Of a DNA stretch of 64,000 nucleotides, positions 1 to 64,000 are shown in pieces. Source of the DNA: Actinophytocola gossypii (GTDB taxonomy: Bacteria > Actinomycetota > Actinomycetes > Mycobacteriales > Pseudonocardiaceae); NCBI RefSeq assembly GCF_025165815.1, contig NZ_JAFFZE010000019.1, positions 62,001 through 126,000 on the forward strand, in the 5' to 3' direction. The translations under genes and the position numbers were made by a program. Each line of letters starts with the position of its first letter. The stretch's first letter is position 1. The notes below the pieces were generated by a model that ran no database searches, was not told where the DNA came from, and was given only the letters and a program-made list of their open reading frames with translations.

Positions 1-1205
1 TTGTGCTCCCGCGCGTACCGGCTGTCGCCGCGCTTGTAGCGGCCGTCGGAGACGAACTTGTACAGGTACTCGAACCGCTCGTCGTCGCCCATGTACGCCA
101 CGACCCGGCCGTCGCGGGCGACGATCACGTTCGCGCCCTCGTGCTTGAACCGGCCGAGGTTGGTGTGCTTGACCGGGTTGGACTCCGGCTCCAGCGGGTC
201 GATCTCCACGATCCAGCCGAACCGGTTGGCCTCGTTCGGGTCGCGCGCCAGGTCGAAGCGGCGGTCGAACCGCTCCCACTTGCGGGTGGTCTCCCCGCCG
301 GGGAAGCCGTAGCGGGCCAGCCGCTCGCGCGCCACCGGATCCGTCACGGCGTCGGCGTTGGCGAAGTACTGGTTGACGTTCTCCTCGCCGGACAGGATCG
401 TGCCCCACGGCGTCACCCCGCCGGCGCAGTTGTTCATCGTGCCGAGCACGACCGTGCCGCTCGGGTCGGCCGAGGTCCGCAGGTAATCCGAGCCGGCCGC
501 GGGCCCACGCACGTCGAACGGCGTGGTCATGGTGATCCGCCGGTTGTAGTGCCGGTCCAGCCGCACCTCGAGGCGCCCGCGCCGGTCCTGCTCCAGCAGC
601 ACCACCGACAGCCCGTGCGCGGCGAGCGCGATCTCGAACTGCTCGCGGGTCGGGTCGTCGTCGTTCCAGCCGAGGAACATGAACGACTCGCTGGTGTACT
701 CGTGGTTGTTCACCATCAGCCAGCGGTCCCGGTGCCCACGCCGGGGCACCCGGACCAGCCCGCAGTAGTCGTTGTTGAACCCGAACTGCATGGCCTGCGC
801 GGCCGCGGTCTGGTTCGCGAAGTCGAACTCCGGCGCGCCCGGCAGCACCGGGTCGCCCCACCGGATGAGCACGTCCTGCTCGTAGCCGCGCGGCACCACG
901 ACCGCGTCCAGCGTGTTCGGCTCCACCGGCTCGAAACGCAGGCCGGACCCGTGCCCGGCCGGGGAGGCGGCGGCGACCCCGACGTCGAGGACGGCGCCGG
1001 AGACCGCGAGCACCGCGCCCGCCTTGAGCACCTTCCGCCGGTCGACCGCACCGCGGACGACGTCACCGAAGTACGGGTTGTCCGAGGTGTTCGGTGCCTC
1101 GTGCGAGCAGGCGTCGCCGCAGCGGTAGCGGCAGGTGACCGCCGCCCGGCCACCGGGATGGGCGGGCAGTATGGGAAGGAAACGTGACTTTTCGGTGAAC
1201 GGCAC
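1..1205 (-). CDS. PhoX-family (DUF839) secreted phosphatase, copy A, C-terminus outside window
   Basis: Alkaline phosphatase-like protein of the PhoX/DUF839 family, probably exported and releasing phosphate from organic phosphoesters. Only the N-terminal ~400 residues are in the window. The start is the GTG at 1203-1205, preceded by GGAGG. The N-terminus has the family's CRYRCGDACSH motif and then a twin-arginine-type segment (DRRKVLKAG plus a hydrophobic stretch), so Tat export is likely. Family blocks GDPVLPGAPEFDF, NNCAGGVTPWGTILSGEEN and FKHEGANVIVARDG are present. The downstream-coded neighbour (1318-3396) is a close paralogue in the same orientation 112 bases upstream, so this is a tandem duplication. 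Copy A lacks the Gly-His tract of copy B. Family and export are well supported; substrate is inference. Confidence 0.9.
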   Translation of the reverse strand, partial: MPFTEKSRFLPILPAHPGGRAAVTCRYRCGDACSHEAPNTSDNPYFGDVVRGAVDRRKVLKAGAVLAVSGAVLDVGVAAASPAGHGSGLRFEPVEPNTLDAVVVPRGYEQDVLIRWGDPVLPGAPEFDFANQTAAAQAMQFGFNNDYCGLVRVPRRGHRDRWLMVNNHEYTSESFMFLGWNDDDPTREQFEIALAAHGLSVVLLEQDRRGRLEVRLDRHYNRRITMTTPFDVRGPAAGSDYLRTSADPSGTVVLGTMNNCAGGVTPWGTILSGEENVNQYFANADAVTDPVARERLARYGFPGGETTRKWERFDRRFDLARDPNEANRFGWIVEIDPLEPESNPVKHTNLGRFKHEGANVIVARDGRVVAYMGDDERFEYLYKFVSDGRYKRGDSRYAREH

Positions 1206-1317
1206 GTGAAGCCTCCAGGTCAGCGGGAACGTGCCGACCGTAGGGAAGCGACCACGCCGAGACAAGACCGAGCCAAGGGACGGAGCCGCCCGACCGGACG
1301 GCTCCGTCCGGTGCGAA

Positions 1318-3396
1318 TCAGTCCTTCCAGACAGCGACGACCGCGGGCCGCGGCTGGCTGTCGCCGCCGTCCGGCCAGTGCGACAGCGGGTTGTCCGCGC
1401 TCGCGCCGTCCAGCTCACCGGGGTGCTGCACCGACACCAGCACGAAGTCGTCGGTCACCACCGGACCGCAGGTCTCCGCGCCGTGCGGCACGGTGAGGAA
1501 CTGCTTGACGTGCCCACGCTCACGCCCCTCGACCGGCACCGCGAACAGCCCGTCGTTCTGGCCGAGCGCGTTGCCGTCGGTGGAGATCCACAGGTTGCCG
1601 CGCTCGTCGAACGCCACGTTGTCCGGGCACGAGATCGGGCTGACCTGGGACTTGTCGTAGCCGGCGAAGTAGGTGTCCGGCGACTCCGGGTCCCCGCACA
1701 CCAGCAGCAGCTTCCAGCGGAACCGCCGCGCGGTGTTGTCCCCCCAGAACTCCTCGATCTCCAGCACGTGGCCGTGCCGGTTGGCCGGCCGGGGGTTCAT
1801 CTCGGTCGGGCCCTCGGTGCCCGGGTTGCCGCGCTGGGAGTTGTTGGTGAGCGCCGCGTAGATCTTGCGGGACCGCAGGCTCGGCTCGACGTCCTCCGGG
1901 CGGTCCATCTTGGTCGGACCGACCGTGTCGGCGGCCAGCCGGGTGAAGACGTAGACCTCCTCGGCGGTGAACCCGTCGACGAACGACCGGTCGTTGCGGG
2001 CCAGCGGGATCCACTCGCCGAAGCCGTCGAACTCGCCGTCGGAGGGCACCTGGCCGGAGCCGTCGATCTCGTCGGCCGGGCTGTCACCGCGGAACTTCGC
2101 CACGTACAGCGTGCCCGAGTCGAGCAGGCGCTTGTTGTACTCCCGGGCGTACCGGCTGTTGCCGCGCTTCATCCGCTTGTCCGACACGAACTTGTAGATG
2201 TAGTCGAACCGCTCGTCGTCGCCCATGTAGGCGACCACGTGGCCGTCGCGGGCGACGATCACGTTCGCGCCCTCGTGCTTGAACCGGCCGAGCGCGGTGT
2301 GCTTGACCGGGGTGGAGTCCGGGTCGAGCGGGTCGATCTCCACGACCCAGCCGAAGCGGTTGACCTCGTTGGGCTCCTTGGCCAGGTCGAACCGGTCGTC
2401 GAACCGCTCCCAGCGGCGGCCGGACGCGCCGCCGCTGATGCCGTAGCGGGCGAGGCGCTGCTTGGTCACCGGGTCGGTGACCTGGTCGGCGTTGGCGAAG
2501 TACTGGTTGTAGTTCTCCTCGCCGGACAGGATCGTGCCCCACGGGGTGACCCCGCCCGCGCAGTTGTTCAGCGTGCCGAACACCCGCCGGCCGCTCGGGT
2601 CGGCGGAGGTCTTGAGGTAGTCCGAGCCGGCGGCCGGGCCGGTCACCTCGAACTCGCTGTTCACCGTGATCCGCCGGTTGTAGTGCCGGTCCAGCCGGAC
2701 CTGGAGGCCGCCCCGGCGCTCCTTCTCCACCATGACCACCGACAGCCCGTGCGCGGCCCAGGCGATCTCCACCTGCTCGCGGGTCGGGTTCTCGTCGTCG
2801 TAGCCGAGGAACATGAACGACTCGGTGGTGTACTCGTGGTTGCTGACCATCAGCCAGCGGTCCTGGCTGCCCCACCGGCGGGGCAGCGGCACCAGCCCGC
2901 AGAAGTCGTTGTTGTAGCCGAACTGCATGGCCTGCGCGGCCGCGGACTGGTTCGCGAAGTCGAACCGGGGCGCGCCCGGCAGCACCGGGTCGCCCCAGCC
3001 GATCACGACGCCCTGGTCGTAGCCGCGCGGGGCGACGACGCGGTCCTCGGTGTTGGGCGCGACCGGCTGGAAGTCCAGGTCGTCCCGGCCGCCGTGACCG
3101 TGACCGTGGCCGTGGCCGTGGCCGTGCCCGTGACCCCGGCCGGGCGTGGCGGCCGCCGAACCGGCGCCGACGGTCGCCGCGCCGGCGCCGGCCACGGCGA
3201 GCACCGCGCCCGCCTTGAGCATCGTCCGCCGCCCAACGACCTCCGCGACGACGTCACCGAAGTAGGCGTTGTCGGAGGTGTTCGGCACGTCGTGGGAGCA
3301 GGCGTCGCCGCAACGGTAGCGGCAGGTGACCGCCGAGCGACCAAAGGTGTTGGTGACGGGAAGTAACGGAAGGAGCCGGGGCTTGTCGGCAGACAC
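1318..3396 (-). CDS. PhoX-family (DUF839) secreted phosphatase, copy B, with Gly-His tract
   Basis: Complete 692-residue PhoX/DUF839 protein. It starts at a GTG with GGAGG eight bases upstream. N-terminal order: the CRYRCGDACSH motif, then a Tat-like segment (GRRTMLKAG and an Ala/Val/Gly-rich hydrophobic stretch), then a run of seven alternating Gly-His pairs around residues 88-103, then the phosphatase domain (NNCAGGVTPWGTILSGEEN, FKHEGANVIVARDGHVVAYMGDDERFDYIYKFVS). PhoX enzymes are calcium/iron-dependent; the Gly-His tract could bind divalent metal, which is inference. It lies upstream of paralogue A on the same strand and is probably exported by Tat. No clear PHO-box was identified. Confidence 0.92.
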   Translation of the reverse strand: MSADKPRLLPLLPVTNTFGRSAVTCRYRCGDACSHDVPNTSDNAYFGDVVAEVVGRRTMLKAGAVLAVAGAGAATVGAGSAAATPGRGHGHGHGHGHGHGHGGRDDLDFQPVAPNTEDRVVAPRGYDQGVVIGWGDPVLPGAPRFDFANQSAAAQAMQFGYNNDFCGLVPLPRRWGSQDRWLMVSNHEYTTESFMFLGYDDENPTREQVEIAWAAHGLSVVMVEKERRGGLQVRLDRHYNRRITVNSEFEVTGPAAGSDYLKTSADPSGRRVFGTLNNCAGGVTPWGTILSGEENYNQYFANADQVTDPVTKQRLARYGISGGASGRRWERFDDRFDLAKEPNEVNRFGWVVEIDPLDPDSTPVKHTALGRFKHEGANVIVARDGHVVAYMGDDERFDYIYKFVSDKRMKRGNSRYAREYNKRLLDSGTLYVAKFRGDSPADEIDGSGQVPSDGEFDGFGEWIPLARNDRSFVDGFTAEEVYVFTRLAADTVGPTKMDRPEDVEPSLRSRKIYAALTNNSQRGNPGTEGPTEMNPRPANRHGHVLEIEEFWGDNTARRFRWKLLLVCGDPESPDTYFAGYDKSQVSPISCPDNVAFDERGNLWISTDGNALGQNDGLFAVPVEGRERGHVKQFLTVPHGAETCGPVVTDDFVLVSVQHPGELDGASADNPLSHWPDGGDSQPRPAVVAVWKD

Positions 3397-3484
3397 GCGA
3401 TCCTCCTGATCAGTGGGAACGCGCCGACGCTAGGAGCCCAACACCATCGGCAGCCGCCGTCCAGGTGAACGGTGGGCGAACAGC

Positions 3485-3775
3485 TCAGATGGCGCCCTCG
3501 GCCACGACGTTCCCGGCCGCGTCGTAACCGGTGTGGCGGGCGCCCTCGATCGAGCCGTCGAGATCGGCGTGGGCGACGGTCCACCCGTCGTACTCGAGAA
3601 CCAGCACGGCCACCTCGGCGCCGTCGCCCTGGTACACCGACAGGCGCGTCACCTCCGGCGAGGTGAGGAACACCCGCTGGTCGGCCACCTCGTTCCGCAG
3701 CCCGGGCGGCATGGGCAGGTCGAGGTCGGCCAGGCTCCGGTACGTCTCGCCGGTGCCGTGTTCACGCCCCTGACG
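3485..3775 (-). pseudogene. Unrecognised small coding remnant downstream of the LUD gene
   Basis: The last ~95 codons read as plausible protein (GTGETYRSLADLDLPMPPGL..., ending GYDAAGNVVAEGAI). The reading frame continues upstream only as Arg/Gly/Pro-rich shadow sequence of the LUD gene and has no convincing start. The only internal ATG (3710-3712) would give a 75-residue protein without a good ribosome-binding site. I therefore read it as the 3' part of a gene whose 5' end is lost, or as a very short gene starting at 3712. No family recognised. Confidence 0.4.
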
Positions 3776-3810
3776 CCCCGACCGGCACCGGCGTTTAGCC
3801 GCGCGGCGGC

Positions 3811-4434
3811 TCAGTAGCCGATCTGCTCGCGGACCAGGACCACCGTGGCCCGGTCGGGGAACGCCTCGCGCTCCATGATGAGCAGCTTGCCGACGAACGA
3901 CGCCGCGCCCCGCTGCCGCCACCGCTCGTTCTCCAGCGGGTAGCAGTAGGCCCGCACCCGGCGCAGCGCGGTGTCCAGGTCCGGCACGACCTTCTGCGCG
4001 CCGACCACCCAGATCACCCGCTCGGCGCCGGCCGCGTACGGGCCGAACTGGCTTCCGCTCGCGGACGCCGCCACCAGCACACCGTCCTCGGTGATCGCCT
4101 GCACGCTGCCGACGACCACGTCCGGTGCGGCGCCCATCCGGATCTGCGCCCGCAGGTCGGACTCGTCGGCGAGGGTGGCCCGCACCGACCGGAACTCACC
4201 GGAGCGGTCCACGTCGTCGGCGATGCCGGACGTCCGCAGCGTCTCGCTGTTCGCGGTGAAGACGTCCTTGTCCCGGGGCAGCAGCTCGCGAACCAGCTCC
4301 CTGGCCCGCGCGACGGTGTCCACGACGTGCGTGTTGTAGCCGCGCTCGGTCAGTCCCCCGACGGCCCTGGCCAGCTGCTCGTCGTCCGCCGGCCGGGCGA
4401 AGGACAGGTCGGCCGAGAGCGCCTCGATGGTCAT
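3811..4434 (-). CDS. LUD-domain protein (LutC/YkgG-like)
   Basis: A 207-residue protein of the LUD superfamily (formerly DUF162), related to LutC/YkgG, proteins linked to lactate utilisation. I place the start at the ATG 4432-4434 (MTIEALSADLS...), which has GGGG upstream; longer readings run back across the divergent regulator gene and are not credible. Family-like segments include FTANSETLRTSGI (nucleotide-binding-like loop), DVVVGSVQAITEDGVLVAASASGSQ and GAERVIWVVGAQKVVPDLDTALRRVR. It stands alone without lutA/lutB, so true lactate oxidation is doubtful; many stand-alone LUD proteins are uncharacterised. The divergent HxlR gene is its likely regulator. Confidence 0.82.
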   Translation of the reverse strand: MTIEALSADLSFARPADDEQLARAVGGLTERGYNTHVVDTVARARELVRELLPRDKDVFTANSETLRTSGIADDVDRSGEFRSVRATLADESDLRAQIRMGAAPDVVVGSVQAITEDGVLVAASASGSQFGPYAAGAERVIWVVGAQKVVPDLDTALRRVRAYCYPLENERWRQRGAASFVGKLLIMEREAFPDRATVVLVREQIGY

Positions 4435-4453
4435 GGGTTCCCCTTCGATGGTG

Positions 4454-4468
4454 GTTCCTTTTGGTAAC
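4454..4468. promoter_or_regulatory. Candidate HxlR operator (imperfect dyad)
   Basis: GTTCCTTTTGGTAAC is an imperfect 15-bp dyad (GTT...AAC outer arms) in the 109-base intergenic region between the LUD gene and its divergent HxlR regulator. HxlR-type winged-helix proteins bind such short dyads next to their own gene. Assignment is inference. Confidence 0.35.
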
Positions 4469-4543
4469 TGACCCCATCGTGAGGAACTATGGTTGCCGGC
4501 GACAGAAGGCACTTCGGTCTGCCCGAGGCAGGTGGAGGTAACC

Positions 4544-4915
4544 GTGCAGCTAACCGGCGTGGACGCGGAGCGGATGTGTTTCGCGCGACAGATCATGGAC
4601 CGGGTCGGCGACAAGTGGTCGATCGCGATCGTGCACACGCTCGGCCGGGACACCCTGCGGTTCACCGAGCTGAAGCGGGCGATCGACGGCATCAGCCAGC
4701 GGATGCTCACCGCCACCCTGCGCGGCCTTGAGCGCGACGGCCTGGTCGAGCGCACAGTCCACCCGGTGGTGCCGCCTCGCGTCGACTACCGGCTCACCGA
4801 GCTGGGCCTGACCCTGCTCGGCACGGTCTGCGAGCTGGCGAACTGGGCGGTCAATCACGCCGACGAGATAGCCGGGGCGCGCGCCGACTACGACGCGCGC
4901 CCCGACACCGCCTGA
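4544..4915 (+). CDS. HxlR-family transcriptional regulator
   Basis: A 123-residue winged helix-turn-helix regulator of the HxlR family. The start is the GTG at 4544-4546 with GGAGGT just upstream; the frame is open back to 4493 but has no ribosome site there. Diagnostic features: an early Cys (ERMCFARQIMDRVGDKWSIAIVHTLGRD), the FTELKRAIDGISQRMLTATLRGLERDGLVER recognition region and the wing YRLTELGLTLL. The early Cys is typical of HxlR proteins sensing reactive electrophiles or redox change. It is divergent from the LUD gene, suggesting a two-gene sensor/effector unit. Its stop is one base from the converging end of ino1. Confidence 0.88.
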   Translation: MQLTGVDAERMCFARQIMDRVGDKWSIAIVHTLGRDTLRFTELKRAIDGISQRMLTATLRGLERDGLVERTVHPVVPPRVDYRLTELGLTLLGTVCELANWAVNHADEIAGARADYDARPDTA

Positions 4916-4916
4916 C

Positions 4917-6011
4917 CTACCGCTCGACCTCGCCGGCGATGAACTTCTCCACCGCCTCGTAGGCGTCGTCGTCGGCGTACTGCTCCGGCGGCGACTTCAT
5001 GAAGTACGAGGACGCGGACAGGATCGGGCCGCCGGTGCCCCGGTCCAGCGCGATCTTCGCGGCCCGGACCGCGTCGATGATCACGCCGGCCGAGTTCGGC
5101 GAGTCCCAGACCTCGAGCTTGTACTCCAGGTTCAGCGGCACGTCGCCGAACGCCTTGCCCTCCAGCCGGATGTAGGCCCACTTCCGGTCGTCCAGCCACG
5201 GCACGTGGTCGGACGGGCCGATGTGCACCGACGCCCGCTCCATCTCGTGCGGGATCTGGGAGGTGACCGACTGGGTCTTGGAGATCTTCTTGGACTGGAG
5301 GCGCTTGCGCTCCAGCATGTTCATGAAGTCCATGTTGCCGCCGAAGTTGAGCTGGTAGGTGCGCAGCAGCTCCACCCCCCGGTCCTCGAACAGCTTCGCC
5401 AGCACCCGGTGCGTGATCGTCGCGCCGACCTGCGACTTGATGTCGTCACCGACGATCGGCAGGCCGGCCTCGGTGAACTTGGCCGCCCACTCCGGGTTGG
5501 AGGCGATGAACACCGGCAGCGCGTTGACGAACGCCACGCCCGCGTCGATGGCGCACTGGGCGTAGAAGTGTGCCGCCTCCTCCGAGCCGACCGGCAGGTA
5601 GGACACCAGCACGTCGACCTCGGCCTCGCGCAGCGCGGCGACGACGTCGACCGGCGACTCGTCGGACTCGGTGACGATCTCCCGGTAGTACTCGCCGAGC
5701 CCGTCGAAGGTGTGGCCGCGCTGCACGGTCACCCCGAGCGGCGGCACGTCGCAGATCTTGATCGTGTTGTTCTCGCTGGCCACGATCGCCTCGGACAGGT
5801 CACGGCCGACCTTCTTGGCGTCCACGTCGAACGCGGCGACGAACTCGACGTCGCCGACGTGGTAGTCACCGAACTCGACGTGCATCAGGCCCGGAACGCG
5901 GGTGGCCGGGTCGGCGTCGCGGTAGTAGTGCACACCCTGGACCAGTGACGCCGCGCAGTTGCCGACGCCGACGATGGCCACCCGAACACTGTGCCGGCGC
6001 TGTTCGCCCAT
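4917..6011 (-). CDS. ino1: Inositol-3-phosphate synthase
   Basis: Converts glucose-6-phosphate to 1L-myo-inositol-3-phosphate (NAD-dependent), the first step to mycothiol and phosphatidylinositol in actinomycetes. The 364-residue product starts at ATG 6009-6011 ([26 protein letters not shown]), with a purine-rich GGAGAA upstream. Visible are the Rossmann motif [10 protein letters not shown], the [13 protein letters not shown] region, the synthase block [24 protein letters not shown], the [13 protein letters not shown] segment and the KSKKISKTQ-like [12 protein letters not shown] segment. Length fits the short actinobacterial class. The upstream gene encodes a PadR regulator, a conserved arrangement in actinobacteria, so the two are probably co-transcribed. 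Confidence 0.96.
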
Positions 6012-6100
6012 GCCGGTTCTCCTTCTCCCTGTGTGGCCGCGGCCGCTCGTGGGCCGCGGAAGTTCGTTCCCAGGTCCGCGCTGACCTGCCGACGCCGGGG

Positions 6101-6652
6101 TCACCCCTCGGCGCCGCCCTGCTGTTCTTCCTGCTCCGTCGCGATCAGCTCGTTGAGCCAGCGGACCTCCCGTTCGCTGTGCTCCAGGCCGAGCCGGTGC
6201 AGCTCGCGGGTGTAGCGGTCGATCTGCTCACCCGCGCGCGCCATGGACGACCGCAGCCCTTCCCGCCGCTCCTCGACCCGGCGCCGGCGACCCTCCAGGA
6301 TCCGCATCCGGACGTCGGCCGGAGTGCGGGAGAAGAACGCCATGTGCACGCCGAAGCCCTCGTCGTCGTAGGCCTGCGGGCCGACGTCGGCGACCAGGTC
6401 GGCGAACCGTTCCTTGCCCTCGGCGGTGAGCTTGTAGACCCGCTTGGCCCGCTTGCCCCAACTGCTCCGCGGGCCCTCCGCCGGGGTCTCCTCGACGATG
6501 AGACCCGCCCGCAGCAGCCGGCGCAGCGTCGGATACAGCGAGCCGTACGAGAACGCGCGCAGCGTGCCCAACGTCTCGGACAGTCGTTTGCGCAGCTCGT
6601 AGCCGTGCATCGGGGCCTCGTGCAACAGCCCGAGGATCGCGAACTCGAGCAA
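6101..6652 (-). CDS. PadR-family transcriptional regulator
   Basis: A 183-residue PadR protein: an N-terminal winged helix ([23 protein letters not shown]..., [32 protein letters not shown]) and a C-terminal helical domain for dimerisation ([41 protein letters not shown], a likely coiled coil). The start is TTG at 6650-6652 with AAAGGGG upstream. It lies 89 bases upstream of ino1 on the same strand and this pairing is kept across actinobacteria, so control of inositol synthesis is a reasonable inference. A short dyad overlaps its promoter region. Confidence 0.92.
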
Positions 6653-6691
6653 ATGCCACCCCTTTCCGTCCGCGCTGACCTACTCGTCCAC

Positions 6692-6708
6692 TATATCGCA
6701 CCGATACA
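6692..6708. promoter_or_regulatory. Candidate PadR operator upstream of padR-ino1
   Basis: The centre is TATCG-CAC-CGATA, a perfect 5-3-5 inverted repeat, 42 bases upstream of the padR start. On the minus strand it lies next to TATAGT, a plausible -10 element, so binding here would block transcription. Autoregulation is inference from the position. Confidence 0.4.
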
Positions 6709-6895
6709 TCCGCGCGCTGAACGAGAAGTGGCGTGGTGTTGATCACCAGCGGTCCGACACGCCGGGTGACGATCCGGGAGAACGGTCAAGATCGCTGGTC
6801 AGGTCACGGGTATGACGCGGAGTGGCCACCCGCCAGCGCGGCGTAGACCCAAACTGAGTCTCGACGTGATAACGGCGCCGCGTACCCTGTTGGGC

Positions 6896-7300
6896 GTGCG
6901 AACCCAGCGGCAGGTCGTCGACTACGCGCTGCAGCGCCGTGCGCTGCTGGCGCAGGTCTACGCTGGCCGCGTCGGCACCATGGAGGTGTGCGACGCCAAC
7001 CCGTACCTGCTGCGGGCGGCGAAGTTCCACGGCGAACCGAGCGAGGTGACCTGCCCCGTCTGCCGCAAGGAGCCCGTGACCACGGTCTCCTGGGTCTACG
7101 GGGACGAGCTCAAGCACGCCTCCGGCTCGGCACGGGCGCCCGAGGAGCTAGCCAGGATGGCGAACCTCTTCGAGGAGTTCACCGTCTACGTAGTGGAGGT
7201 GTGCCGCACCTGTGGATGGAACCACCTGGTGCTGTCATACGTCCTGGGGTCGGGTGGACTCGACACCCCGAAGACGCGAAGAAGGACAGCGGCGGAGTGA
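6896..7300 (+). CDS. DUF5318 family protein with zinc-ribbon-like Cys pairs
   Basis: A 134-residue protein matching the small actinobacterial family found directly upstream of the class A PBP gene (M. tuberculosis Rv0049 position). The start is GTG 6896-6898 (VRTQRQVVDYALQRRALLAQVYAGRV). Two Cys pairs, CPVCRKEP and CRTCGWNH, about 55 residues apart could bind one zinc ion. The central FEEFTVYVVEVCRTCGWNHLVLSYVLG block is strongly hydrophobic/aromatic. Function unknown; conserved position next to ponA suggests a link to envelope growth, which is inference. The next gene follows after 70 bases in the same direction. Confidence 0.85.
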   Translation: MRTQRQVVDYALQRRALLAQVYAGRVGTMEVCDANPYLLRAAKFHGEPSEVTCPVCRKEPVTTVSWVYGDELKHASGSARAPEELARMANLFEEFTVYVVEVCRTCGWNHLVLSYVLGSGGLDTPKTRRRTAAE

Positions 7301-7370
7301 CCCATCGCTTCGCCGCCGATGACCACCGCACGGCGTGCCCGTCCACCGGGCCGCTCTGGGAGGCCGTTTC

Positions 7371-10229
7371 GTGAACGACCACAGCAGCCACCGGCGACGT
7401 TCCAGCGGGCCGGCGTGGCCGACGGGCGACGACCCCGACTCGTCCGACGTCGGCCGTGAGCCGGAGCGCACCGGGTTCTGGAGCCCGTTGTGGGAGGACG
7501 ACGAGGACGACTCGCCCCCGCCCCGGTCCAACGGCCGCCAGAACGGCCACCAGAACGGGGGATCACCCCGCCCGGCCGGCCGTGGCTCGCACCGGCTCCC
7601 CGAGCCGGGCGGCGCGCACCACCGCGCCGAGCCCCCGCGATCCGAGCCCCCGCGCACCGCACGTCACAGTGCCGGTGGCGCGGCCGCCGGCGGCCCGGCC
7701 TGGCCCACCGAGGAGCCACCGGCCCCGCCGCGCCCGAACGGCACCCCGAACGGCAGCCCGCACGCCGTTCCCCCCGGCGGTCGCCCGCCGGCCGATCCGC
7801 GTACCCGCGTGGTCCGCCCGCGTCCCGGCGGTCCGCCCCGGCCGGCCGGCCCCCGAGGCCCCGGTGGTCCCGGTGGCCCCGGCGTGCCGCCCGGCGCCGA
7901 CCCGGACGGCCCCACCGAGCTGCTGCCTCCCGCGCACGGCCGCACCGGCCCGGAGCCGCAACTGCTGACCCACCGCGAGCCAGGCGCCTACGAGGACGAC
8001 TACGAGAACAACGTCGACGACGAGCAGTTCCTCGACGAGGAGTACGACGACGAGGACGCCCCGCTCAGCGAGGACCAGAAGAAGCTCCGCCGCAAGCGCA
8101 TCTGGCGGCGGGTCCGCCGCACCGGCTACGTGCTGACCGCGCTGATGATCATCCTGCCGCTGATCGGCTTCTTCGTCGCCTACCAGCTCGTCGACGTGCC
8201 GAACCCGCAGCAGATCGCGAGCGAGCAGCAGCAGACCGCCACGCTCCTGTACTCGAACGACAAGGAGCTCGGCAAGGTCGTGCCGCAAGGCAGCATCAAC
8301 CGCACCATGGTCACCTACGACCAGCTGACCGATCCTGTGCTGCACGCGGTGTTCGCCGCCGAGGACGCCGAGTTCATGACGAACCCCGGCTTCGACATCA
8401 CCGGTGTGCTGCAGGCCGGCTGGAACCAGGTCACCGGCGGCCAGGGCGGTGGCTCGACGATCACCCAGCAGTACGTCAAGAAGGCGACGGAGAACTCGGA
8501 GAAGACGCTCACCCGCAAGGCGCTCGAAGTGGTCCAGGCCTACAAGATGAACAACACCTACTCCAAGGAAGACATCATCACGGCCTATCTCAACACGATC
8601 TACTTCGGCCGGGGCGCCTACGGCATCTCCGCGGCCGCACAGGCCTACTTCGGCAAGGACCTCAAGGACATCACCGAGTCCGAGGCCGCCCTGATCGCCG
8701 GCATGATCCAGAACCCGAGCCGCTTCGACGAACCCGACTACATGCACCGGCGCTGGAAGTACGTGGTCGGGCAGATGGCCGAGAACGGCTGGTTCCCCGG
8801 CGATCCGGAGACCACGAAGATGCCGGAGCCGCAGCCCGTCGAGAAGTCCCGGCCGGACGCTCTCACCGGGCCGGACGCGCACATCCAGCGGGCGGTGTTC
8901 GCCGAGCTCGAGGCCGAGCTCGGGCTGACCGAGGAAGAGATCTTCCGCGAGGGCTACACCATCAAGACCACCATCGACCAGCGGGCGCAGAAGATCGCCG
9001 TGCAGTCGGTGAACGAGGTGATGAAGGGCCAGCCCAAGGTCAACCGGCCGGCGCTGGTCGCGGTCAACCCGGACAACGGCGGTGTCCTCGCCTACTACGG
9101 CGGCAGCAACGGCGTCGGCCTGGACTGGGCCGCCGCCAAGCAGGAACCGGGGTCGTCGTTCAAGCCGTTCGACCTGGTCGCGCTGCTGCAGACCGGCAAG
9201 GGCCTCGGCGAGCGGTACGACGGCACCTCCGGCCGGACGTTCGAGGGCCGCGAGGCGCCGGTGCGCAACGCGGGCGACGACTCCTGCGGCACCCAGTGCT
9301 CGGTCGCCACGGCGATGGAGCGGTCGATCAACACCGTGTTCTACGACATGGCGCTGCAGCTCGGAACCAAGAAGGTCGCGGAGGCCGCGCACGCCGCCGG
9401 CATCACCTCCGACCTGAACGGCGAGCTTCCGCCCGAGCGCGCCCCGGACGGCAACATCGCCATCGGCGGTGGCCAGACCCGGGTCTCCACGGTCGAGATG
9501 GCCTCCGCGTACGCCACGTTCGCCGCCGGCGGCGTCTACCACAAGCCGCACCTGGTCGCCGAGGTCCGTTTCCCGGACGGCGAGGTCATGTGGACGCCGC
9601 AGCAGGACAGCAGGCTCGCGTTCGACAACGACCAGGAGAAGAACCAGCAGATCGCGCGCAACGTCACCGAGTCGCTGTTCCCGGTGGTGGAAGACACCGA
9701 CATGGAGTGCGACGACGGCCGGGAGTGCGCCGGCAAGACCGGCACCCACCAGTTCGGCGCCACCGAACAGAACGCCAAGGCCTGGATGGTCGGCTACTCG
9801 AAGCAGGTCTCCACCGCGGTGTCGATGGGTGCCCAGGGCGAGGACAACAACCAGATCCCGCTGCAGGACGCGGACGGCAACATCGTCTACGGCAGCGGCC
9901 TGCCCGGCGAGATCTGGTCGGAGTTCATGAACCGGTACCACGAGGGCATGGAGCTGGAGTCCTTCATCGAGTTCGAGCCCATCGGCCCGACACCGGCGGA
10001 GACCGAGCCGACCCAGGAGGAGACCCGCGAAGAGGACGAGGACGACGACGAGTCGTCCCAGACCTCCGAGCAGTCCGAGACCTCGGAGCAGTCCGAGACC
10101 TCGGAGACGGAGACCTCCGAGACCGAGACCTCGGAGACCGAGACCACCGACGACGGCCCGGGGCCGGTCTGCCCGCCGTTCTGCGAGCCGGAGAATCCCG
10201 ACGGGCCCAACCCGGGGGACGACAACTGA
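7371..10229 (+). CDS. ponA: Class A penicillin-binding protein (bifunctional transglycosylase/transpeptidase)
   Basis: Polymerises lipid II and cross-links peptidoglycan outside the membrane. The start is GTG 7371 (GGGAGG upstream), giving 952 residues. Order: a ~235-residue cytoplasmic Pro/Arg- then Asp/Glu-rich region; one membrane segment (YVLTALMIILPLIGFFVAYQLV); GT51 transglycosylase (EDAEFMTNPGFDITGVLQA with the catalytic Glu, QGGGSTITQQYVKK, NTIYFGRGAYGI); transpeptidase with the Ser-x-x-Lys motif in GSSFKPF, SIN in ERSINTVF and KTG in CAGKTGTHQF; an acidic C-tail rich in Ser-Glu-Thr repeats (near 10070-10150) ending Cys-Pro rich. The gene position upstream of the rpsF operon matches PonA1. 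The long low-complexity N-terminus may bind cytoplasmic partners or be phosphorylated, which is inference. Confidence 0.96.
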   Translation: MNDHSSHRRRSSGPAWPTGDDPDSSDVGREPERTGFWSPLWEDDEDDSPPPRSNGRQNGHQNGGSPRPAGRGSHRLPEPGGAHHRAEPPRSEPPRTARHSAGGAAAGGPAWPTEEPPAPPRPNGTPNGSPHAVPPGGRPPADPRTRVVRPRPGGPPRPAGPRGPGGPGGPGVPPGADPDGPTELLPPAHGRTGPEPQLLTHREPGAYEDDYENNVDDEQFLDEEYDDEDAPLSEDQKKLRRKRIWRRVRRTGYVLTALMIILPLIGFFVAYQLVDVPNPQQIASEQQQTATLLYSNDKELGKVVPQGSINRTMVTYDQLTDPVLHAVFAAEDAEFMTNPGFDITGVLQAGWNQVTGGQGGGSTITQQYVKKATENSEKTLTRKALEVVQAYKMNNTYSKEDIITAYLNTIYFGRGAYGISAAAQAYFGKDLKDITESEAALIAGMIQNPSRFDEPDYMHRRWKYVVGQMAENGWFPGDPETTKMPEPQPVEKSRPDALTGPDAHIQRAVFAELEAELGLTEEEIFREGYTIKTTIDQRAQKIAVQSVNEVMKGQPKVNRPALVAVNPDNGGVLAYYGGSNGVGLDWAAAKQEPGSSFKPFDLVALLQTGKGLGERYDGTSGRTFEGREAPVRNAGDDSCGTQCSVATAMERSINTVFYDMALQLGTKKVAEAAHAAGITSDLNGELPPERAPDGNIAIGGGQTRVSTVEMASAYATFAAGGVYHKPHLVAEVRFPDGEVMWTPQQDSRLAFDNDQEKNQQIARNVTESLFPVVEDTDMECDDGRECAGKTGTHQFGATEQNAKAWMVGYSKQVSTAVSMGAQGEDNNQIPLQDADGNIVYGSGLPGEIWSEFMNRYHEGMELESFIEFEPIGPTPAETEPTQEETREEDEDDDESSQTSEQSETSEQSETSETETSETETSETETTDDGPGPVCPPFCEPENPDGPNPGDDN

Positions 10230-10249
10230 CCACCCCGTAGCATCGCGCC

Positions 10250-11908
10250 GTGCCCGGCGAGAGCGATCACCCCGACCCCAGCACCGACGACGGGGGCATC
10301 GAGGGGAAGGTCAGTGACACCGCGACGCTGACCCCGGAACAACGGGTGCTGCCGTCGTGGACCGAGCCGCTGGCGATCGCCGGCAGCGCGTCGCTCGGTG
10401 GTCCGCTTGGCCGGCACGCGGCGATCGGCCGGCACTGGTTCTGGACGCCGCTGCGGGTGGCGCTGCTGCTCGCCGTGGTCGCGCTGGCGATCGGGTGGTT
10501 CGGCAAGGCGGCGTGCGCGCAGCAGTTCTTCAACGAGGAGTCCGAGCAGCTCGAGCTGGACTGGCGGTCGAACCGCCCGTTCGCCGCGATGTGCTACTCG
10601 GACATCATCCCGCTGTACTCCGCCGAACGCCTGGACCAGGGCGGCTTCCCCTACCAGACGAGCTGGGTGGACGACGAGGGCAAGCCGACAGCGCACACCC
10701 GGTACATGGAGTACCCGGTGCTGACCGGGCTGTTCCAGTGGGTGAACGCCAAGCTGACCGAGGGCTGGCTGACCATCGCCGACGCCGGCTGGCTGCCCAC
10801 CGGCCTACCGGTCACGATCTTCTTCGACATCTCGGCGTTCTGGCTCGCCCTGGCGTGGCTGGCGACCATCTGGGCGGTGACCAGAACCGCCGGGCGCAGA
10901 CCGTGGGACGCGGCGCTGATCGCGGCGTCACCGCTGGTCATGGTGCACGCGTTCACCAACTTCGACACGCTCGCCACCGCGTGCGCGGCGGCGGCGATCC
11001 TGGCCTGGTCGCGTCGCAGGCCCGGGATCGCCGGCGTGCTGATCGGCATCGGGGCGGCGGCCAAGCTGTATCCGTTCTTCCTGCTCGGGCCGCTGCTCGT
11101 GCTGTGCCTGCGGGCCGGGCGGATGCGCGAGTGGCGCCACACCACGCTGGCCGCGCTCGGCACCTGGGGGCTGGTGAACCTGCCGATCCTGCTGGCGTTC
11201 CCGCGCGGCTGGTGGGAGTTCTTCCACCGCAACAGCCTGCGCGGCGCCGACCCGGACTCGCTGTACAACGTGGTCCAGCAGTTCACCGGCTGGGCCGGCT
11301 TCGACGGGCAGGTGCCGTTCGGCGAGTCCCCGTTCTGGCTGAACCTGGTGAGCGCCGGGCTGTTCCTGGCCTGCTGCGCGGGGATCGCGTTCGTCGCACT
11401 GCACGCGCCCACCCGGCCCCGGCTCGCGCAGCTGGGCTTCCTGGTGGTCGCCGCGTTCCTGCTCACCAACAAGGTGTGGAGCCCGCAGTACTCGCTGTGG
11501 CTGGTCCCGCTCGCGGTGCTCGCCGTGCCGCGCTGGCGGCTGCTGCTGGCGTGGATGACCGTCGACGCCCTGGTGTGGTTCCCTCGGATGGCGTTCTACC
11601 TCGGCGAGGACAACAAGGGCCTGCCGGACGACTGGTTCCTGTCGTTCGTCGTGCTGCGTGACCTCGCGGTGGTCGCGCTGTGCGCACTGGTGATCTACGA
11701 GATCTACCACCCGGCCCGCGACCTGGTCCGCCGCGGCGGGTACGACGATCCGCACGGCGGGGTCCTGGACGGGGCCGAGGACCGGGTGACCATCGGACGT
11801 CGACGGGCCGGTCAGCGAGCGGGCAGGAACGACGGCGACGACCGGCCGGCACCGAGCGGAGCCGGATCGTCCTCGGGCAGTGTGGACCTGGACACCAGGA
11901 ACACGTAG
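10250..11908 (+). CDS. Polytopic GT87/DUF2029-type membrane glycosyltransferase, copy 1
   Basis: A 552-residue multi-membrane protein with a ~70-residue hydrophilic N-terminus, a first helix (LRVALLLAVVALAIGWFG) and about ten more helices. The luminal loop DWRSNRPFAAMCYSDIIPLYSAERLDQGGFPYQ, MEYPVLTGLFQWV and the LTNKVWSPQYSLWLVPLAVL region match the DUF2029/GT87 family (polyprenyl-phosphate sugar-dependent mannosyl/arabinosyltransferases). The gene follows ponA by 20 bases, as Rv0051 follows ponA1 in mycobacteria. The start GTG 10250 has no good ribosome site, so translation may start further in or be coupled. The acceptor glycan is unknown. Its 3' end overlaps the converging paralogue by 97 bases. 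Confidence 0.85.
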   Translation: MPGESDHPDPSTDDGGIEGKVSDTATLTPEQRVLPSWTEPLAIAGSASLGGPLGRHAAIGRHWFWTPLRVALLLAVVALAIGWFGKAACAQQFFNEESEQLELDWRSNRPFAAMCYSDIIPLYSAERLDQGGFPYQTSWVDDEGKPTAHTRYMEYPVLTGLFQWVNAKLTEGWLTIADAGWLPTGLPVTIFFDISAFWLALAWLATIWAVTRTAGRRPWDAALIAASPLVMVHAFTNFDTLATACAAAAILAWSRRRPGIAGVLIGIGAAAKLYPFFLLGPLLVLCLRAGRMREWRHTTLAALGTWGLVNLPILLAFPRGWWEFFHRNSLRGADPDSLYNVVQQFTGWAGFDGQVPFGESPFWLNLVSAGLFLACCAGIAFVALHAPTRPRLAQLGFLVVAAFLLTNKVWSPQYSLWLVPLAVLAVPRWRLLLAWMTVDALVWFPRMAFYLGEDNKGLPDDWFLSFVVLRDLAVVALCALVIYEIYHPARDLVRRGGYDDPHGGVLDGAEDRVTIGRRRAGQRAGRNDGDDRPAPSGAGSSSGSVDLDTRNT

Positions 11909-13281
11909 AACAGGCCGACCAGCAACCCGGCCCGGCCCCACACCCCGATCATCAGCGCCTGCGCGGCGAAGCCGTCGAAGATCCCGCCCGCGTTGCCGTA
12001 GAAGATCTCGTAGAACCAGCGGAAGATGCCGATGCCCATGGCGATGTCGGCCACCAGGTAGGCGGCGATCCAGCCCCAGCGGATCCGCAGCAGCACGAAC
12101 ATCGGCACCAGCCAGAGCGTGTACTGCGGCGAGTGCACCTTGTGCAGCAGCAGGAACCCGCACAGCATCGCCGCCGACACCGCGATCCAGGGGTAGGTCC
12201 CCTCCTTCTGGTACCGCAGCCAGCCGATCCCACAGGCCAACACGAACGAGGCGAGCACCAGCGTCGGCGACAGGACCCCGATCAGCTCATGCATGCCCGT
12301 GTCGTCCGGATCGGTGTGCGGCCGCAGGCCCCAGTACCAGATCGAGTTGGTGGTGATGTCCGCCTCGCGCAGCATCTGGAAGGTGAACGACGCCCGCCAC
12401 CCCTCGAACCCGGCCACCGCGAACGGCAGGTTGACCGCGACCACGGTGCCGAGCGCCACCAGCGCGACCCGCAACGCCCCGACCCAGTCCAGCGCCTTCC
12501 CGGTGAGCGCGCGCCCGCCAGCCCCGCCGGTGAGCACGTACAACATCAGCGGCAGCACGAAGATCGCCGGATACACCTTGAGCGCGAAGCCGAGCGCCAG
12601 CAGCACGGCGGCCGCGGTGGCGCGGGTCATCAGCGGCCGGTCCGCGCCGCGCCGCCCCCAGCCGAGGTGGACCACGTAGACCGCGGCCACCGCGCAGAGC
12701 ACCACCGGGAGATCCCAGTTGTGGAACGCGTACAGCACCAGCGGCGGCCCGATCGCCCACAGCAGGGAGCGCCACCGGCTCATCCGCCCCAGCATCCAGG
12801 CAATCGCCATCCCGAACGGCGAGAGCACCAGCGCGGACAACAACAGGAAATCGGCGTCGGTGTCGGCGAACAGCGCGGACACCCACATCAGCATGCCCGT
12901 CAGCACCGGGTACTCGACGACCCCGCCGGCCGGTTGGTCGTACTCGTTCAGTCCGCCGTTGACGTAGGGGAACACGTGCTTGTCGATGTCCCGACCGATC
13001 CACAGGTGCTGGATGTCGGAGTAGCAGACGTCCCGCTTGCTGCGCAGGTCGTAGTTCGGGGTGCTGCGCCCGTCCTCTTCGAACTCCGGGCCGGTGCAGC
13101 GGTCCTTGTTGAGGAAGCCCAGCACCAGGGTGATGCCGCACAGCACGACCACCGCGGCCAGGGCGAGGGAGCCGAGCCGGACGGCGGTGCCGGGGCGCCC
13201 GCGCACCACCGGTGGTGCGCCGACCTCCTCGGACACGTGCCCGTCCGCCTTCCCTGACTCCTCGGTCGCCCGGCTCCTCAC
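11812..13281 (-). CDS. Polytopic GT87/DUF2029-type membrane glycosyltransferase, copy 2
   Basis: A 489-residue multi-membrane paralogue of the gene converging on it. The start is the GTG at 13279-13281, whose GTGA overlaps the stop of the endonuclease IV gene, so translation is coupled. Shared family features: a first loop with a Cys and CYSDIQHLWIGRDIDKHVFPYV, VEYPVLTGMLMWV, LALGFALKVYPAIFVLPLML and LLHKVHSPQYTLWLVPMFVLL. It ends in a soluble Pro/Ser-rich tail. Role in cell-wall or lipoglycan glycosylation is inferred from family; donor and acceptor are not determinable. Confidence 0.85.
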   Translation of the reverse strand: MRSRATEESGKADGHVSEEVGAPPVVRGRPGTAVRLGSLALAAVVVLCGITLVLGFLNKDRCTGPEFEEDGRSTPNYDLRSKRDVCYSDIQHLWIGRDIDKHVFPYVNGGLNEYDQPAGGVVEYPVLTGMLMWVSALFADTDADFLLLSALVLSPFGMAIAWMLGRMSRWRSLLWAIGPPLVLYAFHNWDLPVVLCAVAAVYVVHLGWGRRGADRPLMTRATAAAVLLALGFALKVYPAIFVLPLMLYVLTGGAGGRALTGKALDWVGALRVALVALGTVVAVNLPFAVAGFEGWRASFTFQMLREADITTNSIWYWGLRPHTDPDDTGMHELIGVLSPTLVLASFVLACGIGWLRYQKEGTYPWIAVSAAMLCGFLLLHKVHSPQYTLWLVPMFVLLRIRWGWIAAYLVADIAMGIGIFRWFYEIFYGNAGGIFDGFAAQALMIGVWGRAGLLVGLFYVFLVSRSTLPEDDPAPLGAGRSSPSFLPAR

Positions 13282-14048
13282 CGGCCCGTCGCCGCGCGCA
13301 GGAACGCGATGTCCGCCGCCTGCCCGTCGGCCGGGGTCTCCACCACGACCGGTGCGCCTGCCTCCTTGGCGACGGCCGCGAGCAGCTCCGGTTCGATCAT
13401 GCCAGTCCCGACGTTCGCGTGACGGTCGCGGGCGGAGTCGAACTCGTCGCGCGAGCTGTTCAGGTGCACCAGGTCGATCCGGCCGGTGATGGCCTTCACC
13501 CGGTCGACGATGCCGTCCAGCGACTCGCCCGCGGCGTGTGCGTGGCAGGTGTCCAGGCAGAAGCCGGCACCGAACTCGCCGACCTCGTCCCACAGCCGGG
13601 CCAGCATGTCGAACTTCCTGGCCATCGCGTTGTCGCCGCCCGCGGTGTTCTCGATCAGCACCGGCAGCGGGAACCCGCCCGCGTCGGCCTGCCGCTCGAA
13701 GAACTTGCGCCAGTTGACGAGCCCCTCCGCCGGGTCCTCGCCCCGGGTGACGTGGCCGCCGTGCACGATCAGGCCCTTCGCGCCGGTCGCCGCCGCCGAC
13801 TCGGCGTACTGGGTGACCGTCTTGCGGGACGGGATCCGGATGCGGTTGTTCGTGGAGGCGATGTTCACCGGATAGGGCGAGTGCACGAAGACGTCGATGC
13901 CGGCCTCGCGCAGCGCGTCGGCCTGCGGGTGCGGCGGCTGGGCCTTCCAGCTCTGCGGGTCGCCGAGGAAGAACTGCACGACGTCCGCATCACGCTCGCG
14001 CGCCGCGGCGAGCGGGTCGTCACTGTGGATGTGGGCGCCGATGCTCAT
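13278..14048 (-). CDS. nfo: Endonuclease IV (AP endonuclease, deoxyribonuclease IV)
   Basis: A 256-residue TIM-barrel metalloenzyme that incises DNA 5' to abasic sites in base excision repair. AP endonuclease family 2 motifs with zinc ligands are visible: IGAHI at the N-terminus, GLIVHGGHVTRG, PVLIENTAGG (Glu ligand), FCLDTCHAHAAG, LVHLNSSRDEFDSARDRHANVGTGMI and VVVETP. The start is ATG 14046-14048. It is translationally coupled (GTGA) to the downstream glycosyltransferase gene, although no functional link is evident. Confidence 0.94.
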   Translation of the reverse strand: MSIGAHIHSDDPLAAARERDADVVQFFLGDPQSWKAQPPHPQADALREAGIDVFVHSPYPVNIASTNNRIRIPSRKTVTQYAESAAATGAKGLIVHGGHVTRGEDPAEGLVNWRKFFERQADAGGFPLPVLIENTAGGDNAMARKFDMLARLWDEVGEFGAGFCLDTCHAHAAGESLDGIVDRVKAITGRIDLVHLNSSRDEFDSARDRHANVGTGMIEPELLAAVAKEAGAPVVVETPADGQAADIAFLRAATGR

Positions 14049-14226
14049 GGCCCGCGAGCGTAGTCCGCTCCCCGGACACTTCCGGGAGGCGCCCGCTGGT
14101 CCGGACGGGCTACCCCGTGACGGGTCCGGACGGGTTTCCTGCGCCGCTCACCTGGTCTCGCGTCACCTCGACGGGTTACCGTCGTTGAACAGGTAGAGCT
14201 ACCGGTGAGTAAGCGGGAGGGTCGAC

Positions 14227-15222
14227 ATGCAACGGCGCATCCGCGCTGCCGTCGCCGCGACGGCCCTGGTCCTCTCCGTGTGCACGTTCGGCCTGGTCGG
14301 CAGCCCCACCGCGGCCGCCGCCGAACCCATCGTCGTCGGCGACTGCAGCACCAGCGTGCGCGGCGAGCCCGGCCAGCCGGTGTCGCTCGCCCCGAAGGCG
14401 GTCCTCGGCATCGTGACCGACGCGGTCCGCGCGGTGCCCCTCCTCGGACCGCCGCTGGCCGGCACCGTGAACAAGGTGTTCGGCGCGCTCCCGCCCATCC
14501 CGATCGGCGCGCTGCCCACCGGCAGCGGGCACATCACCGGCGGCACCATCGCGAAGGCCGTGATCGCCGAGGTGCGTGAGATCCCCGCCCTCGGCCCGAT
14601 CCTCGGCACCGTCGTCGGCACCCTGCGGTCCACGCTGTCCTCGGTCTGCGACATCGCGGTCACCGGGGTCAACGCCGTCTCCGCCCCCGTCCAGGACGGC
14701 GCCGACGCGGTCGCCGACGCCGCCGAGGAGGCCACCGAGCGGATCGTGCCCGGCGGCGTCACCGGCCCGGGACCGGGCAACCCGGGCGGCGAGACCCCGG
14801 GCGGCACGCCGGAGCGCCCCGGCCAGAACCCCGGCACCCCGCCGGCGACCGACCACCCCCCGGTCGGCGGCATGACCCCCGGCGGCTGGTCGCTGTACCC
14901 GCCCGGCCTGGGGCACCTCGGCCGGTCGCCGCTGGACCTGTACGGCTCGGTCCCGTTCGCCCGCCCCGGCCTGTACGCGCCGTCGCCCGGCGTCCGCTAC
15001 GGCGGTGCGGTGCCCGGCTACAGCCCCCAGTTCGGTGTTCTCGGCACCGACGGCCCCGCCGACGACGGCGTGCAGGCCGCCGGCCGCGCCGAGGCGCTCG
15101 ACCCGCCGGCGGGGCAGCACATCGAGCTGCCCGTGCTGCTCGCGGTGCTGGCGCTGTCGGTGGTGACCGCCGCGCTGGTGCGTACCTGGGTGCTGCGTCG
15201 CGCGCCGTCGGCGACCCTGTAG
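14227..15222 (+). CDS. Secreted/membrane-anchored Gly-Pro-rich protein of unknown function
   Basis: 331 residues; ATG start with GGGAGG upstream. A Sec signal peptide (ALVLSVCTFGLVGSPTAAAAE) ends near residue 37 at Ala-x-Ala. A Val/Ala-rich helical part with two Cys (GDCSTSV, SSVCDIAV; a likely disulfide) spans to ~190. Then comes a Gly/Pro-rich linker (GGVTGPGPGNPGGETPGG...), then a Tyr/Gly/Pro segment, and finally a C-terminal membrane helix (LPVLLAVLALSVVTAALVRTWVLRR) with a basic stop-transfer tail. Topology suggests a wall-spanning protein anchored by its C-terminus. I do not recognise a family. It lies immediately upstream of the rpsF leader in the same orientation. Confidence 0.85.
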   Translation: MQRRIRAAVAATALVLSVCTFGLVGSPTAAAAEPIVVGDCSTSVRGEPGQPVSLAPKAVLGIVTDAVRAVPLLGPPLAGTVNKVFGALPPIPIGALPTGSGHITGGTIAKAVIAEVREIPALGPILGTVVGTLRSTLSSVCDIAVTGVNAVSAPVQDGADAVADAAEEATERIVPGGVTGPGPGNPGGETPGGTPERPGQNPGTPPATDHPPVGGMTPGGWSLYPPGLGHLGRSPLDLYGSVPFARPGLYAPSPGVRYGGAVPGYSPQFGVLGTDGPADDGVQAAGRAEALDPPAGQHIELPVLLAVLALSVVTAALVRTWVLRRAPSATL

Positions 15223-15240
15223 CCTGTTCGTCGCAAGACC

Positions 15241-15283
15241 CCTCCTGCCACGGAGAGTCCGTGGCCGCCGAGTCCACAGGAGG
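15241..15283 (+). promoter_or_regulatory. rpsF leader hairpin sequestering the Shine-Dalgarno (S6:S18-type autoregulatory element)
   Basis: CCTCCTG (15241-15247) pairs perfectly with CAGGAGG (15277-15283), which contains the rpsF Shine-Dalgarno. Stacked inside is a second perfect 7-bp hairpin, CCACGGA (15248-15254)/TCCGTGG (15258-15264) with a GAG loop. The 3' side leaves an asymmetric bulge CCGCCGAGTCCA (15265-15276). A CCG bulge beside a hairpin is the hallmark of the known S6:S18-binding leader of rpsF operons, so feedback repression of translation by S6:S18 is likely. Pairings are seen; protein binding is inference. Confidence 0.7.
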
Positions 15284-15295
15284 TGAGTGGTCTTC

Positions 15296-15592
15296 ATGCG
15301 TCATTACGAGGTAATGATCATCCTCGATCCCACCCTCGACGAGCGCACCGTCGCTCCGTCGCTCGAGAACTTCCTCAACGTCATCCGCACGTCGGGCGGC
15401 AACGTCGAGAAGGTCGACGTGTGGGGCAAGCGCCGGTTGTCGTTCGAGATCAAGAAGCACACCGAGGGCATCTACGCGGTGCTCGACGTGAACGCGGACC
15501 CGGACGCGGTGAAGGAGCTGGACCGCCAGCTCGGCCTGCAGGAGACCGTGCTGCGCACCAAGGTGCTGCGGCGCGACCCGGCCGGGGCCTGA
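15296..15592 (+). CDS. rpsF: 30S ribosomal protein S6
   Basis: A 98-residue small-subunit protein that pairs with S18 on the platform. I chose ATG 15296 ([12 protein letters not shown]), because the ribosome site GGAGGTGA ends too close to the GTG at 15287. Conserved S6 features: [50 protein letters not shown]. First gene of rpsF-ssb-rpsR-rplI; ssb follows after 13 bases. The leader can fold its Shine-Dalgarno into a hairpin. Confidence 0.98.
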
Positions 15593-15605
15593 GGGAGGTA
15601 TCGCC

Positions 15606-16106
15606 ATGGCTGGCGACACGATCATCACCGTGATCGGCAACCTCACGGCCGACCCGGAGCTGCGGTTCACGCAGTCCGGTGCCGCGGTGGCCAACTTCAC
15701 CGTCGCGTCGACGCCCAGGACCTTCGACCGCCAGAGCGGCGAGTGGAAGGACGGCGAGGCGCTGTTCCTGCGGTGCAACATCTGGCGGCAGTCCGCCGAG
15801 AACGTGGCCGAGTCGCTCACCCGAGGCGCCCGCGTGATCGTCAGCGGACGGCTCAAGCAGCGGTCGTTCGAGACCCGTGAGGGCGAGAAGCGGACCGTCG
15901 TCGAGCTCGAGGTCGACGAGGTCGGCCCGTCGCTGCGGTACGCCACCGCGAAGGTCAACAAGGTCAGCCGCGGCGGCGGCGGAGGCGGCTTCGGCGGGGG
16001 CTCCGGCTCCGGCGGTGGCGGTTCCGCGCCGGCCGACGACCCGTGGGGCTCCGCGCCGCCCGCCGGCTCCGGCGGTGGCGGCTTCTCCGACGAGCCCCCC
16101 TTCTGA
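15606..16106 (+). CDS. ssb: Single-stranded DNA-binding protein
   Basis: 166 residues: an N-terminal OB fold ([33 protein letters not shown]..., [36 protein letters not shown]), a flexible Gly/Ser-rich linker and the acidic tip DEPPF that recruits replication and repair partners. ATG start with GAGGGAGG upstream. It coats single-stranded DNA at replication forks. It lies between rpsF and rpsR, the standard bacterial order, and is 38 bases upstream of rpsR. Confidence 0.98.
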
Positions 16107-16144
16107 CCAACCCGCACGCGTTATAGAGAAGACCAGGAGTAACC

Positions 16145-16399
16145 GTGGCCAAGCCACCCATTCGCAAGCCCAAGAAGAAGGTCTGCGTCTTCTGCAAGGC
16201 CCGCAAGAAGGCCGGCGCCGAGGTCCAGAACATCGACTACAAGGACACGACGCTGCTGCGGAAGTACATCTCCGACCGCGGCAAGATCCGTGCCCGCCGG
16301 GTCACCGGCAACTGCAGCCAGCACCAGCGCGACGTCGCCATCGCGGTGAAGAACGCGCGGGAGATGGCGCTGCTGCCCTACACCTCGACCGCGCGCTGA
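16145..16399 (+). CDS. rpsR: 30S ribosomal protein S18
   Basis: An 84-residue primary binding partner of S6. GTG start with AGGAG seven bases upstream. Contains [48 protein letters not shown] with three Cys of a CxxC-type zinc site (CVFC...C), i.e. the Cys-plus form of S18; actinomycetes often have a second zinc-free paralogue elsewhere. Third gene of the operon; rplI follows after 19 bases. Confidence 0.97.
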
Positions 16400-16418
16400 T
16401 CACCCGGGAGTCCGAGCG

Positions 16419-16874
16419 ATGAAACTCATTCTCACCGCCGACGTGACCGGGCTCGGTGGGCCCGGCGACATCGTCGAGGTCAAGGACGGCTACGGGCGCA
16501 ACTACCTGCTGCCCCGCAGCCTCGCGATCGTGGCGACCAAGGGCGCCGAGCGCCAGGTGCAGACGATCCGCCGGGCGCAGAACGCGCGAGCGATCCGCGG
16601 CCTGGACCACGCGCAGGAGGTCAAGGCGGCGCTGCAGGCGATCGACCCGGTGCCGATGACCGCCAAGGCGGCCGGCGGCTCCGGCAAGCTGTTCGGCTCG
16701 GTCACCACCGCCGACATCGTCAACGCGGTCAAGGCCGCCGGCGGGCCGGTGCTGGACAAGCGCACGGTCGAGCTGGACGGTCACATCAAGAAGGTCGGCA
16801 AGCACTCGGTCAGCGTGCGCCTGCACCCGGAGGTCACCGCCTCGTTCCGGGTCCAGGTCTCCGCTGCCGGCTGA
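16419..16874 (+). CDS. rplI: 50S ribosomal protein L9
   Basis: A 151-residue two-domain protein: the N-terminal [36 protein letters not shown] globule binds 23S rRNA, a long helix ([25 protein letters not shown]) connects it to the C-terminal domain ([15 protein letters not shown]..., [19 protein letters not shown]). ATG start 19 bases after rpsR. Last gene of the operon; a 14-bp perfect hairpin follows 32 bases later. Confidence 0.97.
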
Positions 16875-16906
16875 GTTCGACCACGTTCCGTAGTTAATTC
16901 GCGGTC

Positions 16907-16940
16907 AGCCCCGTGTCGGATTACGCTCCGACACGGGGCT
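16907..16940 (+). terminator. Terminator hairpin of the rpsF-ssb-rpsR-rplI operon
   Basis: Perfect 14-bp inverted repeat AGCCCCGTGTCGGA (16907-16920) / TCCGACACGGGGCT (16927-16940) with a six-base loop, 32 bases after the rplI stop. No U-tract follows, as is common for actinobacterial terminators. Confidence 0.8.
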
Positions 16941-16957
16941 GATGCTGTGCCCATGAG

Positions 16958-17182
16958 TTGTCCACACCCGTGGGGGGACCCGGCCGGGGCACGGCGTCCG
17001 CGACACGCCGACGGACCGGTTTCACACGACACGCCGACCTTTCGGCGGTTGTTTCTTCCACACCCTGTACACAGGGATTGACCTGCGTGTTTCTCGCGTT
17101 CCGGCGTGCCTGTCCACAGGTTGTCAACACCTGTTCCGGGTGCTGTGGTTCGTTGCCCGGCGACGTCCACAGGTTGTCCACA
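16958..17182 (+). promoter_or_regulatory. Cluster of DnaA-box-like sequences upstream of dnaB
   Basis: The 436-base gap between rplI and dnaB has no gene. It holds five close matches to the actinobacterial DnaA box TTGTCCACA, all on the plus strand: TTGTCCACA at 16958 and 17174 (perfect), CTGTCCACA at 17110, TTGTCAACA at 17121 and ACGTCCACA at 17163. Weaker matches lie at 17054 and 17065. Four form two similar pairs with 11-base spacing (17110/17121 and 17163/17174), 53 bases apart. Likely DnaA-responsive control of dnaB or DnaA titration; inference. Confidence 0.6.
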
Positions 17183-17270
17183 GCTTCGTCCCCAGCGGTG
17201 TTTGATTTCGCCCGCGGCCGCGCTCTACCGTCCCGCGTACACCTTCGCTCTGCGTACTCGCGACGCCGGC

Positions 17271-17276
17271 TATACT
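17271..17276 (+). promoter_or_regulatory. Candidate -10 element of dnaB
   Basis: TATACT lies 34 bases upstream of the dnaB GTG start in otherwise very GC-rich DNA. I see no clear -35. It is downstream of the DnaA-box cluster, so bound DnaA could affect it. Confidence 0.5.
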
Positions 17277-17310
17277 CGAACACGTGTTCGAGACCTAGGA
17301 GGGGTTCCCC

Positions 17311-20300
17311 GTGGCGATGACCGACGACCGCCCGCCCGCGGCAGCACCCGGGGACGGCGGGCTCGACCGGCAGCCGCCGCAGGACATGACCGCCGAGCAG
17401 AGCGTGCTCGGCGGCATGATGCTGTCCAAGGACGCCATCGCCGACGTGGTCGAGGTGCTCCGCCCCGGCGACTTCTACCGCCCGGCGCACCAGGTCGTCT
17501 ACGACACCATCCTCGACCTGTACGGCCGAGGCGAGCCGGCCGACGCCGTCACCGTGGCCGCCGAGCTGGAACGCCGAGGCGAGATCCGCCGCATGGGCGG
17601 CGCCCCGTACCTGCACACCCTCATCGCGACCGTGCCAACCGCGGCGAACGCCGGCTACTACGCCGAGATCGTGGCCGAGAAGGCGATCCTGCGCCGCCTG
17701 GTCGAGGCCGGGACACGCATCGTGCAGCTCGGCTACGCGGGTGCCGAAGGCGCCGACGTCAACGAGGTGGTCGACCGCGCGCAGTCGTCGATCTACGAGG
17801 TCACCGAGCGCCGAATGAGCGAGGACTACGTCTCGCTCGAGGAACTCCTGCAACCCACCATGGACGAGATCGACGCCATCGCCTCCCGAGGCGGCTCGTC
17901 GCTGGGCGTCCCCACCGGCTTCGAAGACCTCGACGCGGTCACCAACGGCCTGCACGCCGGCCAGATGGTCATCGTCGCGGCCCGCCCGGGTATCGGGAAG
18001 GCCCTCGCCCTCGACACCCCACTCCCCACCCCGGACGGCTGGACCACGATGGGCACCGTCGAGGTGGGCGACCGGTTGCTCGACGCGAACGGCCGCCCCA
18101 CCCGCGTCGTGGCCGCGACCGAGGTCATGCACGACCGCCCGTGCTACGAAGTCGAGTTCTCCGACGGCTCCGTCCTCGTGGCCGACGCCGAGCACCAGTG
18201 GCTGACCGAGACGAGGGCGTCCCGGCGTTCCGCCCAACAGGCCGAGACCGGCTACAACCGGTACAAGAACCAGCGCACGTTCGCCGAAGTGCGCACGACC
18301 GAACAGATCGCCGCCACCGTCCGTTGCGCCACCGCCGACCGGCGGCTCAATCACTCCGTCGTCAACACCCAGCCGCTCGACCTACCGGAACAGGACCTGC
18401 TGCTCCCCCCGTACACCCTGGGCGTCTGGCTCGGCGACGGCCACTCCGCGAGTTCTCGCTTCACCACCGCGGACCCGGAGATCACCTGGCACATCGAGGC
18501 GGAGGGCCTCGAGGTCGTACCGCGCGGCAACCTCCGCTACAGCCTGCGCCTACCAGCGAGCCCTCCCACCGATCACGACGGCGGTGTCCAGGCGATCCTG
18601 CGGACCATCGGAGTGCTGAACGACAAGCGGATCCCGAGCCGGTATCTGCGGGCATCGGTCGATCAACGGCGTGCGCTGCTCGCCGGGCTCCTGGACACCG
18701 ACGGCACGGTCAACGCAACCGGTTCCGTGCAGTTCTCGGTGACCAACAGGACGCTTGCCCTGGACACCTATGAACTCGTCGTCAGCCTCGGTTACCGGTG
18801 TTCGATCTCGACGAAGTGTGTTCGCGGTCGCGGTGCGCGGTCGACCATCGCCTACACCCTCGACTTCACCACCGAGGACGACGTCTTCCGGCTCGAGCGC
18901 AAGCGCTTGACACACAAGGAGCGCCGCCGGAGCAGCAACCGGAAGCGGACCGGATCCCGATTCATCGTCGACGTGCGCCCGCTACCGAGCGTCCCGGTCC
19001 GCTGTGTGGAAGTGGACAACGCGGACCACCTCTACCTGGCCGGCCGGTCGATGATCCCCACGCACAACTCGACCCTCGGCCTGGATTTCACCCGTTCGTG
19101 CAGTGTGAAGCACGGGATGACCAGCGTCATCTTCTCGCTGGAGATGAGCCGTACCGAGATCGTGATGCGCATGCTCTCGGCGGAGGCCAAGATCCGCCTC
19201 GCCGACATGCGCGGCGGCCGCATGACCGACGACGACTGGACCAGGCTGGCGCGCCGGATGAGCGAGGTCAGCGAGGCGCCGCTGTTCGTCGACGACTCCC
19301 CGAACATGACGATGATGGAGATCCGCGCGAAGGCCAGGCGGCTCAAGCAGCGCAACGACCTCAAGCTGATCGTCGTCGACTACATGCAGCTGATGACCTC
19401 GGGCAAGCGCGTCGAGTCACGGCAGCAGGAGGTCTCGGAGTTCTCCCGGCAACTCAAGCTCCTCGCCAAGGAGCTCGAGGTCCCGGTGGTCGCGATCAGC
19501 CAGCTCAACCGAGGCCCCGAACAACGCAACGACAAGCGCCCCATGCTCTCCGACCTCCGCGAGTCGGGCTGCATGACGAGCGGCACCAGGATCCTGCGCG
19601 CCGACACCGGCGCGGAGACCACCTTCGGCGAGCTGCTGAGCTCCGGTGAACGGCCGATCGTGTGGTCGCTGGACGAACGGCTCCGACTCGTCCCTCGGGC
19701 GATGACGAAGGTCTTCCCCAGCGGCGTCAAGGAGGTCTTCCGGCTGCGGATGACCTCCGGCCGGGTCGTCGAGGCGACCGCCAACCACCCGTTCCTGACC
19801 GTCGACGGCTGGGTGCCGCTCGGCGAGCTGGGGGCCGGGGACCGGCTGGCGGTTCCCCGCCGGGTGCCCGCACCGCTCGACCAGAAGCCGCTCCCCGAGG
19901 CCGAGGTGGTCATGTTGAGCCACCTGATCGGCGACGGCTCGTTCGTGCGACACCAGCCGATCCGCTACGCCAGCACCGACGAGGCCAACCTGCGCGCGGT
20001 CACCGAGGCGGCCGAGCACTTCGGCATCACCGCCGTTCGGGACGAGCACGCCGCCGCGCGATGCACCTCCCTGCGACTTCCCGCGCCGTACCGGCTGACC
20101 CACGGCAAGCGGAACCCGATCGCCGCGTGGCTGGACGAGCTGGGCCTGTACGGGCTGCGAAGCCATGAAAAGTTCGTTCCGAAAGCGGTCTTCCAAGCCC
20201 CGAACGAGCAGGTCGCGCTGTTCCTCCGGCACCTGTGGGCTACCGACGGCTCGGTCAGGTGGGACGGCACGGCTCGTCAGGCGAGGATCTACTACGCCTC

Positions 20301-21027
20301 CACCAGTCGTCGCCTGATCGACGACATCGGACAGCTCCTGCTCAGGGTCGGCGTGCTCGGCAGGGTCAAGCGTGTCCGGAAGTCTGGCTATCGGGACAGC
20401 TGGCACCTCTACGTGTACGGCGCGGAGAACCAGCTGCGCTTCGTCGACGAGGTCGGTGTGCACGGTCTCCGTGGGCTGGCCGCCGAGCACGTCGGGCAGC
20501 GGTTGCGCGGCGTCCTCGGCAACACGAACGTCGACACCGTGCCCGCCGAGGTGTGGAACCGGGTTCGTTCCCTACTGGCGACGAAGGACATGACCCACCG
20601 GGAGTTCGCCGCCGCGATGGGCTCCCGGTCCTGCGGGTCGACCATGTGGAAGCACGCGCCGAGCAGGTCGCGGCTGGCGAAGGTCGCGGCGGTGCTGGAC
20701 GACGCGGAGCTGGACCTGCTGGCCACGAACGACGTGCTCTGGGACGAGATCGCCGAGATCGAGAGTCTGGGCGAGCAGGCCGTCTACGACGCGACGGTCC
20801 CCGGCACGCACAGCTTCGTCGCCAACGGCATCAACAGCCACAACAGCCTGGAACAGGACGCCGACATGGTGATCCTCATCCACCGGCCCGATGCGTGGGA
20901 GCGCGACGACCCTCGGGCCGGCGAGGCCGATCTGATCCTGGCCAAGCACCGGGCCGGCCCCACCGCGACGGTGACGGTCGCGCACCAGCTGCACTACTCC
21001 CGCTTCGCCGACCTCGCGCAGGGCTGA
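17311..21027 (+). CDS. dnaB: Replicative DNA helicase DnaB, interrupted in frame by two inteins
   Basis: The 1238-residue precursor would splice to a 457-residue hexameric helicase, the normal length. GTG start with AGGAGGGG upstream. The N-terminal domain (QDMTAEQSVLGGMMLSKDAI...) is followed by a RecA-like ATPase whose Walker A is split after GIGK (residue 230) by intein 1 (residues 231-586) and resumes STLGLDFTRSC. Walker B is KLIVVDYMQLM. Intein 2 (residues 754-1178) splits the RESG / SLEQDADMVILIHRPD motif. Both insertion points are known DnaB intein sites and destroy the helicase until spliced. The two exteins align without gaps. The stop overlaps the converging araC-type gene by 34 bases. 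Confidence 0.97.
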   Translation: MAMTDDRPPAAAPGDGGLDRQPPQDMTAEQSVLGGMMLSKDAIADVVEVLRPGDFYRPAHQVVYDTILDLYGRGEPADAVTVAAELERRGEIRRMGGAPYLHTLIATVPTAANAGYYAEIVAEKAILRRLVEAGTRIVQLGYAGAEGADVNEVVDRAQSSIYEVTERRMSEDYVSLEELLQPTMDEIDAIASRGGSSLGVPTGFEDLDAVTNGLHAGQMVIVAARPGIGKALALDTPLPTPDGWTTMGTVEVGDRLLDANGRPTRVVAATEVMHDRPCYEVEFSDGSVLVADAEHQWLTETRASRRSAQQAETGYNRYKNQRTFAEVRTTEQIAATVRCATADRRLNHSVVNTQPLDLPEQDLLLPPYTLGVWLGDGHSASSRFTTADPEITWHIEAEGLEVVPRGNLRYSLRLPASPPTDHDGGVQAILRTIGVLNDKRIPSRYLRASVDQRRALLAGLLDTDGTVNATGSVQFSVTNRTLALDTYELVVSLGYRCSISTKCVRGRGARSTIAYTLDFTTEDDVFRLERKRLTHKERRRSSNRKRTGSRFIVDVRPLPSVPVRCVEVDNADHLYLAGRSMIPTHNSTLGLDFTRSCSVKHGMTSVIFSLEMSRTEIVMRMLSAEAKIRLADMRGGRMTDDDWTRLARRMSEVSEAPLFVDDSPNMTMMEIRAKARRLKQRNDLKLIVVDYMQLMTSGKRVESRQQEVSEFSRQLKLLAKELEVPVVAISQLNRGPEQRNDKRPMLSDLRESGCMTSGTRILRADTGAETTFGELLSSGERPIVWSLDERLRLVPRAMTKVFPSGVKEVFRLRMTSGRVVEATANHPFLTVDGWVPLGELGAGDRLAVPRRVPAPLDQKPLPEAEVVMLSHLIGDGSFVRHQPIRYASTDEANLRAVTEAAEHFGITAVRDEHAAARCTSLRLPAPYRLTHGKRNPIAAWLDELGLYGLRSHEKFVPKAVFQAPNEQVALFLRHLWATDGSVRWDGTARQARIYYASTSRRLIDDIGQLLLRVGVLGRVKRVRKSGYRDSWHLYVYGAENQLRFVDEVGVHGLRGLAAEHVGQRLRGVLGNTNVDTVPAEVWNRVRSLLATKDMTHREFAAAMGSRSCGSTMWKHAPSRSRLAKVAAVLDDAELDLLATNDVLWDEIAEIESLGEQAVYDATVPGTHSFVANGINSHNSLEQDADMVILIHRPDAWERDDPRAGEADLILAKHRAGPTATVTVAHQLHYSRFADLAQG
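18001..19068 (+). other. DnaB intein 1, class 3-type, with LAGLIDADG endonuclease
   Basis: 356 residues inserted in the Walker A motif between GIGK and Ser. It begins with Ala (ALALDTPLPTPDGW), not Cys or Ser, so ordinary class 1 splicing is impossible. It has the three residues of class 3 inteins: Trp67 in block B (EHQWLT), Cys335 in block F (VRCVEV) and Thr354 in block G (PTHN), followed by Asn356 and an extein Ser. Two LAGLIDADG motifs (LGVWLGDG, LLAGLLDTDG) keep their Asp residues, so homing endonuclease activity may persist. Residue pattern is seen; splicing chemistry is inferred from known class 3 inteins. Confidence 0.9.
19570..20844 (+). other. DnaB intein 2, class 1, with LAGLIDADG endonuclease and helix-turn-helix-like segment
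   Basis: 425 residues starting with Cys (CMTSGTRIL) after RESG and ending INSHN before an extein Ser. Block B has the usual Thr-x-x-His (TANH), so it is a canonical class 1 intein. LAGLIDADG motifs are LSHLIGDGSF and LRHLWATDGSV. Between the endonuclease and the C-terminal splicing block is a segment (MTHREFAAAMGSRSCGSTMWKHAPSRSRLAKVAAVL) that reads like a helix-turn-helix. The insertion point is the one used by the mycobacterial DnaB intein. Confidence 0.92.
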
Positions 21028-21932
21028 GCTGAGCGGTACCGGCCGGGGGTGTGGCCGTAGTGGCGTTTGAAGGTGTGCGAGAACGCGAAGGGTGAGCCGT
21101 AGCCGACCTGTCGGGCGATGGCGGACAGCGGCTGGTCGGTGGTGTGGAGCAGGTGCGCCGCGGTGGTCATTCGCCACCAGGTCAGGTAGGTCATGGGCGG
21201 TTGGCCGATGAGGGCGGTGAACCGCCGGGCCAGGGTGGCGCGGGACAGGCCGACGTGGGCGGCGAGGTCGGCCGTTCGCCACGGTGCGGCCGGGTCGGCG
21301 TGCAGTGCCGCCAGTGCGGCGGCGATCTCGCGGTCGCGCAGGGCGCGGGGCCATCCGGTCCGGGCGTTCTCGTCGAGCCAGGCTCGGACCAGGTAGGTGA
21401 GCAGGAGATCGAGCAGGCCGCTGATCACGGCGTCCCGGCCGGGCCGTTCGCCGGTCACTTCGGCGGCGAGCAGGTCGATGGCGGTACGCAGCTCCGGGTG
21501 GCGGCCGAGTTGGGCCGGGAGGTGGACGACCTCGGGCAGTTCCGCCAGCACCGGATGCGTCCGCGTGTGGTCGAGCCGGTACTTGCCGCAGAGGAACTCG
21601 GTCCGGCCGTCCGGGTCGGCGGCCACGGCGTCGAACGGGACCGCGCCCTCGGCGTGCGGTGAGTCGGACAGGACGTGCGCGCTGCCGTGCGGCACCAGCA
21701 CGACGTCGCCGGTGGCGAGCCGGGTGGGTGCTCCGTGTTCCTGGATCAGCCAGCCGGTGCCGCGCAGCAGTACGTGGAAACCGGCTCCGTCGTAGCGGTC
21801 GAACCGGCAGCACCACGGCGAGTTCACCCGCAGTCGGCTCGAGGTGGGCCGTCCGGTGCGCATGGCGGCGATGACGTCACTCAACACATCCACGGTGAGA
21901 CGGTCGCGCATCATTTCGAGTCGAGCAAGCAT
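20994..21932 (-). CDS. AraC-family regulator with N-terminal cupin domain
   Basis: 312 residues. The N-terminal cupin sensor (CCRFDRYDGAGFHVLLRGTGWLIQ...GDVVLVPHGSAHVL) matches the AraC-binding-like cupin_6 type. The C-terminal AraC DNA-binding domain has two helix-turn-helix units (WRTADLAAHVGLSRATLARRFTALIGQPPMTYLTWWRMTTAAHLL and LSAIARQVGYGSPFAFSHTFKRHYGHTPGRYR). Start at ATG 21930-21932, or at the Met-Met six codons later; neither has a strong ribosome site. It is divergent from the hydrolase gene 34 bases away, its probable target. Confidence 0.9.
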   Translation of the reverse strand: MLARLEMMRDRLTVDVLSDVIAAMRTGRPTSSRLRVNSPWCCRFDRYDGAGFHVLLRGTGWLIQEHGAPTRLATGDVVLVPHGSAHVLSDSPHAEGAVPFDAVAADPDGRTEFLCGKYRLDHTRTHPVLAELPEVVHLPAQLGRHPELRTAIDLLAAEVTGERPGRDAVISGLLDLLLTYLVRAWLDENARTGWPRALRDREIAAALAALHADPAAPWRTADLAAHVGLSRATLARRFTALIGQPPMTYLTWWRMTTAAHLLHTTDQPLSAIARQVGYGSPFAFSHTFKRHYGHTPGRYRSAQPCARSAKRE

Positions 21933-21966
21933 TGGAACGCTCGCATGTGCGACCTAGCGTGGCGGC

Positions 21967-22875
21967 GTGCAGCGTTTTCAACTCGGCGAGGTCGAGGTCA
22001 CGAAGGTGGTCGAGTGGGAGGGCGAGTTCGCCCCGGCGCGGGTCATCGTTCCGGAGAGTCCGCCGGAGCTGTGGCAGGACAACGCCTCCTGGCTCGCCCC
22101 GGATCACTGGCGCCCGGACACCGACGCCTACCACGGCGCCGTTCAGACCTGGGTGCTGCGCAGCGAAGGCAGGACGATCCTGGTCGACACCGGGGTCGGC
22201 AACGACCGGAACCGGCCGCAGGTCCCCCTGTTCGACCACCTGAGCTCGGACTTCCTGGGTCGGCTCGCGGAAGCCGGGGTCCGGGCGGAGGACGTGGACG
22301 TCGTCGTCAACACGCACATCCACTACGACCACGTCGGCTGGAACACCGAACTGCGCGACGGGGAGTGGGTGCTGACGTTCCCCCGCGCCACCTACCTGAT
22401 CCCGCGCGCGGACCAGGTGTACTTCGATCCGCGCAACGCCCACCGCCGGCCCGCACCCCGCGATCAGCAGGAGCAACACCGCCGCGAGGGCAGCCTGATC
22501 GTCTACGCCGACAGCATCGCGCCCGTACTCGACCGGGCCGTGCTCTGGACGGGCACCCACCGCATCGACGGCAACCTCGTTCTGGAGTCCGCCCCAGGGC
22601 ACACGCCCGGATCGTCGATCGTCCGCCTGTCGTCCGGCTCGGACCGGGCCGTGTTCGTCGGGGACCTGCTGCACAGCCCGGTGCAGATCCTCGAACCGCG
22701 CTACAACAGCTGCTTCTGCGAGGATCCTCGGCAGGCCGCGGCCACCCGTCGCGAGGTGCTCGAACGCGCTGCCGACATCGGGGAACTCGTCGTACCCGCT
22801 CACTTCGGCGGCGCGGGCGCGGCCGAGATCCGGCGCGACGGCAGCCGCCTCGCCGTCGGCCGATGGGTGCCATGA
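21967..22875 (+). CDS. Metallo-beta-lactamase-fold hydrolase
   Basis: 302 residues of the metallo-beta-lactamase superfamily. The binuclear zinc motif THIHYDHVGWN (HxHxDH), LESAPGHTPGSS (third ligand His), VFVGDLLH (bridging Asp) and PAHFGG (last His) are all present, so it should be catalytic. No signal peptide; probably cytoplasmic. The overall layout resembles lactonase/quinoprotein-type MBL hydrolases acting on small esters or lactones, but the substrate cannot be told. GTG start. Divergent from an AraC regulator; followed by a strong shared terminator. Confidence 0.88.
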   Translation: MQRFQLGEVEVTKVVEWEGEFAPARVIVPESPPELWQDNASWLAPDHWRPDTDAYHGAVQTWVLRSEGRTILVDTGVGNDRNRPQVPLFDHLSSDFLGRLAEAGVRAEDVDVVVNTHIHYDHVGWNTELRDGEWVLTFPRATYLIPRADQVYFDPRNAHRRPAPRDQQEQHRREGSLIVYADSIAPVLDRAVLWTGTHRIDGNLVLESAPGHTPGSSIVRLSSGSDRAVFVGDLLHSPVQILEPRYNSCFCEDPRQAAATRREVLERAADIGELVVPAHFGGAGAAEIRRDGSRLAVGRWVP

Positions 22876-22887
22876 CCGGACTGACGA

Positions 22888-22924
22888 CGAAGGGCCCGGG
22901 AGCGTGGTGCTCCCGGGCCCTTCG
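22888..22924. terminator. Bidirectional terminator
   Basis: Perfect 16-bp stem CGAAGGGCCCGGGAGC / GCTCCCGGGCCCTTCG with a five-base loop, between the converging hydrolase gene and the giant repeat-protein gene. TTT follows on the plus side. Serves both genes. Confidence 0.88.
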
Positions 22925-22939
22925 TTTGGGGGGGTTCCG

Positions 22940-25900
22940 TCAGCCGATCGGGTGGTAGGTGAACAGGTTGGCGAGCGCTGCCCGGGTGTCGGTCAGCGTG
23001 CCGCTGTTCACGGCCGGGTCGACCGCCGGAACCTGGACCGGCCGGTGTCCCATCGAGGGGACCCGGACGACCGGGACGTCACCGAAGGCCGGGACCGCCG
23101 GCAGCGGCCGGGTCAGCTCGACGTCGGTGAGGTTCGGCAGTACCGCGGTCGGGGCGTCGACCTGCGGGATGACCGCGGTGGTTTCGGTGGCGTTCGACGT
23201 GAACGCCGGCAGGTCGCGGCCGCGTGCCGGCAGTCCGCCGCCGAGATCGACGGGCAGGTCGGGCACCCCGGCGAACGGCAGCTCGGCCAGCCCGTCGGCG
23301 ACACCGAGCGGCAGGTTGGTCGTGCCGTTGCCGACCGGCAGCCCGAGCTCACCCACGAGCGGCAGGTCGCTCCGGCCACCACCGACGGGCAGCCCCAACC
23401 CGCCGGCGACGGGCACGTCGCCCAGACCGTCGACGACCGGCGGGACGGGCAGACCGTCCACGGCCGGCAGGTCGGTCCGGCCATCGGCCAGCGGCAGACC
23501 GTCGCGCCCGCGGACCGGAAGGTCCGAACGCCCGAGGCCACCCACGGCCGGCAGACCGTCCAGACCATCGGCGACCGGGAGGCCATTAAGCCCGTCGACC
23601 GGCAGACCCGAACGACCCAGATCCCCGACGACCGGCAAGCCGGCCAGACCATCGGCCACCGGGAGGCCATTGAGCCCCTCGACCGGCAGACCCGAACGAC
23701 CCAGACCACCCACGGCCGGCAAGCCGGCCAGACCATCGGCCACCGGGAGGCCGTCGAGCCCCTCGACCGGCAGACCCGAACGACCCAGATCCCCGACGAC
23801 CGGCAAGCCGGCCAGACCATCGGCCACCGGGAGGCCGTCGAGCCCCTCGACCGGCAGACCCGAACGACCCAGACCACCCACGGCCGGCAAGCCGGCCAGA
23901 CCATCGGCCAGCGGGAGGCCGTCGAGGCCGATCGGCAGGTTGGTGCGGCCGGCGATCGGGGCGGTCAGGTCACCGAGGCCACCGGGGGCCACGTTGCTCA
24001 GGCCGCCGACCACCGGGAGGTCGCCGATGCCTCCGTCGACCGGGAGGTCGCGGCCGCCGCCGAGAGGCAGGCCGAGGCCGCCGACGATCGGGGCGTTGGC
24101 CAGGCCGTCGGCGACCGGGAGGTTGGCGTCGACCAGGTCGGCGTTGGTCAGGTCGCCGTCGACCTGGCTGTACGCCGGGCCGCCGCCCGTCAGGTAGTCG
24201 CCCATGCGGTGGTCGCCGGCGCGTTGGCCGCCCAGCAGGCCGTTGCCGAGCAGGTCGCCCGGGACCAGGTTGGCGGGCAGGAGGGTGTCCAGCGGCAGGG
24301 TGTCGAACAGGTCGCCCCGCAGGGGAGTGAACGGGTGCGCCACGCGACCGATCGGGCGTGGCCGGCCGGGCACCTGCACGGTGACCGCGTCCGACACCTC
24401 CGTCACCATGCCGCTGACGGCCGACACCTCGTCGTGGCCGGGCAGACCGGGAACGTCGGCCATCATCTCGGCCACGGCGTCCAGCACGCCGGTGAACGAA
24501 CCGGCCAGCTCGTCGTCCGGCAGGGTCGTCCGCGTCGGCTCCGCCCGCCGGGGCTCCGGCACCGACGGGAGCGACTCGACCGACGGCAGCAGCGACGGCA
24601 GGCTGGTCGGGCTGAGGTCGGGGGCGTGCTTCGGGAGGGTCAGCCGGCCCTCGGCCTTCTCGGCATCGCCCTCGTCGCTCGCGAACGTCATCGCCTTGGC
24701 CAGCACGTCCAGCGGCACGTCGTACACCAGCAGCTGCGAGGCCACCGGCACCGTGCGGTCGATGCCGGACAACGAACCCCAGTCGCCGCTGGTGCCGGTC
24801 GTGCCGCCGATGGTGCTCGCCGACTCGTTGTCGCCCGTGGCGACCGACCGGCTGCCGAGTGCCGCGGCCGCGTCGCCGAACGGCTGGACGACGGCGCGCG
24901 CCGGCACGTCCGCGACGTTCCCGGACAGCACACCACCCGCGCCCGCGGTGTCGATGTCGCCGCCGGCGGTGTTCCGGTTCTCGTTCCGCACGCCGGCGGA
25001 GTTGGCCCCGCCGACCCCCGACACCGCGTGTGCGAAGCCCTGCACGACCGGCATCGCCTGCGGAGCGACCACGTTGCCCGAGCCGAGCGCCGACGCACCG
25101 GTGGTGTCGGTGTCGCCCCCGGTCTCGGTCTCGGTGTCCGACGCGGCGAGCGCGTGGTTGCGGCCGAGGACCGCGGCCGAGTCGCCGAACGCCTGCGCCG
25201 CAGTGCCGACCGGGGTGTTGGCCACGTTGCCGGACAGCAGGCCGCCGGTTCCGTCGCTCGTCGAGTCGCCGCCCGCGGTCAGGTCGTTGGCGGCGAGCGC
25301 GGTCTGGTCGCCTCGGCCGAGCGCGCTCGCGCCGGTGCCGAACAGCTGCACCGGCGCGGTCACCGGCAGCTGGCCGATGTTGGCCGAGCCGATGCCCTCG
25401 ACGCCCGTCGCGCCGCTGTCGCCGCCCGCGGTGACCTCGTTGTCGGTGGACGCCTTCGTGTCGGTGGCGCCCGACAGGCCAGCGCCGTTGCCGAACGTCT
25501 GCACCGCGCCGGCGACCGGAGAACTGACCACGTTGGAGGCGAACAGGCCGTAGTCGTCGCGGCTGTCGGTGTAGCCGCCGGACGTGCTCACCTTCTGCTC
25601 CGTGCCGACGGACTCCGCGGCGCCGGACACGCCGGCCACGGTGCCGAAGCCCTCGACCGGGAGCGCGACCGGAGCGGCGACCATGTTGCCGCCGGCGGCC
25701 GAGTTGTCCCCGGTCGTGCCGCTGGCGCCGCCCGCGGTGGCGCGGGAGTCGTTGTACGCCAGCGCGTCGGCCACGCCGCTCGCGGTGACCGCGTTGGCGA
25801 ACAGATCGACCGGGCCGCTCGGGCCGCCGCTGACCGCCGTGCCGGAGAGCACGCCGTCGTGGCCGCGGGTGTAGGAGGCGCCGCCCGCGGTCGAGTCGAC

Positions 25901-27289
25901 GTGGTCGGCGACGGCCGTCTGGGCGACGCCCCCGCCGGACACCGCGTTGCCGAAGCCGCGGACGGGCAGCGCCACCGCGGGGTGGGCCACCGCGCCGGAC
26001 CCGACCGAGCCCCGGCCGCTGGTGCGGTTGTCGCCGCCCGCGACGGTCTCGCTGTCGGACGCGCACTCCGCGTCGGCGATCCCGGACACCACGCCCGCGT
26101 TGCCGCAGAACATCGCCGGGCCGCTGACCGCCGGCTGCACGACGTTGCCGGCGGCGAACGCCGGATCGCCGTTGGTGGCGAGGTAGGTGGGCCTGCCGTA
26201 CATGACGTACTCCTCGTCGCCGGCCAGCGCGTCGGCGGTGGCGGCGGACTCGGCCTCCGCCGCGCCGAAGCCGGCGATCCCGTTGCCGTTGACCTTGACC
26301 GGGGTGGCGACCGGCACGCCGGCCACGTTCCCGGAGCCGGCGCCGTCCGCCCCGGAGCCGCGCACCCAGCCGCCGGCGGTGGCCGCGCTCTGCGCGTCGG
26401 ACTCCGCGTCGGCGACGCCGCCGCCCGCGATCGCGTTGCCGCTCAGCTGCACCGGGGTGGCGCCGTGCACGGCGCCGACGTTGCCGGCCAGCACGCCGTG
26501 GCGGCCGTTGCTGAACACGTCGCTGGTGCTGGTCGCCCGCAGGGACGACTCGTTGTCGGCGCCCGCCCGGCCGAACACGGCGGCGGCGTTGCCGTTGACC
26601 TGCACCGGCGCGGCCCAGTCGAGGTCGACCGCGTTGCCGGCCAGGAAGCCGGCCCGGCCGTCGGCGACGACGAGCTCGCCGGTGTCGTAGCGGTGGTGCG
26701 ACTCGTTCCGCACGTGCGCCCGGCCGGCGGCCGCGAACGCGTTGCCGGAGACGTCGACCGGGACGACCAGGTCGGCGTCGACGGAGTTCTGGCGCGGGCC
26801 GTCGTTCGTCTCGGGGATCCGCGGCACCGTCGGCCGGGGCAGCGCTGGCACGCCGGCGACCTCGTTGACCGGCGTGGTCGTGTCGGCGAACCAGTCGACG
26901 GCCTCGTCGTTGACCGGCTCGACGGTCGCGGCCGCCTCGCGGACGGCGGGTGCGGCGCGGCCGACCAGGTGGTCGCTGATCCGCTCCGCGGCGCCGTGGG
27001 TCCTGGCGACGGCGTTCGGGACCACGCGGTCGACCGCCGGCACCCGGTTCACGACGTCGTCGGGGCTGACCGAGACGGTCCGGTCGACGCCGGGGAGGTT
27101 CTGCTGGCCGACCGGGGTGCCCAGCGCGTTGTTGTCGAGGTGGATCGGTACGTGCACCCCGACGTCGAGCGGTGACGCCGGACGGTCGGGGTTCACGTCC
27201 TCGTCAGCGGAAGCGATGCCGGTTCCCAGCATCAGCAAACCACCGGTGACCAGCGCGGTCCGCAGACCTCGCTTCGCCCAGGTTTGCAT
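22940..27289 (-). CDS. Giant secreted repeat protein with chaplin-like cores
   Basis: 1449 residues. The signal peptide (LRTALVTGGLLMLGTGIASADE) ends near residue 29. Residues 171-842 are thirteen repeats, mostly exactly 51 residues, of the pattern (S)GNVV-x3-V-x3-PV-x2-FGNA-x5-G-x-A-x10-TAGG-x8-G. The GN..PV..GN..G core resembles chaplin (DUF320) sequences of aerial-hypha surface amyloids; repeat 5 alone keeps two Cys. Residues ~843-1080 are linker; then a Leu-Pro-Val-Gly region contains five 28-residue repeats (GLGRSGLPVEGLDGLPVADGLAGLPAVG type). No sortase or membrane anchor is seen. Likely exported and beta-rich; role in surface hydrophobicity or adhesion is inference. Same strand and 180 bases downstream of another secreted-protein gene. 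Confidence 0.85.
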   Translation of the reverse strand: MQTWAKRGLRTALVTGGLLMLGTGIASADEDVNPDRPASPLDVGVHVPIHLDNNALGTPVGQQNLPGVDRTVSVSPDDVVNRVPAVDRVVPNAVARTHGAAERISDHLVGRAAPAVREAAATVEPVNDEAVDWFADTTTPVNEVAGVPALPRPTVPRIPETNDGPRQNSVDADLVVPVDVSGNAFAAAGRAHVRNESHHRYDTGELVVADGRAGFLAGNAVDLDWAAPVQVNGNAAAVFGRAGADNESSLRATSTSDVFSNGRHGVLAGNVGAVHGATPVQLSGNAIAGGGVADAESDAQSAATAGGWVRGSGADGAGSGNVAGVPVATPVKVNGNGIAGFGAAEAESAATADALAGDEEYVMYGRPTYLATNGDPAFAAGNVVQPAVSGPAMFCGNAGVVSGIADAECASDSETVAGGDNRTSGRGSVGSGAVAHPAVALPVRGFGNAVSGGGVAQTAVADHVDSTAGGASYTRGHDGVLSGTAVSGGPSGPVDLFANAVTASGVADALAYNDSRATAGGASGTTGDNSAAGGNMVAAPVALPVEGFGTVAGVSGAAESVGTEQKVSTSGGYTDSRDDYGLFASNVVSSPVAGAVQTFGNGAGLSGATDTKASTDNEVTAGGDSGATGVEGIGSANIGQLPVTAPVQLFGTGASALGRGDQTALAANDLTAGGDSTSDGTGGLLSGNVANTPVGTAAQAFGDSAAVLGRNHALAASDTETETGGDTDTTGASALGSGNVVAPQAMPVVQGFAHAVSGVGGANSAGVRNENRNTAGGDIDTAGAGGVLSGNVADVPARAVVQPFGDAAAALGSRSVATGDNESASTIGGTTGTSGDWGSLSGIDRTVPVASQLLVYDVPLDVLAKAMTFASDEGDAEKAEGRLTLPKHAPDLSPTSLPSLLPSVESLPSVPEPRRAEPTRTTLPDDELAGSFTGVLDAVAEMMADVPGLPGHDEVSAVSGMVTEVSDAVTVQVPGRPRPIGRVAHPFTPLRGDLFDTLPLDTLLPANLVPGDLLGNGLLGGQRAGDHRMGDYLTGGGPAYSQVDGDLTNADLVDANLPVADGLANAPIVGGLGLPLGGGRDLPVDGGIGDLPVVGGLSNVAPGGLGDLTAPIAGRTNLPIGLDGLPLADGLAGLPAVGGLGRSGLPVEGLDGLPVADGLAGLPVVGDLGRSGLPVEGLDGLPVADGLAGLPAVGGLGRSGLPVEGLNGLPVADGLAGLPVVGDLGRSGLPVDGLNGLPVADGLDGLPAVGGLGRSDLPVRGRDGLPLADGRTDLPAVDGLPVPPVVDGLGDVPVAGGLGLPVGGGRSDLPLVGELGLPVGNGTTNLPLGVADGLAELPFAGVPDLPVDLGGGLPARGRDLPAFTSNATETTAVIPQVDAPTAVLPNLTDVELTRPLPAVPAFGDVPVVRVPSMGHRPVQVPAVDPAVNSGTLTDTRAALANLFTYHPIG
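23521..23940 (-). repeat. Tandem 84-bp repeats encoding 28-residue Leu-Pro-Val units
   Basis: About five copies of an 84-bp unit. The marker GACCCGAACGACCCAGA recurs at 23605, 23689, 23773 and 23857, exactly 84 bases apart. Alternate copies carry AVGG or VVGD at one site, so the true period is 168 bp, implying duplication of a two-unit block. The copy near 23521 is diverged. Confidence 0.9.
24764..26779 (-). repeat. Thirteen ~51-codon chaplin-like protein repeats
   Basis: Protein-level repeats in the giant secreted protein. Lengths are 48, 51, 51, 61, then seven of 51, then two of 52 codons. Each has the GN-V..PV..GNA..G core and a TAGG-type polar loop. DNA identity between copies is low, so the array is old and selected at the protein level. 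Confidence 0.85.
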
Positions 27290-27470
27290 CGGGTGATGCT
27301 CCTTTCGTCGTTCTCTCTGGCGGGGGGGTTGGCGGGTGGCCGGGCGCGTTCAGACGTGGGGAACGAGCCGGGGCATCGACCACCCGGGTCGGAGGGCGGG
27401 ACGGACCCGCGGGGTGGTTCGCGCGCGGCGGCGCGCCGAGCGCACGGGCTCGGGCGCTGGCGCGGGGTGC

Positions 27471-28259
27471 TCAGTCGGGAGCGACGCCGGGCTGGGCGCC
27501 GACGCGACCGGTGGTGGTCGCCTCGACGGCGGGCACGGTGAGCCCGCGGACCAGTCCGGGCGTGCGGTCCTGCCACGACAGCGCGGCGGACGGCACGGAG
27601 TCGGCCGGGTGGCCGCCCGCGTGGCCGGAGTGACCGGGGGCGGGGGCGCTCGGCGGGACCGGCGCGAACGGCGCCGGCCAGGTCGGGGAGTCGGGGAAGG
27701 ACGGGGAGTCCGGCGAGCCGCGGCTGGGCACGCCGTCGTGGTGGACGCGGCCGGTCGCGGTGCGCTCGGCGGTCCGTCCGGGGTCGACGCCGGTGTCGGC
27801 GGCGGTGTCGCCGGCCGCGGCCGGGGCCTGGACTGGCGCGGCGGCGGGGGTGTCGGGGAGAAGGTCGGCGCCGAGGTCGAGGGGGAGCTCGGCGGTGTCA
27901 CCCAGGTCGTCGACGGGCTCGGGGAGCACGTCGGCGCGGTCGCCGAGACGTTCGGCCGTCGACTTCAGCTTGTCGCCGACCTGCTTGATCGGCTGCTCGA
28001 GGGGGTTCTCCGACGGGGGCGGCGTGGCGAGGCGGTCGACGAGCCGGTCGAGCGTGTGCGTGACCGGGGTGATCACCTCCGCGACGACCGGGTTCTGGTC
28101 GCCGGGCGGGGTGGGGTCGGTCTCGGCCGACGCGGCCCCGGTGGACAGGCACCAGGCGATGGCGGTGCCGGCGGCGGCGCCGCCGATGACCGTCAACGTA
28201 CGGCGGACGACGCGCCGCGCGATGGCGGCCGTGTCCCGAACGTTGCTGGTCTGATCCAC
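27471..28259 (-). CDS. Secreted Ala/Asp/Pro-rich protein of unknown function
   Basis: 262 residues. The N-terminus has basic residues (RRVVRRTLTVIGG) and a hydrophobic signal segment (AAAGTAIAWCLSTGAASAE), likely Sec-exported. The mature part is helical and charged (VAEVITPVTHTLDRLVDRL..., PIKQVGDKLKSTAERLGDRADVLPEPVDDLG), followed by a Pro/Ser/Gly-rich disordered tail. GTG start at 28257-28259 with a GAGG-type site. It lies 180 bases upstream of the giant repeat protein on the same strand; the two may be co-expressed. No family recognised. Confidence 0.75.
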   Translation of the reverse strand: MDQTSNVRDTAAIARRVVRRTLTVIGGAAAGTAIAWCLSTGAASAETDPTPPGDQNPVVAEVITPVTHTLDRLVDRLATPPPSENPLEQPIKQVGDKLKSTAERLGDRADVLPEPVDDLGDTAELPLDLGADLLPDTPAAAPVQAPAAAGDTAADTGVDPGRTAERTATGRVHHDGVPSRGSPDSPSFPDSPTWPAPFAPVPPSAPAPGHSGHAGGHPADSVPSAALSWQDRTPGLVRGLTVPAVEATTTGRVGAQPGVAPD

Positions 28260-28459
28260 CGGGGGAACCTCGTCTTGGGTCGATGGGTGACAGCGGTGAG
28301 GTAATCATCGAGGAGGCCTCGAAAGCACGTCGGAAGCACGTAGTCCCCCTGATCGTGTGACGAACACAGAGTGTTTCCACATCTCACGGTCGGTAGTCGT
28401 CGCTGGCGACCGCACAGTCGCGGGGAAAACTGTCCACAGGCAGGCGGATCCGCTCCCGA

Positions 28460-29704
28460 ATGTCCGATCCACTCGATAACGTTTCGAACGTGACGAACTC
28501 CCCCGCCGATCCCCGGCCGGCACAGAAGAGGGCTCGCAAGGTCAGGCGGCCCCCAGCGGACGTGACCCAGTTCGTGCCCACCGGGCTGCGGGTCAGCGCC
28601 GCGCTGGCGTGGCGCTTCCTGTTCGTGATCGCCGCGCTGTACGTGCTGGTGTGGCTCGCGGGCTACTTCTCGCACATCATGGTGCCGCTGGCGATCGCGC
28701 TGCTGCTGGCCGCGTTGATGGCGCCCGGGGTCGACCGGCTGGTGCAGTTGCGGGTGCCGCGCGGCCTGGCCGCGTTGATCGTGATGGTCGCCGGCCTCGC
28801 CGTGGTCGGCGGGCTGATCACGTTCGTGATCATCACGTTCAGCCAGGGCCTGCCGAAGCTGCAGCAACAGGTCTCCGACTCGCTGGAGCAGATCCGCGAC
28901 TGGCTGGTCCAGGGCCCGCTGCACCTGCGTCAGGAGCAGATCCAGGGCTTCATCGACGACACGATCGACGCCATCCAGGACAACCAGTCCGCGCTCACCG
29001 AAGGCGCGATCACCACCGCCACCACGATCGGCGAGATCCTCACCGGGTTCGTGCTGACCGTGTTCATCCTGATCTTCTTCCTCTACGACGGCGCCGGCAT
29101 CTGGCGGTTCATCACCCGCGGTGTGCCGTCCCGGGTGCGCGAGCGGGTGGACGTCGCCGGGCGGCGCGGGTTCGCCGCGCTGGTCAGCTACGTGCGGGCG
29201 ACCGCGGCGGTGGCGCTGGTCGACGCGGTCGGCATCGGCATCGGGCTCGCGATCGTCGGCGTGCCGCTGGTGGTCCCGCTGGCAGCGCTGGTGTTCCTGG
29301 CCGCGTTCGTGCCGATCATCGGTGCGGTGCTGGCCGGCACGGTCGCGGTGCTGGTGGCCCTGGTGGCCAACGGGTTCGTCCCGGCGCTGATCGTGCTGGC
29401 GATCGTGGTCGGGGTGATGCAGCTGGAGAGCCACGTGCTGCAGCCGTGGCTGCTCGGCCGGGCGGTGCGGCTGCACCCGCTGGCCGTGGTGCTGGCCATC
29501 GCCGCCGGCCTGGTCGCCGCCGGGATCGCCGGCGCGCTGCTGTCGGTGCCGCTGCTGGCGGTGCTCAACGCCGGCATCAAGTCGCTGGTCAACGAGCGCG
29601 GCACGGACCCGGACGAGGTCGACGTGCTGCACGAACAGGAGTCCGAGGCACCGGAGACCGACGCGAAGCCCGACGACACGAAGGCGACCTGGGAACGCCC
29701 GTGA
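28460..29704 (+). CDS. AI-2E family (PerM/YdiK-like) membrane permease
   Basis: A 414-residue member of the AI-2E transporter family. Two N-terminal helices (FLFVIAALYVLVWLAGYF, IMVPLAIALLLAALMAPGVDRLV), a helix, a long amphipathic loop (FSQGLPKLQQQVSDSLEQIRDWLVQG...), then the C-terminal helical bundle with FIPIIGAxxxG-like AAFVPIIGAVLAGTVAVLVAL and LESHVLQPWLLGRAVRLHPLAV, the family hallmark. Acidic tail. Substrate unknown; family members include autoinducer exporters and Na+/H+ antiporters. Its stop overlaps the next gene by GTGA, tying it to the two-component system. Confidence 0.93.
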   Translation: MSDPLDNVSNVTNSPADPRPAQKRARKVRRPPADVTQFVPTGLRVSAALAWRFLFVIAALYVLVWLAGYFSHIMVPLAIALLLAALMAPGVDRLVQLRVPRGLAALIVMVAGLAVVGGLITFVIITFSQGLPKLQQQVSDSLEQIRDWLVQGPLHLRQEQIQGFIDDTIDAIQDNQSALTEGAITTATTIGEILTGFVLTVFILIFFLYDGAGIWRFITRGVPSRVRERVDVAGRRGFAALVSYVRATAAVALVDAVGIGIGLAIVGVPLVVPLAALVFLAAFVPIIGAVLAGTVAVLVALVANGFVPALIVLAIVVGVMQLESHVLQPWLLGRAVRLHPLAVVLAIAAGLVAAGIAGALLSVPLLAVLNAGIKSLVNERGTDPDEVDVLHEQESEAPETDAKPDDTKATWERP

Positions 29705-30846
29705 CGGCTCAGGTGCGCGTACCGAAGGACCCGACCGTTCCGCTCTGGCGGGCGGCGGTCCTGCTGCGCGTGCTCACGTTGCTGTTCGCGGCCGTGGTCG
29801 TGGTCACCTACCTCGACGAGTACGCCCGGCCGTGGCTCGCGCTGGTCACGATCGGCGTGATGGCCGGGTGGACGGGGGTGGTCTCGGCCCGCTACCTGCG
29901 GCCGACCGACCGGCTGCTCGGCTTCACCGTGGCCGACCTCGCGGTCAGCTGCGCGGCGATGTCCGCGTCGCGGCTGGTGCTCACGCCCGAGCAGCTGGCC
30001 GGCGGCTCGACGCCGCTGGTGACCACGGTCTGGGTCACCGGGGTGGTGGCGGCCGGCGCGGTGGGTGGCGGGCCGACCGTCGGCGCGGTGTTCGGCGGGG
30101 TGGTGAGCGCGTTCAACTACGGGGTACGGGGTTACGTCGACATCGACCTGACCCGGGACCTGTTCCTGCTGGTGGGGGTCGGGTTCGTGCTCGGCCTGGC
30201 GGCGGCCTCGTCCCGCCGGTCGGCGGAGCGGCTGGCGCGGGCGCTGCGGGTGGAGGCGGCGACGGCCGAGCGGGAGCGGCTGGCCCGGTCGATCCACGAC
30301 AGCGTGCTGCAGGTGTTGGCGCGGGTGCGGCGACGGGGTGCGGAGCTGGGCGCCGGCGGGGAGGCGGTCGAGCTGGCCCGGCTCGCCGGGGAGCAGGAGA
30401 TCGCGCTGCGCACGCTGGTGTCGACCGCGCCGGGGACGACCGGGGAGGACGACACCGCCGATCTGGCGGCGCGGCTGCGGCTGCTGGCCACCGGGCGGGC
30501 GGAGGTGTCGGTGCCGGCCACCGAGGTGCGGTTGCCGGCGACGGTGGCGGCCGAGCTGGAGTCGGTGGTGGCCGAGGCGCTGGCGAACGTCGTGCGGCAC
30601 GCCGGCCCGGACGCGCGGGCGTGGGTGTTGCTGGAGGATCTGGGCACCGAGGTCGTGGTCAGCGTGCGGGACGACGGGGTCGGGATCGCGCCGGGCCGGC
30701 TGGCCGAGGCGGAACGGGAGGGACGGCTGGGGATCGCGTCCTCGATGCGGGGTCGGATCGCCGACCTCGGGGGAACGATCGCGGTGGAGACCGAGCCGGG
30801 AGCGGGGGTGGAATGGGAGCTGAAGGTACCGAGGGCATCTCGGTGA
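29701..30846 (+). CDS. MacS-type sensor histidine kinase
   Basis: 381 residues. Five to six N-terminal membrane helices (VLLRVLTLLFAAVVVVTYL ... LFLLVGVGFVLGLAAA) form a sensor without an extracellular domain. Then the HisKA_3 dimerisation helix with the phospho-acceptor His in ERLARSIHDSVLQVLARVRRR and the HATPase with N box (EALANVVRHAG) and G1 box (VRDDGVGIAPG). GTG start at 29701 overlaps the permease stop by four bases (GTGA). It resembles MacS of the actinobacterial MacRS pair. Signal unknown; permease coupling may supply it, which is inference. Confidence 0.92.
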   Translation: MTAQVRVPKDPTVPLWRAAVLLRVLTLLFAAVVVVTYLDEYARPWLALVTIGVMAGWTGVVSARYLRPTDRLLGFTVADLAVSCAAMSASRLVLTPEQLAGGSTPLVTTVWVTGVVAAGAVGGGPTVGAVFGGVVSAFNYGVRGYVDIDLTRDLFLLVGVGFVLGLAAASSRRSAERLARALRVEAATAERERLARSIHDSVLQVLARVRRRGAELGAGGEAVELARLAGEQEIALRTLVSTAPGTTGEDDTADLAARLRLLATGRAEVSVPATEVRLPATVAAELESVVAEALANVVRHAGPDARAWVLLEDLGTEVVVSVRDDGVGIAPGRLAEAEREGRLGIASSMRGRIADLGGTIAVETEPGAGVEWELKVPRASR

Positions 30847-31499
30847 TGGTGGTCGACGACCACCCGATGTGGCGCGACGGCGTGGCGCGCGACCTGGTCG
30901 AACGCGGGTTCGAGGTGCGGGCCACGGCCGGGGACGAGGCGGCGGCCGTGCGGATCGCGGGGACCGTGCGACCCGATGTGGTGCTGATGGACCTGAACCT
31001 GGGCACCGGGTCGGGGGTGACCGCGATCGGGGAGATCACCGGCGCGCTGCCGGCGACCCGGGTGTTGGTGCTGTCGGCGAGCGGGGAGCACGCGGACGTG
31101 CTGGAGGCGGTGAAGGCCGGCGCGTCCGGGTACCTGGTCAAGTCGGCGTCGGTCGAGGAGCTGGTGGACGCGGTGCGCCGGACCGCGGCGGGCGACGCGG
31201 TGTTCACGCCGGGGCTGGCCGGGTTGGTGCTCGGCGAGTACCGGCGGATGGCCGCCGCGCCGCCGGGGGACGGGCTGCCGAGCGTGACCCAGCGGGAGAC
31301 CGAGGTGCTGCGCCTGGTCGCGAAGGGGCTGACCGCGCGGCAGATCGCGAGCCGGCTGCGGCTGTCGCACCGGACGGTGGAGAACCACGTGCAGTCGACC
31401 CTGCGCAAGCTCCAGCTGCACAACCGGGTGGAGCTGGCCAGGTACGCGATCGAGCACGGCCTGGACACCGACCCGGAAAGCGATGGCGGCCCGCAATAG
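30813..31499 (+). CDS. NarL/LuxR-type response regulator (MacR-like)
   Basis: 228 residues: a receiver domain with acidic pair DDHPMW, phospho-acceptor Asp in VVLMDLNLGTGSG, conserved Ser/Thr VLSAS and Lys in YLVKSAS; and a C-terminal LuxR helix-turn-helix (VTQRETEVLRLVAKGLTARQIASRLRLSHRTVENHVQSTLRKLQLHNRVELARYAIEHGL). I prefer ATG 30813 (GGGGGTGG upstream), because the GTG at 30843 would clip the first beta strand; the latter would give the usual four-base overlap with the kinase. Partner of the preceding kinase. Confidence 0.92.
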   Translation: MGAEGTEGISVMVVDDHPMWRDGVARDLVERGFEVRATAGDEAAAVRIAGTVRPDVVLMDLNLGTGSGVTAIGEITGALPATRVLVLSASGEHADVLEAVKAGASGYLVKSASVEELVDAVRRTAAGDAVFTPGLAGLVLGEYRRMAAAPPGDGLPSVTQRETEVLRLVAKGLTARQIASRLRLSHRTVENHVQSTLRKLQLHNRVELARYAIEHGLDTDPESDGGPQ

Positions 31500-31532
31500 G
31501 CTGGGGACACCGACGTCCTCTGGAGCTTTCTG

Positions 31533-32822
31533 ATGCACGACCCACGGGTGCTGCTCGACCCGGCCACCGACGCGGTGCGCAAGCTCGCGCGCCGCGGCTA
31601 CGACCTCGACCTGGACGCGCTGGAGAAGCTGTTCTCCCGGCGCACCGCCACGGTGTCCGCCACCGACGACGCGCGGGCCGAGTCCAACCGGGCGGCCAAG
31701 GAGGTCGGCGCGGCGGCCAAGCGCGGCGAGGACGTCACCGCCGCACGCGAGCGCGCCCGGGAGTTGAAGGCCCGCATCGGCGAGCTGGAGGAGCAGCAGC
31801 GCGCGCTGGCCGCCGAGTTGGACGAGTTCCTCATCGGCATCCCGAACCTGCCAAGCGACGAGCTCCCGGACGGCAGCACCGACGACGACGCCCGGCTGGT
31901 CGACACCTGGGGCGAGCCGCCCGCGTTCGACTTCGAGCCGGCCGACCACGTCGACCTCGGCGAGCGCATGGGCATCCTCGACCTGGCCCGCGGCACGAAG
32001 CTGTCCGGTCCCCGGTTCGCCGTGCTGCGCGGCGCCGGTGCCCGGCTGGAGCGGGGCCTGGCCCAGTACCTGCTGGAGACGCACACCGAGCGGCACGGCT
32101 ACACGGAGTTCTCGGTCCCGGCGATCGTGAACCGTCCGACGATGACCGGCACCGGGCAGCTGCCGAAGTTCGAGGCCGACCTGTTCCGCACCGGCGTCGC
32201 CGACCGGGAGCTGTTCCTGATCCCGACCGCCGAGGTGCCGATCACGAACCTGCACGCGGGCGAGACGCTGCGCGCCGAGGACCTGCCGTTCGCGTACACC
32301 GGGCACACCCAGTGCTTCCGGTCGGAGGCCGGCTCGTACGGCAAGGACACCCGGGGGCTGATCCGCCAGCACCAGTTCGCGAAGGTGGAGCTGGTGCGGT
32401 TCTGCCTGCCGGAGCAGGCGGCCGAGGAGCTCGAGGTGCTGCGCGGGCACGCGGAGACGGTGCTGCGCGAGCTGGAGCTGGCCTACCGGGTGGTGACGCT
32501 GGCCGCGGGCGACACCGGGTTCTCCGCGCGCTACACCTATGACCTGGAGGTGTGGCTGCCCGGTCAGGGCCGGTACCGGGAGATCTCCAGCGTGTCGGAC
32601 TTCGGCACGTTCCAGGCCCGCCGGGCCGGCATCCGGACCAAGGCCAAGGACGGCACGAAGGGCTTCGCCAACACCCTGAACGGGTCGGGCCTGCCGATCG
32701 GCCGCACCCTGGTCGCGATCCTGGAGCAGCACCAGCGCGCCGACGGCTCGGTCCGCGTCCCGGAGGCGCTGGTCCCGTACGTGCGGTTCGAGCGGATCAA
32801 CCCGGACGGCACCACTTCCTGA
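31533..32822 (+). CDS. serS: Seryl-tRNA synthetase
   Basis: A 429-residue class II synthetase charging tRNA-Ser (and tRNA-Sec where present). The N-terminal antiparallel coiled coil (residues ~30-105, RAESNRAAKEVGAAAKRGEDVTAARERARELKARIGELEEQQRALAAELDEFL) grips the tRNA variable arm. Catalytic motif 2 lies in HTQCFRSEAGSYGKDTRGLIRQHQFAKVELV, motif 3 in LNGSGLPIGRTLVAILEQHQ. ATG start with GGAG upstream. Stand-alone gene after the two-component system; 16 bases before the DUF1707 gene, so likely co-transcribed with it. Confidence 0.97.
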   Translation: MHDPRVLLDPATDAVRKLARRGYDLDLDALEKLFSRRTATVSATDDARAESNRAAKEVGAAAKRGEDVTAARERARELKARIGELEEQQRALAAELDEFLIGIPNLPSDELPDGSTDDDARLVDTWGEPPAFDFEPADHVDLGERMGILDLARGTKLSGPRFAVLRGAGARLERGLAQYLLETHTERHGYTEFSVPAIVNRPTMTGTGQLPKFEADLFRTGVADRELFLIPTAEVPITNLHAGETLRAEDLPFAYTGHTQCFRSEAGSYGKDTRGLIRQHQFAKVELVRFCLPEQAAEELEVLRGHAETVLRELELAYRVVTLAAGDTGFSARYTYDLEVWLPGQGRYREISSVSDFGTFQARRAGIRTKAKDGTKGFANTLNGSGLPIGRTLVAILEQHQRADGSVRVPEALVPYVRFERINPDGTTS

Positions 32823-32838
32823 GGGCTACCGTGGTGGC

Positions 32839-33462
32839 GTGACCGCCAACTTCGATCCACGTGAGCTGCGCGTGTCCGACGCGGAGCGAACGCACGTGGT
32901 CAGCGTGCTGCAGAAGGCCATCGGGCACGGGATGCTCAACCTCGACGAGTTCACCGCGCGCACCGACCGGGCACTGGCCGCCAAGACCCGCGCCGAGCTG
33001 AACGTGCTGCTGGTCGACCTGCCCGGGGTGACCCACCGCGACTCCGACTCGCCGCTGCGGCCGCGCCCGGAGCGGATAAACGCCGTCATGGCCTCGATCC
33101 ACCGCGACGGGCAGTGGCGGGTGCCGAGGGACCTGCTGATCACCAACCGGCTCGGCTCGACCGACCTGGACTTCTCCGAGGCGATCATCGAGCACGCCGA
33201 GGTGAACATCGAGCTTCGGGTGTCCGGCGGCTCGGTGACCATCCTGCTGCCCGAGCGGGGCTCGGTGGACGCCCAGCAGGTGACGATCGCCGCGGGTGGG
33301 CTCAAGGACAAGGTCGGGGTGCGCGGCGGCGGCCGTCCGCACTTCGTGCTGTCGGGTACGGTCACCGCCGGCTCGCTGCACCTGCGCCGGGCCAGCTACA
33401 ACCGGATCGGCCGGCTGGTGATCCGGTCGCCGTGGAAGCTGTCGTGGGACAACTCGGACTAG
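32839..33462 (+). CDS. DUF1707 domain protein
   Basis: 207 residues. The N-terminal DUF1707 motif ([56 protein letters not shown]) is a short helical domain common in actinobacterial membrane or DNA-associated proteins. The C-terminal half is a beta-rich segment ([36 protein letters not shown]) resembling the cell-wall-active antibiotic response (LiaF-like) beta fold. No membrane segment. GTG start. Function unknown. Confidence 0.85.
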
Positions 33463-33475
33463 TACGGAGGATCGT

Positions 33476-34507
33476 GTGAAGGCTCTGGTCAAGACGGCCC
33501 AGGGCCCTGGGCTGGAACTCACCGACGTGCCGGAGCCCCGGCCGGGGCCCGGCGAGGTGAAGCTGCGCGTGCTGCGGACCGGGATCTGCGGCACCGACCT
33601 GCACATCGAGTCGTGGGACGAGTGGGCGGCCGCGACGATCACGCCGCCGCTGGTGGTTGGCCACGAGTTCGTCGGCGAGGTGGTCGAGGTCGGCGACGCG
33701 GTGACCAGGGTGAAGGCCGGTGACCTGGTGTCCGGCGAGGGCCACCTGGTGTGCGGAACGTGCCGCAACTGCAAGGCGGGCCGCCGGCACCTGTGCATCA
33801 ACACGATCGGGCTCGGCGTGCACACCGCGGGGGCGTTCGCCGAGTACGCCGTGCTGCCGGAGCAGAACGCGTGGGTGCACACCCACCCGGTCGACCTGGA
33901 CGTGGCCGCGATCTTCGACCCGTTCGGCAACGCGGTGCACACCGCACTGTCGTTCCCGGTACTCGGCGAGGACGTGCTGATCACCGGCGCCGGCCCGATC
34001 GGGCTGATGGCCGCGGCGGTCGCCAAGCACGCGGGCGCCCGGCACGTGGCGATCACCGACGTGAGCGAGCCCAGGCTGGACCTGGCCCGCAAGATCGGCG
34101 TCGACCTGGCGCTGGACGTGAGCCGGCACCGGATCGGCGAGGTGTACCCGGAGCTGGACATGTCCGAGGGCTTCGACGTCGGGATGGAGATGTCCGGCCA
34201 GCCGTCGGCGCTGCGCGAGATGATCGCGAACATGACCCACGGCGGCCGGATCGCGATGCTGGGGCTGCCGTCGAACGAGATCGCGGTCGACTGGAGCCGT
34301 GTGGTGCTCAAGATGCTGACGATCAAGGGCATCTACGGCCGGGAGATGTTCGAGACCTGGTACGCGATGTCGGTGCTGCTGCAGGCCGGCCTGGACATCT
34401 CCCCGGTGATCACGCACCGGTTCGCGTACACCGACCACGCGGCGGCGTTCACGACCGCGCGGGACGGCATGTGCGGCAAGGTCATCCTCGACTGGACGGA
34501 GAGCTGA
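33476..34507 (+). CDS. tdh: L-threonine 3-dehydrogenase
   Basis: A 343-residue zinc medium-chain dehydrogenase oxidising L-threonine to 2-amino-3-oxobutyrate with NAD. Catalytic zinc ligands: Cys in [10 protein letters not shown], His-Glu in GHEFVG; structural zinc Cys cluster [14 protein letters not shown]; Rossmann [22 protein letters not shown]. The segment [25 protein letters not shown] is typical of Tdh. GTG start with GGAGGATC upstream. Its stop overlaps the kbl start by one base (TGATG), a classical tdh-kbl operon for threonine breakdown to glycine and acetyl-CoA. Confidence 0.96.
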
Positions 34508-35688
34508 TGTACGGCGCGATGCGCGAGAACCTGCTGGCCGAGCTGGAGGAGATCCGCGCGGCCGGGCTGTTCAAGGCGGAGCGGGTGATCAGCACGCCGC
34601 AGAACGCCGCCGTGCGGGTCGGCGCCGAGGAGCCGGTGCTGAACTTCTGCGCCAACAACTACCTGGGCCTCGCCGACCACCCCGCGCTGGTCGCCGCCGC
34701 GAAGGACGCCCTCGACCGCTGGGGCTTCGGCATGGCGTCGGTGCGGTTCATCTGCGGCACCCAGGAGCCGCACAAGGAACTGGAGCACGCACTGTCGCGG
34801 TTCCTCGGCACCGACGACACCATCCTCTACAGCTCGTGCTTCGACGCGAACGCCGGCCTGTTCGAGACCCTGCTCGGCCCCGACGACGCCGTGATCTCCG
34901 ACGAGCTGAACCACGCGTCCGTGATCGACGGCATCCGCCTGTGCAAGTCCCGCCGCCTGCGGTACAAGAACCGGGACATGGCCGACCTGGAACGCCAGCT
35001 CAAGGAGGCGGCCGACGCCAGGTACCGACTGATCGCCACCGACGGCGTGTTCTCCATGGACGGCTACCTGGCGCCGCTGGACGAGATCTGCGACCTGGCC
35101 GAGGCGCACGACGCCCTGGTGATGGTCGACGACTCGCACGCCGTCGGCTTCGTCGGCGACACCGGCCGAGGAACGCCCGAGCTGTTCGGCGTCACCGACC
35201 GCGTGGACATCGTGACCGGCACCCTCGGCAAGGCCCTCGGCGGTGCCAGCGGCGGCTACACGTCCGGTAGGGCCGAGATCGTGGCGATGCTGCGTCAGCG
35301 GTCGCGCCCGTACCTGTTCTCGAACAGCCTGGCCCCGTCGATCACCGCCACCGCGCTGGCGGCACTGGAGCTGCTGTCCTCCTCCGGCGACCTGCTGGCC
35401 CGCCTGCGGGAGAACACGCACCTGTTCCGCACCCTGATGACCGAGGCTGGCTTCGACCTGCTGCCCGGCGAGCACCCGATCATCCCGGTGATGATCGGCG
35501 ACGCCGCCGAGGCGGGTCGGATGGCGGACCTGCTGCTGGCGCGCGGGATCTACGTGATCGGCTTCTCGTACCCGGTGGTGCCGCACGGCAAGGCCAGGAT
35601 TCGGACGCAGATGTCGGCCGCGCACTCGGAGGCGGACGTCCGGCGCGCTGTCGAGGCGTTCGTGGCCGCACGTGCGGACCTGGGCTGA
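34507..35688 (+). CDS. kbl: Glycine C-acetyltransferase (2-amino-3-ketobutyrate CoA ligase)
   Basis: A 393-residue PLP enzyme of the alpha-oxoamine synthase family, cleaving 2-amino-3-oxobutyrate with CoA to glycine and acetyl-CoA. Features: [13 protein letters not shown], the [15 protein letters not shown] signature, [24 protein letters not shown] (Asp and His for PLP) and the PLP Lys in [17 protein letters not shown] 34507 overlaps the tdh stop, so the two are translationally coupled and the unstable intermediate can be passed on. Confidence 0.97.
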
Positions 35689-36184
35689 ACTGTGCGGTTC
35701 GCTGCGCATGAATGTCCTTGATCAAGCAACGGGAGCCACGCAGCGGAGCGAACCGAACACGGCAGTGGGAATTTCGTGCGCAAGTGCTAACGATTGGCCA
35801 GACCGCGCGTCCCGTAGTGCCACAATGTTCGTCAACTCTGACAGGTGACGTCACCGGAAGCCCGGCGGCGTCACACCAGAGCCCCCACGCCGGCGAACGC
35901 CGAGCGTCGGGGCCCGGCCCCAGCCCCAGGGCAAAGGCCGGGCTTCGCGCCGCCGGCACCGGTCGCGTAGCCCCCCGAGCGATCGGTGCCGGCGGCGCGG
36001 TCCGTCAGAACCACCCGATGGTCGTGCTGTCACGGGCGCGGAAACGTCCCAAGACGCCGCGTTCCCGGCCAGGCCGGTTCGTGGCACCGCCGCGATCACA
36101 CGGTGGCCGGTCCCGCGAGCCGGACCTCGACCCGTGCTCGGCATCGGCGCCACCGCCGAGCGCCACCTCGACGGTGGCGCCACC
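35689..36184. other. Non-coding, hairpin-rich intergenic region between kbl and leuS
   Basis: 496 bases between converging genes with no credible coding sequence. It holds three structured elements in turn: a dyad GGTTCGCT...AGCGAACC near 35696-35754 enclosing TCCTTGATCAAGCAA, an 8-bp GC hairpin at 35912-35943 and a perfect 16-bp inverted repeat at 35946-35999. The last two probably end transcription from both sides. Confidence 0.6.
35946..35999. terminator. Strong inverted repeat, probable terminator between kbl and leuS
   Basis: CGCGCCGCCGGCACCG (35946-35961) and CGGTGCCGGCGGCGCG (35984-35999) are perfectly complementary over 16 bp with a 22-base loop. No U-tract. Directly preceded by a smaller hairpin at 35912-35943 (GCCCGGCC/GGCCGGGC). 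Confidence 0.6.
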
Positions 36185-39004
36185 TCACAGGACGACGTTG
36201 ACCAGGCGGCCCGGTACCACGATCACCTTGCGGGGCTCGTCGCCGCCGGTCAGGGCGGTGATCTTCTCCTCGGCCAGGGCCGCGGCGCGTACCTCGTTCT
36301 GGGTGGCGGTGGCGGACACGGTCACCCGCGCACGAACCTTGCCGTTGACCTGGATCGGGTACTCGACGGTGTCCTCGACCAGGTAACGCTCGTCGGCGCG
36401 CGGGAACGGGCCGTGGGCCAGGGACTCCTCGTTCCCCAGCGCGCGCCACAGCTCCTCCGCCACGTGCGGGCACAGCGGGGCCAGCATCAGGACCATCGGC
36501 TCCAGGACCGAGCGGGGCACCGGCTTTCCCGCGTACGTCTTGGTGACGTGGTTGTTCAGCTCGATCAGCTTGGCGCCGGCCGTGTTGAAGCGCATGGCCG
36601 CGTAGTCGGCGTGGACGCCGTCGATGGCCTTGTGCAGGGCGCGCAGCGTGGACTCGTCGGGGACCTCTTCGGAGAACCGTGCCTCGCCGGTCGTCTCGTC
36701 GATGACGTTGCGCCACATGCGTTGCAGGAACCGTTGCGCGCCGACGACATCCTTGGTCGCCCAGGGGCGGGAGACCTCCATCGGGCCCATGGCCATCTCG
36801 TAGAACCGGAACGTGTCGGCGCCGTACCGCTCGCACATCTCGTCCGGCGTGACCACGTTCTTCAGGCTCTTGCCCATCTTGCCGTACTCCTGGCGGACCT
36901 CCTTGCCCTGCCAGAAGAACTTGCCGTCCTCTTCGGACACTTCCTCGGCCGGGACGTACACGCCGCGCTCGTCGGTGTACGCGTACGCCTGGATGTAGCC
37001 CTGGTTGAACAGCTTGCGGTACGGCTCCGGCCCGGACAGGTGACCCAGGTCGTACAGCACCTTCTGCCAGAACCTCGAGTACAGCAGGTGCAGCACGGCG
37101 TGCTCGATGCCGCCGATGTACAGGTCAACCCCGCCCGGGTCGTTCGGGCCGTGCTCCTCGGGCCGCGGGCCAAGCCAGTAGCGCTCGTTCTCCGGCTCGC
37201 AGAAGCGTTCGGTGTCCGTCGGATCCACGTAGCGCAGCTGGTACCAGCACGAACCCGCCCACTGGGGCATCACGTTCGCGTCCCGCCGGTACCGCTTCAT
37301 GCCGTCGCCCAGGTCCAGGTCGACCTCGATCCAGTCCGCCGCGCGGGACAGCGGCGGGGACGGCTCGGTGTCGGCGTCGTCCGGGTCGAACGTGCGGGGG
37401 GAGTAGTCGTCGACCTCGGGCAGCTCGACCGGCAGCATGCTGTCCGGCAGCGGGTGCGGCAGGCCGTCCTCGTCGTACACGATCGGGAACGGCTCACCCC
37501 AGTACCGCTGGCGGGCGAACAGCCAGTCGCGCAGCTTGTACTGCAGGCGGCCCTCGCCGTGGCCGTGCCGTTCCAGCCACTCGATGATCGTCTTCTTGGC
37601 CTCGGCGACGTCCATGCCGTCCAGGAACTCCGAGTTGATCGCCGGCCCCTCGCCGGTGAACGCCTCGCCGTCGAAGCCCTCGGTCGGCGCCACGGTGCGG
37701 ACGATCGGCAGGCCGAACTCGCGGGCGAAGTCCCAGTCGCGCTGGTCCTGGCCGGGCACCGCCATGATCGCGCCGGTGCCGTAGCCCATCAGCACGTAGT
37801 CGGCGATGAAGACCGGGATCTCCTTGTCGTTCGCGGGGTTCAGCGCGAACGTGCCGACGAACACGCCGGTCTTGTCCTTGTTCTCCTGCCGGTCCAGCTC
37901 CGACTTCCTGGACGCGGCCAGCCGGTAGGCGGCGATCGCCTCGGCCGGGGTGGCTGCGCCGCCGGTCCAGCGCTCGTCGACGCCCGCCGGCCACTCGGCG
38001 GCGGTGATCCGGTCGACCAGCGGGTGCTCGGGGGCCAGCACCATGTACGTCGCGCCGAACACGGTGTCCGGGCGGGTGGTGAAGACCTCGATGGCGTCGT
38101 CACCCACCGGGAACCGGATGTGCGCGCCGGCGGACCGGCCGATCCAGTTCCGCTGCATGGTCTTGACCTTCTCCGGCCAGTCCAGCGTGTCCAGGTCGTC
38201 GACCAGGCGGTCGGCGTACGCGGTGATCCGCATCATCCACTGGCGCAGGTTCTTGCGGAACACCGGGAAGTTGCCGCGGTCGCTGCGGCCGTCCGGGGTG
38301 ACCTCCTCGTTGGCCACCACTGTGCCCAGGCCGGGACACCAGTTGACCGGCGCGTCGGACTGGTACACCAGCCGGTGGGAGTCGATCACCTTCCGCTGCT
38401 CGACCCGGGACAGCGCCGACCACGCCCGGCCGTCCGGGGTGGCGCGCTCGCCGCCCGCGTACTCGGCCTCCAGGTCGGCGATCGGCCGGGCCTTGTTCAC
38501 CCGCTCGTCGAACCAGGCGTTGTAGATCTGCAGGAAGATCCACTGCGTCCAGCGGTAGTACGTCAGGTCGGTGGTGGCGATCCGGCGGCGCTCGTCGTGG
38601 CCGAGGCCCAGCTTGCGGATCTGGCTCAGGTACCGCTGGATGTTGTCCTCGGTCGTCTTGCGCGGGTGCTGGCCGGTCTGCACGGCGTACTGCTCGGCGG
38701 GCAGCCCGAACGCGTCGAACCCCATGGTGTGCAGCACGTTCCGCCCGGTCATCCGGTGGTAGCGGGCGAACACGTCGGTGCCGATGAAGCCCAGCGGATG
38801 CCCGACGTGCAGACCCGCCCCGGACGGGTACGGGAACATGTCCTGCACGAACAGCTTGTCCTCCGGCACGTCGCCGGCGAGCGGGCCGACCGGGTTCGGC
38901 GCGTGGAACGTGCCGTTCTCCTCCCAGTACCGCTGCCAGCGGGACTCGATCGAGTTGGCCACCTCGGCCGTGTACCGGTGGGCCGGCGTGGACTCGTCGC
39001 TCAT
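36185..39004 (-). CDS. leuS: Leucyl-tRNA synthetase
   Basis: A 939-residue class I synthetase. I place the start at ATG 39002-39004 ([33 protein letters not shown]), with AAGGA upstream; the frame is open further up but covers the attenuator. Motifs: HIGH-like HVGHPLGF in [28 protein letters not shown]1 editing domain with [11 protein letters not shown] (threonine-rich editing site) and [22 protein letters not shown]; catalytic KMSKS as [11 protein letters not shown]-terminal [25 protein letters not shown] anticodon-binding helices. Expression appears controlled by a leucine-rich leader peptide and attenuator directly upstream. Confidence 0.97.
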
Positions 39005-39040
39005 CGGGGGTCCTTCCCTGCTGCACTCGCTCGCGGACAC

Positions 39041-39075
39041 AAAAAACCCCTCTGCCACGAGGGCATGAGGGGTTT
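39041..39075 (-). terminator. Attenuator terminator in the leuS leader
   Basis: On the leuS (minus) strand AACCCCTC-A-TGCC pairs with GGCA-GAGGGGTT (12 bp with one bulged A), followed by six U residues. It lies between the leader peptide and leuS, 36 bases before the start codon, so it must be bypassed for leuS expression. A second hairpin (39076-39105, 11 bp with one G-U) precedes it. Confidence 0.88.
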
Positions 39076-39095
39076 GCCGCGCCGACACCTCGGGG

Positions 39096-39131
39096 TCAGC
39101 GCGGCCACCTAAGGAGCAGGCGTCCGCTCAT
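39096..39131 (-). CDS. Leucine-rich leader peptide of leuS
   Basis: ATG to TGA, 11 residues: [11 protein letters not shown], with three consecutive Leu codons (CTG CTC CTT) at codons 5-7. The stop falls inside the first leader hairpin (39076-39105). The ATG lies only six bases after a -10-like TATTCT, so the transcript probably begins at or next to the A of the ATG (leaderless). A run of Leu codons just before a terminator in front of leuS is the layout of classical attenuation: ribosomes slow when Leu-tRNA is short and prevent termination. Confidence 0.75.
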
Positions 39132-39137
39132 GCCATC

Positions 39138-39143
39138 AGAATA
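39138..39143 (-). promoter_or_regulatory. Candidate -10 element of leuS leader
   Basis: TATTCT on the minus strand, six bases before the leader-peptide ATG. It is the only AT-rich hexamer in the region upstream. No clear -35 is seen. Confidence 0.55.
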
Positions 39144-39257
39144 GCGCGGGCGCGACCACCAGCCATCCGGGTTCCGCACGAATGCGGTTTTCCGCAGGTC
39201 AACCGTGCGGTGAACCGCAGTGTTCGATGATCACGTCCCGCATAGCGTCGCGGCCAT

Positions 39258-39740
39258 GTTGCTCAACACGATCTCGAGCACACCAGCGTGCCCGGCAACC
39301 GCGCGGCCCTGCCCCACCCGCACGCCCACGGCTACGAACCGCTCCCGACGGACCCGCCTCGGGTCGTGGACGCCACGTACATGGACCCGTCACTGGACTG
39401 GGCGGCGGGCGAGATGATCTCCACCACCCGGGACCTGACGCGCTTCGTCACCGCGTTACTCGACGGCCGGCTGACGAGCCGGGAGAGCCTGGCCGAGATG
39501 CGGCGGACGACGGACGCCGGCCCCCTGTTCCGCTACGGGCTGGGACTGCAGGAGTTCACGGTCCCGTGCGCCGACGGCCCGCAGCCGGTGTGGGGCCACA
39601 CCGGCCAGCTGATCGGTTACCTCACCGTCGCCCTCGCGGACGGGGAGGACACGTCGATGGTCCTGTCCCTGAACCCGTACGAACAGGACCCGCCCGTCGA
39701 GGCGGTGCTGGCCATGGCGGTATCGGTGTTCTGCCGCTGA
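39258..39740 (+). pseudogene. 5'-truncated serine hydrolase (beta-lactamase/D-Ala-D-Ala carboxypeptidase family)
   Basis: The reading frame starts abruptly with LEHTSVPGN-type sequence (near 39276), a mid-protein motif of class C beta-lactamase-like hydrolases, and continues with AAGEMISTTRDLTRFVTALLDGRL and WGHTGQLIGYLT, which carries the His-Thr-Gly variant of the third active-site motif. The Ser-x-x-Lys and Tyr-x-Asn motifs that should precede are absent, because upstream is the leuS leader region. So this is the C-terminal ~160 residues of a once complete ~380-residue hydrolase. A GTG at 39288 could still start a 150-residue product. Confidence 0.78.
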
Positions 39741-39765
39741 CCCGGGCACGCTTACCATCGAGGGC

Positions 39766-40185
39766 GTGCAACTCCTCGCGTTCGTGCCCCTGGTGATCGG
39801 GCTGGTCATTGCCGTTGTCGGGGTTCTCGGGGTCCGGGAGCGGCTGCCGCGCAACCGGTTCGGCGGGGTGCGGACGGCGGCCACGATGCGCGACGACCGG
39901 ACCTTCCGGGTCGCGAACAGGGTCGCCGGGCTACCGGTCGCCGTCGCCGGGACGGTCGGGGTGGTCGCCGGAGTCCTGGGACTCGCGGCGGACAGCCTGG
40001 TCCTCGCGATCGTCGGGTTCGTCGGGATGACCGGGATCGCGCTCGCCGGCGGGGTGCTCGGACACCGGGCCGCGGAGGCGATGCCTGAGCCGGTGCCGGA
40101 GGAGAAGCCGGAGCTGCCGGCGGGCTGTCGCGGGTGCGCGTGCGGCGGGTGCGACCTCGCCGCGGCGGTGCAGCGGTCAGTTTGA
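39766..40185 (+). CDS. SdpI-family small membrane protein
   Basis: 139 residues with three membrane helices (LLAFVPLVIGLVIAVVGVLGV, VAGLPVAVAGTVGVVAGVLGL, LVLAIVGFVGMTGIALAGGVLG). The segment RNRFGGVRTAATMRDDRTFRVANRVAG between helices 1 and 2 is the SdpI/YhfL signature. SdpI confers immunity to a toxin in Bacillus, but most homologues are uncharacterised. The C-terminus adds a Cys-rich motif (CRGCACGGC) that could bind metal, which is unusual. GTG start; 3' end overlaps the converging yqgE gene by nine bases. Confidence 0.82.
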   Translation: MQLLAFVPLVIGLVIAVVGVLGVRERLPRNRFGGVRTAATMRDDRTFRVANRVAGLPVAVAGTVGVVAGVLGLAADSLVLAIVGFVGMTGIALAGGVLGHRAAEAMPEPVPEEKPELPAGCRGCACGGCDLAAAVQRSV

Positions 40186-40770
40186 GCGAACGTCACCCGG
40201 ATGGGTGGCGAGCAGGGCCAGGGGCATGCCCTGGCGTCTCAGCACCCGGCCCCACAGGTCCTGGTCGGCCGGGGCGAGCACGTCGCTCGGCAGGGCCGGA
40301 ACCACGATCCAGTCACCGCGCTCGATCTCGCCGGCGACCTGGCCGACGTCCCAGCCCGCGTAGCCGGCGAACACCCGCAGGCCCCGGAACTTCGGCACCA
40401 GGGAGTCCGGGTCGGCGTCCAGGTCGACCAGCGCGACCGGGCCGCGCACGCCGATCAGGCCCTTGACGCCGCTGGCCTCCTCGCCGGTGCGCATCGCGGC
40501 CAGGCACAACGCCGTCTTCTGCTCCACCGGGCCGCCGACGAACACCGAACCGGGGTTGGTCACGTGCGGGCCCCAGCTGGGCAGCACGTCGTCGACCGGG
40601 ACCTCGCTGGGCCGGTTGAGCACCACTCCCAGGGTGCCCTCGCCGCGGTGGTCGATCACGAACACCACCGTGCGGCGGAAGTTGGAGTCGGTGAGGCTGG
40701 GAGCCGCCACGAGCAGCGTGCCCGGCTCCACAGCTGCGTCGGGGGCTGCGTCGGACGACTCGGATCGCAC
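40177..40770 (-). CDS. YqgE/AlgH (UPF0301) family protein
   Basis: 197 residues from GTG 40768-40770. Family motifs: GTLLVAAPSLTDSNFRRTVVFVIDHRGEGTLGVVLNRPSEV, VFVGGPVEQKTALCL, RVFAGYAGWDVGQVAGEIERGDWIVVPA. The fold is known but the molecular role of YqgE/AlgH is not. In mycobacteria the homologue sits beside an MFS gene and near leuS (Rv0037c-Rv0041), as here. The frame is open upstream to 41004 but without credible starts. Confidence 0.88.
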   Translation of the reverse strand: MRSESSDAAPDAAVEPGTLLVAAPSLTDSNFRRTVVFVIDHRGEGTLGVVLNRPSEVPVDDVLPSWGPHVTNPGSVFVGGPVEQKTALCLAAMRTGEEASGVKGLIGVRGPVALVDLDADPDSLVPKFRGLRVFAGYAGWDVGQVAGEIERGDWIVVPALPSDVLAPADQDLWGRVLRRQGMPLALLATHPGDVRSN

Positions 40771-40970
40771 GGGGACATGATCCCACCCGTCCAGTCGGAA
40801 TCCAGCGGCCGGATGGACTTTCGGGAACAATGGGTGGGGCCGGCTCGTTGGAGTCGGTGGCAGGAGCACCACCGTGTCCCCCGGGCTCAACCTAGAAGAG
40901 CCTTTGTGGAATACCGTCCGGCTGGAGCCACACTGCGCCAACCGCCGAGAGGCGACCGGGTGCTCCACCA

Positions 40971-41013
40971 CCGAACGGCGTGCGCCCGCTTCGGCGGGTC
41001 GCACGCCGTTCGG
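40971..41013. repeat. Long near-perfect hairpin upstream of the MFS gene
   Basis: CCGAACGGCGTGCG (40971-40984) pairs with CGCACGCCGTTCGG (41000-41013); inside, CCCGC/GCGGG adds five pairs around a TTCG tetraloop, with one bulged T. Nineteen base pairs in all. It lies between two divergent genes, 44 bases before the MFS start, where no upstream gene on that strand needs a terminator. Possible attenuator or roadblock. Confidence 0.7.
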
Positions 41014-41057
41014 ACTTCTAACGACCTCCTGACGGTCGCCGCATAGGGTGAGTAGTC

Positions 41058-42365
41058 GTGAACACCGCCGCGCCCGTCGACTCGGCCCATCACTCGCGGA
41101 TCGGGCCGCGGCGCCTGCTCGCGATCGCCGGGTTCCGCCGTCTGCTGCTGTCCCGGTTCGCCTCCCAGTGGGGCGACGGGTTGTTCCAGACCGGGCTCGC
41201 CGGCGCCGTCGTGTTCAACCCGGAGCGTGCGGTCAGCCCGCAGGAGATCGCCGCCGGGTTCGTCGTGCTGCTGTTGCCGTACTCGCTGGTCGGACCGTTC
41301 GCCGGTGCTCTGCTGGACCGCTGGGACCGGCGCCGGGTACTGGTCGGGGCGAACCTGCTGCGCGGCACGCTCGTCGTGGTCTCCGCCGTGTGCGTGGCGA
41401 CCGGGGTGGAGGGGCTGCCGCTGCTGATGCTGGCCCTGGTCGTGGTCGGCATCAGCCGGTTCGTCGGGGCCGGGTTGTCGGCCGCGCTGCCGCACGTGGT
41501 GCCGGTCCGCAACCTGGTCGAGGCGAACGCGCTCGCGGTCACCCTCGGCGCGGTCGTGTCCGTCATCGGCGCGGGCTGCGCGGTCGGGCTGCGCTCGCTG
41601 TTCGGGGAGGACAACGCCGGCTCCGGGATCACCACCGCGGTGGCCGTGATCGGCTCGGTGCTGGCCGCCGGGATCGCCGTGCGGTTCGCCCGCGGCGCGC
41701 TCGGGCCGGACGAGGTCGACGAGCCCGACACGGCGATGGCGGCGGTGGCCAACGGGCTGTTCGACGGCGGCCGGGTCGCGCTGCGCACGCCGAGCGTGGC
41801 CGCCGGGTTCTGCGCGCTGCTCGCGCACCGCGCGTCGTTCGGCATCTCGCTGCTGCTCACCGTGCTGCTGATGCGCTTCAGCTTCGACGACTTCGGGCCG
41901 ATCGAGGCCGGGCTGCCCGGGCTCGGCGTGCTGCTCGGCTTCGGCGCGGCCGGGATCTTCGTCGCCGGGGTCACCACCGCCCGGCTGGTGACCAGGATCG
42001 GGCGGAAGCGGGCGGTGCTGGCCAGCCTCGCCACCGCCGCGGTCGCGCAGCTCGGGCTGGGGCTGCCGATGGTCATGCCGACCGTGCTGATCGCCGCGTT
42101 CGTGATCGCCTACGCCGGGCAGGTGGTCAAGCTGTGCGTGGACGCCGCCGTGCAGCGCGACATCGGCGACGAGACCAGGGGCCGGGTGTTCGCCCTCTAC
42201 GACATGCTGTTCAACATCACCCAGGTGCTCGCGGTCGGCGTCGCCGCGGCGGTCATCCCGGCCGACGGCCGGTCACCGGCGCTGATCGTGGCCGCGACCG
42301 CGGTCTACCTGGTCGGGATGGTCGGGTTCGAGCTGGTCACCCGTCGGCGGACTCGTCCGGCGTGA
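41058..42365 (+). CDS. MFS transporter
   Basis: 435 residues, about 12 membrane helices. After the first helix comes LLLPYSLVGPFAGALLDRWDRRRVLVGANLLRG, the major facilitator loop 2-3 signature (G-x-LLDRWDRRR). The family is a putative drug or metabolite exporter; substrate unknown. GTG start (VNTAAPVDSAHHS). The 3' end overlaps the converging cca gene by 29 bases. Positional homologue of Rv0037c next to YqgE. A 19-bp hairpin lies in its leader. Confidence 0.85.
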   Translation: MNTAAPVDSAHHSRIGPRRLLAIAGFRRLLLSRFASQWGDGLFQTGLAGAVVFNPERAVSPQEIAAGFVVLLLPYSLVGPFAGALLDRWDRRRVLVGANLLRGTLVVVSAVCVATGVEGLPLLMLALVVVGISRFVGAGLSAALPHVVPVRNLVEANALAVTLGAVVSVIGAGCAVGLRSLFGEDNAGSGITTAVAVIGSVLAAGIAVRFARGALGPDEVDEPDTAMAAVANGLFDGGRVALRTPSVAAGFCALLAHRASFGISLLLTVLLMRFSFDDFGPIEAGLPGLGVLLGFGAAGIFVAGVTTARLVTRIGRKRAVLASLATAAVAQLGLGLPMVMPTVLIAAFVIAYAGQVVKLCVDAAVQRDIGDETRGRVFALYDMLFNITQVLAVGVAAAVIPADGRSPALIVAATAVYLVGMVGFELVTRRRTRPA

Positions 42366-43779
42366 TGCCCTGCTCGGCCGCCCAGCGGCGCAGCTCGGCG
42401 ACCGCGTCGTCGTACTCCAGCGGGCCGCGGTCCAGGCGCAGGTCCTTGAGGAACCGCCACGCCTTGCCCACCAGCGGGCCCGGCGGCAGGCCGAGCAGCC
42501 GCATGATCTCGTTGCCGTCCAGGTCCGGCCGCACCCTGGCCAGGTCCTCCTCGGCGGCGATCCGCGCGATCCGCTCCTCGAGGCCGTCGTAGGTGCGCTG
42601 CAGCGCGGCGGCCTTGCGCTTGTTCCTGGTCGTGCAGTCGGCCCGCACCAGCTTGTGCAGCCGGGGCAGCAGCTCGCCGGCGTCGGTGACGTAGCGGCGC
42701 ACCGCCGAGTCGGTCCACTCGCCCTTGCCGTACCCGTGGAACCGCAGGTGCAGGTACACGAGCTGGGCGACGTCCTCGATCACGTCCTTCGGGTACCGCA
42801 ACGCGCGCAAACGCTTGCGGGCCATCTTGGCGCCGACCACCTCGTGGTGGTGGAAGCTCACCCCGCCACCGGGGATGTGCCGGCGGGTCGGCGGCTTGCC
42901 GATGTCGTGCAGCAGCGCGGCCAGACGCAGCACCAGGTCCGGCGAGTTCTCCGGCTCCTCCAGGTCGATCGCCTGGTCGAGCACCACCAGCGAGTGCTGG
43001 TAGACGTCCTTGTGCTGGTGGTGCTCGTCGATCTCCAGCCGCATCGCCGGCACCTCGGGCAGCACGTGCTCGGCCAGGCCGGTGTCGACCATCAGCTCCA
43101 CGCCCCGGCGCGGGAACCGGCCGCACAGCAGCTTCGACAGCTCCGCCTGGATCCGCTCGGCGGTGATCCTGGTCAGCTCGTCGCGCATCTCCCGGATCGC
43201 GTCCAGCACCCGGGGCTCCGGCACGAACCCGAGCTGGCTGACGAACCGGACCGCGCGCATCATCCGCAGCGGGTCGTCGGCGAACGACTCCTGCGGGGTG
43301 GCCGGGGTGTCCAACCGCCGCCTGGCCAGGGCTGCCATCCCGTCGTGCGGGTCGACGAACCTCCGGCGCAGCAGGTCCACGGCCATCGCGTTGACCGTGA
43401 AGTCCCGCCGCACCAGGTCGGCCTCGATCGAGTCGCCGAAGCGGACCTCCGGGTTGCGGCTCTGCCGGTCGTAGGTGTCCGCGCGGAACGTGGTGATCTC
43501 GAGGTCGGTGCCCCGGCGGCGGGCGCCGATCGTGCCGAACGCGATCCCGGTCTCCCAGACCGCGTCCGCCCAGCCGTCGACCAGCTCGCGCACCCGCTCC
43601 GGGCGGGCGTCGGTGGCGAAGTCCAGATCGCTGCCCAGCCGGCCGAGCAGCGCGTCCCGGACACTGCCGCCGACCAGGTACAGCTGGTGCCCGGCCTCGG
43701 CGAACCGCTCGGCGAGCTCGTCCGCCGCCGGGAAACTCAGACGTTCGAGCGCCGCGCCGGGTTGGGTCAGGTTGGACAC
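42337..43779 (-). CDS. cca: CCA tRNA nucleotidyltransferase
   Basis: A 480-residue class II nucleotidyltransferase that adds or repairs the 3' CCA of tRNAs. Catalytic motif [24 protein letters not shown] (GG-x-VRD and D-x-D), then [11 protein letters not shown], the [14 protein letters not shown] motif D, and an HD domain ([31 protein letters not shown]). The HD domain suggests extra phosphohydrolase activity as in other actinobacterial PcnA/Cca proteins. I take the GTG at 43777-43779 ([14 protein letters not shown]); the ribosome site is weak. Divergent from the NUDIX gene. Confidence 0.94.
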
Positions 43780-43859
43780 GGGGTGCGAGGGTAACTGGCG
43801 GCGCCGCGACCAGGCCAACCACCGACCCGGCCGACCTGCGGCGCACTACGATCGCGTGC

Positions 43860-44438
43860 ATGCCCTCGTCGTCCGGCCGGCCTCGGGGCGCCCGTGCTGG
43901 GCGCCGCGGCCGTCGGCGTGGCCAGCGCCAGAAGCAGCGGATGACCTCGGTGGACGAGACCTCGGCGGGCGGCGTGGTGGTCAACACCGAGCGGGACCGG
44001 GTGGTGCTGATCGGGCGCCTCGACCGGCGCGGCCGGCTGCTGTGGTCGCTGCCGAAGGGGCACATCGAGGAGGGCGAGACGCCGGAGCAGACCGCGGTGC
44101 GGGAGGTCACCGAGGAGACCGGCATCCTGGGCGAGATAATTCGCCCGCTCGGCACCATCGACTACTGGTTCGTCGCCGACCGCCGCCGGATCCACAAGAC
44201 CGTGCACCACTTCGTGATGACGGAGCGCGGCGGCGAGCTCAGCGACGAGGACATCGAGGTGACCGAGGTCGCCTGGGTACCCCTGGACGAGCTGGAGGAG
44301 CGGCTTGCCTACGCCGACGAGCGCCGGCTGGTGCTGCGCGCGCTCGAGTTGCTGGAGCTGCGCCCGACTGGAGACGACAGCGGCGGTACGAGCGACGGCG
44401 CACCGCGCGACCTGCCGGCCGGTGCGGACGGAGGCTGA
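43860..44438 (+). CDS. NUDIX hydrolase
   Basis: 192 residues. The NUDIX box [23 protein letters not shown] is perfect (G-x5-E-x7-REU-x-EE-x-GU), so Mg-dependent pyrophosphohydrolase activity is expected; substrates unknown. An Arg/Gly-rich basic N-terminus ([21 protein letters not shown], residues 7-27) precedes the fold, suggesting RNA or membrane contact; translation may instead start at ATG 43941 ([11 protein letters not shown]). The position beside cca and DUF6049-murJ is conserved in actinobacteria. DUF6049 follows after six bases. Confidence 0.92.
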
Positions 44439-44444
44439 TCCGGC

Positions 44445-46649
44445 ATGACGTTCCCGCGTACCGCGGGCGGGCTGCTGGCCACCGCGCTGCTCCTGCTGGC
44501 CCCGGTGGCACCCGCTGCCGCCAACCCGATCGGCGACCAGGTGCCCCCGAGCGGCGGCGAGAAGCTGCTGCGGCTCGAGGTCACGACGATGTCCCCCCGG
44601 GTGATCACCGCCGACACCACCCGGCTCACCGTCACCGGCCGCGTCACCAACGTCGGCGACCGCGCGGTCGACGACGTGGAGGCCAAGGTCCAGCGGGGCG
44701 AGCCGCTGGAGCGCGACGCCGACCTGCAAGAGCTCGCCGACCACGCCACCGACTCGGCCACCTCCCCGTTCGTCGAGGTCGCCGACACGCTCGAGCCGGG
44801 CGACTCCGCCGAGCTGACCGTCACCGCGAACGTGCGCGGCACCGAGCAGTCGCTCGCGCTGAACTCGCCCGGCGTCTACCCGCTGCTGGTCAACGTGAAC
44901 GGCAGGCCGGACTACGGCGGACAGGCCAGGCTCGCGGCCGTGTCGATCCCGCTGCCGGTGCTGTCCATCCCCGGCGGCGGCACCGCGTCCCCGGAGGCTG
45001 AGCTGCCCGGCGTGTCGATCGTCTGGCCGATCCTCGGCACCCAGCCCCGCCGGCTGCCCACCACCGACGGCTCCACCGTGCTCACCGACGACGCGCTCGC
45101 CGACGCGCTGGCCCCGGACGGGCGGCTGTTCGGCCTGGTCAACTCGGTCGCCGAGGCCACGGCCGGCAACGGCACGCTGCTCAACTCGCTGTGCTTCGCC
45201 ATCGACCCGGACCTGCTGCGCACGGTGTCCGACATGACCGGCGGCTACCAGGTGCGGACCGAGACCGGGCGGCTCGTGCCCGGCGAGGGCGCGAACGCCG
45301 CGTCCGACTGGCTGACCAGGCTGTCCGACCTGACCCGCGGCCGGTGCGTGTTCGCCGTGCCCTACGCCGACGCCGACCTGGCCGCGCTGTCCCGCTCCGG
45401 TGCCGTCGAGCTCGCCCAGCTCTCCGCCGGCTCGTCGGTCGTGGCCGACGTGCTGGCCCCGGTGCAGCCGGTGTCCGAGCTGTTCTGGCCGGCCGGGGGC
45501 TCGTTCGACCAGCGCACCCTGGTCGACCTCGCCACCGTCGGCCCCACCACCGTGCTGGCCGACCCGGCGCACCTGCAGGGGGTCACCGGGCGGGCGCCGT
45601 ACGCGGTCACCGGCACCACGACCACCCACCCGGTGCGCGCGCTGCCGGTCGACCCGCTGGTGTCGAACGCGCTGGACGTCGGCCGGGGCGGACCCGGCGT
45701 CGACCGGTCGCTGCAGAACGGGCTCGCCGCGCTCGCGTTCCGCACGCTGTTCGACGGGCGGCCGGGCGGCGAGGTGCTGGTCACGCCACCCCGCAGGTGG
45801 ATGGCGTCGGCCACCGAGCTGCGCGGGTACCTCGACTTCGCGCAGCGGCTGTTCGACGGCGGCTACGCGGAGCCCCGCTCGCTGGCCGGCACGGTGTCCG
45901 GGCCGAACCGGGGGACCGTCGGCGGGCTCGCCTACACCCCCCGGGACAGCGCCCAGGAGATCCCGGCCTCGATCACCGCCGACGTGGCGCGCATCAACCA
46001 GGTCAAACGCGACCTGCTGGACGCCATGAACGACGACAACACCAACGACGTCGACCCGAACACGCTGCTCTCGCCGCTGCAGTACGGCCTGCTGCGCGGC
46101 ACGTCGACCGCGTGGCGCGGCTCGCACCGCAAGGCCGCGGCCCTGGTGGCGGAGGTCGACGAGCAGCTGGAGGCGCTGTGCGACCAGGTCGTCATCAACG
46201 ACCCGCAGCAGCCGCTGACGCTCGCCTCCGGGGACAGCCCGATCCCGGTCACCCTGTCCAACGGGCTGCCGGTGAGCATCGAGGTGCGGGTCCGGCTCGC
46301 GGCTCAGCCGGGACTCACCCCGCAGCCGTTCCAGGACGTGCTGCTGCCGCCGCAGTCCGCGCGCACCGTGCTCCCGCAGGCCGAGGCGAGCCGCGCCGGC
46401 CGGTTCAAGGTCGACGTGTCGCTGTCCACCCCGGGCGGCACCCAGCTCGGCAGCACCGAGCAGCTCGAGGTGAGCTCCAGCTCCTACGGCGTCATCACGA
46501 TCGCGCTCACCGGTACGGCGGGCGGGATCCTGATCGTGCTGGTGGCGTTCCGGATCTTCCGGCGGGTGCGCGCGGCGCGGGCGGGCGAGGCCGTCGACCC
46601 GACCGGGCCGGAGCCGATCGTGGAGGACGGGGACCGCGTTGACCCGTAG
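44445..46649 (+). CDS. DUF6049 family secreted membrane protein
   Basis: 734 residues. Sec signal peptide (GGLLATALLLLAPVAPAAANP) at the N-terminus, a long extracytoplasmic region with immunoglobulin-like N-terminal strands (RVITADTTRLTVTGRVTNVGDRAVDDVEAKVQ), a central region, and a C-terminal membrane helix (VITIALTGTAGGILIVLVAFRIF) with a basic tail. ATG start with GGAGG. This family sits directly before murJ throughout actinobacteria (Rv3909 position), implying a role in cell-wall assembly; the function is unknown. The stop overlaps the murJ start by 11 bases. Confidence 0.88.
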   Translation: MTFPRTAGGLLATALLLLAPVAPAAANPIGDQVPPSGGEKLLRLEVTTMSPRVITADTTRLTVTGRVTNVGDRAVDDVEAKVQRGEPLERDADLQELADHATDSATSPFVEVADTLEPGDSAELTVTANVRGTEQSLALNSPGVYPLLVNVNGRPDYGGQARLAAVSIPLPVLSIPGGGTASPEAELPGVSIVWPILGTQPRRLPTTDGSTVLTDDALADALAPDGRLFGLVNSVAEATAGNGTLLNSLCFAIDPDLLRTVSDMTGGYQVRTETGRLVPGEGANAASDWLTRLSDLTRGRCVFAVPYADADLAALSRSGAVELAQLSAGSSVVADVLAPVQPVSELFWPAGGSFDQRTLVDLATVGPTTVLADPAHLQGVTGRAPYAVTGTTTTHPVRALPVDPLVSNALDVGRGGPGVDRSLQNGLAALAFRTLFDGRPGGEVLVTPPRRWMASATELRGYLDFAQRLFDGGYAEPRSLAGTVSGPNRGTVGGLAYTPRDSAQEIPASITADVARINQVKRDLLDAMNDDNTNDVDPNTLLSPLQYGLLRGTSTAWRGSHRKAAALVAEVDEQLEALCDQVVINDPQQPLTLASGDSPIPVTLSNGLPVSIEVRVRLAAQPGLTPQPFQDVLLPPQSARTVLPQAEASRAGRFKVDVSLSTPGGTQLGSTEQLEVSSSSYGVITIALTGTAGGILIVLVAFRIFRRVRAARAGEAVDPTGPEPIVEDGDRVDP

Positions 46650-48267
46650 CAAGGGCACCGAGACGGCCCAACCGTCGCTGGCCAAGGCCAGCGGGTCGAT
46701 GGCGATCGCCACCCTGGTCAGCCGGATCACCGGGTTCGCCTGGAAGGTCATGCTGGCCTGGGCGGCCAGCATCGGCGTGGTCAACGACTCGTTCACCGTC
46801 GCCAACACACTGCCCAACATCGTCTACGAGCTGCTGTTCGGCGGCGTGCTCGCCAGCGTGGTGATCCCGCTGCTGGTCCGCGCCCAGGACGACCGGGACG
46901 GCGGCCTGGCCTACACCCAGCGCCTGATCACCATGGCGATGACGCTGCTGGCGATCGGCACGGCGGTCGCGGTGGCGCTGGCCCCGCTGTTCACCCGGCT
47001 CTACATGGACGGCTCGACCGGCAACGCCAATCCGGAGCTGGCGACCGCGTTCGCCTACCTGCTGCTGCCGGAGATCCTGTTCTACGGGCTGTTCGCGATC
47101 CTGTCCGCGGTGCTGCAGGCCAAGCACGTGTTCGGGCCGCCGGCGTGGGCGCCGGTGATGAACAACCTGATCGTGATGGCCACCATCGGGGTGTACGCGC
47201 TGCTGCCGGGCGAGATCTCGCTCAACCCGGTCCGGATGGGCGACGCGAAGCTGCTCACCCTCGGCATCGGGGTCACCCTCGGCATCGCGGTGCAGGCGCT
47301 GGTGCTGGTGCCGGCGCTGCGCCGGATCGGCTTCCGGTTCCGCTGGAACTGGGGGCTCGACGAGCGGTTCCGCGAGTTCGGCGGGCTCGCGCTGTGGATC
47401 GTCGGCTACGTGGCGATCAGCCAGGTCGGCATGGTGTTCACCACCCGGGTGCTGACCTCGGAGGCCCCCGGCGGCGCGGCGATCTACGCCAACGCCTGGC
47501 TGCTGTTCCAGCTGCCCTACGGGGTGATCGGGGTGTCGCTGCTGACCGCGATCATGCCCCGGCTCTCCCGCGCGGCGGCCGACGGCGACACCGACCGGCT
47601 GATCGGCGACCTGTCGCTGGCCAGCCGGCTGTCCACGGTGCTGCTGGTGCCGCTGTCGGCGATCCTCACCGTCGCCGGCTCGGCCATCGGCGTCGCGTTG
47701 TTCGGCTACGGCAACGCCGACGTCGAGGACGCCCGGCGGCTCGGCGACGCGCTGGCGTTCTCCGCGTTCGGGATCCTCCCGTACGCGCTGGTCATGCTCC
47801 AGCTGCGGGTGTTCTACGCGATGAAGGACGCGCGCACCCCCACGCTGATCATGGTCGTGATGACCGTGGTGAAGATCCCGATGCTGTACCTGTGCGCGGG
47901 CTACCTGCGCCCGAACGACGTGGTGATCGGCGTGCTGCTGGTCAACTCGCTGACGTTCGTGGTCGGCGCGGTGCTCGGCCAGATGTGGCTGTGGGTGCGG
48001 CTCGGCCGGCTGCAGAGCATGCGGGTGGTGCGGGTGATCGCGCAGACCGTGGCCGCCGGCGCCGGGGGCGCGTTGGTGGCGTTCGGCGTGAGCCTGCTGA
48101 TCGACCTGGTGCTCGGCTCGGCCGGCCCGACGCTGGTCGCCTGGATCGAGGTCGTGGTCCTGTCGCTGGTCACCGGGGTGGTGGCGTTCGCCCTACTGGT
48201 CGCGTTCAAGGTGCCCGAACTCGAGCCGGCCAGGCAACGAATCACCCGGTTGGTACGTCGAGGGTAG
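46639..48267 (+). CDS. murJ: Lipid II flippase MurJ
   Basis: A 542-residue MOP-superfamily transporter moving lipid II across the membrane. Fourteen membrane helices; N-terminal ATLVSRITGFAWKVMLAWAASIGVVNDSFTVANTLPNIVYELLFGGVLASVVIPLLVR carries the conserved Arg and Asp of MurJ. TTG start at 46639 within the preceding gene's end, so translation is coupled. In mycobacteria the same protein is fused to an intracellular pseudokinase domain and an extracellular domain; here it ends after the last helix (VPELEPARQRITRLVRRG) and the pseudokinase is the next gene. Confidence 0.95.
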   Translation: MTRSKGTETAQPSLAKASGSMAIATLVSRITGFAWKVMLAWAASIGVVNDSFTVANTLPNIVYELLFGGVLASVVIPLLVRAQDDRDGGLAYTQRLITMAMTLLAIGTAVAVALAPLFTRLYMDGSTGNANPELATAFAYLLLPEILFYGLFAILSAVLQAKHVFGPPAWAPVMNNLIVMATIGVYALLPGEISLNPVRMGDAKLLTLGIGVTLGIAVQALVLVPALRRIGFRFRWNWGLDERFREFGGLALWIVGYVAISQVGMVFTTRVLTSEAPGGAAIYANAWLLFQLPYGVIGVSLLTAIMPRLSRAAADGDTDRLIGDLSLASRLSTVLLVPLSAILTVAGSAIGVALFGYGNADVEDARRLGDALAFSAFGILPYALVMLQLRVFYAMKDARTPTLIMVVMTVVKIPMLYLCAGYLRPNDVVIGVLLVNSLTFVVGAVLGQMWLWVRLGRLQSMRVVRVIAQTVAAGAGGALVAFGVSLLIDLVLGSAGPTLVAWIEVVVLSLVTGVVAFALLVAFKVPELEPARQRITRLVRRG

Positions 48268-48342
48268 GGAAGAACGGCGAGAAGAACCCCCCGGGTTCAC
48301 GTACGCTCGTTCTGATCGGCCGAACAAGCGTCAGAGAGTGCT

Positions 48343-49911
48343 GTGACCACGAGGCGAACCGAGTCCCTGACGGGCGAACTGGAACCCGGCGGCGGCTCCG
48401 GGGAACAGTTCCTGCTGCCCGGAGCCGTGATCGGGGACGGCCGCTACCGCCTGTTGGCCCAGTTCGGCGTGGACGAGCGGGCCCGCGCCCACCTGTGGCG
48501 TGCCCGCGACGGACAGCTGCGCCGCGACGTCGCGCTCACCGTCCTGGTCGGCCGGCCGGAGGACACCCGGCGGGCGCAGGACGCGCGCCGCACGCTGGAA
48601 CGGGCCGCGCACGCCGCCCGGTTCACCCATCCGGGGATGGCCCGGGTACTCGACGTGCTCAGCCTGGGCAACGGCGTCACCGCCGGTGAGGGCCTGCTCG
48701 GCATCGTGGTCGCCGACTGGTCGGCCGGCACCGACCTGGTCGACCTGATCGCCGAGCACCCGCTGCCGGCCGCGACCGCCGCCCGGCTGCTCGAGCCGCT
48801 GGCCGCCGCGGTCGAGCGCGCGCACGTCGCCGGGATCGTGCTCGGCGTCGACCACCCGCTGCGGATCCGGGTCACCCCGGAGGGCACGCTGCGGCTCGCG
48901 TTCCCCGGTCCGCTGCCCGAGGCCGTGCCGCGCGACGACGTCAAGGGGCTCGGCGCGATCCTCTACCTGCTGCTCACCGGCCGCTGGCCGCTGCCAGGCG
49001 GGCCGGCCGCGGTGCCGGCCGCGCCGATCGCCCCGGACGGCACCATCGTGCCGCCGGAGTCGCTGCACACCCACGTGCCGCACGAGCTGTCCGCGGTGGC
49101 GCTGCGCAGCCTGGAGGACACCTCCATCGGCGGCATCCGGACCAGCGCGACCCTGCTGACCGTGCTCGACCAGGCGGTGGAGTCCGCCGAACAGACCGAG
49201 TTCCTGCGTCCCGTGGTGCCCGGCACCGAGGACGACGACGGACCGGTGTGGACCACGAGACCGCCGGTGCGGGACAAGGCCCGCCGGCGCAAGCTCGCGG
49301 TCGGCGTGACCGCGCTGGCCGTCGCCACGGTCGGGGTGCTCGCCTGGCTGGGCATGATGCTGATCGACTTCTTCGGCGACGACACCGGCAGCGACCGGGT
49401 GGTCCAGATCACGCCGACGCCGACCGAGCAGAACTCGGGTCAGAGCCAGGTCCAGCCGCCGTCACCGCCGCCCGCCGAGCCGGTGGCGCCGGCCGAGGTG
49501 GCCGAGTACAACCCCGAGGGCGCCGAGGACGACGAGGCCGACGCCGGCAACGTCACCGACGGCGATCCGGCCACGCTGTGGGAGACCGACAAGTACGAGC
49601 AGCCGTTCCCCGCGCTCAAGCCCGGCGTCGGGATCATCGCGACCTTCGACGAGGCGATCCGCTTCGCCTCGGTCGCCGTCGAGTCGCCCAGCCCCGGCAC
49701 CGTCGTGGAGATCCGCTCGGCGTCCTCACCCGAACCCGAGCTGGAGGAGACCACGGTGATCGCCTCCCAGGAGCTCGGCGAGGGCCGCACCGAGATCGAG
49801 CTGCCCGACGCCGAGCCGACCGAGTACCTGATCGTGTGGATCACCACACTGGGCGAGGGCAACGAGTCGGCGCTCGCCGAGCTGGAGTTCGTGCGGGCGG
49901 CACAGCAGTAG
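48343..49911 (+). CDS. Membrane pseudokinase (MurJ partner) with extracellular discoidin-like domain
   Basis: 522 residues. Residues 28-280 follow a serine/threonine kinase fold (VIGDGRYRLLAQFGVDERARAHLWRARDGQLRRDVALTVLVG ... AAAVERAHVAGIVLGVDHPLRIRVTPEGTLRLAFPG ... VKGLGAILYLLLTGRWPL) but the catalytic HRD and DFG motifs are replaced, so it is a pseudokinase. A membrane helix (KLAVGVTALAVATVGVLAWLGMML) near 330 is followed by a Pro-rich linker and a beta domain (NVTDGDPATLWETDKY ... YLIVWITTL) typical of F5/8-type carbohydrate binding. GTG start 75 bases after murJ. In mycobacteria this is part of MviN and recruits FhaA when phosphorylated. Confidence 0.88.
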   Translation: MTTRRTESLTGELEPGGGSGEQFLLPGAVIGDGRYRLLAQFGVDERARAHLWRARDGQLRRDVALTVLVGRPEDTRRAQDARRTLERAAHAARFTHPGMARVLDVLSLGNGVTAGEGLLGIVVADWSAGTDLVDLIAEHPLPAATAARLLEPLAAAVERAHVAGIVLGVDHPLRIRVTPEGTLRLAFPGPLPEAVPRDDVKGLGAILYLLLTGRWPLPGGPAAVPAAPIAPDGTIVPPESLHTHVPHELSAVALRSLEDTSIGGIRTSATLLTVLDQAVESAEQTEFLRPVVPGTEDDDGPVWTTRPPVRDKARRRKLAVGVTALAVATVGVLAWLGMMLIDFFGDDTGSDRVVQITPTPTEQNSGQSQVQPPSPPPAEPVAPAEVAEYNPEGAEDDEADAGNVTDGDPATLWETDKYEQPFPALKPGVGIIATFDEAIRFASVAVESPSPGTVVEIRSASSPEPELEETTVIASQELGEGRTEIELPDAEPTEYLIVWITTLGEGNESALAELEFVRAAQQ

Positions 49912-49969
49912 TGGACGTGTCAAGGCCCACACCTCCGATCGTGTCCCGGCCGCCCGATATCCTCTTCCG

Positions 49970-50596
49970 GTGACCACCGCCGCCAGCTCGGACGCCGATC
50001 TCATCGCGGCGCACGCAGCCGGTGACCCGCGTGCCTTCGCCGAGTTGGTGCGCCGTCACCGGGACCGGATGTGGGCCGTCGCCCTGCGCACGCTGCGCGA
50101 TCCGGAGGAGGCCTCCGACGCGCTGCAGGAGGCGTTCATCTCCGCGTTCCGCGCGGCCGCCTCGTTCCGGGCCGAGTCGCAGGTCACCACGTGGCTGCAC
50201 CGGATCGTGGTGAACGCCTGCCTCGACCGGGTGCGCCGCCGCCAGTCCCGGCCGACCGTGCCCCTACCGGAGACCGGACCGGGTGAGCCGGCGACCACCC
50301 GCGACTCGATGGCTGAGCGGGAGACCAGCCTCGTCGTGCGGAACGCGCTGAGCTCCCTGTCCGAGGACCAGCGGGTGCCGATCGTGCTGGTGGACGTGGA
50401 GGGCTACTCGGTCGCCGAGACCGCGAAGATGCTCGGCATCGCGGAGGGCACCGTGAAGAGCCGGTGCGCGCGCGGCCGGGCCAAGCTGGCCAAAGTTCTG
50501 GGTCATCTCCGGAACCCGGATGCAGATGCGAACGTCCCAGATGGCGCAGTTGAAGGGCGAGGTGTGCCGGTGAGGCGCCGCGGGGAGGGACGATGA
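49970..50596 (+). CDS. sigM: ECF RNA polymerase sigma factor SigM
   Basis: 208 residues: region 2 (DPRAFAELVRRHRDRMWAVALRTLRDPEEASDALQEAFISAFRAAASF) and region 4 (SSLSEDQRVPIVLVDVEGYSVAETAKMLGIAEGTVKSRCARGRAKLAKVL) of group 4 sigma factors, no region 3. GTG start. The order sigM - anti-sigma - trxB - trxA - cwlM next to the origin matches M. tuberculosis Rv3911-3915. The stop overlaps the anti-sigma start (ATGA). Confidence 0.93.
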   Translation: MTTAASSDADLIAAHAAGDPRAFAELVRRHRDRMWAVALRTLRDPEEASDALQEAFISAFRAAASFRAESQVTTWLHRIVVNACLDRVRRRQSRPTVPLPETGPGEPATTRDSMAERETSLVVRNALSSLSEDQRVPIVLVDVEGYSVAETAKMLGIAEGTVKSRCARGRAKLAKVLGHLRNPDADANVPDGAVEGRGVPVRRRGEGR

Positions 50597-51393
50597 CAGA
50601 CAGCACAAGGGGCCCGTCGGGGCCGCCCTGGTCTGTCGACCTGCTGGCGGACCTGCACGCCGGGGTCCTCGACGAGGCGGAGTCCGCGCGGCTGTGGCCG
50701 CAGGTGAACGCCGACCCGGAGGCCCGCGCGATCCTCGACGCCCTCGACTCGGTCACGGCCGACCTCGGTGACTTCGCGAACGCCCCGGTCGAGCCGATGC
50801 CGGCCCAGTTCGCCGCCCGGCTGGACCAGGCGCTGGCCGCCGAGGCACGGGCCAGGGGACCGGTGACCACCGCACCGCCGCCCCGACCCGTAGCTCCGGC
50901 ACCGCCGTCTCCACCACCACCGGTCGCACCGGTCGTCGACCTGGCCGCCGCACGCAAGCGGCGGAACCGGATCGCCGCCTGGAGCACCGGAGTGCTGACC
51001 GCGGCCGCCGCGGCGGCGGCGATCGCGTTCGTCGCCATCCCCGACAACACCACCGACGGCACCGCCGCGCCGGGGGACACGGCCGAGAACGAGCAGCCGA
51101 GCGAGGGTGCGGCCCAGCCGCCCGTCGCGCTGTCCCGGGACAACCTGTCCCCGGCCATCGGGGAAGTGTCCGGCGAGAACGACTACGGCGCGTTGGAGGA
51201 CGAGGACGGCCTCCAGCAGTGCCTGGACAGCCAGGGCATCGACGCTCCCGGCGACACCATCGGCGTGCGCCCGGTGACCCTCGACGGCACGGAGGGCGTC
51301 GCGGCCCTGCTCGGCGCGGGGCGGGGCCAGTTCCTCCTCGTCGTCGTGACGCCGGACTGCGACGAGACGCTCGCCGAGACCGAGCTGCCCTGA
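50593..51393 (+). CDS. Membrane anti-sigma factor for SigM
   Basis: 266 residues. The cytoplasmic N-terminal domain (SVDLLADLHAGVLDEAESARLWPQVNADPEARAILDAL) is an anti-sigma helical bundle without the zinc HxxxCxxC motif; a Pro-rich linker follows; one membrane helix (IAAWSTGVLTAAAAAAAIAFVAIP); an extracytoplasmic domain with two Cys (LQQCLDSQGI, VTPDCDET) that may form a disulfide. ATG 50593 overlaps the sigM stop by four bases, so they are co-translated. It should hold SigM at the membrane; the signal is unknown. Confidence 0.88.
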   Translation: MTDSTRGPSGPPWSVDLLADLHAGVLDEAESARLWPQVNADPEARAILDALDSVTADLGDFANAPVEPMPAQFAARLDQALAAEARARGPVTTAPPPRPVAPAPPSPPPPVAPVVDLAAARKRRNRIAAWSTGVLTAAAAAAAIAFVAIPDNTTDGTAAPGDTAENEQPSEGAAQPPVALSRDNLSPAIGEVSGENDYGALEDEDGLQQCLDSQGIDAPGDTIGVRPVTLDGTEGVAALLGAGRGQFLLVVVTPDCDETLAETELP

Positions 51394-51479
51394 CGCGAAC
51401 ACCTGAGGGGCCGCGTGGACACCCGTCCGTGCGGCCTCTTCTCGCATCGTGGGGTACCCGATGGTCACCCGAGTGGGGC

Positions 51480-51505
51480 GGAACAAGCGGACCCTACGAT
51501 CGGTT
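51480..51505 (+). promoter_or_regulatory. SigR/SigH-type promoter of trxB-trxA
   Basis: GGAAC (51480-51484), 18 bases, GTT (51503-51505). This matches the actinobacterial thiol-stress promoter consensus GGAAY-N18-GTT of SigR/SigH. It is 43 bases upstream of the trxB ATG, a fitting distance. Not tested; by chance such a match is uncommon at exactly this place. Confidence 0.7.
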
Positions 51506-51547
51506 GTGCACAGTGCGACCGCATTCGCACCCGCTCTCGGAGGTCAG

Positions 51548-52558
51548 ATGCCCGTCACCGACAACGCGCAGGTCCGCAACGTGATCGTCGTCGGATCCGG
51601 CCCGGCCGGCTACACCGCGGCCGTGTACGCCGCCCGCGCCCAGCTCGAGCCGCTGGTGTTCGAGGGCACCCAGTTCGGCGGCGCGCTGATGACCACCACC
51701 GACGTGGAGAACTACCCCGGCTTCCGGGACGGGATCATGGGTCCGGACCTGATGGACCAGATGCGCGCCCAGGCCGAGCGGTTCGGCGCCGAACTGCGTG
51801 CCGAGGACGTCGAGGAGGTCGACCTCACCGGTCCGGTCAAGTACGTCACCGCGAACGGCGTCCGCTACGCCGCGAAGTCCGTCATCCTGGCCATGGGCGC
51901 GGCCGCCAGGTACCTGCACGTGGCCGGCGAGCAGGAGCTGCTCGGACACGGCGTGTCGGCGTGTGCCACCTGTGACGGGTTCTTCTTCCGCGACCAGGAC
52001 ATCGCCGTGGTCGGCGGCGGGGACTCCGCGATGGAGGAGGCCACCTTCCTGACCCGGTTCGCCCGGTCGGTCACGATCATCCACCGGCGCCAGGAGTTCC
52101 GCGCGTCCCGGATCATGCTGGAGCGCGCGCGGGCCAACGAGAAGATCCGCTGGCAGCTCGACTCCGAGGTGCTCGAGGTGCTCGGCCAGGCCGACGGCGC
52201 GGTCAAGGGCGTCCGGCTGCGCGACACCACCACCGGCGAGGAGTCCACGCTGGACGTGACCGGCCTGTTCATGGCCATCGGGCACGACCCGCGCAGCGCG
52301 CTGGTCGCCGGGCAGGTCGACACCGACGCCGAGGGCTACGTGCTCACCCAGGGTCAGACCACCTACACAGGAGTCGACGGCGTGTTCGCCGCAGGCGACC
52401 TGGTCGACCGGACCTACCGGCAGGCCATCACCGCGGCCGGCTCCGGCTGCTCGGCGGCGATCGACGCCGAGCGCTGGCTGGCCGAGCACGAAGGAACCGA
52501 GGAAGCCCACAAGGCACCCGAGCTCGTCGGCGGCGGCTACGCCCCGCGGGACAACTAA
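51548..52558 (+). CDS. trxB: Thioredoxin reductase
   Basis: A 336-residue NADPH-dependent flavoenzyme that reduces thioredoxin. FAD motif [20 protein letters not shown]; redox Cys pair [14 protein letters not shown] motif [23 protein letters not shown]-motif [27 protein letters not shown]. Start at ATG 51548 with GGAGGTCAG upstream; the frame is open further back to 51449 but spans the promoter. trxA follows nine bases later. Likely under thiol-stress control from a SigR-type promoter. Confidence 0.97.
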
Positions 52559-52567
52559 GGAGAGAAC

Positions 52568-52894
52568 ATGGCCGGAAAGCCAGTCACCGTGACCGACAGC
52601 TCGTTCGCCACCGACGTGCTGGGCAGCGACAAGCCCGTGCTGGTGGACTTCTGGGCGACCTGGTGCGGTCCGTGCCGGATGGTCGCCCCGGTCCTCGAGG
52701 AGATCGCGGGCGAGCACGACGAGATCACCATCGCCAAGCTCGACGTCGACGCCAACCCGACGGTGGCGCGCGACTACCAGGTCCTGTCGATCCCCACGCT
52801 GATCCTGTTCAAGGGCGGCGAGCCGGTGAAGCAGATCGTCGGCGCCAAGCCGAAGGCGGCACTTCTGTCGGACCTGGCCGACTACCTGGACTGA
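52568..52894 (+). CDS. trxA: Thioredoxin
   Basis: A 108-residue cytoplasmic thiol-disulfide oxidoreductase with active site WCGPC in [22 protein letters not shown], and cis-Pro in [18 protein letters not shown] start with AAGGAGAG. Operon with trxB; together they reduce ribonucleotide reductase, PAPS reductase and oxidised proteins, alongside mycothiol in these bacteria. Confidence 0.97.
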
Positions 52895-53124
52895 TTTCCC
52901 GGCGACGGGGCAACCCCCAGGGTGAGTGGATACGTCCACGAATCGAGGACGGTGTGGCCGGGGTCACCGCGCGGACGCGTGACGTGACCCTCCGCGCCGG
53001 ACTCATGTAGGCAAGGCACAATAGTTCTCGAAGTTCGTTCTCGATGTTCTTCGCGAACACGTGCAAGTCCGTGGACGTCCTCCGCACCGGTCTCCGGCCG
53101 GTGCCCGACCCGAGCGAGGGGTGC

Positions 53125-54273
53125 ATGCGGGTACTCCGCCGCGGTGATGCTGGTCCGGCCGTTGCCGAGGTCAGGGCAACGCTCGCGGGACTCGGCCTGC
53201 TGCCGACGAACCCGCCGCCCGGCAGCTCACTGGAGGCGTACGACGAGCTGGTCGAGCACGCGGTGAGCTCGTTCCAGCAGCAGCGCGGTCTGATCACCGA
53301 CGGCGTCGTCGGCCCCGCCACCTACGGCGCCCTGCGCGACGCCACCTACCAGCTCGGCGCCCGCCCGCTGGCCTACCTGGTGTCCGCGCCGGTGTCCGGC
53401 GACGACGTGCTGACCCTGCAGGAGCGCCTGCTGGAGCTCGGCTACGACGCCGGCCGCCCCAACGGCGTGTTCGCCGCCCAGACCGAGGGCGCGCTGCGCA
53501 ACTTCCAGCGCGACTACGGGCTCAAGGTCGACGGCATCTGCGGCGCGGAGACGCTGCGGGCGCTGCGCCAGCTGTCCCCCCGGGCCCGGGGCGGGTCGCC
53601 GGTGCTGCTCCGCGAGCAGGAGCGGGTCCGCCGGGCCGGTCCTCGGCTGCGCGGCAAGCGGATCGTCATCGATCCCGGCCACGGCGGCGAGGACAGCGGC
53701 GTGTCGGTGGCCGGGGTGCGCGAGGCCGACCTGGTGTGGGACCTGGCCAGGCGCCTGGAGGGCCGGATGGTCGCCACCGGCATGCAGGCGCTGCTGTCCC
53801 GCGGTCGCGACCAGTGCCCGTCCGAGGGTGACCGGGCCGGTTTCGCCAACGAGGTCGGCGCCGACCTGTTCCTGTCGCTGCACAACGACGCCAACCGCTC
53901 GCCGGAGGCCCAGGGCGTGGCGAGCTTCCACTTCGGCACCACCGGCGGCACCACGTCCACCATCGGCGAGACGCTGGCCGGGTTCGTGCAGCGTGAGCTG
54001 GCCGCCCGCACCGGCCTGCGGGACTGCCGGACGCACCGGCGGACCTGGGACACGCTGCGGCTCACCCGCTGCCCGGCGGTGCGCATCGAGATCGGCTACC
54101 TGACCAACGCCGAGGACCGCGCCCGGCTGTCCGACCCGGGGTTCCGGGACGTGGTCGCCGAGGGCATCCTGGTCGCGGTCAAGCGGCTGTACCTGCTCGG
54201 CGAGAACGACCAGCCGACCGGCACGTTCACCTTCGCCGACGTCCTGCGGCACGAGCTGGCCAAGGCCGAGTAG
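53125..54273 (+). CDS. cwlM: CwlM-like amidase_3 protein, regulator of peptidoglycan synthesis
   Basis: 382 residues, starting at ATG 53125 (MRVLRRGDAGPAV, AGGGG upstream). Two peptidoglycan-binding_1 repeats (VRATLAGLGLLP..., LTLQERLLELGYDAGRPNGVFAAQTEGALRNFQRDYGL) and an N-acetylmuramoyl-L-alanine amidase_3 domain with zinc ligands (IDPGHGGED, LHNDAN) and EIGYLTN. There is no signal peptide. In mycobacteria CwlM is cytoplasmic and, when phosphorylated by PknB, activates MurA rather than cleaving wall. The same position beside trxA and parB supports that role here. Confidence 0.93.
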   Translation: MRVLRRGDAGPAVAEVRATLAGLGLLPTNPPPGSSLEAYDELVEHAVSSFQQQRGLITDGVVGPATYGALRDATYQLGARPLAYLVSAPVSGDDVLTLQERLLELGYDAGRPNGVFAAQTEGALRNFQRDYGLKVDGICGAETLRALRQLSPRARGGSPVLLREQERVRRAGPRLRGKRIVIDPGHGGEDSGVSVAGVREADLVWDLARRLEGRMVATGMQALLSRGRDQCPSEGDRAGFANEVGADLFLSLHNDANRSPEAQGVASFHFGTTGGTTSTIGETLAGFVQRELAARTGLRDCRTHRRTWDTLRLTRCPAVRIEIGYLTNAEDRARLSDPGFRDVVAEGILVAVKRLYLLGENDQPTGTFTFADVLRHELAKAE

Positions 54274-54277
54274 TCCG

Positions 54278-54913
54278 CTAGCGCTGGAGCGCCGGGCTGG
54301 GGCTCGCCGTGGTCACCGAAACGGTGCCCAGCAGGCGCTCCAGGGCCGCTTCGACGTCTTCCTTCCAACTGATCGCCGAACGCAGTTCCAGGCGCACCCG
54401 GGGCCAACGGGGGTGCTGGCGGACGGTCTTGAAGCCGACCGACAGGAAGAAGTCGACCGGCAGCACGCAGCCAGCCCCGTCCTCCTCCGGCTTGGCGTCC
54501 CCGAACGCCTCGATCGCCTTCACGCCGCGCCGCGTCAGGTCCTTGGCCACCGCCTGCAGCAGCATCCGGGCGAGTCCGCCGCCGCGGAACTCCGGCAGCA
54601 CGAAGAACCCGGTGAGCAGCACGGCGTCCGGGCTGGGCGGCGAGGTGGGGAACGCGGCCGCGCGCGGCACGGCGGTCGGCGGGGCGTAGAGCACGAACCC
54701 GACCGGCAGCTTGTCGCTGTAGACGATCCGGCCGCAGGAGCCCCACTCCAGCAGCACGCTGGAGACCCAGGCCTCCTTCTCCAGGTCGGCGGTGCCGAAC
54801 TCCTCCGCCTGTTCCCGCAGATGCGGCGCGACCTCCCAGAACACGCACTTCCGCGAGTGCTTGGGCAGGTCCTCTAGGTTGTCCAGCGTGACGCCGATGA
54901 CGCGTCGCGACAC
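54278..54913 (-). CDS. GNAT family acetyltransferase
   Basis: 211 residues from GTG 54911-54913 (GGGAGGTCAG upstream). N-terminal VIGVTLDNLEDLPKHSRKCVFWEV is conserved in the Rv3916c-like group; acetyl-CoA binding motif FVLPEFRGGGLARMLLQAVAKDLTRRGVKAIEAFG. Acceptor substrate unknown. It converges on cwlM with a four-base gap; this gene separates cwlM from parB in mycobacteria too. Confidence 0.9.
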   Translation of the reverse strand: MSRRVIGVTLDNLEDLPKHSRKCVFWEVAPHLREQAEEFGTADLEKEAWVSSVLLEWGSCGRIVYSDKLPVGFVLYAPPTAVPRAAAFPTSPPSPDAVLLTGFFVLPEFRGGGLARMLLQAVAKDLTRRGVKAIEAFGDAKPEEDGAGCVLPVDFFLSVGFKTVRQHPRWPRVRLELRSAISWKEDVEAALERLLGTVSVTTASPSPALQR

Positions 54914-55040
54914 CTGACCTCCCCTGCCGTGTTGCGCGTTCCGCATCACAGGATAAGCCTCCACCGACGCCCGCGGAAACCTCGCGGGCCCGAGGAGGGC
55001 TCCGGTTACACTCGATCGATCTACCTCCGCCCCATCCGCG

Positions 55041-56369
55041 ATGGAGCCGCGCATGACCTCGGGACCGCCGGACGGCATCAGCACCAGCACCAGCCTCGAC
55101 CCGCACCTGCGCCGCTACGCGGCCCGCGCGGCCGGGATGACGGCCTCCGAGGTGCGGGCGCTGTTCGCGGTGGCCAGCCGGCCGGAGGTCGTATCGCTGG
55201 CCGGCGGCATGCCCAACCTCACCGCGCTGCCGCTGGACTCGCTGTCCACCGAGGTCGCCGGGCTGATCAGCGGGGAGGGCCTGGTCGCGCTGCAGTACGG
55301 CTCGGCGCACGGGCTGCCGGAGCTGCGGGACCAGATCTGCGAGGTCATGGCGCTGGAGGAGGTGCGCGGACACCCCGACGACGTGGTGGTGACCGTCGGC
55401 TCGCAGATGGCGCTGGACATGGTGACCAGGATCTTCTGTGACCCCGGCGACGTGGTGCTCGCCGAGGGGCCCTCCTACGTCGGCGCGCTCGGCACGTTCG
55501 CCGCCTACCAGGCCGATGTGGTGCACGTCGCGATGGACGACGACGGCCTGGTGCCCGAGGCGCTGCGGGAGGCGCTGACCGCGTGCGAGCGGGCCGGCCG
55601 GCGGGTGAAGTTCCTCTACACGATCCCGAACTTCCACAACCCGGCCGGCGTGACGATGAGCGTGCCGCGGCGGTCGGAGGTGCTGTCGATCTGCGCGGCA
55701 CACGGCGTGCTGGTGGTCGAGGACAACCCGTACGGGCTGCTCGGCTTCGACGGGCAGACCTACCCGGCGCTGCGGTCGATGGACCCGGACAACGTCGTCT
55801 ACCTGGGCTCGTTCTCCAAGACGTTCGCCGCCGGCCTGCGGGTCGGCTGGGTGCTGGCGCCGCACGCGGTGCGGGAGAAGCTGATGCTCGCCGCCGAGTC
55901 GGCCACGCTGTGCCCGCCGACGCTGAACCAGATGATCGTGTCCAGGTACCTGGCCACGCACGACTGGAAGGGCCAGGTCAAGGCGTTCCAGCAGGCCTAC
56001 CGGGAGCGGCGGGACGCGATGCTGGCCGGGCTGTCCCAGTACCTGCCGGCGGGGTGCTCGTGGACCGTGCCGGCCGGCGGCTTCTTCGTCTGGGTGACCG
56101 TGCCCGAGGGCGTGGACACCAAGGCGATGCTGCCGCGCGCGGTGACCGCCCGGGTCGCCTACGTCTCCGGCACGGGGTTCTACGCTGACGGCCTGGGCAG
56201 CCGCCAGATGCGGTTGTCGTTCTGCTATCCGACCCCGGAGCGCATCACCGAGGGTGTGCGCCGGCTCGCCGCCGTGCTGTCCGACGAGCTGGAGCTCGCC
56301 GCGACGTTCGGCCCGATCAACCAGCGGGCCGGGTCCGGTCCCCAGGTGCCCGCTCCGGACACCGCCTAG
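55041..56369 (+). CDS. Fold-type I PLP aminotransferase (2-aminoadipate/LysN or MocR-core like)
   Basis: 442 residues. Class I/II aminotransferase with VSLAGGMPNLTALPL, LQYGSAHGLPELRDQI, YTIPNFHNPAGVTMS, EDNPYGLLGFDG and the PLP Lys in YLGSFSKTFAAGLRVGW; C-terminal ERITEGVRRLAAVL. No N-terminal helix-turn-helix, so it is an enzyme, not a MocR regulator. Closest pattern is the 2-aminoadipate/kynurenine aminotransferase group; substrate not certain. The Ddl gene starts ten bases later, hinting at a D-amino-acid or wall-linked role, which is inference. Confidence 0.88.
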   Translation: MEPRMTSGPPDGISTSTSLDPHLRRYAARAAGMTASEVRALFAVASRPEVVSLAGGMPNLTALPLDSLSTEVAGLISGEGLVALQYGSAHGLPELRDQICEVMALEEVRGHPDDVVVTVGSQMALDMVTRIFCDPGDVVLAEGPSYVGALGTFAAYQADVVHVAMDDDGLVPEALREALTACERAGRRVKFLYTIPNFHNPAGVTMSVPRRSEVLSICAAHGVLVVEDNPYGLLGFDGQTYPALRSMDPDNVVYLGSFSKTFAAGLRVGWVLAPHAVREKLMLAAESATLCPPTLNQMIVSRYLATHDWKGQVKAFQQAYRERRDAMLAGLSQYLPAGCSWTVPAGGFFVWVTVPEGVDTKAMLPRAVTARVAYVSGTGFYADGLGSRQMRLSFCYPTPERITEGVRRLAAVLSDELELAATFGPINQRAGSGPQVPAPDTA

Positions 56370-56379
56370 GAGGGCGCCC

Positions 56380-57342
56380 GTGTCCGACCGTTGTGTGGCT
56401 GTGCTGTCCGGCGGGCTCTCCCACGAGCGGGACGTGTCGCTGCGGTCCGGGCGCCGGCTGTCCACGGCGTTGCGTTCGGTCGGGGTCACGGTCGACGAGT
56501 GGGACGCGGACGCCAACCTGCTGGCGCGGTTGCGGGAGCACCGGCCGGACGCGGTGCTGATCGCGCTGCACGGGGCCGAGGGCGAGGGCGGGTCGGTGCA
56601 GACCGTGCTGGAGATGCTCGACGTGCCGTACGTCGGTTCGGACTCGCACGCGTGCCGGCGGGCGTGGGACAAGCCGACCGCGAAGACCGAGCTGGCGCGG
56701 GCCGGGCTGGCGACGCCGGACTGGGTGGTGCTGCCGCACAGCACGTTCCGGGAGCTGGGCGCGCGGGCGGTGCTGGACGCGATGGTCGACCGGCTGGGAC
56801 TGCCGATGATGCTCAAGCCGGAGCAGGGTGGCTCGGCGTTGGGCGCGCAGGTGGTGCGGGACGCGGCCGACCTGCCGGCGGCCATGGTCGGCTGCCTTGC
56901 CTACGGGGAGACCGTGCTCGCCGAACGGTTCGTGCCGGGCGTGGAGGTCGCGGTCACCGTGGTCGATGGAGTGGTCGACGGGTCCGACGGGCCGGTGGCG
57001 CTGCCGGCGGTGGAGATCGACCCGGAGAGCGGGGTCTACGACTACACCGCCCGGTACACCGCCGGACTGACCACGTTCCACACCCCGGCCCGGCTCGACG
57101 AGCGCGCGGCGGCCGCGGTGGCCGATCTCGCGGTGGCGGCGCACCGGCTGTTGGGGCTGCGCGACGTGTCCCGCACCGACGCGATCGTCGCCGGCGACGG
57201 GACCGTCCACTTCCTCGAAGTCAACTCCTCGCCGGGACTGACCGAGACCTCGCTGCTGCCGATGGCGGCGGAGGCCGATGGGCGCTCACTCGGCGACATC
57301 TACACCGCGCTGATCGAGCGCGCGGTCAACCGCTCTCGGTAG
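56380..57342 (+). CDS. ddl: D-alanine--D-alanine ligase family (ATP-grasp)
   Basis: 320 residues. N-terminal CVAVLSGGLSHERDVSLRSGRRL, LHGAEGEGGSVQTVLEMLDVPYVGSD, ATP-grasp lysine/glycine loop MMLKPEQGGSALGAQVV, VPGVEVAVTVVDG and metal-binding FLEVNSSPGLTETSLLPMAA. The GTG start overlaps a ribosome site (TAGGAGGG) at the aminotransferase stop. Joins D-Ala residues for peptidoglycan precursors. Actinomycetes usually have a longer main Ddl elsewhere, so this could be an auxiliary or specialised ligase; the hinge residues that set D-Ala versus D-Ser or D-lactate cannot be judged here. Confidence 0.88.
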   Translation: MSDRCVAVLSGGLSHERDVSLRSGRRLSTALRSVGVTVDEWDADANLLARLREHRPDAVLIALHGAEGEGGSVQTVLEMLDVPYVGSDSHACRRAWDKPTAKTELARAGLATPDWVVLPHSTFRELGARAVLDAMVDRLGLPMMLKPEQGGSALGAQVVRDAADLPAAMVGCLAYGETVLAERFVPGVEVAVTVVDGVVDGSDGPVALPAVEIDPESGVYDYTARYTAGLTTFHTPARLDERAAAAVADLAVAAHRLLGLRDVSRTDAIVAGDGTVHFLEVNSSPGLTETSLLPMAAEADGRSLGDIYTALIERAVNRSR

Positions 57343-57396
57343 TCGAATCGGCACTTTTCGTCATCGTCACCGTGACGTAAAGGGCTGGGGTGATCC

Positions 57397-58383
57397 CTAA
57401 TCGATTTCCGATGTCCGATTCGTCCCGTTTTTTGCCATCAGATCGACAATCCGTTCAAGATCGTCCACCGACCCGAACTCGACCACGATCTTGCCCTTGC
57501 GGCGGCCGAGTTCGACCTTCACCCGGGTGTCGAACGTGTTGGAGAGGCGGTCGGCGACGTCCTGGAGCCCGGGTGCCTGCATCGGCTTGCGGGGTTGCGC
57601 CTTCGGCTTGGCCGGTGCCTGGCTCTTGATGAGCGTGACCGCCTCCTCGGTGGCCCGCACCGACAGACCCTCGGCGACGATCCGGGCGGCGAGCTCCTCC
57701 TGCGCGCCGGCGTCGTCCAGGCCGAGCAGCGCGCGGGCGTGCCCGGAGGACAGCACGCCGGCGGCGACCCGGCGCTGCACGGGCAGGGGGAGCCGCAGCA
57801 GGCGGATCGTGTTCGTGATGACCGGGCGGCTGCGGCCGATCCGGGACGCCAGCTCGTCGTGGGTGACCTCGAACTCGTCGAGCAGCTGCTGGTAGGCGGC
57901 CGCCTCCTCCAGCGGGTTGAGCTGGACGCGGTGGATGTTCTCCAGCAGGGCGTCGCGGAGCATCGCGTCGTCGGTCGTCTGCCGGACGATGGCCGGGATC
58001 GCGGCCATCTCGGCGCGCTGGGCGGCCCGCAGCCGGCGCTCGCCCATGACCAGCTCGTACTTGTCGCCGCCGAGCTCGCGCACCACGATCGGCTGCATGA
58101 GGCCGAACTCGCGGATCGAGTGCTCGAGCTCGGCCAGCGCGTCCTCGTCGAAGACCTGACGGGGCTGCTTCGGGTTCGCCTGGATCGAGTCGGTCGGGAC
58201 CTCGCGGTACACCGCACCGGCCACCGAACCGCTCGCGGCCGGCGGCGCCGGCGCGGTGTTGCCACCGTTCACCGGCCGGGCCGGAGCGGTCGGCAGCTTC
58301 ACCGCGCCCTCGGTGCCCGCGGCCGGGCCCTGCGGAATCAGTGCGGCGAGGCCGCGGCCCAGCCCACCCTTGCGTTCAGTCAT
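57397..58383 (-). CDS. parB: Chromosome partitioning protein ParB
   Basis: 328 residues: N-terminal [14 protein letters not shown] motif (ParA interaction), the CTPase domain with box motifs [30 protein letters not shown] and GERRLRAAQ, central helix-turn-helix for parS ([21 protein letters not shown]), C-terminal dimerisation domain ([11 protein letters not shown]). ATG start, 11 bases after the parA stop. Binds parS at 59361 and 60175 and spreads to load SMC and position the origin. Confidence 0.97.
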
Positions 58384-58394
58384 GCCCCTGCTCT

Positions 58395-59330
58395 CTACTC
58401 CCCGCCGAACCCTCGCTCGGCCATCTCCCGCGCAGCGTCAAGGTAGCTCATCGCACCCCGAGAACCCGGGTCGTACGCGAGCACCGTCTGCCCGAAGCCT
58501 GGTGCCTCGGACACCTTCACGCTACGGGGAATGACCGTACGCAGCACGGTGGCGCCGAAGTGCTTGCGGACCTCGGCGGTGACCTGGTCGGCGAGCTTCG
58601 TGCGGCCGTCGTACATCGTCAGCAGGATCGTGGACACCTTCAGGTTCGGGTTGAGGTGGTTCTGCACCAGCTCGATGTTGCGCAGGAGCTGGGAGAGCCC
58701 CTCCAGCGCGTAGTACTCGCACTGGATCGGGATGAGTACCTCCTCGGCGGCCACCATCGCGTTGACCGTGAGCAGGCCGAGCGACGGCGGGCAGTCGATG
58801 AACACGAAGTCCGGGTTCAGCTGGTCGAACGCGCCGGTGGGCAGCGCCTCCTTGAGCCGGGACTCGCGGCCCTCCATGGCGACGAGCTCGATCTCCGCGC
58901 CGGCCAGGTCGATGGTGGCGGGGACGCAGTAGAGGTTCTCCGACTGGTCACTGACCGCGGCCGCGTCGGCCAGGGAGACCTCGCCGAGGAGCACCTCGTA
59001 GATCGAAGGCACGCCCGAGCGGTGGTCGACGCCGAGCGCGGTGCTGGCGTTGCCCTGCGGGTCGAGGTCGATCACCAGGACCTTGAGTCCGTGCATGGCG
59101 AGCGAGGCGGCGAGGTTTACCGCGCTGGTCGTCTTGCCGACGCCGCCCTTCTGGTTCGCCACGGTCATCACGCGGCGCCGCGCCGGCTTGGGCAGCGTGT
59201 CCTTCGGGTGCAGCATGCGGGTCGCCCGGGCTGCTTCCTCCGCGATCGGCGTCCATCCGGACACCGCGGCGGCCGCCTCGACGTTCTCGTGCATCACCGC
59301 TTCCGGGTGCTGCTGGTGCCGGCCGCTCAC
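58395..59330 (-). CDS. parA: Chromosome partitioning ATPase ParA
   Basis: 311 residues. Deviant Walker [23 protein letters not shown], Walker [32 protein letters not shown]. An N-terminal extension of ~50 residues ([26 protein letters not shown]...) precedes the ATPase. GTG start with GAGGGA upstream. Pulls ParB-parS complexes during segregation and, in hyphal actinomycetes, tip growth. A parS site lies 30 bases upstream of its start. Confidence 0.97.
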
Positions 59331-59360
59331 GACTGTCCCTCGCAGGCTCGGTGGTGCCGC

Positions 59361-59376
59361 TGTTTCACGTGAAACA
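59361..59376. promoter_or_regulatory. parS site 1
   Basis: TGTTTCACGTGAAACA, a perfect 16-bp palindrome identical to the universal ParB-binding consensus. Located between parA and rsmG. Confidence 0.98.
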
Positions 59377-59423
59377 TGGTCGCTCCGATCGTTGGGTAGC
59401 GGGGCACGAGACGTGGGCCGTCG

Positions 59424-60182
59424 TCAGTGCCCCTGTTCCTTCCTGGTGCGTTGCGCGCTCCGCTGCCGGGGCCGACCACGGCCCGACGCACGCCCCAGCG
59501 CGCTCATTCGCTCGACCTCAATGATGGTCGCCGGCGGGTCCAGCACGTCGGCGCCACACCGCTCGACCGACGGATGTCCCCCACCCGCGCGACCCACGGC
59601 GGCGCCGTCGCGTTCGATCTCGTCCGCCGCGCTCTCGCCCTTGAGTGCGACGAGGCGCCCGCCCTGCCGGAGCAGGGGAGCGCTCCAGCCCCACAACCGG
59701 TCCAGTGGAGCAACCGCCCGCGCGATCACGACATCGGCACCGGCGAGCCGTTGCTTGACACCCGGCTCCTCCGCGCGCCCGCGCAGGACGGTCGCGGACA
59801 GACCGAGTGCGTCGACGACCTCTTCCAGCCAGGCCACTCGGCGAGCCATCGGCTCCAGCAGGGTGACGTCCAGGTCCGGTCGCGCCAGGATGAGTGGCAC
59901 GCCCGGCAGACCGGCACCTGAGCCCAGGTCCACCACCCGCGCGCGGTCGGGCACGCGTTCGCCAACCACCGCCGAGTTCAGCAGGTGGCGCTCCCACAGC
60001 CGCTCGACCTCGCGCGGTCCGATCAGGCCGCGTTCGATGCCGGCGGCGGCGAGCAGTTCCGCGAAGCGCACGGCTGCCGGCAGGGCGTCGCCGAATATCG
60101 AGGACGCGGACTCCGGGGGAGCGGGCGCTGCTGCCTTCTCGTCCAATCCGGGGCCTGCCTCGCTAGTGATGCGGTGTTTCAC
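59424..60182 (-). CDS. rsmG: 16S rRNA (guanine-N7) methyltransferase RsmG
   Basis: 252 residues in the form starting at GTG 60180-60182, which lies inside parS site 2 so that the protein begins VKHRITSEAG; FHVKH-type N-termini are common in GidB for this reason. A GTG at 60246-60248 is the alternative. Motifs: AAAVRFAELLAAAGIERGLIGPREVERLWERHLLNSAVV, SAM motif VVDLGSGAGLPGVPLILARP, VIARAVAPLDRLWGW. Methylates G527-equivalent of 16S rRNA; loss gives low-level streptomycin resistance. The jag terminator lies upstream, so it has its own promoter. Confidence 0.92.
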   Translation of the reverse strand: MKHRITSEAGPGLDEKAAAPAPPESASSIFGDALPAAVRFAELLAAAGIERGLIGPREVERLWERHLLNSAVVGERVPDRARVVDLGSGAGLPGVPLILARPDLDVTLLEPMARRVAWLEEVVDALGLSATVLRGRAEEPGVKQRLAGADVVIARAVAPLDRLWGWSAPLLRQGGRLVALKGESAADEIERDGAAVGRAGGGHPSVERCGADVLDPPATIIEVERMSALGRASGRGRPRQRSAQRTRKEQGH

Positions 60183-60190
60183 GTGAAACC
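60175..60190. promoter_or_regulatory. parS site 2
   Basis: TGTTTCACGTGAAACC, 15 of 16 bases of the parS consensus, overlapping the proposed rsmG start codon. Confidence 0.95.
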
Positions 60191-60283
60191 GAGCGAATCG
60201 CGGCGAAACTCGTGGGCCTGCTCGGCGGGCGCCGACCTTCCCGCTCACGCGGCGGTACTCGGCACGACGATCGTATCCGACAG

Positions 60284-60327
60284 AAAAAAGCGGCTACCCC
60301 CGCCCACGAAGGACTGGGATAGCCGCT
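60284..60327 (-). terminator. Terminator downstream of jag
   Basis: On the minus strand AGCGGCTA...TAGCCGCT with partial inner pairing, followed by six U residues. It ends the rpmH-rnpA-yidD-yidC-jag transcript and separates it from rsmG-parAB. Confidence 0.85.
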
Positions 60328-60341
60328 CGAACGACCTGTGG

Positions 60342-61016
60342 TCAGGTCTGGCGGAACACCACGACGCGACGCCGGGGGTCCTCACCCTCACTCTCGCTGT
60401 GCACACCGTCGAACGTGGCGACGGCGTCGTGCACGACCTTCCGCTCGAACGGCGTCATCGGCTGAAGCCGGACGCGCTCGTCGCCGCCGGCGAGCACCCG
60501 CTCGGCCGTCGCCCGGCCGAGGTCCCGGAGCTCCTGGCGACGGTCGGCGCGCCAGCCGGCGATGTCGAGCATCAGCCGACTCCGGGTGCCGGTCTCCTGC
60601 TGCACCGCGAGCCGGGTCAGCTCCTGCAGCGCCTCCAGCACGTTGCCGCGCGGGCCGACCAGCTTCTCCAGATCGTCGCCGCCGTCGATGCTCACCACCG
60701 CGCGTCCGGCCTCCACGTCGAGGTCGATGTCCCCGTCGTAATCGACCAGGTCCAGCAGCCGCTCGAGGTAGTCACCGGCGATGTCGCCCTCACGGACGAG
60801 CAGGTCCTCCGAACCGCGCTCGTCGTCCCCGTCCCCGTCCTCGTCCGAATCCTCAGCGTCGGTGTCGCTGTCGGTGTCACCGTCGCTGTCGCTCTCGGCG
60901 GGGTCCGCCTGCTGAGTGGGCGCGACGGTGTCCGTCTCACCGCCGGCGGTCGGCACGACCGTCGCCTCGTCGGCGTCGACCTGATCGGTCCCCGACTCCT
61001 GCACCGTCTCCGGCAC
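60342..61016 (-). CDS. jag: Jag/KhpB-like RNA-binding protein (KH and R3H domains)
   Basis: 224 residues. A ~70-residue very acidic N-terminus (Asp/Ser/Glu/Thr-rich), then a KH domain (VVSIDGGDDLEKLVGPRGNVLEALQELTRLAVQ, GxxG loop) and an R3H domain (RLMLDIAGWRADRRQELRDLGRATAERVLAGGDERVRLQPMTPFERKVVHDAVATFDGVHSESEGEDPRRRVVV). GTG start. Regulates small RNAs and division in Gram-positives; always follows yidC. The acidic extension replaces the Jag_N domain. Confidence 0.94.
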   Translation of the reverse strand: MPETVQESGTDQVDADEATVVPTAGGETDTVAPTQQADPAESDSDGDTDSDTDAEDSDEDGDGDDERGSEDLLVREGDIAGDYLERLLDLVDYDGDIDLDVEAGRAVVSIDGGDDLEKLVGPRGNVLEALQELTRLAVQQETGTRSRLMLDIAGWRADRRQELRDLGRATAERVLAGGDERVRLQPMTPFERKVVHDAVATFDGVHSESEGEDPRRRVVVFRQT

Positions 61017-61047
61017 GACTTCTCCTCTCCAGGTCCGAACCGACGCC

Positions 61048-62208
61048 TCAGCGGTTCTTCCGACCTGTGTTCTTCTTACGGGCTCGGTCTGCGTTGTCCG
61101 CGGTGCCGTTGCCGGTCGACTTCGCGGTGCCGGCCGGCTTCTGACCCGGCTTCGGCGCGCCCGGCTTGGCCTTGGCGCCGGAACTCGTGCCGGGCTTGGC
61201 GGCGGGCTTGGCGGCGGGCTTGGCGGCGGGCTTGGCGGCGGGCTTGGCGACGGGCTTGGCGGCGGGCTTGGCGGCGGGCTTGGGCGCGGACTTGGCAGTG
61301 GACTTCGTGGTGGACTCGCCGGCGGCGGCGTCCGTCGACGCCGGTCGCTGGGCCGGGCGCTTCTTCGTCTGCGGCCGCTGCCCGGGCTTGGGCGCGAGGT
61401 TGGTGCGCTTCTCCAGCGCGGCGGCCTTCTTGGCCTCCTCCTCGGCGTCGATCTTGCGGTACACCAGCCGCTGCTGGCCGAGGGTCCAGGTGTTGTTGGC
61501 GAGCCAGTAGAGCAGCAGACCGATGGGGAAGAACAGACCGAAGATCAGCACACCCAGCGGGAAGATGTAGAGGGTGAGCTTGTTCATGATCGCGGTCTGC
61601 GGGGTGGCCGAGTCCGGGTTCTGCCGGGCCACCGAGTGCCGCGCGGTCAGGTGGGTCAGCACGCTGGCGAGGATCATCAGCGGGATCGACACCAGGATGA
61701 CCGAGGTGCGGCTGGCGTCGTACTCGGCGAGCACCGCGTCCGGCTGGGTGATGAAGTTCGACAGCCGGGCGCCGAAGATGTTCGCGTCCAGGTAGGAGCG
61801 CACGCCGTCCGCGCCGAAGAAGTAGTTCTCCTCCATGCTGTTGCCGAACGAGCGCAGCACGTGGAACAGACCGATGAACACCGGGATCTGCAGCAGCATC
61901 GGCAGGCAGCCACCGAGCGGGGAGAACCCGTGCTCGCGCTGGAGCTTCTGCATCTCCATCGCCTGGCGCTGCCGGTCGTTGGCGTACTTCTTCTGGATCT
62001 TCTTGATCTCGGGGCCGAACTCCTGCATCGCCCGCATCGAGCGGACCTGCTTCACGAACGGCTTGAACATGATCGCGCGCAGCGTGAAGACCAGGAACAT
62101 GATGCCCAGCACCCACGAGATGCCGGACGCCTCACCGAAGACGTGCCCGAACACCCAGTGCCAGCACCACAGAATGAAGGACACGGGGTAGTAGATGAAG
62201 TCGAGCAC
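61048..62208 (-). CDS. yidC: Membrane protein insertase YidC
   Basis: 386 residues with five membrane helices of the Oxa1/YidC family: first helix near the N-terminus (IYYPVSFILWCWHWVFGHVFG), conserved RAIMFKPFVKQVRSMRAMQEFGPEIKKIQKKY with hydrophilic-groove Arg, GGCLPMLLQIPVFIGLFHVLRSF, FPLGVLIFGLFFPIGLLLYWLANNTWTLGQQRLVY. The C-tail is a long basic Lys-Pro-Ala-Ala repeat that likely contacts ribosomes. Inserts membrane proteins alone or with SecYEG. Three bases separate it from yidD. Confidence 0.96.
   Translation of the reverse strand: MLDFIYYPVSFILWCWHWVFGHVFGEASGISWVLGIMFLVFTLRAIMFKPFVKQVRSMRAMQEFGPEIKKIQKKYANDRQRQAMEMQKLQREHGFSPLGGCLPMLLQIPVFIGLFHVLRSFGNSMEENYFFGADGVRSYLDANIFGARLSNFITQPDAVLAEYDASRTSVILVSIPLMILASVLTHLTARHSVARQNPDSATPQTAIMNKLTLYIFPLGVLIFGLFFPIGLLLYWLANNTWTLGQQRLVYRKIDAEEEAKKAAALEKRTNLAPKPGQRPQTKKRPAQRPASTDAAAGESTTKSTAKSAPKPAAKPAAKPVAKPAAKPAAKPAAKPAAKPGTSSGAKAKPGAPKPGQKPAGTAKSTGNGTADNADRARKKNTGRKNR
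61192..61286 (-). repeat. 12-bp tandem repeat in the YidC tail
   Basis: GGCTTGGCGGCG repeats about eight times (plus-strand reading), coding for Lys-Pro-Ala-Ala units; one unit has a GCG to GAC change giving Lys-Pro-Val-Ala. Likely to vary in copy number. Confidence 0.9.
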
Positions 62209-62211
62209 GAG

Positions 62212-62511
62212 CTACTCCTTGGGGAGGGTTTCGGTCACGTCGTGCCGGCGCGGCGGCACCGGGTCGTACCCACCGGGATGCCAGGGACCGCAGCGCAACA
62301 GGCGGCGCACGGTGAGGTAGAAGCCGCGGAGCGCGCCGTGGGTGGTCAGGGCCTCGACGGCATAGGCGCTGCAGCTCGGCTCGAACCGGCAGGTCGGCGG
62401 AAGCACCGGCGAGATCCACGCGCGGTACAGCTTGACCGGCGCCAGCAGGACGCGGGCCGGAATTCCGGGTCGACGCTCAGGCACGACATCCCGGTCATGC
62501 ATGAGAGTCAC
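62212..62511 (-). CDS. yidD: Membrane protein insertion efficiency factor YidD
   Basis: 99 residues from GTG 62509-62511, which overlaps the rnpA stop (GTGA). Contains [65 protein letters not shown], the complete YidD core with its four conserved Cys. Peripheral membrane protein that aids YidC; located between rnpA and yidC in most bacteria. Confidence 0.95.
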
Positions 62512-62894
62512 GAGGCACCACCACTGTCCGTACCGGCGAGCCGCAACGTCCGCAGCGCGGAGTCGAGGTCGTTGCCGAGCTCGGCGCTCGCCGCCTCGGC
62601 AGCGGGCGGCAGCGCACGGACGACCAACGTGCAACCGGGCCGGACGGTTCCCAGCCGGTCGCGGAGGAGGTGACGCAGCCGCCGCGTGACGCGGTGGCGG
62701 ACGACCGAGTTCCCCACGACCTTGCCGACGACGAAGCCGACCCTGGTCGACCCGGGCGCGGGCACGCCGAGCCGGGCGACCTCCTCGGCCGTGATGGCAT
62801 GTACGACGAGCCGTGGCCGGCCGGCACGCCGGCCCTTCCTGGTCACCAGCCGAAAGTTGTCGCTACCGGTCAGCCGAGCGGACGCGGGGAGCAC
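62508..62894 (-). CDS. rnpA: Ribonuclease P protein component
   Basis: 128 residues from GTG 62892-62894 ([34 protein letters not shown]). Core RNR motif [22 protein letters not shown]. Protein subunit of RNase P, maturing tRNA 5' ends. Five bases after rpmH; overlaps yidD. Confidence 0.96.
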
Positions 62895-62899
62895 GCAAT

Positions 62900-63037
62900 T
62901 CAGGCGGAAAGGCGCTTGCGGCCCTTGCCACGGCGAGCCGTGATGATGGCCCGTCCGGCACGGGTGCGCATGCGCAGCCGGAACCCGTGGGTCCGCGCCC
63001 GGCGGCGGTTGTTCGGCTGGAAAGTACGCTTGCTCAC
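62900..63037 (-). CDS. rpmH: 50S ribosomal protein L34
   Basis: A 45-residue basic protein ([44 protein letters not shown]). GTG start with GGGAGA upstream. First gene of the rpmH operon, divergent from dnaA. Confidence 0.98.
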
Positions 63038-63129
63038 GTGGGTCTCCCGGTACTGGCTCGCCAAGTTTCGCTGTCTCCGCCGGCGAACGGCGCGCGGAAT
63101 CGTACCCACACCTCGCGGGAGACCTTATG

Positions 63130-63159
63130 AGAGTACGCACCCCGGATCCGGCCGTTCAA
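63130..63159 (-). promoter_or_regulatory. rpmH promoter
   Basis: Minus-strand TTGAAC (-35, 63154-63159), 18 bases, TACTCT (-10, 63130-63135); about 90 bases upstream of rpmH. A good principal-sigma promoter. Confidence 0.7.
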
Positions 63160-63361
63160 TCCGGGTGCCCTTTAGTACCGTTCGACGACACGCCGCGCAC
63201 GTCGGATCCTTGCTCGCCAACACGTCTTGTGGCATGGCCCGGCGCTTGTTAGCGTGCCATCTCCGGTTGGCCAGAGGGAGTGGGAGCCCTGCTGCGCCGC
63301 GAGGGTGAAACGGTGGAGTTGGTGGGTTGCTGCTGCGGTCCGTCCTGCCTTCGTGCACAGT

Positions 63362-63370
63362 TGTGGACAA
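63362..63370 (-). promoter_or_regulatory. DnaA box upstream of dnaA
   Basis: TGTGGACAA, the reverse complement of the perfect actinobacterial DnaA box TTGTCCACA, 86 bases before the dnaA start; a weaker CTGTGGATG follows. Fits autoregulation of dnaA. Confidence 0.75.
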
Positions 63371-63456
63371 CCCTGTGGATGCCGCCCGTACGTTCGCGGG
63401 CCGAGGGCGAGGGGTTGGACATGACACACGGCCAACGAGGGGAGGGGAGCCCGTAG

Positions 63457-64000
63457 GTGTCCGAGCAGCAGATGAACCTGGGTGTGGTCTGGGAGCAGGT
63501 CGTGCGGGAGCTGTCCGCCGGCACACTGTCTCCGAAGCAGCGAGCGTGGATGCGGGTCACCCGCCCCATCGGGTTGCTGGACGGCACCGCCCTGCTCGGC
63601 GCACCGAGCGACTTCGCCAAGGACGCGATCGAGCGCGAGCTCCGCGGCCCCATCACCGACGCGCTGTCCCGCCGGCTCGGCCGCGCGGTGTCGCTCGCGG
63701 TCAAGGTCGACAACGTCACCCCGACGGTCACCCCGTCGATGGCCACCACACCGGTCCCGCCGGCCGGTGGTCCCGCGAACGGCGACGGCATGGTGGACGC
63801 GTTCGCCGACACCACGATCCTGCCCGCGATCACCGACGGCACGCCCGACGGCGACTCCGACAGCGACGAGGTGGACGAGGAGGGCGACGCGCTCGCCACC
63901 GTGCACGAGATCTGGCCCCCGTTCGCCGGCGGCCAGCCCGCGAGCGGCCAGCCGTTCACCGCGCCGGCCCAGCCGCAGACCTCCAAGACACGGCTGAACG
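63457..64000 (+). CDS. dnaA: Chromosomal replication initiator DnaA, N-terminus only
   Basis: The first ~181 codons, from GTG 63457 (GGGGAGGGGAG upstream) to the window edge. Domain I (LGVVWEQVVRELSAGTLSPKQRAWMRVTRPIGLLDGTALLGAPSDFAKDAIERELRGPITDALSRRLGR) is typical. Domain II is long, acidic and Pro/Gly-rich (DSDSDEVDEEGDAL), as in high-GC actinomycetes. The ATPase and DNA-binding domains are outside the window. Confidence 0.96.
   Translation, partial: MSEQQMNLGVVWEQVVRELSAGTLSPKQRAWMRVTRPIGLLDGTALLGAPSDFAKDAIERELRGPITDALSRRLGRAVSLAVKVDNVTPTVTPSMATTPVPPAGGPANGDGMVDAFADTTILPAITDGTPDGDSDSDEVDEEGDALATVHEIWPPFAGGQPASGQPFTAPAQPQTSKTRLN

Follow-up and report, generated by a model that had tools for sequence, protein, structure and literature searches.

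A probably leaderless Leu-Leu-Leu leader and a putative ribosome-mediated attenuator upstream of leuS in Actinophytocola gossypii

Upstream of the leucyl-tRNA synthetase gene leuS in Actinophytocola gossypii, a short open reading frame with three consecutive leucine codons is followed by a hairpin that takes in its stop codon and, without a spacer, by an intrinsic terminator. We read this element, with a probability of about 65%, as a leucine-responsive, ribosome-mediated attenuator of leuS, in which the leader would be read from a leaderless nascent RNA by a ribosome that either opens or spares the first hairpin. Comparison of sequences indicates that it is an ortholog of the leuS attenuator element already known in Streptomyces.

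Architecture of the leuS leader

The element was found in a stretch of 64,000 nucleotides (the window), in which all of its parts lie on the minus strand. A −10 box, TATTCT (39143-39138), is separated by the six bases GATGGC from the ATG at 39131 that opens the leader ORF (39131-39096; ATG AGC GGA CGC CTG CTC CTT AGG TGG CCG CGC TGA), and with this spacing transcription would begin on the A of that ATG or on a neighbouring base; a simple sigma-70 scan of 38950-39300 returned no −35/−10 pair. The leader, whose control codons are CTG CTC CTT (39119-39111), has orthologs across the class, and its stop codon falls within the 5′ arm of a hairpin, H1 (39105-39076), with 11 contiguous pairs and 2 more when 39131-39035 is folded. 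The terminator hairpin, H2 (39075-39044; 13 pairs and one bulged A), begins at the base directly after H1 and is accompanied by a T6 tract at 39046-39041. The fold of this region reaches −54 kcal/mol against a shuffle mean of −36.9 (z −4.99), with none of 200 shuffles as good, and both hairpins are backed by covariation as well as by folding. The leuS gene itself (39004-36185), which encodes a protein of 939 residues in which Pfam detects the editing domain of leucyl-tRNA synthetase, lies 91 nt from the leader stop and is preceded by the Shine-Dalgarno-like GGGAAGGA (39018-39011).

The original prediction had described the TATTCT box, six bases and an 11-codon leader with three Leu codons, its stop inside one hairpin, then a second hairpin with six U, then leuS; all of these were recovered where they had been placed, the hairpins by sequence and fold alike. 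Its remark that the two hairpins do not overlap holds and can be extended, the gap between them being 0 nt in 69 of 88 nonredundant leuS leaders. Two Rfam scans gave no family at gathering score; the best match, with an E-value of 0.092, scored 19.3 bits where the gathering threshold is 50. Beside the leader, on the plus strand at 39288-39740, an ORF of 150 aa matches just the C-terminal part of PF00144 and looks like the remnant of a truncated beta-lactamase-fold gene.

Relation to described leaders

Its short ORF, which directly precedes leuS and contains several Leu codons in a row, gives the element the arrangement of the leuL2-type leuS leaders, and in its control codons and intrinsic terminator it has two components of a classical attenuator. 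Attenuators of leuS, with an antiterminator, have been predicted in S. avermitilis and S. coelicolor (PMC1262725), and in S. lividans TK24 the leader peptide LeuL2, MRAVRLLLSEPR, encoded upstream of leuS, was reported to be leaderless and to be followed by a hairpin and a uridine stretch (PMC8079986). The leader in the window resembles these in its gene, in its three Leu codons, in the ending LLLxxPR* of its peptide and in its hairpin with a U-tract. It differs in belonging to another family of the class, in that its leaderless start is deduced where that of the S. lividans LeuL2 was reported, and in that the antiterminator predicted in PMC1262725 was not recovered here. In the portions of the two Streptomyces accounts considered here (PMC8079986, PMC1262725), no mention was found of the leader/post-terminator pairing that is called P0 below, of the codon bias or of a class-wide set; P0 and a class-wide leuS leader were likewise not found described in the papers on leuS leaders that were consulted, although Lopatovskaya 2010, a comparative attenuation study, may describe them.

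A partial likeness exists to the LEU element of leuA, in which a run of Leu codons also pairs with a downstream strand and closes a larger structure, whereas it precedes leuA, has the Shine-Dalgarno sequence as the partner strand, and is described with a pseudoknot and without a terminator (as presented in PMC1262725); the leader in the window precedes leuS. The ilvB leader of M. tuberculosis (PMC13236596) and the ilvBNC leader of C. glutamicum (PMC11857589) are similar in joining branched-chain control codons to hairpins plus a terminator, and the C. glutamicum transcript is reported to begin one nucleotide from the leader start codon (PMC11857589). They differ in that a mutually exclusive terminator and antiterminator have been proposed for them (PMC13236596, PMC11857589).

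Distribution among relatives and across the class

The nearest named LeuS is that of Actinophytocola xinjiangensis (95% over 175 residues). Among 111 fetched LeuS loci, a number in which the window is counted and some genomes appear in more than one record, 86 carry an LLL leader with a TANNNT box. When LL is allowed, 99 loci (84 distinct) have the leader, 13 of which show LL but no LLL, and it is absent by these LL-leader criteria from 12. Its recurrence at the LeuS loci of relatives indicates that the leader is more than a chance occurrence. The first Leu codon is replaced by Arg in A. xinjiangensis (locus L002, MSIGRRLLTWPR) and at several Kibdelosporangium loci, and two Leu codons may suffice. 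At six Amycolatopsis loci (L037, L047, L048, L067, L070, L077) the leader is missing and a TANNNT box directly precedes leuS, as though leuS were now leaderless in its own right. Locus L011, from a record titled Rhodococcus rhodnii that is probably mislabelled, is identical to Kibdelosporangium aridum (L008) in its leader peptide and its −10 stretch.

A covariance model, R1, was built from an alignment, A1, of 47 leader loci: 83 of the 84 distinct loci were kept (L089 was removed by a motif filter), thinning left 50, and L056, L057 and L071 were then removed for insertions. R1 matches 223 of 297 genomes of the family, in 43 of 46 genera, many of these genomes being either sources of the training set or similar to it. 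In the class it matches 123 of 296 genomes, two of the 123 belonging to the own family. Of the unmatched class genomes, the 20 that are listed belong to the same order and all fall in one family (f2), and there are 153 more. From 149 listed places in the class 110 were fetched and 39 left out, and removal of the two own-family places gave 108 matches, which are followed by leuS (81), ilvB (13), cimA (10), leuA (2) or a gene left undecided (2), shares that are biased, the fetched places being skewed towards second matches of a genome, which make up most of one batch of 20. One protein each passed the NCBIfam cut-off for acetolactate synthase (ilvB), citramalate synthase (cimA) and 2-isopropylmalate synthase (leuA). 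The peptide MRAVRLLLSEPR, identical to LeuL2 of S. lividans, is read in 18 of the leuS leaders found by R1, and these leaders link the element in the window to the Streptomyces one by homology, the assignment to Streptomyces being drawn from the peptide.

Matches before ilvB (e.g. VRFGILVLH*), leuA (MKHLLLIESARH) and cimA (MTIHRIIIARRVG) show the same hairpin plus abutting terminator (L142-L147, L149, L150, L154-L156 and L158-L161). The terminator core CCCCTC recurs in 70 of 88 leuS, seven of nine ilvB and three of eight cimA leaders. The arms ACCCCTC..GAGGGGT (39046-39073) have a single occurrence in the own genome, and the idea of a generic terminator was given up on that ground.

Probable leaderless start

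Leaderless polycysteine ORFs of mycobacteria, the subject of work by Canestrari in 2020, are reportedly associated with cysteine genes and are cited as a case of translation attenuation; going by the title, they would be leaderless amino-acid-sensing ORFs like the leuS leader, with cysteine genes instead. For the leuS leaders, a TANNNT box stands 6-7 nt before the start in 79 of the 80 leaders called outside the family (81 matches), and, while the starts in the class were chosen with a preference for such a box, 61 of the 80 are the unshifted start of the model. At control spacings of 12-13, 18-19, 24-25, 30-31, 36-37, 42-43, 48-49 and 54-55 nt the box occurs in none of the 80, and at 60-61 nt in one. 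Among the 111 fetched LeuS loci it lies 6-7 nt upstream in 85 of the 86 LLL leaders (7, 6 and 8 nt in 43, 42 and 1), and it is present in three of 13 ilvB, one of two leuA and none of 10 cimA matches. Judged by the spacing of the −10 box, the leader of A. gossypii would also start leaderless; the original prediction, in which the Leu-Leu-Leu leader of a leuS attenuator is probably leaderless, is strengthened by the TANNNT spacing outside the family and by the Streptomyces ortholog having been reported as leaderless.

Choice of the control codons

In the 88 nonredundant leuS leaders that were used for codon choice and geometry, the Leu run ends with CTT in 80, with CTC in seven and with TTA in one, and CTC or CTT make up 179 of the 257 codons of the Leu runs, against 8.5% in leuS coding stretches. 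In the latter (86 of these loci, 3105 Leu codons), CTT accounts for 0.6%, CTC for 7.9% and CTG for 87.9%. General wobble rules assign both CTC and CTT to tRNA-Leu(GAG), for which the own draft genome has one gene among the five tRNA-Leu genes found. The bias points to sensitive control codons having been selected, though it could also stem from selection acting on the RNA. Retention of CTT for anti-Shine-Dalgarno mimicry by CTCCTT is not favoured, as six class leaders with CTT CTG CTT retain CTT without having CTCCTT.

Pairings supported by covariation

The pairings were compared by a swap test, in which a segment of one species was paired with its own partner and with those of other species (n=106). 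Loci L200, L208 and L219 (no called leader) and L137 and L218 (no gene match) were excluded from the swap, codon and fold analyses, and L122, whose start call is probably wrong (spacing 5, no Leu run), was retained. The halves of H1 (z −18.5) and of the terminator (z −15.6) clearly prefer their own partners, and in A1, where 94.5% of the cells of the two hairpins are paired, 10 of their pairs show changes in both partners, a count that none of 500 shuffles reached. The own partner was not better for H1 with the terminator (z +1.6), the leader with H1 (+1.6), the leader with the terminator (+3.5 and +2.7), the terminator with the post-terminator segment (+2.1) or H1 with the post-terminator segment (+1.6). 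An antiterminator was found neither by covariation nor by folding, a pairing between invariant bases being excluded by the folds alone. Classical attenuation with a mutually exclusive antiterminator, which was predicted by Seliverstov 2005 for leuS of S. avermitilis and S. coelicolor (PMC1262725) and in whose terms ilvB1 of M. tuberculosis (PMC13236596) and ilvBNC of C. glutamicum (PMC11857589) are described, is improbable for the present element, in which neither covariation nor folding favours any alternative pairing of a terminator arm.

The switch put forward in the original prediction, in which the leader start would pair directly with the terminator, has next to no chance of being right. 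The 8-nt complementarity on which it was founded, between GGCATGAG (39134-39127) and CTCATGCC (39069-39062), does exist in the DNA of the window; it conflicts with a leaderless start, however, because the GGC of GGCATGAG upstream of the proposed +1 would be absent from an RNA that begins at the ATG. Of the complementarity there would remain AUGAG:CUCAU, for which 89.8% of cells are paired, a level that 491 of 500 shuffles also attain; such a 5-bp pairing can be formed in only 18 of 67 class leaders, and the swap test finds own partners worse than swapped ones (z +3.5 for leader nt 1-12 with the 5′ part of the terminator, n=106). The covariation in related genomes that had been proposed as a check is thus present for H1 and the terminator, and also for P0, and speaks against the start-codon/terminator pairing.

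P0 is the third pairing, among those tried, that the swap tests support. It joins the leader to the 30 nt past the terminator, with a swap z of −6.66 (n=106; −4.19 in the class set alone, n=67) against +0.42 for a control segment further downstream, and with a modest energy gain of own over swapped partners (1.8 kcal/mol on average). The stretch with the Leu codons (nt 13-26) gives the stronger signal, with z −5.5, while that of nt 1-14 (z −2.3) is lost at stricter thinning. After thinning to 20-21 sequences z is −3.0 to −3.6 (p 0.0003 to 0.002) and at 10-12 it is −1.9 to −3.2; at 5-6 the signal is lost in two of three draws. In A1, 77.1% of P0 cells are paired (4 of 500 shuffles as high), the covariation score is matched in 2 of 500 shuffles and in none of the slid versions, and the 9 double-change cells are matched by no shuffle, one slid version having 10. 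Neither the number of pairs with both partners changed (116 of 500 shuffles) nor that of pair types (84 of 500) is exceptional in A1. In the window, the candidate strands are CCTGCT (39120-39115), over the Leu codons and supported across relatives, and AGCAGG (39022-39017), which lies 3′ of the terminator and touches the Shine-Dalgarno sequence of leuS; the minimum free energy fold offers another register, GCGGAC (39127-39122) with GTCCGC (39038-39033), and the register of P0 in the window is uncertain. Pairings picked by eye in the ilvB, cimA and leuA leaders looked good and were dropped after swap tests (z +1.3 to +1.6; n=20, 18).

P0 should not be the termination switch, since it can exist only after read-through, and it may instead act on the translation or the stability of the leuS message. 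Taken further, control could reside mainly in P0, post-transcriptionally or translationally in the read-through RNA: a waiting ribosome would keep P0 open and would alter leuS translation, re-initiation from the leader or RNA stability, and the terminator would be a leaky second layer. P0 is indeed the only pairing tried, besides H1 and H2, that covariation supports, and the LEU element of leuA offers a precedent in which Leu codons pair with the Shine-Dalgarno sequence (PMC1262725). We nevertheless regard control by P0 as rather unlikely. By eye, P0 lies mostly 5′ of the Shine-Dalgarno sequence and not over it; its energies in single sequences are weak and near chance (p≤0.05 in 21 of 49 with the narrow segment and in 17 of 88 with the wider one); it is insignificant in the window itself (113 of 200 shuffles as good with the narrow segment, p 0.68 with the wider); and it is unsupported for ilvB, cimA and leuA.

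Ribosome position and the proposed mechanism

The geometry of the leaders is regular: the first Leu codon begins 14 nt ahead of H1 in 59 of the 88 leaders, the last one begins 8 nt ahead of it in 73, and the leader stop lies 7 nt inside H1 in 65. The 88 leaders were folded in four ribosome states, with a footprint of 13 nt 3′ of the codon and with P≥0.9 counted as formed. H1 is formed in 80 leaders without a ribosome, in 61 with a ribosome on the first Leu codon and in none when it stands on the last one or at the stop, while the terminator is formed in 79-81 in all four states. In these calculations the position of the ribosome sets H1 and not the terminator.

A hairpin-dependent pause of RNA polymerase is expected 10-11 nt past the hairpin. 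The first pyrimidine-G step past H1 (at least 6 nt away) has this distance of 10-11 nt in 34 of 37 leuS leaders of the family and in 34 of 51 of the class, and lies at 7-8 nt in eight of nine ilvB and eight of 10 cimA or leuA leaders; a pause at this step that depends on H1 is a weak idea. In the window the step is at 39065-39064.

That the terminator folds in all ribosome states would also suit a constitutive leader, which would provide translation of a short ORF together with a fixed partial termination, or would help translation, without any sensing of leucine; translation-enhancing leader genes, placed 10-11 bp from the gene, have been proposed for Actinobacteria (PMC4833913). The leader stop in the window is 91 nt, not 10-11, from leuS, and such a leader would leave the Leu run and the CTT bias unexplained, which makes a constitutive role very improbable.

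In the attenuation model that we prefer, the ribosome would initiate at the 5′-terminal AUG of the nascent leader RNA. With ample charged tRNA-Leu it would pass CTG-CTC-CTT, reach the stop within H1 and open that hairpin, whereupon the terminator would form and transcription would end before leuS. When the charging of the tRNA reading CTC and CTT is low, the ribosome would wait at the Leu codons and leave H1 folded against the terminator, and the folded H1, abutting the terminator without a spacer, would hinder it, so that read-through into leuS would rise. We infer both that the leader senses leucine and that H1 affects the terminator without base-pair competition. It has to be noted that several observations count against this model. 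The terminator folds in most leaders wherever the ribosome stands, and no pairing was found that would exclude it. The leader is also absent from 12 of the 111 loci, and 13 of the 99 that have it lack LLL. A ribosome on the last Leu codon blocks H1 as well, so that only stalls at earlier codons would separate the two states, and the rare CTT is that last codon. Furthermore, codon changes in the ilvB leader of S. coelicolor were reported to be without effect (PMC1262725).

A more elaborate version is offered tentatively, as a two-layer switch without an antiterminator, and we hold it to be possible but doubtful. The leaderless ribosome would sense tRNA-Leu(GAG) through the selected rare CTT, H1 would act by contact or pausing, and P0 would then tie the Leu codons to the region past the terminator, leader translation deciding the fate of the leuS message.

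The leuS leader of Streptomyces is now extended to many families of the class. The textbook arrangement of two competing hairpins is not visible here, despite the strong conservation of the leader codons, of H1 and of the terminator. Should H1 act without base-pair competition, or should P0 couple translation of the leader to the finished message, the element would represent a form of attenuation open to direct testing in non-pathogenic Streptomyces.
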